This document shows positions 1 to 28,957 of a DNA stretch of 28,957 bases, piece by piece; positions within the stretch are counted from its first letter, which is position 1, and every line of letters starts with the position of its first letter. The notes under the pieces are model-generated. The model was not told the DNA's origin, ran no database searches, and worked only from the letters and a program-made list of their open reading frames with translations. Source of the stretch: a virus; IMG/VR virus record IMGVR_UViG_3300042691_008275, positions 1 to 28,957 of that record; one strand, given 5' to 3'. The translations under genes and the position numbers were made by a program.

Positions 1-337
1 CAAACTCCGTGGTCTTGGTGTACTGGAATCCGGTCGGAACTGTTATCTCATCGGACACCGAAGGCCAGTAGGACAAGGTTGCAACATCATCTTGCCAAGC
101 ATTGTTATTGGCTAGAACCCCATACTGGTCGACCACAGAGTGCTGGCGATTACGAGCGTGGACGATGTCAATCAACTCGATGGTGATGAAAGGGTACAGA
201 CGTTCGGTCTCGCCTTCAGGGTAGCGAAAGAAAACTTGAACATCACGAGATGCGTCACGGTCATCGGTAACGGTTAGACCAGACAAACGGTTCTTGAGGG
301 CCTCGTCTTCGGCCAAAAGAAAGCCAGACCTGCTCAC
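1..337 (-). CDS. Structural (neck/tail) protein, 3'-truncated
   Basis: GTG 337 is the first start after an in-frame TGA and has GAGGT nine bases upstream. The frame stays open to the window edge. The visible 112 residues begin VSRSGFLLAEDEALKNRLSG and include LTVTDDRDASRDVQVFFRYP, EGETERLYPFITIELIDIVH, ARNRQHS. This pattern (LKxRLsGLtV..D...R.V.VxFR.Pe.E...YP.ItI.Li) fits a family of phage neck or baseplate proteins. It follows the connector-like gene. The full length and exact role cannot be seen. Confidence 0.7.
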   Translation of the reverse strand, partial: MSRSGFLLAEDEALKNRLSGLTVTDDRDASRDVQVFFRYPEGETERLYPFITIELIDIVHARNRQHSVVDQYGVLANNNAWQDDVATLSYWPSVSDEITVPTGFQYTKTTEF

Positions 338-428
338 AGGAGATGTACCTCAGCATAGGTTGATAGAGCCATAAGGCATCTCCCGGGGGTCTAGGCGTTG
401 TGTTGTCCGGCGCTCACCGAACAAACCT

Positions 429-434
429 ATTTTA
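429..434 (-). promoter_or_regulatory. Candidate promoter -10 (TAAAAT), weak
   Basis: TAAAAT follows the TGA of the preceding gene. The position 6 bases downstream is not a start codon, so any transcript would carry a leader of about 85 bases to the GTG at 337. The gap 338-434 otherwise holds only micro-ORFs of 8-9 codons, which I do not call. Confidence 0.25.
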
Positions 435-971
435 TCATGCTGACGGGAACGAGGCTGGCCACGGGAGGCTTACAACCTGCATTGGAGCCGGGCCGGGGTC
501 GTACGGCATTTCTTGGTTGATGTAAATTTCAATACCCTCAACCACAAGGACTACGTCGTCTCGCAGGCGACCACGCACCCGGTAAGTCACGACTGAAAAG
601 TACCGACCATCGTAGAGAAATATGTCGTTAAGGTGATTCTTGTACTCAAACGGGTCAGACACCCCGGCGGAGCGCATGTCCTCAACAGAGATAATCAGGT
701 TGGTCAATTCAACAGGCTGACGGCCTTCCGGAATAGCCCTTTTTTGGTCTTCTTGTTCCGTAACCATGAGCACTGGGATTGTGACACCTTCTAGGTAACG
801 GCGACCACCAGTTCCACCGACGCCTTCGTCGTACACATCGTCATAGACAGAATCGTTATTTACGTTTGACCCAAGTCGGTCAAACTCGTACCACACCACC
901 GACTCCCCATACTCACGTTGGTACTGGCGGTAATGTTTACGAATAAGCCCTAGTTCTCGACGGGCGTCCAT
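435..971 (-). CDS. Probable head-tail connector/completion protein
   Basis: 178 residues, TGATG overlap with the previous gene. The N-terminus is helical and basic (ELGLIRKHYRQYQREYGESV). The rest is beta-rich, with VTIPVLMVTEQEDQ, VELTNLIISVEDMRSAGVSD, DIFLYDGRYFSVVTYRVRGR and VLVVEGIEIYIN. The layout recalls head-closure proteins, in which a short helical start leads to a beta-barrel (dFFxYDGRYFxVxxxRVRGR), but this is by shape only. It lies between a neck-like gene and another structural gene that runs out of the window. Confidence 0.6.
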   Translation of the reverse strand: MDARRELGLIRKHYRQYQREYGESVVWYEFDRLGSNVNNDSVYDDVYDEGVGGTGGRRYLEGVTIPVLMVTEQEDQKRAIPEGRQPVELTNLIISVEDMRSAGVSDPFEYKNHLNDIFLYDGRYFSVVTYRVRGRLRDDVVLVVEGIEIYINQEMPYDPGPAPMQVVSLPWPASFPSA

Positions 972-1774
972 CAGTAAAACGCATTCGATGTGTAGGATGG
1001 CGGAGGACCATTGTCAATGTAGACATCAGTCCTGAGGTCTTCCTTATCCTCCAGAGGTAGTTGTCCCTCAGCGTCCTCCGCAAAGATACGCTCCATTGGA
1101 CCATACTCACCAATTTCTTTGGACTTGTACAAAGGCACAAGGCGATTGGTTGTGCGAGAAACTCGACGAAGGCTGAACTGGTCAATCTTCTCAGGACCAA
1201 TGTTTAGGTTGTTGGCGTGTTTACGATATTCAACTTCCCACTGCTGAATGAGGCTCTGAAGCATGCGAAAACGCTGTGAACCGGGAATGTGTACTGACTC
1301 TGATGTCATGACATCAATGTCCCGAGCGTATTCGGTCATCAAGGCTTGTAAGGTCTCGACCAAGGCCCCAATACCAATTGTGTCAATTACAGCCTGTGAG
1401 GCATTTGACAAAGGAATGTTAATGGTCGGCTCATGAAAATAGATGGACCGCATTGAATAAAACTCAAGGTCTGATGGCAGAACCCACTCGTAATAGTACC
1501 CCTCAACCATTACCTTGGAGTTAGTGGGAGGAGTCGATGTGAAGCGGAGGAGTCCATTTCTAGCATCTAGGTTGTATTGAGATTTATTCAATTCAGTCAC
1601 GGTAGAGCCAACGACAGTGGCCACCCACAGGGACTCTAGGTCAATGTTGACATGACCCAACTCAAATGTCCTACCAAGACCATCGAAAGAGACCTGAAAG
1701 AACTTAGGGAAATCCCGTAGGTAATTGCGGGCAACTTCCACAACCCGGGGAAGGACGGTGTCGTAATGTGCCAT
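971..1774 (-). CDS. Neck/tail structural protein
   Basis: 267 residues. The N-terminal half is beta-rich: ARNYLRDFPKFFQVSFDGLG, FELGHVNIDLESLWV, the strand-turn LDARNGLLRFTSTPPTNSKV then MVEGYYYEW. This resembles the receptor- or adaptor-like domain found in phage connector/baseplate proteins. A helical middle follows (SQAVIDTIGIGALVETLQAL), then QQWEVEYRKHANNL. The C-terminus is Pro-rich. Position after the head genes suggests head-tail joining or tail completion. The family is not named with confidence. Confidence 0.65.
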   Translation of the reverse strand: MAHYDTVLPRVVEVARNYLRDFPKFFQVSFDGLGRTFELGHVNIDLESLWVATVVGSTVTELNKSQYNLDARNGLLRFTSTPPTNSKVMVEGYYYEWVLPSDLEFYSMRSIYFHEPTINIPLSNASQAVIDTIGIGALVETLQALMTEYARDIDVMTSESVHIPGSQRFRMLQSLIQQWEVEYRKHANNLNIGPEKIDQFSLRRVSRTTNRLVPLYKSKEIGEYGPMERIFAEDAEGQLPLEDKEDLRTDVYIDNGPPPSYTSNAFY

Positions 1775-1780
1775 TTAACT

Positions 1781-1786
1781 ATTGTA
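1781..1786 (-). promoter_or_regulatory. Putative leaderless promoter -10 (TACAAT)
   Basis: TACAAT ends 6 bases before ATG 1774 and begins directly after the TAG of the 52-aa gene. There is no Shine-Dalgarno sequence. It would drive the neck/tail-completion genes. Confidence 0.6.
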
Positions 1787-1945
1787 CTACTGGTCCCCGG
1801 ACCCGGCTCCGGGAACAGTATCCATGGCAGGTTGGTTGAACTGGGGTTGCGTCTCCCGGTAACGGTGAGTAGTGGTCCTCAAGACCCGAGTGATTTCTAC
1901 CGGTGTCCCTTCCGGCTTGGGAACCGGTCTTTCCTCTACGTCCAT
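1787..1945 (-). CDS. Short Pro/Thr-rich protein, 52 aa
   Basis: It begins MDVEERPVPKPEGTPVEITR and ends AMDTVPGAGSGDQ. ATG 1945 overlaps the preceding gene end by ten bases and has GGAGGG just upstream. It fills the otherwise empty space between the DUF6171-like gene and the next promoter, and its TAG abuts the TACAAT element. It is polar and probably unstructured. A second frame in the same place (1779-1967) is open but has no such start signal and much less protein-like composition. Confidence 0.55.
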   Translation of the reverse strand: MDVEERPVPKPEGTPVEITRVLRTTTHRYRETQPQFNQPAMDTVPGAGSGDQ

Positions 1946-2184
1946 AAGCCCTCCGGACATGTTGCAAATTTCAATTTAACTTTAGCAGGCATAAAACAAC
2001 CGCACTTTGAACATTGTTTAGTAATCCGATAGTTATCGCAACTTGAGCAAACAGATAGTCGAGAATCGGCCACGGTGTCGTCAATGTATTCAGTATTAGG
2101 GTTGATAAAATCAAGAGGGGAAACCCTCCCGGACCTTTGTCGGTCAGAGTTGGCTTTCTTCCATTCTTGCCAAGGAGATGTCAT
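1936..2184 (-). CDS. DUF6171-like cysteine-rich protein
   Basis: 82 residues from ATG 2184 in the ATGA overlap. The pattern C46xxC49...C58xxC61-x-C63, then K-x-K-x-K and C76P-x-GLW is a well-known small phage protein family (DUF6171-like), recurring near structural genes in T4-like cyanophages and others. The cysteines most likely bind one zinc ion. No function is established. A longer open frame to 2223 exists but ignores the junction. Confidence 0.8.
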   Translation of the reverse strand: MTSPWQEWKKANSDRQRSGRVSPLDFINPNTEYIDDTVADSRLSVCSSCDNYRITKQCSKCGCFMPAKVKLKFATCPEGLWT

Positions 2185-2372
2185 GCTGGTGGGGGAGAGA
2201 AACTGTTTCCATCCCATGTACAACCGATATCGACGGGATTAGGGACTTCTACGTACACCGGACCTGTTCTAAGGATGGCGATAACACCATCATAGGGTGG
2301 CTCTTGTGGGTACGAGACATGAGAAACAACTTCTCCGTCAACAACTATTGCAAAAGTAACTGGTTCCAACAT
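2181..2372 (-). CDS. Small hypothetical protein, 63 aa
   Basis: The start is set by AAAGGAG six bases before ATG 2372; the in-frame upstream start at 2417 is in the previous gene. The protein is a compact beta-rich chain (TFAIVVDGEVVSHVSYP, GVIAILRTGPVYVEV) with a Pro-rich end. The stop overlaps the next ATG (ATGA). Similar tiny proteins occur next to fibre genes in aquatic phages, but the function is unknown. Confidence 0.7.
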   Translation of the reverse strand: MLEPVTFAIVVDGEVVSHVSYPQEPPYDGVIAILRTGPVYVEVPNPVDIGCTWDGNSFSPPPA

Positions 2373-2383
2373 ATGTGACTCCT

Positions 2384-3319
2384 TTAGATTGGGGACCAGC
2401 ACTCGCCGCCGGTCCAACGCTGTGCGCCCGTTTGGCTACATTGCTCTGCTTGGAAATATTTAATTCCGTAACCACCACAACAATATCCCGTGCCCGGAGG
2501 CCCACACTGGGAACTAGGTTTGTAGTAAATGCCGGTTGCAAAACCATAGTAATAGTCAGCCCTTTGGTACGAAAGACCTGCAAATGTACCGGTTTCGGGA
2601 ATTGAGTCAGTTACGTTGACCCACGTCCCCGCACCCTCAGTACAGGCTACAACTGAATAATCAGGGTAAGCCGACCATGCTGAATAATACGTGTTGGTAC
2701 AACCGGTCTTACCATACTTTGTTCGGTATCGGTAACGTGTCTTCAGGCCACAGGTGCCACACCCAATAGATTCTGATTCCACACAATCTGAACAGGAGAT
2801 TGAAACAAAGCCAGAGGCGCCTTCAGTACAGTTATATGGGGTGGTGATTGATTGGACAGCAGTGGCTGAAGCCCCTCCACCAGCGTTCTCTGCATACCAG
2901 AAGTATTCATAAGTGGTATTTTCCGCAAGAGACAATTGAGTGTGAGTAACTGTTTGCTGGGTTCCTTGGATAGTGCTCCCAGTCAATACAGGCTTGGTCA
3001 CTACAGTCCATGTACCACCAGACGGCCTGATATTAAAGTAAACCGTTGTGTCTAAGTAATGACCAATCACATTTACCGATGACGTAATTTTAGATTCATC
3101 AATGTCATGTGTAGCAGTTGTGGCAGTTACCCCAGACAGTTCCGGTCGAGCATTCCAAACTTCAACCCATGCCGTGTTGGCAGAGTTTCGGAGGTACACC
3201 TTTTTTGCCGGTTGGGCTGAACCACCGTCGGCGGTGTATCCGTGGACGTCTTTCCACGCTAGGAAAGCACCACCATTTGTCGAGGCGGCTTTGGGGTTAT
3301 ACGGACTGACGCCGGGCAT
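2384..3319 (-). CDS. FN3-containing, cysteine-rich virion protein
   Basis: 311 residues. The N-terminus (GVSPYNPKAASTNGGAFLAW) leads to an FN3-type domain (about 60-160, with LAENTTYEYFWYAENAGGGA). From about 163 the protein is dense in Cys (12 residues), Tyr and Gly: CSDCVESESIGCGTCG, YRYRTKYGKTGCTNTYYS, CGPPGTGYCCGG. An even number of clustered cysteines suggests a disulfide-bonded extracellular tip. It follows the fibre-like gene by two codons. Probably a host-contact or head-fibre protein. No family recognised for the C-terminal part. Confidence 0.75.
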   Translation of the reverse strand: MPGVSPYNPKAASTNGGAFLAWKDVHGYTADGGSAQPAKKVYLRNSANTAWVEVWNARPELSGVTATTATHDIDESKITSSVNVIGHYLDTTVYFNIRPSGGTWTVVTKPVLTGSTIQGTQQTVTHTQLSLAENTTYEYFWYAENAGGGASATAVQSITTPYNCTEGASGFVSISCSDCVESESIGCGTCGLKTRYRYRTKYGKTGCTNTYYSAWSAYPDYSVVACTEGAGTWVNVTDSIPETGTFAGLSYQRADYYYGFATGIYYKPSSQCGPPGTGYCCGGYGIKYFQAEQCSQTGAQRWTGGECWSPI

Positions 3320-3322
3320 CGG

Positions 3323-4264
3323 TCATACCTGAATCCAAATGTCGTTGGCTTTGACCGAGCCACTGCTAGGAGCAGTGGACTGAACGTAGGCACGAGGAAG
3401 AGTGGATGTTACTGAAAGGGCTACGTCGCCGGTTCCGTTAAAAGACACTCCAGAAGATGTAGACACATCGCCTGTCACCGAGAATGTGCGTGCCGTTTGA
3501 AGTGCGGTGGCTGTGCTTGCATTACCGGTAACGGCACCGGTAACGGCACCAACCACGGGGCCACGGAACGTCGTAGCGTAGAGGTCTCCACTAGAATCCC
3601 GGAGAGCAATAGTCGAAGCAGTTGCAGTGCTGGCAACGGGGTTAGTGTAGGCCGCAAGGTTTTGCCATGTGCCACTGACGTTTACCCACAGGTTAGATTG
3701 ACCCGAAGAGACAGACCCGGTCTTGTAGTACAACTCTCCAGATGAACCACCCGAGGGGCTGGCAGAACCGGTCTTGATAACTGCCGGGGACGAGTACGTG
3801 CGCTTGTCAACATACACACGTGACAGCGTGGTTGTCTCCAAGTCAGCCCGGACAATAACGGCATACAAAGGCATAAAAGACCCTGACACCCCAGCCGGGG
3901 GGATAACAGGGAAAACGGGATTGGAGGTGCTCGACGAGCCGGTGGCTACATAGAAAGAAAACGCCCCACCGTCGTAGCGAGCGCAAATTACGTCAAACCG
4001 AGTCCCACTGGTAGGAGCATCCGAGATAACTACTGTGGCACCAGAAATTGTGCCGTACTGTCCGTTTAGATAAACCTCGGTGGCAGTGAGGACAACATCC
4101 ACATACCCGGTAAGGCTGGAGGTAATACTGGTGACATCACCACCCGAGATAACGAAGTTGCGACGGTCGCCCAGAATTTGAAAATCGAGAGCATCAGGTT
4201 CTGCTTGTTCTAGTGATGCAATCGCTGTTCCGTAAGAGGCGGCATTAGGGAGGCTAAATGCCAT
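3323..4264 (-). CDS. Fibre-like virion protein
   Basis: 313 residues. The N-terminus (PDALDFQILGDRRNFVISGG) and the following beta-rich domain resemble phage structural proteins that set a base for fibres. Residues about 180-260 have GELYYKTGSVSSGQSNLWVN, WQNLAAYTNP and STIALRDSSGDLYATTFRGP. The C-terminus has the fibre repeat TARTFSVTGDVSTSSGVSFN followed by GTGDVALSV and ends SGSVKANDIWIQV. It is separated from the main fibre block by the head genes, so it may decorate the head or neck (whisker or head fibre). Confidence 0.75.
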   Translation of the reverse strand: MAFSLPNAASYGTAIASLEQAEPDALDFQILGDRRNFVISGGDVTSITSSLTGYVDVVLTATEVYLNGQYGTISGATVVISDAPTSGTRFDVICARYDGGAFSFYVATGSSSTSNPVFPVIPPAGVSGSFMPLYAVIVRADLETTTLSRVYVDKRTYSSPAVIKTGSASPSGGSSGELYYKTGSVSSGQSNLWVNVSGTWQNLAAYTNPVASTATASTIALRDSSGDLYATTFRGPVVGAVTGAVTGNASTATALQTARTFSVTGDVSTSSGVSFNGTGDVALSVTSTLPRAYVQSTAPSSGSVKANDIWIQV

Positions 4265-4509
4265 TAGAGAACCTCTTCGTCGGATACCTCATCGACTGTG
4301 TCCGCCCAAGAAGGGGTGACATTGACAACTTCAACCTTTCCATTACGGGCAAGGTATTCGTACAAATCATCCGGGATGTGTCGAACGGATAAGTCAGGAA
4401 AGTCATAGACACCATCGTTCCACACAATGGTAAAAGGCTCACGGGCGACAACCGTCACGGTAGAAGGGGTATCTACAGCGTCCTCAGACGCTTTCTTCTT
4501 CGTGGCCAT
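4264..4509 (-). CDS. Small capsid-proximal protein, paralogue B
   Basis: 81 residues, AGGAG before the ATG. It begins MATKKKASEDAVDTP, then FTIVWNDGVYDFPDLSVRHI followed by PDDLYEYLARNGKVE, which lines up with paralogue A (YWGTTAFDF...LPMDLYEYLKSTGNI). The long Val/Glu linker of A is missing, but an extra acidic C-terminus (DTVDEVSDEEVL) is present. Its TAA overlaps the next ATG (TAATG). Probably a head-associated small structural protein, by position only. Confidence 0.75.
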   Translation of the reverse strand: MATKKKASEDAVDTPSTVTVVAREPFTIVWNDGVYDFPDLSVRHIPDDLYEYLARNGKVEVVNVTPSWADTVDEVSDEEVL

Positions 4510-4521
4510 CAGGCTCTCCTA

Positions 4522-4791
4522 TCAGAGGGTGTCGTAGATGTTGCCAGTGGACTTGAGGTACTCGTACAGGTCCATTGGGAGAACGTACGTTTTTCCATCC
4601 TCAAAATCGAAGGCAGTGGTTCCCCAGTACATGCGCCATGAGCCATGGACTCGGGCCTTCTTTGTCGAGGCCGCACCGGGTGCAACTACGACAGGCTCTG
4701 CGACGTCCACAGTCTCCTCTACGACCTCTTCGGCCGGAGCGGAAAACATGTCACTGGTGGTGGTCAAGTTGGCAGGTTTCTTCGTTGCCAT
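4522..4791 (-). CDS. Small capsid-proximal protein, paralogue A
   Basis: 89 residues, AGAGG before the ATG. It begins MATKKPANLTTTSD, has an acidic Val/Glu-rich linker (EEVVEETVDVAEPVVVAPG) and a C-terminal domain WRMYWGTTAFDFEDGKTYVL followed by MDLYEYLKSTG. The same layout occurs in the next gene (MATKK start, FDF/YDF, DLYEYL), so the two are tandem paralogues. Placement right after the capsid gene suggests a head decoration or completion protein. No recognised family. Confidence 0.75.
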   Translation of the reverse strand: MATKKPANLTTTSDMFSAPAEEVVEETVDVAEPVVVAPGAASTKKARVHGSWRMYWGTTAFDFEDGKTYVLPMDLYEYLKSTGNIYDTL

Positions 4792-4821
4792 AATTCCTCT
4801 TTGTTGTGTTGGGCTGGTTAG

Positions 4822-4860
4822 GCCGGGGTACTTAGTAGACTAGTCCACTTTTCCCCCGGC
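4822..4860 (-). repeat. Nested stem-loop after the capsid gene
   Basis: In the 84-base gap after the capsid stop, a GC-rich 7-base stem (GCCGGGG/CCCCGGC) encloses a second near-perfect palindrome (4835-4848, GTGGACTAGTCTAC on the minus strand). There is no T-run on the minus-strand side. It may act as an attenuator or mRNA-stabilising 3' structure that keeps capsid transcript levels above those of downstream genes. Confidence 0.6.
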
Positions 4861-4875
4861 TGTCACCGAGCGGGA

Positions 4876-5949
4876 TTAGGCGACTGCGCCGCCGAGGGTG
4901 TTGATGAGCACTCGGGACTCGTGGGTGATGACACCAAAGCCCCAGATTGCGTACCACGACAGACCGTGCTCACGGCCGAAGTCGATGACGCCACCGTCAC
5001 GGAGTTCCACCGGCAGAGCGATGGCCTGACCGAAGGCGTTGTCACCAATCATAATTGCGGAGTACGAGTTGCTGAGGACTGCGTCCTGCACGCCCGTGTT
5101 CGGGTTGGAGTCCACCTGACCGAGACCGGACTTGACCTGAGTGGTCTCGATGAAGACCACGTCGTACAGGCGACCGATTTCGCCGAGCATGAAGTTGCCC
5201 GGAGCGGCGTACTTGGTCACTTCGATGAACTCCGGCCAGTCACGCAGTGAACGAGCCTGAGCAGGGTTGACGAAGCACACGTAGGTGTCACCGAGGCGAG
5301 GGATGTTTTGGCCGGCGAGAATCTCGACTGCGTCCTTGATGGTTGCAGGTGAGAGGTATCCGGGAGCACCCGAGTTTCCTGCGGCGGCGTACTCGTAAGG
5401 AGCACGTGCACCACGGGTTGCGGGAGCGGTACGGCCGAACACGACATTCGGAGCAACTGCGGCACCACCACCGAACGGAACGCCCGGCTTGTAGAGGGTG
5501 TTGCGTGCTTGGATGTCCATGCTCTGTGCCATGTGGCGGCCGAGAAGACGAGAAGCAGATGCCATCACGTCGTCGAACGAAGCGTTCAGAAGGAGTTCGG
5601 TGACGGCGATTGCCTTGCCCTGCTCCTTGACGGTGATTTGAATCTGGCTAGCCGAGAGAGCCGAAGGCTCCATACGAACACCTTCGGTGAGTTCGGCACC
5701 AGCCGACTCGTTGACACCGAGGTTGGTGTAGCGCATGAAGTTGATGGTCAGACCGGGCATGACGCCGAGTTCGGTCTTCTTCACGGCGAACTGCTCAAAG
5801 CGAAGAACGGGCATCGCTTGGAACAGAATCTCCTTGGACCAGATTTGTTGAATTGCAGGGCTGAGATACGAGCCACCGTCGGTGTATCCGGTAGCGCTGG
5901 TGGCTCCGGCCGTGGTAACTGCTCCGCCGATAGGACCGGGAAGGGCCAT
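4876..5949 (-). CDS. Major capsid protein (N4-gp56 type HK97 fold)
   Basis: 357 residues, strong AGGAG before the ATG. The pattern of the N4-gp56 family is visible: N-terminal Gly/Ala/Thr-rich arm, SPAIQQIWSKEILFQAMPVL, GLTINFMRYTNLG, ELTEGV followed by QITVKEQGKAIAVTELLLNA. Later come GDTYVCFVNPAQARSLRDWP and YDVVFIETTQV, and a final domain SWYAIWGFGVITHESRVLIN. It forms the icosahedral shell. Codon use in this gene is the most GC-biased in the window, as expected for a highly expressed gene. Confidence 0.95.
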   Translation of the reverse strand: MALPGPIGGAVTTAGATSATGYTDGGSYLSPAIQQIWSKEILFQAMPVLRFEQFAVKKTELGVMPGLTINFMRYTNLGVNESAGAELTEGVRMEPSALSASQIQITVKEQGKAIAVTELLLNASFDDVMASASRLLGRHMAQSMDIQARNTLYKPGVPFGGGAAVAPNVVFGRTAPATRGARAPYEYAAAGNSGAPGYLSPATIKDAVEILAGQNIPRLGDTYVCFVNPAQARSLRDWPEFIEVTKYAAPGNFMLGEIGRLYDVVFIETTQVKSGLGQVDSNPNTGVQDAVLSNSYSAIMIGDNAFGQAIALPVELRDGGVIDFGREHGLSWYAIWGFGVITHESRVLINTLGGAVA

Positions 5950-5989
5950 TGGATTTTCTCCTCAGGGATTGGGGGTTGTGTGGATTGGA

Positions 5990-6796
5990 CTAGAAACGGC
6001 CTCGTTGAGACCGTGCTCCCATGAGCCTGTCACGCATCTTTGCATACTGGTCCATCGGCATATTGCGGATGTCATCCGCAGTCAACGTCTGGTATTCCGT
6101 CTGAGTCTCCATTGGCCCAACGGGGGGCGCTGTAACCGGCGCTCCCCTCAGACGACCTTGGCTAGCCGCAGTCGCCTGCTGGATTGACTCAATAATAGCA
6201 GATGAACGCTCACGCAGTAGGGCGATGGATTGCTCGATTTCGTCTTCGCTGTTTCCGGCAATAAGGTCAAGGAGTTCCGGGATGATGTTCTCCTGCTCAG
6301 TCTGGATACGGCCGGTGCGATAGTGCTCGATTTCCTGAAGACGGCGCTCCTTCTCAAGGAGGGCTTCCTGTGCCTGACGCTGGGCTTCAATCTGCTCTAG
6401 ACGTCCCTGCCACTCCTGCTCAACCATGTTGAGGCGCTGATTGAATTCATCTTCTCGCTTCAAGAGAAGTTCTTTAGCACTCAGTTCGTCAACCTCACGC
6501 TGACGAAGAATTTCTGCTTCCTTGGAGGCACGCTCTTCGGCTTCCTTGCGGGCGGCCTCACGCTCTGCGGCAATGATGGACATCTGCTCTTCCATGCTCT
6601 TTACACGGAGGTCGGCTTCCTCAAGACGCTTGTACATCTTGTCCTTCTCCTGCTTTCGGATGGACTCAACGTCATCCTCAGTGAAGGTCTTGCCGGACAC
6701 TTTCTTCATTGCGTCTTCTACGAACTGCTCCACTTGTGGAGCATCCATAGGAACGCTGATGATGTCCCCTTCGGGGACGGGGTTGTTCTTTGCCAT
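5990..6796 (-). CDS. Scaffolding protein
   Basis: 268 residues, highly charged. About 40-175 is one long coiled coil rich in Glu, Arg, Lys and Gln (EADLRVKSMEEQMSIIAAER, EQEWQGRLEQIEAQRQAQEA). The C-terminus (MDQYAKMRDRLMGARSQRGR) is basic, the usual capsid-binding helix-turn-helix of scaffolds. It lies between portal and capsid genes. It would form the inner core that directs procapsid assembly and then leaves or is degraded. AAGGT precedes the ATG by seven bases. Confidence 0.9.
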   Translation of the reverse strand: MAKNNPVPEGDIISVPMDAPQVEQFVEDAMKKVSGKTFTEDDVESIRKQEKDKMYKRLEEADLRVKSMEEQMSIIAAEREAARKEAEERASKEAEILRQREVDELSAKELLLKREDEFNQRLNMVEQEWQGRLEQIEAQRQAQEALLEKERRLQEIEHYRTGRIQTEQENIIPELLDLIAGNSEDEIEQSIALLRERSSAIIESIQQATAASQGRLRGAPVTAPPVGPMETQTEYQTLTADDIRNMPMDQYAKMRDRLMGARSQRGRF

Positions 6797-6850
6797 GAGT
6801 GTTACCTTCTTTGTTAGTTTGGCTAATTGGAACTTAAGTAATGAGACTAT

Positions 6851-8539
6851 TTATTCTTCATCAGGAACACGGCGCTGGGCGAACCTAGCACCATATGCCT
6901 TGGATACAAGTTGATTTACCATTTGCTCTTCCATTGGTGTTACTACCGGACCCGGTAGTGGTCCACCTTCGGAAGAACCTGTTGCTGTAGATACATTAGC
7001 ACCTCCAGCAGAAGCCATCTCGGGACCTCCCGGCCCCGGCATCATGCCCGTAGCAAGCATAACTGCTTGGCTGATTTGGGCACGGAGCATGTCAAGAGCG
7101 CCTTGGTCCATGGCGTCATCCTGCAATTCCTCAAAGATTTCGTCCATTTTTTCGTTCGGGAATTCCTCGCCAAGAGTCCTGAGGGCACCACGTTTAGATT
7201 CCAGACCAAGAGCCATCTTGGCTTGAACCTCATTGAGTTTGATAAGAACATCGACCGGAAGTGGTTCGGGCCAGTGCACCGTGGTCTTGTAGGTATTTGG
7301 GTCGCCCGGGTCAAGTTGGGTCATTTGGTCCCGCTCCGGCATGGCCGCCTGAGAGGGGTCATACATCAGGAGTTGTGGTTCAAAGACCGCCGCAGTGCGT
7401 ATGACAATTTCGTTGATGCGTTCAAGCCCTTTTGTAAAATGGACTTTCTTCATCATAAATCGGTTCATCATTGGCTGATACTGAATAGCCAAAGCAACAC
7501 CGGAAGTGTTGGATACAGGTTGGAATTGGCCAAGTGCAGTTTCGGGAACACCAGTAATTTCGTGCATAGTGCGCTTCAGAAACTGAATGTATTCAAGAGC
7601 GCCCGACATCTCACCACGGGATTCAAGGTTGAATACGCTGGCGTCCTTAGGCAGACCAGCCCACACCTTCTTTGGCCCACGTTCCAATTGGGAAGCCTTG
7701 GCTCCAGTGATGATGGTTACCGGGGCGGCGTGGTAGTTGATGATGTCTGAAACTTCAACCATCTTTTCGTTGAGTTCACGGTTTAGTGGGATGATGTCCC
7801 AGATGTCCGACTGTCCCCATGGAGAAGAAGAGATTGAAGTGTTTGGAATGTGTACTACCGGTATTGTTCCAATTGCATTGGGGTATTGGTCCACCAACTC
7901 GTCATTAATGAATTGTTGCACCATGTCGTCGGACAGGATTTCCGTGAATGTGTAAACCTGACGGGTGCCTTCTGGAGAGGTTCCCCAAAAACGGTATTTA
8001 AGTTTGAAACGAAGTAGACGGTCTCTGTCGTGTGGGTGATACTCGGGAAAGCAGTGTGCCGGGTTTAGTGGGATGATTCGTATTTTTCCTTCTTGAGGAA
8101 TACCCACAGAATCAACATAAGGCTCCTCGTAAGCCACCTTGACAAAACAATCTCCCGTAACAGACGCCAATTGACCCATTTCCCACAGAACATAATGCTT
8201 GGCGTTGTGGTCTTCCCACACTTTTGCCAAGAGGTGGGGAATGATGGCTGAGTTGGCTTCGGGGCAACGAAATTGAATTCCTTTACCAAAACAGAAGTTG
8301 GTGATGTAGTCCGACATTGTACGGACATAGTTCATGTAGAACTGGGACTCGCCCATTTCACGTCGATATGACCAGTGGTGGCCGAGGTACCAAGCCCATG
8401 CGGCCGAATAACGGTTCAGGCGTGGGCCGTGGACCTCAAACTCCTCGTCGGCGAGTTCGACAAGGCCGAGAGGTGAGATGGCGACAGTAAGGTCGCTGGA
8501 GGACGCTCGATATGATGGCGACCAGAAGTCAATGGCCAT
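6851..8539 (-). CDS. Portal protein (SPP1 gp6-like)
   Basis: 562 residues, usual portal size. Features are the aromatic N-terminal region, GDCFVKVAYEEPYVD, a crown/stem region with LNRELNEKMVEVSDIINYHA, and the conserved ITGVPETALGQFQPVSNTSG segment followed by the long helix with QPMMNRFMMKK. The C-terminus is Gly/Pro/Met-rich and flexible. The dodecameric portal is the DNA channel at one capsid vertex and the docking site for terminase. Gene order portal-scaffold-capsid confirms it. The upstream signal is ambiguous: TAAGGT lies 7 bases before ATG 8539. Confidence 0.93.
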   Translation of the reverse strand: MAIDFWSPSYRASSSDLTVAISPLGLVELADEEFEVHGPRLNRYSAAWAWYLGHHWSYRREMGESQFYMNYVRTMSDYITNFCFGKGIQFRCPEANSAIIPHLLAKVWEDHNAKHYVLWEMGQLASVTGDCFVKVAYEEPYVDSVGIPQEGKIRIIPLNPAHCFPEYHPHDRDRLLRFKLKYRFWGTSPEGTRQVYTFTEILSDDMVQQFINDELVDQYPNAIGTIPVVHIPNTSISSSPWGQSDIWDIIPLNRELNEKMVEVSDIINYHAAPVTIITGAKASQLERGPKKVWAGLPKDASVFNLESRGEMSGALEYIQFLKRTMHEITGVPETALGQFQPVSNTSGVALAIQYQPMMNRFMMKKVHFTKGLERINEIVIRTAAVFEPQLLMYDPSQAAMPERDQMTQLDPGDPNTYKTTVHWPEPLPVDVLIKLNEVQAKMALGLESKRGALRTLGEEFPNEKMDEIFEELQDDAMDQGALDMLRAQISQAVMLATGMMPGPGGPEMASAGGANVSTATGSSEGGPLPGPVVTPMEEQMVNQLVSKAYGARFAQRRVPDEE

Positions 8540-8560
8540 GTATTAGACCTTACTACAGTT

Positions 8561-8881
8561 TTACTTGGCGGACTTTGCGGCGGCCTTCTTGGCAGGGGCC
8601 TTCTTCTTAGCAACCTTCGGGGCTTCGGCCTTCTTTTCCTCGACAACCTTGGCGACCTCTAGGGCGACCTTTGGGGCCTCCTTGGCGGCCTTGGCTAGGA
8701 ATGAAGCAACCTTAGGGTCACCAATCTTGGTGCTGAGGTATGCCAAAACCGTGGTCACACTGGTGATGACAACGGCTTGTGCCTCAGCATCGATATTCAA
8801 CTTGACTAGAACGTAGGCGACTGCGCCGAGAACAGCGCCCTTGATTGTCTGGTCAGCAATTTGAGAGTTCTTTAGGGACAT
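8561..8881 (-). CDS. Membrane protein with histone-H1-like Lys/Ala tail
   Basis: 106 residues. Two hydrophobic segments (IKGAVLGAVAYVLVKL and AQAVVITSVTTVLAYLS) are separated by NIDAE. They are followed by an amphipathic helix and a strongly basic low-complexity tail (KKKAPAKKAAAKSAK), much like histone H1 or mycobacterial HupB tails. It may be a two-helix holin with a basic cytoplasmic tail, or a protein that links DNA or the prohead to the membrane. It sits directly before portal under a putative leaderless promoter. Confidence 0.75.
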   Translation of the reverse strand: MSLKNSQIADQTIKGAVLGAVAYVLVKLNIDAEAQAVVITSVTTVLAYLSTKIGDPKVASFLAKAAKEAPKVALEVAKVVEEKKAEAPKVAKKKAPAKKAAAKSAK

Positions 8882-8887
8882 GGTTCA

Positions 8888-8893
8888 ATTGTA
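8888..8893 (-). promoter_or_regulatory. Putative leaderless promoter -10 (TACAAT)
   Basis: TACAAT ends 6 bases before ATG 8881 and directly follows the TAG of the Ntn hydrolase gene. There is no Shine-Dalgarno sequence. It would start the head-gene transcript (membrane protein, portal, scaffold, capsid). Confidence 0.6.
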
Positions 8894-9511
8894 CTATCTC
8901 TTGCTAGTTCTTTCCTGAACCAATGATTGAAATGGGGACCCGGTGTACGGGTCAAACTTGCTGGCAACGGTAAGCGCTTTTATGGCAATTGTTTTAGCCT
9001 GCTGTGGGCTGAGTTTCTTAGTCCCAATCAAAGACTGCAACGCCCCTAAGGCATATGATGACCCGGTTCCTACGGCGTAGACCCCACTGCTGTCGGATGT
9101 CCACCCATAATCCCCCTCAATTACGTAAATAGTTCCATGGATAACCACCATGATGGATGACCCTTGTTCAGCCACCAGACCACCTATTTCTTTGTTTTGA
9201 ACGGCATACCCCTGTTCTTCAAAACAGGACCGGAGGGACGGAATGAATTGCCGAGTTACAAACTGGTCGAGTTTCTTTCCGTAGTAATTGGCAGGTGGGG
9301 TTGGTGGGGTAAAGGCATGGTGAAGGATGTTGATAGCCCTCACATCACCGGCGGCTCCTAGAATGTATTTACCATTTGTGGCAACCTTTGATTGCCCGGC
9401 ACCTAGGGTTGTTACTTGAAACGCAAACCCATCGTCATCAACAGATGAGATACGAGAGTCAGTGCAAATGACGGCGTATGTGTCCCCTTGAATGCCTACA
9501 ATGGTTGTCAC
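8894..9511 (-). CDS. Proteasome-beta/HslV-like Ntn hydrolase
   Basis: 205 residues. The protein starts M-T-T-I-V-G, so removal of Met leaves an N-terminal Thr. Counting from it, Asp17 and Arg19 (C-T-D-S-R) fall exactly as in proteasome beta subunits and HslV. A Lys equivalent to Lys33 is probably K42 in SKVATNGKYILGAAGD, after a loop some eight residues longer. The later YAVGTGSSYALGAL resembles the conserved glycine/serine segment of the family. These are self-compartmentalising proteases or amidohydrolases. It lies just before portal, scaffold and capsid, so prohead maturation is one possible role, though not shown. GTG start six bases after the previous stop. No regulatory ATPase is visible. 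Confidence 0.75.
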   Translation of the reverse strand: MTTIVGIQGDTYAVICTDSRISSVDDDGFAFQVTTLGAGQSKVATNGKYILGAAGDVRAINILHHAFTPPTPPANYYGKKLDQFVTRQFIPSLRSCFEEQGYAVQNKEIGGLVAEQGSSIMVVIHGTIYVIEGDYGWTSDSSGVYAVGTGSSYALGALQSLIGTKKLSPQQAKTIAIKALTVASKFDPYTGSPFQSLVQERTSKR

Positions 9512-9517
9512 GGCAAC

Positions 9518-10660
9518 TTAACCGCCCATTACTTTGCCCCGGTAATACATGGTCCCATCGTGGATAGGAAGCATTTCCGGGTGGAAGGGGCCGTCCCCTT
9601 CTTGATAGTGGATAATCCCGAGACCTTGTTGCCAGTCCTCTACACAGGTAATGGGGCGGCCATCAAGGTCAGTACCACCTTTGGTGGAAGGGACAGCGCC
9701 ATCAACTCGTGCCAAGCACCCAAATGAGATGGCGGCGATGGTCTTAGGCCCATCCCAGTCATTACGAGTACGTTCGGCCCACTCACGACGATGGATATGG
9801 CCGTACACAACAGATGCCTTTTCAGTGGCGAGGTATTTGTGAGCCGTGGAGCCATTCGATGCTACCTTTGTTCCGTGAATAATTTTGATGCGATTGTTCA
9901 ACCAGAACTGGCTTGCTGGGTATCCGGGAAGATACTCCACCCCAAAATCATCAAAGCGGCACAGGAATGGGATGGACAGAACGGGCCACGAGTCGGGCGT
10001 ATTTCCTTGGCGAAGACCGAACGATGCCTTGGCATTATCCAAAATGTAGTTGGTCAGACGGGCTTCATGGTTGCCTTCCAGCCAGATGATTTTGGCTTCT
10101 GGGGCCGCATCTCTGATGCGTGCGCAGAGCGTGGTCAAGTAATCGATAGTCGCTTGCGTCGTAAGTGCGAACGCTGGAGTCAATCGGTACTTACCAAACT
10201 CGGGGAAGTCTGCGTTATCACCGTTAAGGGCGACTACATCTGGCTTTTCTGCTTTGATGACCGAGATGGCAAAGTCAATTGCAACTGGGTCGTGCGTCGA
10301 CACAAGTTCCCCTGAAACTCCTCGGAAGAAACCGGCTTGAATGTCCGGAAGAATTACGCACTTTTTCCACATACTTGTGGATGACTTGACTGACGTCTTT
10401 GGAAGTTTGATTGCCGGACCTTGGTGAACTGCGCTCCACTCAGGACCTTCTGCCCACTTAGGAGAGAATTGAATTGCAGAGAGGTCGTGAATTGTTGCTT
10501 CACCCTCTTTGTCTTTTGTCAGTGACTGGTACAAAGAGACCCGTTTTACTGAGCCAATTTCGTTTACGTCAATATTCTGACGTTCAAGAATGTCGAGAAG
10601 TTTTCCTAGTGCCTGCGCTTTGTTAGCCGGCTTGTCTAAGTCATTCAGTAGTTCGCTCAC
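9518..10660 (-). CDS. Calcineurin-like metallophosphoesterase
   Basis: 380 residues, GTG 10660 with AAGGAG seven bases upstream. The binuclear metal site motifs are in order: D106-x-Q108 (the usual DxH has Gln here), G147-D148-xx-D151, G196-N197-H198-E199, H262 in IIHGT, and G287-H288-x-H290. These enzymes hydrolyse phosphoesters in nucleotides, nucleic acids or phosphoproteins. The N-terminal 100 residues are a separate helical extension beginning SELLNDLDKP. The nearby HTH gene suggests a nucleic-acid role. Q for H at motif I occurs in other phage phosphoesterases and may tune the metal or substrate preference. Confidence 0.88.
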   Translation of the reverse strand: MSELLNDLDKPANKAQALGKLLDILERQNIDVNEIGSVKRVSLYQSLTKDKEGEATIHDLSAIQFSPKWAEGPEWSAVHQGPAIKLPKTSVKSSTSMWKKCVILPDIQAGFFRGVSGELVSTHDPVAIDFAISVIKAEKPDVVALNGDNADFPEFGKYRLTPAFALTTQATIDYLTTLCARIRDAAPEAKIIWLEGNHEARLTNYILDNAKASFGLRQGNTPDSWPVLSIPFLCRFDDFGVEYLPGYPASQFWLNNRIKIIHGTKVASNGSTAHKYLATEKASVVYGHIHRREWAERTRNDWDGPKTIAAISFGCLARVDGAVPSTKGGTDLDGRPITCVEDWQQGLGIIHYQEGDGPFHPEMLPIHDGTMYYRGKVMGG

Positions 10661-10934
10661 AGGGGCACTCCTTATTTACATGTCGTTGTACGGTTGAGAC
10701 ACTGATGTTGTATCCGTTCTTCCTAAGAATACGAGTCAACCAACTAGCACTGTAGGACTTGGAACGACCTTGTCCGGTGTCTAGTCGGATACGCTCGACA
10801 GCACGGTCAACTTCCGCACTCTCTTCGTTATCCATTGCATCCTTGATGATGTTGAGTTTGCACGGGCCGCCTATGTAGTCCGGTCGTGGCTTTTCCAAAT
10901 CATCGAGTAGCGTGCTTCTCTTCTTTTCTGCCAC
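10641..10934 (-). CDS. Helix-turn-helix DNA-binding protein
   Basis: 97 residues, GTG start with GGAGG four bases upstream. About residues 58-86 read as an HTH: YSASWLTRILRKNGYNISVS then TVQRHVNKECPC, where the second helix ends in a recognition-helix-like STVQRHV. The N-terminus (STLLDDLEKP) closely resembles that of the next protein (SELLNDLDKP). Small HTH proteins just before structural genes are often terminase small subunits or regulators; either could apply here. The 3' end overlaps the phosphoesterase gene by 20 bases. Confidence 0.75.
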   Translation of the reverse strand: MAEKKRSTLLDDLEKPRPDYIGGPCKLNIIKDAMDNEESAEVDRAVERIRLDTGQGRSKSYSASWLTRILRKNGYNISVSTVQRHVNKECPCERTTE

Positions 10935-10954
10935 GCATCCTCCAACGCTCTCAA

Positions 10955-10968
10955 GAGGTCATAACCTC
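10955..10968 (-). repeat. Hairpin/operator-like inverted repeat (GAGGT stem)
   Basis: GAGGT-TATG-ACCTC on the minus strand, 21 bases before the GTG at 10934 and just upstream of its GGAGG ribosome site. It is well placed for autoregulation by the HTH protein, at the DNA or RNA level. Confidence 0.45.
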
Positions 10969-10981
10969 GTGATGAATCTTA

Positions 10982-10999
10982 GCACGAACCTACTCGTGC
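10982..10999 (-). repeat. Hairpin (GCACGA stem) before HTH gene
   Basis: A perfect 6-base stem with a 6-base loop (GCACGA-GTAGGT-TCGTGC on the minus strand) lies in the 75-base gap between the holin-like and HTH genes. There is no T-run, so it is not a classical terminator. It could be an RNA processing site or protein-binding site. Confidence 0.5.
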
Positions 11000-11009
11000 A
11001 CTGGAGATG

Positions 11010-11222
11010 TTACTTCTTCTCTAGATGCCAGTCAATGTGGTCATCGAGCCTGTCAGAAACTTTTTCTACAGTTTTTTGGACTTTATTCAACTTCAACATG
11101 ACGACCCCATGGTCTGCCCTGTTTTCACGACGCAGTGCCCGGAACTCTTTAACAGCGACGCCAATCAAACTGCCGACGGTTCCAATAACAGCAACAATGA
11201 TTGAGGCTACTGCTGGGTCCAT
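11010..11222 (-). CDS. Holin-like single-TM protein with coiled-coil tail
   Basis: 70 residues. One N-terminal membrane helix (PAVASIIVAVIGTVGSLIGV) is followed by a charged coiled-coil region (LKLNKVQKTVEKVSDRLDDH) and ends IDWHLEKK. This layout matches the DUF2746-type small membrane proteins of actinophages, often listed as putative holins. It lies far from the endolysin, so holin function is a guess. ATG 11222 follows the previous stop by two bases. Confidence 0.65.
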   Translation of the reverse strand: MDPAVASIIVAVIGTVGSLIGVAVKEFRALRRENRADHGVVMLKLNKVQKTVEKVSDRLDDHIDWHLEKK

Positions 11223-11224
11223 AT

Positions 11225-12268
11225 TTAACGACCATGCCCCATGTCAAAGTGACCACGACGTCCGATGGTCACGGGGGTCTCAACAGCGTCCACCGGGCGG
11301 ATGAACCCAGTCTCATCAAACACACCACGAGTACCATTTTGAACAATTGGCTTTACTCGCAGGGCAACAATTCCACCAATTTTTTGGTCTAGGTGGCGCA
11401 TGTCGTGCAAGTCGCCAGCGTTCTGGCCACCTTCTTTTACAACAGGTAATTCAATGGAACGACCCTGTCGGTCTCCTAGGCGCATGGTGTCCGGAACCGG
11501 GTCTCCCTTTTTCATGTTAAACGGGACAGCCACGTTCCGTCCTGTTGAAGTAATTTGCTCGATACGAGGGACGGTGGTGTGTTCCGTCACGCTATGAATC
11601 CAGTGGTAATTCTCGTACGGATTCGGGTCTTCCTCATCCACCACGTCTCCGGTATTGAACTTGGTGTATTCGTTAAATTGAGTATTTGGACGACTACCAA
11701 TAATCAACATACCGGACGGCAAACGGTGCCAACCAATGTCAGACGTACCGTTAAGACGCATAACTGGGATTCGTCCCTCATTGATAGCCGTCTTTTCACG
11801 TCGACCAATCTCAGCATGTAGAGCACCAAGAAACTTGGCAGGCTCGTTCCATGCAAACGCTGTGCGGGCCTGCTTGGCAACTTCACCACTGGCCAGACCC
11901 AATTGTCCTGACTTTGCTAGACAGGCGTTAGTGCATCCTTTGGTGTTGCTACCACAGGTGTTGCATCCGGGAATGCCTGCGGCGGCGGCAGGTTGCTGAT
12001 AAGACACCCATTGGCGAGAACCCAAGACACGGTCAACACCGGATTCATCGTTGTGCTCAATTTTTGTACTAGAACCAAGAAGTCTAGGGTTTTGCCCACC
12101 ACGAACCTCACGGCCGGCCTTGGTCATACCAATGGTGTCCCGAGAGATTTGGCTAAAGGTTGTCATAGCCTCTTTCAGGCCCGCTCCGGTTGAGTACCTC
12201 TCGACCTCTTCCGGCGTGACTTCCGCCAGACGAGCCTCCATTGATGAAATTCCCTTACGACGTGCCAT
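11225..12268 (-). CDS. Gp88-like cysteine-cluster protein
   Basis: 347 residues. A cysteine cluster C102-x2-C105-x6-C112-x3-C116 (GCNTCGSNTKGCTNACL) could hold an iron-sulfur cluster or zinc. It is followed by RIPVMRLNGTSDIGWHRLPS and by FNEYTKF. The order Cys cluster, RxNGxSD, YTK is the pattern I associate with the mycobacteriophage gene-88 (GP88) family, which is widespread in actinophages and has no settled biochemical function. The N-terminal 95 residues are polar. The start is in a TAATG overlap, with AAGGAG 10 bases upstream. A redox or nucleic-acid-modifying enzyme is possible. Confidence 0.7.
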   Translation of the reverse strand: MARRKGISSMEARLAEVTPEEVERYSTGAGLKEAMTTFSQISRDTIGMTKAGREVRGGQNPRLLGSSTKIEHNDESGVDRVLGSRQWVSYQQPAAAAGIPGCNTCGSNTKGCTNACLAKSGQLGLASGEVAKQARTAFAWNEPAKFLGALHAEIGRREKTAINEGRIPVMRLNGTSDIGWHRLPSGMLIIGSRPNTQFNEYTKFNTGDVVDEEDPNPYENYHWIHSVTEHTTVPRIEQITSTGRNVAVPFNMKKGDPVPDTMRLGDRQGRSIELPVVKEGGQNAGDLHDMRHLDQKIGGIVALRVKPIVQNGTRGVFDETGFIRPVDAVETPVTIGRRGHFDMGHGR

Positions 12269-12708
12269 TACAGACTTGCTCCTTGGTCAGCATTATCTCT
12301 ATTAAATTTACGATATGCGGCAGAACCACGCATACGAAGGCGGTTGGGGTCCTGCGGGCGGGTTGGGCGACGCACGGCAGAAGACGGCATGCGGTTAATT
12401 TTGTTGGACTCAGGCTTAAACAGGTCCAAAGGGTCATCAAAGAACTGACCGTTACCGGCTAGGTTGCGGTGCATGTCAATACCACCCTTTGGTTCAACCA
12501 TTCTGGGAACAAGGGGATTGATGTAATTTGTGCCAAAATCCATGTAACGGTACGCTTGTTGGGATTCATGAAACATCGCCCGTCGGTTTACCCGCATCTG
12601 AGCGAAATTGTACATGGGCGCCCCGGCGTACACCGGAGCAATCGGAAATCCAGCGGTGCTGGTCGTGCCGCTGTCCGGTGAGGGGGCGCTAGTGTCTGCG
12701 CCCTCCAC
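12268..12708 (-). CDS. Hypothetical basic protein
   Basis: 146 residues from GTG 12708, two bases after the previous stop. The N-terminus is Ser/Thr/Pro-rich. The middle (NFAQMRVNRRAMFHESQQAY) is aromatic and basic, and the C-terminus (SSAVRRPTRPQDPNRLRMRG) is strongly Arg-rich and probably binds nucleic acid or a capsid surface. Its stop shares bases with the next start (TAATG). No family recognised. It and its upstream neighbour look like a pair of low-complexity structural or accessory proteins. Confidence 0.65.
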   Translation of the reverse strand: MEGADTSAPSPDSGTTSTAGFPIAPVYAGAPMYNFAQMRVNRRAMFHESQQAYRYMDFGTNYINPLVPRMVEPKGGIDMHRNLAGNGQFFDDPLDLFKPESNKINRMPSSAVRRPTRPQDPNRLRMRGSAAYRKFNRDNADQGASL

Positions 12709-12710
12709 GG

Positions 12711-13112
12711 TCAGTCGTAGACGACGGTCGGATTCGGACGGTTCATGTGGCCGCCCGTGTTGAACTCGTACTCAAACATCGGCATGCCATCACCGGCAAC
12801 CGAACCCTGCACGAACTCACGGAGAACGGCCGGAGCCTCAATCCAAGAGGCGGCACCCACATGGGCACGCTCTGCCATGGTCTGCTCGGGATACTTGTAG
12901 AACATCTCCGGATTGTTGTGATTCATACGAATCGGCGACGGAGCGGTGTCCATGTAGGCACCCTGAGCGAAGTCGTTGGGGACGTCGGTGTCAGTGGCAA
13001 TACCTTCTTCAAAGCGAAGCGGACCCTTGTTCATCGGAATGGACGGGGCGAACGAACGCTCAAAGACGGGCATTCCCTTTTCAGGGAACATGGGGGCGGG
13101 GGAAACGGGCAC
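12711..13112 (-). CDS. Hypothetical protein following terminase
   Basis: 133 residues from GTG 13112 with AAGGAG upstream. It is rich in Met, Pro and Phe, with short motifs such as GMPVFERSFAPSIPM and GMPMFEYEF at the two ends that look like an internal repeat. There is an ERAHVGAASWIEAPAVLREF helix in the middle. No membrane segment, cysteine or catalytic motif is visible. I do not recognise it. Confidence 0.65.
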   Translation of the reverse strand: MPVSPAPMFPEKGMPVFERSFAPSIPMNKGPLRFEEGIATDTDVPNDFAQGAYMDTAPSPIRMNHNNPEMFYKYPEQTMAERAHVGAASWIEAPAVLREFVQGSVAGDGMPMFEYEFNTGGHMNRPNPTVVYD

Positions 13113-13157
13113 GGGTACTCCTTATCGGGGGCGTGTGACTTTCTACAAGAATACCAT

Positions 13158-14720
13158 TTATCGGAAGAACGGGCTGTTGGACTCCTGTATGACAGGCATG
13201 GTGTCCATAACCGTCATTGCACAGGCAATGGCCAGACTGTCTGGATAGTCGTCAAAAGCGCCCTTTTCATCCGGTGCGGCCGCTAGTAGGTAAGGCCCCT
13301 TGTAAACCTTTTCAAGGTCTGACATTTGCTGATTGAACCTTTTCCACGTGCGGGTTCGACGAGCCTTGGAATGGCCCGGAATAATCAATTGGTCTCTTTG
13401 AATCAATTCCGTCAGATGAACCCACCGCTCATTTTGAGCCTTGGAATCAGACGACACTGGCAAAACCTCAATGTCTGGTAGCAACAAGGCTAAACGCTCT
13501 GCCACGGCACCACCGACGCCCTGTGAGTCCACACCGGCCCGGAGAATGTCGTAATGGCGCAGAAAGTCAATGATGTGGAAATATTGGGCTTCCCACTCCT
13601 CATTGTTAATTTCCAACCAGTTGAGTACACGGTGCTCATAGAAACCGAACGGGTCTGGGTGGTCCCAGTCGACCCAGCACACAGTAACCACAGTTGAGTC
13701 ATTGGCACGAGCCACGTCAATACCGGCAACACAAGGGGTACGCCACCACTCTTTGACAAGGGGCATAGAAGCGTCGTACATCCGGTCCAAACGCTCCTCA
13801 GTAACAAACATACCTTTTTCAAGGATGAATTTATTGCAGTACGACATTTGGAATTCATCGGAATCCTCACCAATACGCAATTTTTCTTTGGATATAAATT
13901 TTAAGTAGTTAGCGTTGTATTTGGATGCAATACGCCAGTCATACTCAAAATGAGCCTGTCGGAATCGGCGACCACCATTTGCCGACCGGCGTTTGTTGTA
14001 CTGAATCATCTTGTAGAAGTATGATTTGTACCGGTTAGCCGTTCCAGTGAGAACCATGGAACCATTATTGAATGCCAACATGGGGGCAATCGACTTGGTA
14101 ATCATGACTTCATCGGCTTCCTGAGCCTCGTCCACTAGAACCAAGTGGTAGGTCTTAGATTCAATCTTGGCTTTAGGGTTGCAAGTTTGCATACGGCACA
14201 ATGAGCCAGAGTTCTTTAGGGTGATAAGGCGGCCCCGACCACGAGTACCTCCACCGGTGGCCTTGTCATCAATCTCTGGGTCAAGCAAGAATTCAAGAGC
14301 GTGGTCGCTGGTCAACTTGGTGACAATACGACTAAACACAGTGTCGGCTTGTTCTTCGGTGGGTGCAAACGTACCAACCCAGAATCCCTTGGAGAACTTA
14401 TCCAACCACGTTGGATAAATGGGGGCCAACTTAGGAAGGATGACCATCATGCCAGCAATACAGGCAGACAGAACTTCTGATTTACCTGACTGGCGGGTGG
14501 CTACTACTGTCATCAGGTCACCATCACCAAGGATAGTTGACTCAATGATTCGATATGCAATAGGGACTTGATAAGGAAAGAACTCAACGTCACAGAACTC
14601 TTCCGTAAAGACAAGAATGCGTTTGACCAATTGGTCGACAAATTCGGCCGAAGTCTCGTCCAATTCTTCCGGGTCGCCAAAATCCTCTAGTTGTTCTAAC
14701 TGGTCTTCGTTGATGCTCAC
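13158..14720 (-). CDS. terL: Terminase large subunit (packaging ATPase/nuclease)
   Basis: 520 residues. Walker A is at 75-81 (TRQSGKS), and Walker B with the catalytic Glu at 193-198 (LVLVDE), followed by AQEAD. A coupling motif lies in VLTGTAN. The RNase H-like nuclease half has Asp residues in VAGIDVARANDST, AGVDSQGVGG and DDYPDSLAIA. This is the full motor that cuts concatemeric DNA and drives it into the prohead through the portal. GTG start in a GTGA overlap. Length is normal for the family. It lies 4.6 kb before portal, with accessory genes between, which is looser than the classic order. Confidence 0.97.
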   Translation of the reverse strand: MSINEDQLEQLEDFGDPEELDETSAEFVDQLVKRILVFTEEFCDVEFFPYQVPIAYRIIESTILGDGDLMTVVATRQSGKSEVLSACIAGMMVILPKLAPIYPTWLDKFSKGFWVGTFAPTEEQADTVFSRIVTKLTSDHALEFLLDPEIDDKATGGGTRGRGRLITLKNSGSLCRMQTCNPKAKIESKTYHLVLVDEAQEADEVMITKSIAPMLAFNNGSMVLTGTANRYKSYFYKMIQYNKRRSANGGRRFRQAHFEYDWRIASKYNANYLKFISKEKLRIGEDSDEFQMSYCNKFILEKGMFVTEERLDRMYDASMPLVKEWWRTPCVAGIDVARANDSTVVTVCWVDWDHPDPFGFYEHRVLNWLEINNEEWEAQYFHIIDFLRHYDILRAGVDSQGVGGAVAERLALLLPDIEVLPVSSDSKAQNERWVHLTELIQRDQLIIPGHSKARRTRTWKRFNQQMSDLEKVYKGPYLLAAAPDEKGAFDDYPDSLAIACAMTVMDTMPVIQESNSPFFR

Positions 14721-14938
14721 AATCGGCTCCGAATCTCAGCCCACAATGCGTCAGTTAGTTCCATTACTTGATTTACCTCATCCGGGTCGCCACCGTGGTA
14801 GGCCCACCGGTCGTAGGTGGCCCCTAGTTCCATCAAACACGTGTTAAGCCATGACCGGAGGTCATAATCTGACATGTTCTTAATACGGTCAGGGCGGGGT
14901 TTTTCGTCCTTGACCTGCTTATTCCACAGTTTTACCAT
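14717..14938 (-). CDS. Small protein preceding terminase, 73 aa
   Basis: A basic N-terminus (VKLWNKQVKDEKPRPDRIKN) is followed by a helical acidic domain (DYDLRSWLNTCLMELGATYD, then ELTDALWAEIRSRL). The stop overlaps the terminase GTG in a GTGA junction, so translation is coupled to terminase. The location is that of a small terminase subunit, but it is short for one and I see no HTH. It may be an accessory packaging factor. Confidence 0.65.
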   Translation of the reverse strand: MVKLWNKQVKDEKPRPDRIKNMSDYDLRSWLNTCLMELGATYDRWAYHGGDPDEVNQVMELTDALWAEIRSRL

Positions 14939-15336
14939 TGACCAATTTCCTTTGGGGTTGTTTCAAGATAACGACCTTGGACAGCAGACAAGGTCCCCTG
15001 CTCATCACTCAATTGTTGGGGATAACAAATTCCTATTTGAAAGGACCATTTGAGTAATGTGACATATAAACCACTTCCTTTTCTCCATGGTGATGATAGT
15101 TCGTGCATTGTCCCTCTACCTAGTGATACCAATCTGGTATCACGTTTTAGAATGAAATACACCCGGCCAATTGTTTGGACCAAACCAACCGCACCGGAGA
15201 ACGTGTAATACCAACTAAACAAACCTACTGCAAGGGCAACTAACGGATACCACGGCAGAACAATTAACGACGCTAAGGCGCTGATGACCGGCCAGTATGG
15301 TAATAGTGCTTTACATGTCCGAAGTGTTGGTGTCAC
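14932..15336 (-). CDS. Membrane protein downstream of endolysin, holin candidate
   Basis: 134 residues if GTG 15336 is the start (AGAGGG lies 9 bases before it); TTG at 15345 or 15360 is also possible. Two hydrophobic segments, YWPVISALASLIVLPWYPLV and VALAVGLFSWYYTFSGAVGL, are followed by a basic, mostly polar tail of about 85 residues (ILKRDTRLVSLGRGTMHELS). Its position one gene after the endolysin makes it a holin or spanin-like candidate, but the tail is long for a holin. It overlaps the previous gene by about 25 bases and the next by 7. Confidence 0.6.
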   Translation of the reverse strand: MTPTLRTCKALLPYWPVISALASLIVLPWYPLVALAVGLFSWYYTFSGAVGLVQTIGRVYFILKRDTRLVSLGRGTMHELSSPWRKGSGLYVTLLKWSFQIGICYPQQLSDEQGTLSAVQGRYLETTPKEIGQW

Positions 15337-15871
15337 CAGAATCAACCCTCTTGTAAGCAAAATTGTTCAACGTGTGGTTAATGAATTTACCTTTAGAAAT
15401 GTTGTTTCGGAAACTAAAGTAGGCGTAATCAGGAACTCCGTCATAACGGTAGATAGCACCATTGTTCTGGAATTTGACGTAAACCGCTCCGTAACGAACA
15501 CCGCTGGCAAATTCACCTTGTTTGGCGTAAGTCCGGCTCATCAGTCGACCATATGGTACAAACTTATGGGACGCTACACGTGTGCTTCGGTCTGGACCTT
15601 GTTGGTACAGCGTTGGGTCATCATCAGGGACAACACGCTCAACAAAGTATGGTTCAAACTGGTCATCATCAACTGCGGGATACGGTCCACCGGGGGACTT
15701 TAGGGGGTCCTTGGTCCGGGGGATAAGTACGTAGTCCTGCAAATCTTCCGGTTCGTAGTCAGAATCGGGTGCAGTAGAAGGAATTAAATTGTCTAATCCA
15801 CCTCTACTTGAAGGAGGAATGTTTAACACTTCGTCTAGACGTTTGCCTAGACCAGACTTCTTGGTGGCCAT
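15311..15871 (-). CDS. KTSC-domain protein
   Basis: 186 residues. The N-terminal 100 residues are polar and Pro/Asp-rich and probably disordered. About 125-176 matches the KTSC domain (RYGAVYVKFQNNGAIYRYDG, then FSFRNNISKGKFINHTLNN), a small beta-rich module of unclear role that is common in phage genomes and sometimes fused to lysyl-tRNA synthetase. It lies between the endolysin and a membrane protein, so a part in late gene expression or lysis is possible but unproven. The 3' end overlaps the next gene. Confidence 0.75.
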   Translation of the reverse strand: MATKKSGLGKRLDEVLNIPPSSRGGLDNLIPSTAPDSDYEPEDLQDYVLIPRTKDPLKSPGGPYPAVDDDQFEPYFVERVVPDDDPTLYQQGPDRSTRVASHKFVPYGRLMSRTYAKQGEFASGVRYGAVYVKFQNNGAIYRYDGVPDYAYFSFRNNISKGKFINHTLNNFAYKRVDSGDTNTSDM

Positions 15872-15877
15872 ATTGCT

Positions 15878-15883
15878 ACTTTA
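15878..15883 (-). promoter_or_regulatory. Putative leaderless promoter -10 (TAAAGT)
   Basis: TAAAGT ends 6 bases before ATG 15871. It follows the endolysin stop by a few bases. No Shine-Dalgarno sequence is present. It would begin the transcript running into terminase. Confidence 0.5.
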
Positions 15884-15888
15884 GCGTA

Positions 15889-16428
15889 TTAAGCCTGCCC
15901 GGGCTTGGGAAGAGCCTTCCATGCGGCTTCCATCTTTGCGGCGTCCTTGGCGAACTCAGGCTCAAATTCTAAATGGAGCCACTGGCCTCCAAAAGAGCCA
16001 GCATTCTCTTTTTCGTTGTACACCTTGACTGCGCCCGGGTCGGTTCCTTCACCACGGCTACAACGGTATCCACGGCCATAACCGGGCTTACCATCCTTGG
16101 CGTTTGCGTCAAAGGCATAATCGTGAATCTCGACAATCCCCAATTCCTTGGTGTACTTGAGGAACCACTCCCACATCTCCAAGCCGACCTTGCGGTTGGG
16201 GTACCCAATATCGCATGCGGCCCCGGTTGCGTGCACACTCAACCACTTTTCCATACCGGGGTCACCAATCTTCTTGCCCTCGGTGTGCTTGTTTCGCATC
16301 AGACGTGCCGAATAGATGCCCATGTTCTTGGCCTTCCAGCGACGACTACAAGAGTTGACAAACCATTCAACGCCTGCGCCTGCCTTCTTGCCATCAAATG
16401 CGGGGTAATAGGGGTATTTACGAGCCAT
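15889..16428 (-). CDS. Endolysin, M15-family D-Ala peptidase
   Basis: 179 residues. The zinc site of the VanY/M15_3 peptidases is complete: H66-x6-D73 in SVHATGAACDIGY and H152 in WLHLEF, with the preceding EIHDY segment (E100-H102-D103) also typical. Such enzymes cut peptide cross-links or D-Ala peptide ends of peptidoglycan, consistent with host lysis late in infection. There is no signal peptide, so release needs a holin. A start at 16512 is open but lies deep in the previous gene. ATG 16428 sits 6 bases from TATAAT. No separate cell-wall-binding domain is visible. A virion-associated lysin is less likely given its own promoter. Confidence 0.88.
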   Translation of the reverse strand: MARKYPYYPAFDGKKAGAGVEWFVNSCSRRWKAKNMGIYSARLMRNKHTEGKKIGDPGMEKWLSVHATGAACDIGYPNRKVGLEMWEWFLKYTKELGIVEIHDYAFDANAKDGKPGYGRGYRCSRGEGTDPGAVKVYNEKENAGSFGGQWLHLEFEPEFAKDAAKMEAAWKALPKPGQA

Positions 16429-16434
16429 GCATCT

Positions 16435-16440
16435 ATTATA
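16435..16440 (-). promoter_or_regulatory. Putative leaderless promoter -10 (TATAAT)
   Basis: The consensus -10 TATAAT ends 6 bases before the endolysin ATG at 16428. It contains the TAA stop codon of the preceding gene (16438-16436). No Shine-Dalgarno sequence is suitably placed. This is the best match to the -10 consensus in the set. Confidence 0.65.
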
Positions 16441-17131
16441 CAACCCTCGTGATGGTTGCAATAACTGAGGGAATAGCCGGATGAACCGGAGAAGTGCCCG
16501 CCGTTTCGGCATACAGTCTCATTGTGGCATCATCAGACAACCAGATTATTTCTGTGTAATCATTATCGTTGAGAGCCACCACAAAATTCCACGAGGCCAC
16601 CAATTTGATGTCGTTTTTGGGCATGGTCAGACGTGTGTTTGACCACGGAACGTCGGCCCCATTCTTGCGAATCCAGATGTCTACGTGGTCTTCGCCGGAG
16701 TCAGTTTTGTCCAACTGGGCCGAAAACTGGATGTTGTACACACCACCATAAGCAACCTTGATTTTAGAGTTGTCCACAACAGACACGTTGTTTGCCTCAA
16801 ATGTGCTCCGAAACTTCATGGGGTTGGCGATGTCTATTCCCGCACTTGTTTGAATCTGGGTGTCGTAAAACGAACCATAATCTGGTGTGGCACGCACATC
16901 GTATGTGTCGACGTGAAGCCAGAACACGTTTGACAGGTTGACATCGTCGGCCGTTACAACAATTTGCTCACCAATTGCCGGAACTAACCATGCTCCACTT
17001 TTCTTCTTGCGTCCAATAAAAGAAATTGGCAAGTCAGATGCAATACCTGACATTGCCGGTATGCGGACCCTGATTTCTCCTGTTGAGGGATTAGAGTAAG
17101 TGACTAGCGCTCTATACGATATTGAGTGCAT
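16436..17131 (-). CDS. Baseplate spike-like protein: OB-fold plus C1q-like head
   Basis: 231 residues from ATG 17131, which overlaps the previous gene by 20 bases; TTG one codon earlier is possible. Residues about 5-72 resemble the gp5/VgrG-type OB module (ALVTYSNPSTGEIRVRIPAM, then WLVPAIGEQIVVTADD). Residues about 105-231 are a C1q/TNF-like jelly roll (KIKVAYGGVYNIQFSAQLDK, then VDIWIRKNGADVPWSNTRL), a receptor-contact head common in aquatic phage fibres. The combination suggests a tail-tip hub that also carries a binding head. The last codons overlap the next promoter (TATAAT contains the TAA stop). Confidence 0.7.
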   Translation of the reverse strand: MHSISYRALVTYSNPSTGEIRVRIPAMSGIASDLPISFIGRKKKSGAWLVPAIGEQIVVTADDVNLSNVFWLHVDTYDVRATPDYGSFYDTQIQTSAGIDIANPMKFRSTFEANNVSVVDNSKIKVAYGGVYNIQFSAQLDKTDSGEDHVDIWIRKNGADVPWSNTRLTMPKNDIKLVASWNFVVALNDNDYTEIIWLSDDATMRLYAETAGTSPVHPAIPSVIATITRVV

Positions 17132-18206
17132 CAAGAACTGCTTTCTTGTTGGTAAAGTGCCTCAACTGATTATGGATGTACGATGTTTGCTTAGGCATCC
17201 AAAATCCGGCAATTTCAGCAATCATGTTCCAATTAGACATGTCGGCATCAATTGGAATACCGTAGTATTGCTTAAATCGTTGAATTCCCGCTTCTAGTTC
17301 ATCTAACTCACGTTCCAAAATCTGACTCAAGTTCCACAGTTCAGGGTTTCTAGAAACAATGAAACTAAGTGAACTGGATGCCATACGGTCGAACAGGATG
17401 TCCGCCACTGCACTTGTCAGTGGTTGGATATTAGTTGGTCTAGTGCGGGCGCTGTCACTTCCCATGATGTACTGGGATATTTGCATTTCGGGCAATTGCT
17501 TGATTGTCTCTAGTTCAGAGTCAGTCAACTGCAATTGGGTAAGGTAGTCCTTAGCACGGTTGGCGGCAACGTCGGTGCTGTCAAACGGGTAGTCCGCCAA
17601 GACAGACCACTCGTAGATAAGTCGAAGAACTTCCTGAAAAGTACGTCCGGTAGTTGGCACAACCGAGTTATTCATTTTCTCAGTTGCAAGTTCTGTGTTC
17701 TTAGCAATCTCCATGTACATCAAATGACCAGCCCCGGCCACCGACAAGAACGATTCATAAATGACGATGTCTTCCAAGGACGTAATCACTGGTTGGGCAA
17801 AGTCTTCCTCAAACCGCTTTGCACCGTAGTAACCCCTGTCACAGCGCCAATCAGCATTCTCTACCGGAGCAGAGTTTGCAAAGGTGAAGACACCATAATC
17901 AGAGTCAATTGGACGGTCGTGTATGTCAATAATCCTCTCAACCGGATACAGGTTGAGAATTTGGGTTTGACCATCAACGGAAGCAACAAGGTTTTGCAAA
18001 CCCAGTTTTTGTAGTGGGTGTACCCACGCCGCTAGTAGTGACCCGTCCGCCATGGTAAACAAATCAACAAAGTCAACATCTTCGTAGCCATTAGGCGTTT
18101 TGATGCGGATTGCTACGTCAGTTGAGTTCTTTGGAAGCCTGTTCAGTAAGAAGAAGGCTTTGTACGTTGACAAAATATCGATTGTAAATGGTTGTGGATT
18201 AATCAT
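17112..18206 (-). CDS. Baseplate/tail structural protein of unknown family
   Basis: 364 residues; the start is set by AAGGAG five bases before ATG 18206. The N-terminal 150 residues are beta-rich (DVAIRIKTPNGYEDVDFVDL, SLLAAWVHPLQKLGLQNLVA). The C-terminal 200 are helical, with a possible coiled coil (NLSQILERELDELEAGIQRF). There is no signal or membrane segment. Its place between the adhesin and the OB-fold spike gene indicates a baseplate or fibre-network component. I do not recognise the family. Confidence 0.6.
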   Translation of the reverse strand: MINPQPFTIDILSTYKAFFLLNRLPKNSTDVAIRIKTPNGYEDVDFVDLFTMADGSLLAAWVHPLQKLGLQNLVASVDGQTQILNLYPVERIIDIHDRPIDSDYGVFTFANSAPVENADWRCDRGYYGAKRFEEDFAQPVITSLEDIVIYESFLSVAGAGHLMYMEIAKNTELATEKMNNSVVPTTGRTFQEVLRLIYEWSVLADYPFDSTDVAANRAKDYLTQLQLTDSELETIKQLPEMQISQYIMGSDSARTRPTNIQPLTSAVADILFDRMASSSLSFIVSRNPELWNLSQILERELDELEAGIQRFKQYYGIPIDADMSNWNMIAEIAGFWMPKQTSYIHNQLRHFTNKKAVLDALNIV

Positions 18207-18215
18207 TTCTGCTCC

Positions 18216-19439
18216 TTATGGCCCATAATACTTGAAGGTGATACCACCAGCAACGCCGGCACCAAACCATCCCTGACCACCAGTACCAACGATTGGGCCA
18301 GAACCCGCCGGGACAGAACCATTGGAGGCGATGCCTTGGGTTCCTCCGCCACCGCCGCCGTTACCACCACGGAGTCCATATGCTCCACCACCGGCACCAC
18401 CTGCACCACCAACTTGTGATGTAGTTGTGTGACCGGTTGCGTTTGAGCCAGCAGAGTCAGTTCCTCCACCGCCACCACATGCGTAGTATGAGGCGTTCCA
18501 AGCATAGATGGGTTGGTTGTAGTCAGGACCGTAGATAGGGCTGTTGTAATCAGGACAGTATTGGGTACAATTACCCAACTTGTCAGTTGCACAACAATAT
18601 GTGTTGTAACCAACAATTACTTGAACATATCCACTGATGTAGTAATACCCATAAGCGTTGGTTCCACCAAGGTTGTTTGCATTAGACCCAGACCCAACAG
18701 TTCCACCTCGTCCAAATGGATTACCGTTGTTACCGGGGTGCTCTCCTGCTGTACCGCCCCCACCAGTCCATGTGGTCGAACCAATTGTCAAAGTGGTGCT
18801 ACCACCAGACGTTGCTGTCCCTACTCCTGTTCCACCGTTACCAGACGCACCCCCGGCTCCAACCGAGCCACTAATGGTTTGTGTTCCGCCCGTAGAAGAT
18901 GTGTGGCTTGCAGACAGCCGGTATCCACCACCTCCACCACCACCGTAGTTGGCACCTCCACCGCCTCCATACAGGAGCATTTCATAAACCGTGGGTGCAA
19001 TGGCGCTCCCACCGGTAGGCGTAATCGAAGGTATTTCAACAGAGAAGGAGCCAGAAGTGGTTTTGGTGTAGGTCTTGAGCGACCATGTGGTGAACGAGGT
19101 TGAACTACTTGTTGCACTTCCGGCCGAGTTGGTGGCCACCGCACGGACATAGTAGAGAGTGCCAATAGACAAACTTGTTTGGTTTGAGTAAGCAGATTGA
19201 CTTGCGCCGGTCAATCCGGTGATTGTTGAACCATCTACCCATGTTGAACCATTAGTGCTGTATTGAAATTTAAGGCTAGTTGTTCCACCGTTTGGTGACA
19301 CTGTTGCATTAAAAGTTGCCCTGTCTTGGTTGAAATTTGTGACCGGAGAAATAGCAACGGTAGGAAGTTCTACTAAACCTTTGAGCAACGGGAAGAGTCG
19401 CCCACCCAGTGCACCACTGACAGAGGAAATAAATGGCAT
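18216..19439 (-). CDS. Glycine-rich adhesin-like fibre protein with FN3 domain
   Basis: 407 residues, Shine-Dalgarno AGGGGGA. Residues about 25-120 form a fibronectin type III domain (SLKFQYSTNGSTWV, then LYYVRAVATNSAG). From about 150 onward the protein is a glycine-rich domain (LLYGGGGGANYGGGGGGGYR and many GG/GGG runs) like the Gly_rich_2 domain and the T-even gp38-type adhesins, whose polyglycine II helices carry receptor-binding loops. One insertion is unusually rich in Tyr, Pro and Cys (YCCATDKLGNCTQYC, PDYNSPIYGPDYNQPIY) and is probably an exposed specificity loop. It ends GGITFKYYGP. Likely the receptor-binding tip of a fibre. Confidence 0.85.
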   Translation of the reverse strand: MPFISSVSGALGGRLFPLLKGLVELPTVAISPVTNFNQDRATFNATVSPNGGTTSLKFQYSTNGSTWVDGSTITGLTGASQSAYSNQTSLSIGTLYYVRAVATNSAGSATSSSTSFTTWSLKTYTKTTSGSFSVEIPSITPTGGSAIAPTVYEMLLYGGGGGANYGGGGGGGYRLSASHTSSTGGTQTISGSVGAGGASGNGGTGVGTATSGGSTTLTIGSTTWTGGGGTAGEHPGNNGNPFGRGGTVGSGSNANNLGGTNAYGYYYISGYVQVIVGYNTYCCATDKLGNCTQYCPDYNSPIYGPDYNQPIYAWNASYYACGGGGGTDSAGSNATGHTTTSQVGGAGGAGGGAYGLRGGNGGGGGGTQGIASNGSVPAGSGPIVGTGGQGWFGAGVAGGITFKYYGP

Positions 19440-19447
19440 TATTCCCC

Positions 19448-20293
19448 CTAATAGTTCAAGTTGGCGCTACCCAACACAGTCCATGTAGAACTGCGGCGAA
19501 TCATTGTGAATGTAAAGAGGTCAATCTTTCCGGATGATGACGTAGGCGTTGGTGCACTACCGCCGGACCATTTGATTGTTTGGGTAGAACCATCAATCTG
19601 AAAAACATTGGGAATGTAACCAGTTGCACCTTGAACTACAAAAATAGATATTGTGATTGCATTACCATTATCCGTGGGGACGTTGGTAAAGTTCACCGTG
19701 AAGTTGGCACTAGGACTAGTTGACTGATAAAAGACTCCAGCGGACGTGTAAGAACACGTCATTACGTTTGTGGAGATAGTTGAGTCAACAACCTTTTCCC
19801 TAATCTCCTCCAAATTGGTGGCCCCGGTAATGGTCAACCCATTCAATGTCCCGACTGTTGTCAAACTGGAATCAGTTACAGTTGAGTTCAGAATTGTCCC
19901 CGTCAAGGTTCCTGCGGCGGCCGTGACAGTACCACTCCCACCAAGAGAAATAGCGGTACCATTGACTGTTACCGAACTGTCTGTCAACCCAACTGTTGGG
20001 GTAGCCCCTTCACCGGAGTTGTTAGACAGCGTGATTCCCGTACCGGCAACCAAAGACTGTACGTAACTGCCGGTTGTATCGGTGCCCAAATCAATAGCGT
20101 CGTTTACCCACGACGTTCCGTTGTACTTAAGATAATCACCTGATGTAGGTGTTGGTACCTCGACGTTTGACAGAGAGTCAAGAGTTGTTGGGGCCGGGAC
20201 AATAACCCACTTTTCTCCGTCGTATTGCCACGTCTTGGAACCACTAGTCAGGGTCTGGTTGAGTGTTGGGGAAGAAGGAAAATCGATGGCCAT
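19448..20293 (-). CDS. Tail fibre protein
   Basis: 281 residues from ATG 20293; TTG two codons earlier overlaps the previous stop. The N-terminus (AIDFPSSPTLNQTLTSGSKT, then WQYDGEKW) is the short attachment module of this fibre family. Then come SGDYLKYNGTSWV, a repetitive beta-helix-like shaft (VAGTGITLSNNSG, LTDSSVTVNGTAISLGGSGT) and a C-terminal head from about residue 175 (MTCSYTSAGVFY, ANFTVNFTNVPTDNGNAITI, GQ-like final strand TWTVLGSANLNY). This tip is widespread in aquatic phage fibres. It probably forms a long trimeric fibre. Confidence 0.83.
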   Translation of the reverse strand: MAIDFPSSPTLNQTLTSGSKTWQYDGEKWVIVPAPTTLDSLSNVEVPTPTSGDYLKYNGTSWVNDAIDLGTDTTGSYVQSLVAGTGITLSNNSGEGATPTVGLTDSSVTVNGTAISLGGSGTVTAAAGTLTGTILNSTVTDSSLTTVGTLNGLTITGATNLEEIREKVVDSTISTNVMTCSYTSAGVFYQSTSPSANFTVNFTNVPTDNGNAITISIFVVQGATGYIPNVFQIDGSTQTIKWSGGSAPTPTSSSGKIDLFTFTMIRRSSTWTVLGSANLNY

Positions 20294-20295
20294 AA

Positions 20296-21108
20296 TCAAT
20301 ACTTAATGATGTAGTTGAGAACAAGGAAAGGCATCATGTTTTCGTGAGACGAAGATGCATTTGCTTCAGTAGCAGTAGAAACCCCACCTGCGATTGTTAC
20401 TGCATGAGTATGGTTAACGGTGATACCACCAGTATTAAAGTTATTGGCATCTACTGTAACTGGATGTGTGTGACCACCGTTATTGCTATATGAATATCCA
20501 GCCGCCGCAATAGACTCATCATTAATACCGCCAGTTGTAGCACCAGAACCAGTTCCTGTAAGAATTGCACGGTTTGTACCTGCCGTAGCCGTAGCCGCCG
20601 TTTTGTATGAATGGGCGTGTGAGCCAATGTAGTGGTTGTGCGTAGCGCTTTGCTCACCAGATGAAGCAGTGTGCCCGTGGTTTGCGTTATGTGCATGGTC
20701 TGCTGAGACATTTCCAGTCGTAGCACTGATTGTATTCCCGTGCCCGTGAGCCGATGTACCTGATTGTGCTCCTGTAAGAGTTACTGATTCAACACCGCTC
20801 TTTGTTGACAATGTGCGTGTGGTTAACCCAGAGCCAGAACCTGCTCCCACTATTGAGCGACCCATAGCATCAGGAAGATTAAAAGTTGTAGAACCGTCAC
20901 CATTACCATAGGTAGAACTAAGGGTTACCCACAAGTTTGCGTATGTGGAACGACTAACTGCCGACCCATCACACAGTAACCAACCTTCAGGCGCTGTAGA
21001 CCCAGCAAACGCCACAACAGTGCCTACCGGCACCAACGGGTAACCGCCAGCAGAATTATCATCCGCAACGGCAATACCCTCTTTTACCTTAAATCTAGTG
21101 CGTGCCAT
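20296..21108 (-). CDS. Tail collar-domain fibre protein, His-rich
   Basis: 270 residues, good Shine-Dalgarno (AGAGGT) before ATG 21108. Residues about 25-90 are a phage tail collar domain (PVGTVVAFAGSTAPEGWLLC, then DGSTTFNLPDAMGRSIVGAG). The rest carries repeated HxH pairs (HGHGN, DHAHNANHGH, HNHYIGSHAHS, GGHTHP, NHTHA), as in T4 gp12-like short fibres where such histidines bind metal ions along the trimer axis. It ends with the conserved MMPFLVLNYIIK seen in microcystin-dependent-protein-like collar proteins. Probably a receptor-binding short fibre. Confidence 0.92.
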   Translation of the reverse strand: MARTRFKVKEGIAVADDNSAGGYPLVPVGTVVAFAGSTAPEGWLLCDGSAVSRSTYANLWVTLSSTYGNGDGSTTFNLPDAMGRSIVGAGSGSGLTTRTLSTKSGVESVTLTGAQSGTSAHGHGNTISATTGNVSADHAHNANHGHTASSGEQSATHNHYIGSHAHSYKTAATATAGTNRAILTGTGSGATTGGINDESIAAAGYSYSNNGGHTHPVTVDANNFNTGGITVNHTHAVTIAGGVSTATEANASSSHENMMPFLVLNYIIKY

Positions 21109-21460
21109 GATTTACCTCTTCTGTCACCGTGACAACCGGTAAGTCTTGCCAAGGAATAGCCCCTCGACTCAAATCCCAATTGTCCCATGACTTGGGCCGT
21201 CCAGTTTCTGGGGGAAGCGGAAGTTGAATAGTGTTATCAAGAGGAAACGAGACGTTGGATGTGATGTCCCGCATTTCTTGTCGCCAGATTCTCCAATCGT
21301 TCTTGACTTCCTCCGACAGAGGGCTGTCCGACATTTGGGTCCAATCTGACTCGTTGAGGAGGGCTTGACGCATCTCCCGGAGGGCTTGTGCCAGTTGTTC
21401 TTGTGTCTTTGCTGGTTCACCGGTCAAACCCAGTTCCCAGCAGTAAAGTTGAATAAGCAT
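21095..21460 (-). CDS. Tail (fibre) assembly chaperone, PF16778-like
   Basis: 121 residues. The core pattern RxxLLxxSDWTQxxDxPLxxExxxxWxxxRQxxRDI is seen at about residues 31-66 (LLNESDWTQMSDSPLSEEVK, then WRIWRQEMRDI). It is the signature of the phage tail assembly chaperone family found next to fibre genes. The C-terminal part is rich in Pro/Trp (PLPPETGRPKSWDNWDLSRG). The product is probably not in the virion but helps fold or trimerise the fibres on either side. ATG 21460 lies two bases after the upstream stop; a Shine-Dalgarno sequence is weak, suggesting coupled translation. Confidence 0.8.
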   Translation of the reverse strand: MLIQLYCWELGLTGEPAKTQEQLAQALREMRQALLNESDWTQMSDSPLSEEVKNDWRIWRQEMRDITSNVSFPLDNTIQLPLPPETGRPKSWDNWDLSRGAIPWQDLPVVTVTEEVNHGTH

Positions 21461-21462
21461 TG

Positions 21463-22035
21463 TTACACCGGTAGCAAGGTCGGGGTCACTTTGACCGTGG
21501 CATTTGTGGTTGACGCATCGGTGACAGTTGCCTGCACCAAGACGTTGCTACCACTTATGGTAGTTGAAATATTCAACGGAATACGGGTGGTACCTAATTC
21601 GATAACACCATACTCCGCCAGCGTGGCCGTTGTTCCGTCGTGAATCAACAGAATCTTAGAAACTGTGTATTTGGACCCTTGAGTAACTTGAATCAACAAT
21701 TCTGCACTGCGGGTGTCCGTCTTGACAAAACTGTAAATAGTCGTGGCACTGTTCGTAGTCAATGAAACCGAGTTAATTACTGGATAAGAAGCGCCAGTTC
21801 CTGTTTCTACCCAATATGAATCGTAGTAAACAAACGTCTTACCAGTGTCTGACTCAAACCACAGGTCCCCTTCTGTTGGCGACGCTGGGGCCGTGTCTGA
21901 GACGCTGACAGACGCCCCTCCCCCGGTAGCCGCAACAAACTTAACCCCGTTGTACTTGAGTATTTGGTCTGTAGTGGCCCCGACTGGGTCAATCTCGACG
22001 CCTTTAATGCGTAAGGACTTGAGAAAATCGGCCAT
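21463..22035 (-). CDS. Tail fibre / tail-associated protein
   Basis: 190 residues. The start (MADFLKSLRIKGVEI) is followed by QILKYNGVKFVAATGGGA and then ASPTEGDLWFESDTGKTFVYYDSYWVE, the PxxGDLWFxxxTGxxYxYxxxxW module of virion surface proteins. The C-terminal half (about 85-190) is all beta, with SAELLIQVTQGSKYTVSKILLIHDG and NVLVQATVTDASTTNATVKVT. This domain is common in marine and freshwater phage fibres. A second fibre or a fibre connector is likely. Confidence 0.75.
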   Translation of the reverse strand: MADFLKSLRIKGVEIDPVGATTDQILKYNGVKFVAATGGGASVSVSDTAPASPTEGDLWFESDTGKTFVYYDSYWVETGTGASYPVINSVSLTTNSATTIYSFVKTDTRSAELLIQVTQGSKYTVSKILLIHDGTTATLAEYGVIELGTTRIPLNISTTISGSNVLVQATVTDASTTNATVKVTPTLLPV

Positions 22036-22041
22036 GGCTCT

Positions 22042-22047
22042 ACTTTA
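22042..22047 (-). promoter_or_regulatory. Putative leaderless promoter -10 (TAAAGT)
   Basis: TAAAGT ends 6 bases before ATG 22035. There is no Shine-Dalgarno sequence in the usual window. It is one of two identical TAAAGT sites, the other being before 15871. Confidence 0.5.
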
Positions 22048-22048
22048 C

Positions 22049-22066
22049 TAGAGGATTACTCCTCTA
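22049..22066 (-). repeat. Inverted repeat upstream of fibre promoter
   Basis: A perfect 7-base inverted repeat with a 4-base spacer (TAGAGGA-GTAA-TCCTCTA on the minus strand) lies between the large fibre stop and the -10 hexamer at 22042-22047. It has no following T-run. It could be an operator, a transcript-end hairpin, or both. Confidence 0.6.
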
Positions 22067-23518
22067 TTAACCGATTACCGTGACTCGATATTGGTCTGTC
22101 GTCGGCGCAACCGCAAAACTGAGTGTCACTGTATTGGTCGTAGTCATGGCGATGTCCGGCTCGACGGTGGCATACGGACTACTTGCCTCACGAAGGGACA
22201 CAATCACATCACGTGTCCCCAAGTTGTGGGTAATTGTGATGGTCGAGTTTGAGTTGTCACCGACATTGGCCGAATACTTACGTGCAACAACTGCGGTATC
22301 AATGGAGACGGTTCCTGTCGAAACAGTAATACCGGTACCAGCACCGACCGCCAGACCATTGGAGGTTGTCCCCAAACCAGAGTTGGTCTGGAGTTTGATT
22401 GCACCACCACTGACACCGGTCTCAAGACCACCGTTGGTGGCAGGAGCAAAGCGGAAATCGTTGCCAACAAGGACAACACCCTGCGAGGCAGTGTAGGTTC
22501 CCGAACCAGAGAACTGAGTCCAGACTTGTCCGGAGAAACTAGTCAGGTAGTGAACAGACTGAACCCATGCTGTTGCTCCGTACAGCGTGCCTTCCTTGAC
22601 AAAAACAGCGGCACCAATGAGTTCGGTGTAGTTGTCGGCGTCAGTCGCACGGACAAGGGTGTAGGTCGTACCGTTGTCCTGATAAACGTAGATTCCGTTG
22701 TCTGAGGAGGTGGTTTGACCCTTGAGAAGCAGTCGATACCCGTCCTCAGCCGAGGTAAGAGCGGCGTGACTATCAATGGCAAGGGTTCCGGTATTTCCTG
22801 CCGTGGCGACGTTGCTGGCCGCAAGCAGGTGAACCGAGTCCTTCCATGATAGACCGGCAACTGCATTGTCCACATAACCCTTGTTAGCGGCGTCTGTGTC
22901 AGCCGTCGGCGTGGCAAGGTTTGTAATCTTCTGGCTGTTCATGCTGAACGCCGAAGTTGGGGCTGTTAGGTCAGTAACCTTGCGCCCGTCTACGTATGCC
23001 TTGGTGGCGGCATCTTGGGCGCTGGTCGGGTCGGTGACGTTGGTCAGTTTGTGGCTAGCAAGGCTGACATCGGCACTAGGAGCGGCAAGGTCCGAAATCT
23101 TGATTGCACTGTGTGCGGCCGCATCATGGGCTGGGGTTCCGTGACTGTGGTCGGAACGAGCCAAAGTAGTGGCTGAACCATTGCTGGAAGACGCTCCAAA
23201 CGACGTTTGTGACGTTACGTTGCCAAACGAAGGGGCGGCGTGCTGGTGGTCTGCACGGGCAAGGTTGGCACTTGTACCGGCACTGGCGGTATCACCAACA
23301 TCAATTGTTGAAATCTCACCAACAGTTCCGTATGAGTACGGGGCTGTCTGGGCATCAACCCACGCCGTACCGTCATAGAAAAACAGGCTGTTGCTGGTGG
23401 TGTTGAAGTAAATTTGACCTGCAACAGGACTAGCCGGTGCCGAAGCAAGGTTCTGAACACGGGCGTTCTGCAACTCCTGCTTGGAGAGGTCAATGGGGAC
23501 TAGAAACTTACGTGCCAT
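22067..23518 (-). CDS. Large tail fibre protein
   Basis: 483 residues, Shine-Dalgarno AAGGA five bases before the ATG. The N-terminus (ARKFLVPIDLSKQELQNARV) is of the kind that attaches fibres to a baseplate. Next come a dye-like motif (GQIYFNTTSNSLFFYDGTAWV) and His-containing ARADHQH/ARSDHSH repeats. Two tandem copies of a 35-residue unit follow (KLTNVTDPTSAQDAATKAYVD and KITNLATPTADTDAANKGYVD), then a beta-rich shaft. The C-terminal domain (about 415-483) has TITHNLGTRDVIVSLREA, the same tip fold as the previous gene. The DAATKxYVD repeat is a hallmark of cyanophage- and actinophage-type fibres. Confidence 0.88.
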   Translation of the reverse strand: MARKFLVPIDLSKQELQNARVQNLASAPASPVAGQIYFNTTSNSLFFYDGTAWVDAQTAPYSYGTVGEISTIDVGDTASAGTSANLARADHQHAAPSFGNVTSQTSFGASSSNGSATTLARSDHSHGTPAHDAAAHSAIKISDLAAPSADVSLASHKLTNVTDPTSAQDAATKAYVDGRKVTDLTAPTSAFSMNSQKITNLATPTADTDAANKGYVDNAVAGLSWKDSVHLLAASNVATAGNTGTLAIDSHAALTSAEDGYRLLLKGQTTSSDNGIYVYQDNGTTYTLVRATDADNYTELIGAAVFVKEGTLYGATAWVQSVHYLTSFSGQVWTQFSGSGTYTASQGVVLVGNDFRFAPATNGGLETGVSGGAIKLQTNSGLGTTSNGLAVGAGTGITVSTGTVSIDTAVVARKYSANVGDNSNSTITITHNLGTRDVIVSLREASSPYATVEPDIAMTTTNTVTLSFAVAPTTDQYRVTVIG

Positions 23519-23526
23519 CAGATTCC

Positions 23527-23961
23527 TTACGAGAGATAGGCTTTACCGGCGAAAGAGGCTGTAAAGGTTGCAACGAGAGTGTTAGTGTCCGGGTAGTTCA
23601 ACGAGCCTTCAATAATGGTACCAGCCGAATCGACCACGGTAATGTTGGGGTTGTAACCGAGGCCGTGTGGGATAGTCCATGTAGATGACGCTGAATATTG
23701 GTTGTGCACGTATGTCCCACCCACGGGAATAACCAAATTCAATGTCTGAGATGGTGAAATACCGGTAATTGAGGCTGAAGCGGTTTCCCCACTGGTGACT
23801 GTTCCAATAGACAAGTTGTTGGGAGGACCAGCAACACCCGGGTCGTGAACCTCAATAACGTCCTTGGTTGAGCCTCCATCCAGAACAACCGTTTTATTTG
23901 GTGTCTTGGATAGTTCTACACTGCTCGTGCGAGCAGTTTTAGTGATTTCAAGACTACTCAT
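23527..23961 (-). CDS. Short tail fibre protein
   Basis: 144 residues, ATGA overlap with the previous gene. The N-terminal half is low-complexity beta (KTARTSSVELSKTPNKTVV). The C-terminal half is the common fibre tip module: YVHNQYSASSTWTIPHGLGY, then NITVVDSAGTIIEG, then FTASFAGKAYLS. The pattern strand-(I/V)xHxLGxxPxVxVxDxxG is widespread at the C-termini of phage fibres. A related module ends the next, larger fibre gene. It probably forms the trimeric tip of a receptor-contacting fibre. Confidence 0.8.
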   Translation of the reverse strand: MSSLEITKTARTSSVELSKTPNKTVVLDGGSTKDVIEVHDPGVAGPPNNLSIGTVTSGETASASITGISPSQTLNLVIPVGGTYVHNQYSASSTWTIPHGLGYNPNITVVDSAGTIIEGSLNYPDTNTLVATFTASFAGKAYLS

Positions 23962-24665
23962 ACAGGGGGTGCGGAGACAGCGGCCTCAACGACTAGGTTT
24001 CCTGATACTAAACAATCCCAGTCTCCGGCTGAATCCTGAACAAACAAATCGTAATTGTAAGCACCCGGAGCCACAACAAGGGCATTTGACAAGTGCATCT
24101 CAAGCGTTGCCCCTGTAACCGGGGCAAGATAACCCCGTCGGTTGGCCGGAAGACCAATGACTGTGGATTCAGGGGGCGTGGTGGCGTACCACCGAAGGTC
24201 GATAACCGTTGTCCCAGAAGAGTTCTTGGCTTGCATAAAGGCGCTTTGAACGGCAATCAGGACCCCGTTGTCGTCTTTCCACGTGAAGTTACGCCGGTAA
24301 TCCGTGTACTGCTTGTAGCGGATTTCCATAGCGAGAGCGTCCTCCAGAGGGGTAATGGTGTCAAGGGCAGACACATCAATTGTACCCTTGGCAACCGGTT
24401 GCTGGTAGCCACCTACAGTAGCCATCACGTCGTAAGACAATTCACCCAACGGCAGGTCTTGGGTTTCTTCAGCCGTTAGAGAAAGTTTAATCCCGTTTTG
24501 TGTGGTAATGGTGCAGGTAATCTCTGCAACCGTGATGTCCCCGGTCTTGATGTATGCCCGGGCATCGCTAGGGTACATTAGGCGATGAGTCCACCGGTCT
24601 TTGACAATAATGAGTCTCTCCCACGGCAAACCCCGGGTGAGTGTGTAATCGACATGACGGACCAT
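23958..24665 (-). CDS. Two-domain tail/baseplate protein
   Basis: 235 residues, made of two similar halves. Residues about 1-105 begin with DYTLTRGLPWERLIIVKDRW, contain LSLTAEETQDLPLGELSYDV and end GTIDV. Residues about 115-235 begin YTDYRRNFTWKDDNGV, contain APGAYNYDLFVQDSAG and end GNLVVEAAV. Each half fits the beta-sandwich module found at the N-terminus of BppU-like baseplate/fibre attachment proteins. It is followed by fibre genes in an ATGA overlap, so it probably anchors a fibre to the tail tip. The family assignment is from pattern only. Confidence 0.65.
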   Translation of the reverse strand: MVRHVDYTLTRGLPWERLIIVKDRWTHRLMYPSDARAYIKTGDITVAEITCTITTQNGIKLSLTAEETQDLPLGELSYDVMATVGGYQQPVAKGTIDVSALDTITPLEDALAMEIRYKQYTDYRRNFTWKDDNGVLIAVQSAFMQAKNSSGTTVIDLRWYATTPPESTVIGLPANRRGYLAPVTGATLEMHLSNALVVAPGAYNYDLFVQDSAGDWDCLVSGNLVVEAAVSAPPV

Positions 24666-24671
24666 GTCTCT

Positions 24672-24677
24672 ATTCTA
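24672..24677 (-). promoter_or_regulatory. Putative leaderless promoter -10 (TAGAAT)
   Basis: TAGAAT ends 6 bases before ATG 24665, in the 24-base gap after the small membrane gene. There is no Shine-Dalgarno sequence. It would start the fibre/baseplate transcript. Confidence 0.5.
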
Positions 24678-24689
24678 CTTCAGTGATGG

Positions 24690-24851
24690 CTACTCGTCCT
24701 TCAGCAAGGAGGTGGTGACGTGCACACCAAGGGCAATCCCGCTAATCCACAGTCCATACGTCCTAACCTGACCGGACAGGGTAATCAGCACCAGACCGGT
24801 ACCGGCCAGTGTCCATGCCAAACCTTGTAGTTCCTCTAGGAACTTCTGCAC
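24690..24851 (-). CDS. Small two-helix membrane protein, holin candidate, 53 aa
   Basis: GTG 24851 follows the PA14 stop directly and has a strong Shine-Dalgarno sequence (GGAGG, six bases upstream). After an amphipathic start (QKFLEELQG) come two hydrophobic segments, LAWTLAGTGLVLITLSG and YGLWISGIALGVHVTTSLL, joined by a short QVRT turn. The tail is KDE. Size and topology suit a class II holin or pinholin. It is not beside the endolysin, so it may instead be a partner of the PA14 surface protein. Confidence 0.7.
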   Translation of the reverse strand: MQKFLEELQGLAWTLAGTGLVLITLSGQVRTYGLWISGIALGVHVTTSLLKDE

Positions 24852-26096
24852 TTATGCCCTCCTGCGGGAATCTGAAGACTGAGAACCGCTGGATGACGAA
24901 ACAGAAACAGTTGGTGCTACAAATAATACACCAGTAGCGGCAATAATCACCTTTCGTTCACGCACCGTTACGTTCGACCCAACCGGTGTGTAACTGTCAA
25001 AACCCTCACCAAAAATGTTGACTGTGGCCTCAAACACTTTCTTGACATCTTCCGGCGCTTCTGACAGAGCCTCAGCAACGGCATTTTGTTGTTCCACAGT
25101 CAATGCCGCCATATTCAATTCTTCAAAGAAAGTTTCTAGTTCTTCGTCAGTTGCATCTTCAATTTGTGAAACAACGGCTTCTGCAATCTTTTCTGCCGGA
25201 AGGTCTTGCAAAGGATTGCTATCTGCTGGTATGGTCGTGGTTGATGCTGACACCGTGGTCGAAGTTGTTGTTGTGCTGGTACTGGTTGCGACGGAAGTGG
25301 TGGTCGACGGAATTTGGGTGGAGGTTGTCGTTCCGATTGGCAGAGGCACGCTGGTCGACGTACTCGTGGTTGTCGAAGAGGTTGTCGTCGTCGTCTCGGG
25401 TACGGAAGTGGTTGAGGAAGAGGTCGTCGTGGTGGGAGGCTGACTCGTGGTACTCGGAACAGCCGTGGTGGTAGTAGACGACGTGGTGGTAGTCGGAGCC
25501 TCAGTGGTAGTGGTCGTAGAAGACGTAGTAGTGGTCGGGATTACCGGCTCTGTCGTAAACGCCAGTTCTGGCACTAGTTCCCATCCGGACGTAGTCAACC
25601 AGTTGAGTTGAACCCACGCACCACCACCGTTCTCGTAGAACCACAGTGTGAAGGGGTAAGAAACCCCGGCCGTTACTTGTGTTGGGGCCGAAATGGAGCC
25701 ACCGCCGCCCTTGTCCCGCCAGTCGTTGATGACTAGTACATCATTGAAATACAGTTTCACACCGTCGTCGGCCGGGGCGTAGAAACTTAATTCCCCGGTT
25801 TCTTGTGGCGTAATGAAACCATCGTATTTGACAATGAAGTCTTCATACATGTTAAACAATGGGTTTGAATCAAAATCGTTGTAAACCTGCGATTGAATCA
25901 GTGTTCCAACTATTGGTCGGCCACTAACATCGGGAAGCGGCGGGGCGTTGTTGTACCAGTAGTTGTTGTAAACAGTAACTGTGACGCCGGACTGAACGGC
26001 CTTGGCAGGTTGTGGGATTAACACCAAAACCCATGTGGCTAGTGCTATGAGACGGGCAAAACGACGATTCCTACTCCGGAATGTCCACTTTTTCAG
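24852..26096 (-). CDS. Secreted PA14-domain surface protein with Thr-rich stalk
   Basis: The longest conventional frame starts at TTG 26027, but that cuts a signal peptide in half. Reading back to CTG 26096 gives a complete one: n-region KKWTFRSRNRRFAR, h-region LIALATWVLVLI, c-region ending AKA (cleavage after residue 33). CTG overlaps the upstream TGA (CTGA) and has AAGGA six bases before it. Residues about 34-180 form a PA14 domain (GFITPQETGELSFYAPADDG, then VLVINDW), a carbohydrate-binding beta-sandwich. About 185-290 is a Thr/Ser-rich mucin-like stalk. About 295-385 is an acidic helical domain, followed by a hydrophobic segment and RRR tail. Predicted to be exported and anchored on the infected cell, 414 aa. 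The receptor or glycan is unknown. Confidence 0.8.
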   Translation of the reverse strand: MKKWTFRSRNRRFARLIALATWVLVLIPQPAKAVQSGVTVTVYNNYWYNNAPPLPDVSGRPIVGTLIQSQVYNDFDSNPLFNMYEDFIVKYDGFITPQETGELSFYAPADDGVKLYFNDVLVINDWRDKGGGGSISAPTQVTAGVSYPFTLWFYENGGGAWVQLNWLTTSGWELVPELAFTTEPVIPTTTTSSTTTTTEAPTTTTSSTTTTAVPSTTSQPPTTTTSSSTTSVPETTTTTSSTTTSTSTSVPLPIGTTTSTQIPSTTTSVATSTSTTTTSTTVSASTTTIPADSNPLQDLPAEKIAEAVVSQIEDATDEELETFFEELNMAALTVEQQNAVAEALSEAPEDVKKVFEATVNIFGEGFDSYTPVGSNVTVRERKVIIAATGVLFVAPTVSVSSSSGSQSSDSRRRA

Positions 26097-26440
26097 TCGT
26101 CGTCCTTCATCTCTTCAATTTGCCAACGGTCTTTACCACGAAGGTTTCCGTAAGTGCGTCCCAAACTGTTGTCATTCCCAAATTGTTCCTTCATTACATC
26201 TGAAAGAAACATCATGTCCTCACTGGGTCCGGAATACTCTCCCGGATGGGCTGTCTGGATGTGCCATGCACGCTTACGTGTCGACTTAAATGATGCCCTA
26301 CACCCCGGGCTAGAGCACCCCAACATGTTCATCAAAATCTTTGATGACCCATCATCGTAGTGGATTTGCTCCTGTGGGTCACTATGTTCGTGGTCTAGCG
26401 GAAGAAACTCTCGACTAACTTCTTTGCGTTCGTTACTCAT
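26093..26440 (-). CDS. C2H2 zinc-finger protein
   Basis: 115 residues. A single C2H2 finger is visible: C42-x4-C47-x12-H60-x4-H65 with F51 and the basic run STRKRAW between the cysteines and histidines, as in classical DNA- or RNA-binding fingers. The flanks are acidic (DHEHSDPQEQ before, EEMKDDD at the end). C2H2 fingers are uncommon in bacteria (Ros/MucR type) but occur in phages of Actinomycetota. A role as a small transcription regulator or adaptor is plausible. It has a putative leaderless promoter, and its TGA stop is shared with the CTG start of the next gene. Confidence 0.75.
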   Translation of the reverse strand: MSNERKEVSREFLPLDHEHSDPQEQIHYDDGSSKILMNMLGCSSPGCRASFKSTRKRAWHIQTAHPGEYSGPSEDMMFLSDVMKEQFGNDNSLGRTYGNLRGKDRWQIEEMKDDD

Positions 26441-26446
26441 ACAACA

Positions 26447-26452
26447 ATTGTA
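26447..26452 (-). promoter_or_regulatory. Putative leaderless promoter -10 (TACAAT)
   Basis: TACAAT ends 6 bases before ATG 26440 and begins two bases after the previous stop codon. There is no Shine-Dalgarno sequence before this ATG. It would drive the zinc-finger, PA14 and small membrane genes. Confidence 0.6.
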
Positions 26453-26454
26453 CT

Positions 26455-26892
26455 TTACGCCCTACCACGTGAACGCAGTCCCCTAGGGAACTCCACCATG
26501 CGGTCCTCATTGGTGTCGTCGTTTACCCAGTGCATCCGTTGAATGTGAACAGTCGCCTGTCCTCTGATTGTTTTTTCCTGCTCTGGATGCTCAGGACCTA
26601 ACACCCCTGACCAATTCTGCCAGTGTTGTCCTTCCTTTGATTCAGGGTCAACAATGTGGCGTCTGTGTATTAACGCCTCAACAACCGTTCCCTCCGCAGG
26701 TAGCCCCTCAAATTCGCTGTCGCTGTCCCCGAGTGGGTATCCTTCTACGTCACGGTTTGTGGCAAAGTTGTAAGCAACACCTGCATCGGTGGTCCAGTGA
26801 GGACCTATTCCACGAGTATCCACATTTTCTGGAGCGGTATTAGCCAATCCCCTGTACAAGCGAACCCATTGCTTACCGGTAGGTGCTGGCAT
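26455..26892 (-). CDS. ADP-ribosyltransferase-like protein (R-S-E type)
   Basis: 145 residues, ATG directly after the previous stop (TAA-ATG). It shows the three landmarks of Arg-Ser-Glu mono-ADP-ribosyltransferases in the right order. R14 is in strand LYRGL, a W33-T34-T35 segment stands in the S-T-S position followed by a helix (AGVAYNFAT), and E104-Q105-E106 forms an ExE-type motif before strand TIRGQATVHI. Known phage relatives such as T4 Alt and ModA modify host RNA polymerase or ribosomal proteins. The target here is unknown. The match is by motif reading only, and the family is very divergent. Confidence 0.55.
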   Translation of the reverse strand: MPAPTGKQWVRLYRGLANTAPENVDTRGIGPHWTTDAGVAYNFATNRDVEGYPLGDSDSEFEGLPAEGTVVEALIHRRHIVDPESKEGQHWQNWSGVLGPEHPEQEKTIRGQATVHIQRMHWVNDDTNEDRMVEFPRGLRSRGRA

Positions 26893-27096
26893 TTACTTCT
26901 CGGTTGGTGGCTTGTGCAGTTTGCCGTCAATAACTGGGTAACCAAGGTCTAAGTGAGTATTGATGTGCTTCTTAATACCCTTGATATTGCTGGACGTAAG
27001 ATTCATTCCCTCAGCATGGACTTTCCATCCACTGTAGTTTCCGGGAAGACGGTAGTACGTTACGCCTCGGAACTGTTCACCATCAGGCATTGGCAT
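26893..27096 (-). CDS. Small hypothetical protein, 67 aa
   Basis: The start is fixed by a near-perfect Shine-Dalgarno AGGAGGT five bases before ATG 27096. The protein is basic and soluble: GVTYYRLPGNYSGWKVHAEG looks like a beta-hairpin, followed by a helix (NIKGIKKHINTHLDLG) and PVIDGKLHKPP. I do not recognise a family. It is directly followed, with no gap, by the second ADP-ribosyltransferase-like gene, so the two are probably co-translated. It could be a partner of that protein, but nothing in the sequence proves this. Confidence 0.75.
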   Translation of the reverse strand: MPMPDGEQFRGVTYYRLPGNYSGWKVHAEGMNLTSSNIKGIKKHINTHLDLGYPVIDGKLHKPPTEK

Positions 27097-27166
27097 AGTT
27101 ACCTCCTAGACACGAAGACGGGCCGCCCGCAGACAGCCCGCCTCGGTGAGAAAAGACCTCGCATAC

Positions 27167-27172
27167 ATTGTA
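27167..27172 (-). promoter_or_regulatory. Candidate promoter -10 (TACAAT) with short leader
   Basis: TACAAT lies in the 91-base gap between the ART-like gene and the next gene. Transcription starting 6 bases downstream would give a leader of about 64 bases ending at the strong AGGAGGT site before 27096. The element sits inside an imperfect palindrome around 27167-27186 (TGCACAGTTGTGTACA on the minus strand), which could be an operator. Confidence 0.4.
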
Positions 27173-27187
27173 CACAACTGTGCATAA

Positions 27188-27460
27188 CTAGACCACTTTT
27201 CCGATGATGTTGAATCCCTTTTCACTGTAGAAGGTATTAGCCCATCCTTCTTGAGAATGCTCATCATGAGATACCTCGTAGACATGAGGTCCATATCTCT
27301 TTGCTTCATCCAAATCAGATGTGGCAAATGCTACTTTTTGACCTGCGTATCCACCTGAATCAGGACCTTGCCGATATGGGAGTATCTTCCTTGCTTTAGG
27401 GGACAACTCTTGTGGTGTTCCATGAAACAATTGGATGTTTATGTGGTCAGATGCACTCAT
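27188..27460 (-). CDS. ADP-ribosyltransferase-like protein (HGT type)
   Basis: 90 residues from ATG 27460. It begins with a strand ending in F12-H13-G14-T15, the NAD-binding HGT signature of Arr- and PARP-like transferases. A mid-region KVAFATSDLDEAKRYG matches the family pattern of a strand, (Y/F)xT, then a helix with A..Y, and a strand VYEV follows. The aromatic residue normally Tyr is Phe here. The length is short for Arr (about 140 residues), so this may be a minimal or divergent member. An enzyme of this fold would transfer ADP-ribose to host protein or RNA; activity is inferred. The gene starts 5 bases after the acetyltransferase stop. Confidence 0.6.
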   Translation of the reverse strand: MSASDHINIQLFHGTPQELSPKARKILPYRQGPDSGGYAGQKVAFATSDLDEAKRYGPHVYEVSHDEHSQEGWANTFYSEKGFNIIGKVV

Positions 27461-27465
27461 AAAAC

Positions 27466-27852
27466 CTAACCCCAGATGCCACCGGAGCGCTCGTATGGCT
27501 CCAGTTCCGGGATATTTCCACCAACCGCTTTGGCCCAAGCATCCCCAGACGCTGTCCTTCTACTGTTATGGACAGGCGTCGGAACGTCAGAAAACTGGCT
27601 GGACAGGTGCGTGGCACGCTTAAACAATTCAGAAGCAATACCCTGTCTTCTGTAGGATGCTTCAACAAACACGTCAGTAATAGAACCATCTTCACGGGGA
27701 GACCACGAGACGTGACCAATCGTTGAGCCTTCTTTGTTAGCCAACATTCGATGTGGCTCATCAAAGTGTCTTGTGTTGTATGGGTAAGACTGCTTGGGGT
27801 CGGCTACCTCCCCACGTGTGAAAACAAACTCAAAATCTGAGGGGCTAATCAT
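27466..27852 (-). CDS. GNAT-family N-acetyltransferase
   Basis: 128 residues. The central region has the GNAT core: a strand (GHVSWSPRED), a strand with DVFVEASYRRQGIA, then a helix. R68-R69-Q70-G71-I72-A73 is the acetyl-CoA pyrophosphate-binding loop (Q/RxxGxA). GNAT enzymes move an acetyl group from acetyl-CoA to an amine on proteins, tRNA, antibiotics or small molecules; the substrate cannot be told here. The start is ATG 27852 in the TGATG overlap; TTG one codon earlier is possible. The neighbours are zinc-ribbon and ADP-ribosyltransferase-like genes, which suggests a host-protein modification module. Confidence 0.85.
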   Translation of the reverse strand: MISPSDFEFVFTRGEVADPKQSYPYNTRHFDEPHRMLANKEGSTIGHVSWSPREDGSITDVFVEASYRRQGIASELFKRATHLSSQFSDVPTPVHNSRRTASGDAWAKAVGGNIPELEPYERSGGIWG

Positions 27853-28001
27853 CAATACACCCCTTCACAACAAGCATCACGTTGACCACAAGACTCGCAC
27901 CGATAATGAGCGTGTTCAGGTACCATTCGACCGCCGCACCACACACACTGGGTAGAGCAATCCGGCTTAGATGTTTCGGAATGTGGCTTCTCCGACTTCA
28001 T
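27852..28001 (-). CDS. Mini zinc-ribbon protein, 49 aa
   Basis: It starts at ATG 28001 inside the end of the previous gene (overlap of about 35 bases) and ends in a TGATG junction with the acetyltransferase gene. The pattern C19xxC22GG...C35xxC38G followed by C44C45EG is a compact zinc ribbon seen in many small phage proteins of unknown role. A longer in-frame start exists at 28067 but would extend the overlap. The cysteine spacing, not the length, is the evidence that it is coding. Confidence 0.7.
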   Translation of the reverse strand: MKSEKPHSETSKPDCSTQCVWCGGRMVPEHAHYRCESCGQRDACCEGVY

Positions 28002-28401
28002 TGGCCCAATCCTCCAAGTGGCGGTGCAGTTGACGAGACGTAAGTTGTTGATGCTTTCCGGAGCCATAGTCCATCAGATTGATGGCGTCAATAGTCCGGG
28101 AAGGGTTAGATGCGTGAGCAATGTCGATGTTCCCACCGGAATACCGGCCAATCCAGTCCCCGTGACGTAGGTGCACTTCTGGACTCCCGGATTCATTGAC
28201 ATTAATGTCATTGAGGTTGAATCCACGGGAACGCATGGATGAGATTTCACGTGAAGTGCGCTCAAAATCCCCGGCTGGGTCCATACGGGACACAAAACCG
28301 CTTCCACAGTTCTTGCACGTATGGAAAGGCTTTTCGTTGGTCTTGGGGTGAGGTTCACCCATTGCACCACAGTCTGTGCACTCAAAAAGGTCATTGTCCA
28401 T
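27967..28401 (-). CDS. Zinc-ribbon protein with unknown C-terminal domain
   Basis: 144 residues from the ATG in the TAATG overlap; a longer open frame exists upstream, but this start fits the junction. The N-terminus has two CxxC knuckles (C8/C11 and C29/C32), a four-cysteine zinc ribbon. The rest is hydrophilic, with an Arg/Ser-rich region (about residues 45-60) and a segment LRHGDWIGRYSGGNIDIAH that looks beta-stranded. Zinc ribbons commonly bind nucleic acid or transcription machinery, and the accessory-block setting suggests a host-modifying or regulatory role. Function is not known. Confidence 0.75.
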   Translation of the reverse strand: MDNDLFECTDCGAMGEPHPKTNEKPFHTCKNCGSGFVSRMDPAGDFERTSREISSMRSRGFNLNDINVNESGSPEVHLRHGDWIGRYSGGNIDIAHASNPSRTIDAINLMDYGSGKHQQLTSRQLHRHLEDWANEVGEATFRNI

Positions 28402-28556
28402 TACATCACCACCAGTGTTACATCCCACGAACTTGACCCGGTCTGCTTGGCCCGGATGACGTGAGCAGTTTTGTACCCGCTTGCCTTGGCAAGATTGATA
28501 GCCGTCTTAATGGCTTCTGTCTGGAGCAGTGTGTTTACCGGATACGTGATTTCCAC
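28401..28556 (-). CDS. Small conserved-looking protein, 51 aa
   Basis: This short GTG-started gene begins VEITYPVNTLLQTEAIKTA and ends SSWDVTLVVM. Its stop codon overlaps the next start in a TAATG junction, which supports it being real, and it fills the space between tRNA-Leu and the next gene. It has alternating beta-like and helical segments and is soluble, with no membrane segment or cysteine. Many phages carry a similar short ferredoxin-fold-sized protein, but I recognise no family. The only start signal is the promoter-like hexamer just upstream. Confidence 0.65.
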   Translation of the reverse strand: MEITYPVNTLLQTEAIKTAINLAKASGYKTAHVIRAKQTGSSSWDVTLVVM

Positions 28557-28562
28557 AAAACA

Positions 28563-28568
28563 AGTTTA
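28563..28568 (-). promoter_or_regulatory. Putative leaderless promoter -10 (TAAACT)
   Basis: TAAACT ends exactly 6 bases before the GTG start at 28556, so transcription would begin on the start codon. No Shine-Dalgarno sequence is present. It lies between tRNA-Leu and the first protein gene of the accessory block. It matches the TAnAnT motif seen at seven other starts in the window. Confidence 0.5.
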
Positions 28569-28573
28569 GCCGG

Positions 28574-28655
28574 TGGGCAAGAAGGGAGTTGAACCCTCAT
28601 GTCGTGAGACGCCAGATTCTAAGTCTGGTGCGTATGCCTATTCCGCCACTTGCCC
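28574..28655 (-). tRNA. tRNA-Leu (anticodon UAG)
   Basis: The acceptor stem GGGCAAG/CTTGCCC is perfect. The anticodon stem CCAGA/TCTGG closes the loop CTTAGAA, giving anticodon TAG, which reads CTA. A long variable arm (GTC-TCAC-GAC) makes it a class II tRNA, as expected for Leu. The T arm is GAGGG-TTCAACT-CCCTT. CCA is not encoded. Only four bases separate it from tRNA-Gln, so both are probably cut from one transcript. Confidence 0.93.
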
Positions 28656-28659
28656 GTAG

Positions 28660-28730
28660 TTCGGGGACTAGGACTCGAACCTAGAATGCCAGAATCAAAG
28701 TCTGGAGTGTTGCCATTACACCATCCCCGA
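28660..28730 (-). tRNA. tRNA-Gln (anticodon UUG)
   Basis: The minus strand folds as a full cloverleaf. The acceptor stem TCGGGGA pairs with TCCCCGA, the D stem is GTGT/ACAC, and the anticodon stem CCAGA/TCTGG closes the loop CTTTGAT, giving anticodon TTG. The T arm carries the GGTTCGAGTCC signature. The first base is T, as in many Gln tRNAs. The discriminator is A and CCA is not encoded. It would read CAA codons. Confidence 0.93.
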
Positions 28731-28760
28731 TGGTTGCCGGGAGTGTAACAACACAATGGG

Positions 28761-28957
28761 CTACTTGCCCTTCTTCTCCACCTTGTTAAAGACATCATTT
28801 ATCTCTTCTGTTGTCAACTTTCCGTCGTCCATGAACGCTCGAGCCAGACCCTCAACAACAAACGAGACACCCCCAATACCGGCCATCATGATGGCTTTCC
28901 ACAGGGGAACACCGGCAATTGCGCCGGCACCAACAACAGACAAACCAGTAGCGGCAA
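28761..28957 (-). CDS. Small membrane protein, holin-like, 5'-truncated
   Basis: The frame is open to the window edge, so the true start lies outside; 65 residues are visible. An internal TTG at 28943 could also start it. The visible part is a glycine/alanine-rich hydrophobic stretch of about 35 residues, followed by a short acidic-basic tail (DDGKLTTEEIN, then KVEKKGK). A hydrophobic segment with a charged C-terminus is typical of phage holins and small inner-membrane proteins, but nothing identifies a family. It lies just upstream of the tRNA pair. Function is inferred only from composition. Confidence 0.6.
   Translation of the reverse strand, partial: AATGLSVVGAGAIAGVPLWKAIMMAGIGGVSFVVEGLARAFMDDGKLTTEEINDVFNKVEKKGK

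Follow-up and report, generated by a model that had tools for sequence, protein, structure and literature searches.

What does a phage do with a protease of the proteasome/HslV type, and does such an enzyme serve head maturation when its gene lies among the head genes? The question is raised by one gene in the 28,957-nucleotide stretch of viral DNA analysed here (IMG/VR record IMGVR_UViG_3300042691_008275, positions 1 to 28,957; hereafter the window). A first-pass annotation had placed a proteasome-β/HslV-like Ntn hydrolase at 8894–9511, just before the portal-scaffold-capsid block, and had offered three roles for it: the maturation protease, a self-compartmentalised protease acting on the scaffold, or an anti-host enzyme that uses or mimics the actinobacterial proteasome. 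The coordinates hold; the strand, which had been left unstated, is minus, and one small gene intervenes between the protease and portal genes (Table 1).

The reading frame starts with a GTG codon at 9511–9509 and its stop is at 8894; the plus strand over this interval carries stops. All the structural genes surrounding the protease share its orientation, and the order of transcription is terminase large subunit, two small proteins, GP88-family protein, HTH-like protein, metallophosphoesterase, protease, Lys-rich protein, portal, scaffold and capsid. Because the gaps flanking the protease gene are only 6 nt (to the metallophosphoesterase) and 12 nt (to the Lys-rich gene), it is probably co-transcribed with its neighbours; in a promoter and terminator scan of 8400–13200, the promoter matches did not exceed chance. 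The Lys-rich gene is retained in relatives with and without the protease. Elsewhere in the window, positions 24852–26027 encode a PA14 domain and, after it, a long stretch of low complexity rich in Thr and Ser.

Table 1. Features of the protease gene and its surroundings in the window, in order of transcription.
Feature	Position	Strand	Basis or remark
Terminase large subunit	13158..14720	minus	PHROG_2, E=2.3e-24
GP88-family gene	12268-11225	minus	
Small HTH-like gene	10934-10641	minus	
Metallophosphoesterase	9518..10660	minus	PF00149, PHROG_20266; directly upstream of the protease
Proteasome/HslV-like Ntn hydrolase CDS	8894..9511	minus	205 codons, GTG start; ORF, PF00227, PHROG_1040, AlphaFold2 model and PDB matches
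Predicted catalytic Thr1 codon (residue 2; exposed by Met removal, no propeptide)	9506..9508	minus	Thr in 96/96 distinct homologues, invariant in the 38-row alignment
Asp17 codon (residue 18)	9458..9460	minus	Asp in 96/96
Lys33-equivalent codon (residue 42)	9386..9388	minus	Lys in 96/96; assigned from an alignment of the sequence with HslV rather than from side-chain superposition
D-P-Y-T motif, Asp166/Ser169 equivalents (Asp187, Thr190)	8942..8953	minus	Asp and Thr in 96/96; aligns with the RDSYSG motif of beta-type subunits
Small Lys-rich protein between protease and portal, function unassigned	8561..8881	minus	No family match
Portal protein, SPP1 type	6851..8539	minus	PF05133, E=2.8e-29
Scaffold protein	5990..6796	minus	Position and make-up; its counterpart in syntenic Streptomyces phages is annotated as a scaffolding protein
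Major capsid protein, N4-gp56 family	4876..5949	minus	TIGR04387, E=1.9e-35; PHROG_1357

The protein is almost certainly a member of the proteasome/HslV superfamily of Ntn hydrolases, as had been proposed, and profile score, predicted fold and catalytic residues agree on this point. Its score with Pfam PF00227 (Proteasome) is 36.0 bits, above the curated cut-off of 22.4 (E=7.3e-9), and the whole chain is matched by PHROG_1040, named "peptidase HslV family" (E=2.2e-25). An AlphaFold2 model of the monomer, built from 38 homologues, reaches a pLDDT of 86.9 and a pTM of 0.84, with lower pLDDT (72–76) in segments 21–40 and 101–120, and shows the αββα sandwich of the Ntn hydrolases. Searched with Foldseek, the model gave 1064 PDB matches at E≤0.001, with HslV and BPH at the top. 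By VIA-align the top structure is BPH (5ovs), with a Z score of 20.1 and a root mean square deviation of 2.6 Å over 179 residues; archaeal and mycobacterial 20S β, HslV and Anbu follow at Z of about 18–19, with about 18 for HslV and 20S β, the two structures with which the first-pass annotation had suggested a comparison. A chance match is ruled out by profile, fold and conservation.

The active site appears complete. Methionine aminopeptidase removes an N-terminal Met that stands ahead of Thr. The protease starts with M-T-T and lacks a propeptide; removal of the Met would therefore expose Thr1 as the nucleophile with nothing further to cut, leaving a mature chain of 204 residues with the N-terminus TTIVGIQGDTYAVICTDSR, in which Thr is first and Asp17 and Arg19 fall where they had been claimed to be. 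Across 96 distinct homologues from the clade, all close to full length, we observed no change at Thr1, Thr2, Asp17, the Lys33 equivalent, the oxyanion-loop glycines (52 and 55) or the Asp166 and Gly170 equivalents, and a non-Thr nucleophile, which would have spoken against the assignment, was found in none of them. The Ser169 equivalent is Thr throughout, and residue 19 is Arg in 94 homologues and Gln in two. The gene is under strong purifying selection, with dN/dS of 0.035–0.061 (about 0.05) where dS, often saturated, is measurable.

Within the superfamily the protein lies apart from the HslV, PrcB and BPH groups. It does not reach the NCBIfam equivalog models for HslV (32.0 versus 137 bits and 29.7 versus 157.75 bits) or the model for the actinobacterial 20S β subunit PrcB (TIGR03690; 20.5 versus 191.9 bits), and its pairwise similarity to PrcB is weak. 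In a phylogenetic tree, which has some long, weak branches and which we use solely for separation from these three groups, it clusters with proteins of the phages DSL-LC01, Pumpernickel and Hum25 and stands apart from actinobacterial PrcB, HslV and BPH; the BPH sequences form a starred branch of their own. Capture of a host 20S β gene is ruled out by this tree.

Scans of viral contigs yielded 169 relatives at first and at least 472 in a second scan using the alignment. Clustering the neighbours of the first 80 loci gave five settings: A, the window's lineage, in the head region (17 loci); B, near genes for thymidylate synthase (ThyX), ribonucleotide reductase and a glycosyltransferase (29 loci); C, a metallophosphoesterase-protease pair (13 loci, 10 of which also have a WhiB-like gene); D, after exonuclease, DnaB-like helicase, primase and RusA genes (6 loci); and E, in large phages, after SSB and regulator genes (15 loci). 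Head genes adjoin the protease gene in setting A only, and isolated phages whose homologues are more distant also have it outside the head genes (beside ThyX in the Microbacterium phage Pumpernickel, as gp135, and near the genome end in the Arthrobacter phage Hum25, as gp81; likewise in D'Alembert and MTATph1). The window's own pair of metallophosphoesterase and protease genes recurs in lineage C, another phage type, which hints that the two move together.

The closest sequenced phage is DSL-LC01, whose protease is 48% identical and is followed by a WhiB gene. DSL-LC01 is a lake phage assigned to Actinomycetia (PMC10611076), and the main text of that paper does not mention the protease. Taken together with the two WhiB genes of L014, a 94.9-kb relative in the window's lineage, and with metallophosphoesterase relatives found mainly in actinophages, this kinship suggests that the host of the window's phage is probably a freshwater actinobacterium. 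The clade itself is mobile across at least five phage backgrounds, those of probable freshwater actinophages. One contig binned to a gammaproteobacterium (L085, JAURLY010000091.1) encodes a protease 50% identical to ours; the same bin has a WhiB gene on one contig, and L085 is probably a mis-binned actinophage contig.

We then have to ask whether the gene, where it does lie among head genes, is needed there. Portal relatives were fetched and the slot between the metallophosphoesterase and portal genes was inspected; it is visible in 75 rows, the window and near-copies included. The protease occupies it in 59 rows and is missing from 16, all of which hold the same unrelated 98-residue protein, the slot measuring 328–362 nt instead of 641–709 nt. 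On the portal tree this distribution requires four switches, at least three of them forced by well-supported branches. In the relatives without the protease, scaffold and capsid proteins are 71–82% and about 80–92% identical to those of the window, respectively, and neither their lengths nor their ends differ from those in relatives that carry the protease. A search for homologues in the whole contigs of three such relatives (70, 72 and 94.5 kb, other members of the lineage measuring 94–95 kb; contigs of the lineage are not known to be complete genomes) found none. The isolated Streptomyces phages BRock, LuckySocke, GiJojo and pSt2308 have capsid proteins 59–60% identical to the window's; their complete genomes contain neither a PF00227 match nor an S78 protease, and in BRock and LuckySocke the terminase, portal, scaffold and capsid genes stand in the window's order. 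Nor is protease identity strictly tied to the head genes: a relative whose portal is 89% identical (L165) has a protease only 56% identical, and the proteases of unrelated phages of lineages B–D reach 65–67%. From the swap, the absence in relatives with the same head and the uneven identities, we conclude that the gene is mobile and accessory, and dispensable for this head.

The 98-residue protein itself is very conserved (PHROG_25889, function unassigned; for example L160:7668-7964 and L178:8328-8624, with 14 more loci), and its gene and the protease gene look mutually exclusive in the slot. A structure model of it was uninformative (pLDDT 43).

A role in prohead maturation, through digestion of the scaffold or trimming of the capsid protein, was the natural reading of the gene's place between terminase and portal, and its presence in most lineage-A relatives and the lack of an S78 protease in the genomes tested speak for it; the first-pass annotation had noted no S78-type prohead protease in the window, and none was found in the window's relatives either, nor was ClpP found in the phages tested. 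We nevertheless regard that role as very improbable and reject it as the main reading. A prohead protease would be expected wherever its scaffold and capsid genes occur, and this gene is swapped out in 16 relatives with unaltered scaffold and capsid lengths and ends, is missing from whole genomes of isolated phages with a shared capsid and scaffold arrangement, and has most of its homologues far from head genes. In addition, about 28 residues precede the N4-gp56 match in the capsid protein, so that no delta-domain is visible there. Since 59 of the 75 visible slots (near-copies included) carry the gene beside the portal, the protease may still have a late or virion-related role.

We hypothesize instead, and consider it reasonably probable, that the gene encodes an accessory, propeptide-free, BPH-like chambered threonine protease for cytosolic host or phage proteins rather than for head maturation. 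Among the mechanisms that had been offered, a self-compartmentalised protease remains the best candidate. The monomer model has helices at 57–65 and 78–99, a loop at 100–120, and helices at 151–162 and 169–186 joined by a short connection; it lacks the C-terminal H5 and the two-helix S3/S4 insertion. Fuchs et al. (2021) equate the loop that follows H2 with the pore loop, of which BPH has a long and HslV a short version, and argue that H3–H4 insertions would hinder double rings (PMC8665760). With a long H2 loop and no hindering insertion, the monomer model is compatible with, and fits, BPH-like ring assembly. In this reading, host methionine aminopeptidase would activate each subunit without propeptide removal, subunits would stack, probably as a closed double ring of the HslV or BPH kind that encloses the active sites, and the longer loop after helix 2 would guard the pore. 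During infection the protease would act on peptides or on cytosolic proteins of either host or phage, whether these are unfolded or specifically recognised, and the purpose may be takeover, counter-defence or turnover. The gene would occupy a swappable slot beside the head genes with no necessary part in head maturation.

How substrates would enter such a chamber bears on the main rival, in which an active chambered protease works with a host AAA+ unfoldase (of the ClpX, ClpC or Mpa/ARC type) and so redirects the regulated proteolysis of the host. The HslV-like fold is in keeping with this, and since four lineage-A contigs of 94–95 kb (three bearing the protease, one without it) contain no match to PF07724 or PF00004, any partner would be supplied by the host. 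We nonetheless think it unlikely: the clade is not near PrcB or HslV in the tree, it misses the NCBIfam cut-offs for HslV and 20S β, and for BPH, the closest solved relative, whose pore loop is long, no unfoldase is known (PMC5777263, PMC8665760). The BPH precedent and the lack of AAA matches in the lineage's contigs together make action without an unfoldase, as proposed for BPH, our best guess. A different chemistry on the same fold, such as that of a peptide ligase or an amidase, is brought to mind by connectase, a proteasome relative that is a ligase (PMC8665760), and by about 8 more residues between Asp17 and the Lys33 equivalent than in HslV; we consider it quite improbable, given that the model lacks the two-helix S3/S4 insertion and that the active site, with its Asp166/Ser169-like pair, is of the protease type. 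Least credible to us is that the protein joins the actinobacterial 20S proteasome as a decoy or poison subunit, or mimics it. An actinobacterial host is probable, from the WhiB genes of L014 and the mainly actinophage kin of the metallophosphoesterase, but the tree sets the protein apart from PrcB, the pairwise similarity is weak, the PrcB propeptide is missing, and the full catalytic set, needless in a poison subunit, is kept. The earlier suggestion of a host-proteasome mimic thus finds no backing.

In the large phages of lineage E, a ThiF/E1-like gene (PF00899), a ubiquitin-like candidate and an AAA ATPase of roughly 535 residues cluster on the strand of the protease, about 9–14 kb upstream (L256:66-2813, L257, L258, L260). 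The ubiquitin-like candidate, read in L256 and L258, has 83–85 residues, the C-terminus RRAGEKG and no Pfam match. ThiF and AAA genes are present in all five large contigs examined, the ThiF match in one (G020) being weak and below the cut-off, and a 268-kb contig (G014) has two copies of the ThiF-AAA-protease stretch (C1:19574-32698 and 235162-252047), a duplication or a joined assembly. Large relatives also encode a ClpB-D2-like AAA protein of roughly 470 residues (L251:2570-3991; PF07724, E=1.4e-51; PHROG_4871; PF07724 matches in G013, G015 and G017), and no ClpP. The window's lineage is without the ThiF-ubiquitin-like-AAA cluster. One could imagine the protease as the core of a phage-encoded tagging-and-degradation pathway in lineage E, of which nothing but the chambered protease is kept in the window's lineage, where it would serve alone in takeover; we hold this to be highly improbable.

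These results remove a tempting but wrong annotation as a prohead protease. Proteasome-like proteins of phages have been listed, and our literature searches found no study of such an enzyme; the present clade is suited to asking what a virus does with a chambered protease, since it is a large one with at least 472 relatives, has an intact catalytic site, moves between phages and is held by strong purifying selection, and the swap with the 98-residue gene provides a natural comparison.

Two kinds of phage proteasome-like protein, PPH and AAH, were already known (Fuchs et al. 2021, PMC8665760). PPH is likewise a group I homologue borne by phages, but has about 140 residues and no helix H2 (PMC8665760), whereas the window's protein, with 204 residues and a helix spanning 78–99, is not a PPH. 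By its description, AAH is likewise of group I, compact, free of a propeptide and found in phages; Fuchs et al. report no Actinobacteria-specific phage with AAH (PMC8665760), whereas our clade resides in probable actinophages. A PHROG_1040 survey of 296 Actinomycetota genomes gave mostly PrcB-like matches and identified no AAH. HslV (ClpQ) shares the fold and catalytic residues and differs in profile score (30–32 bits versus 137–158); an AAA_2/HslU-type partner gene (PF07724) is missing from the four lineage-A contigs of roughly 94–95 kb, and the host may supply one. BPH of Thiobacillus denitrificans (5ovs/5ovt) is the best structural match; like our monomer model it has an extended loop behind helix 2, and no unfoldase is known to partner either protein. 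It is 23% identical, occupies a separate branch and is a chromosomal bacterial gene. Among PHROG_1040 members, the protein of DSL-LC01 (annotated "ATP-dependent protease subunit HslV") aligns over nearly its full length with Thr1 and Asp17 kept, and those of Pumpernickel and Hum25 (annotated "protease") are 27–32% identical, the window's clade having its own branch and its own loops. The window's protease is a further phage proteasome-like homologue, probably of group I and HslV/BPH-like in character, and if the clade proves to be AAH, it would extend AAH to actinophages.
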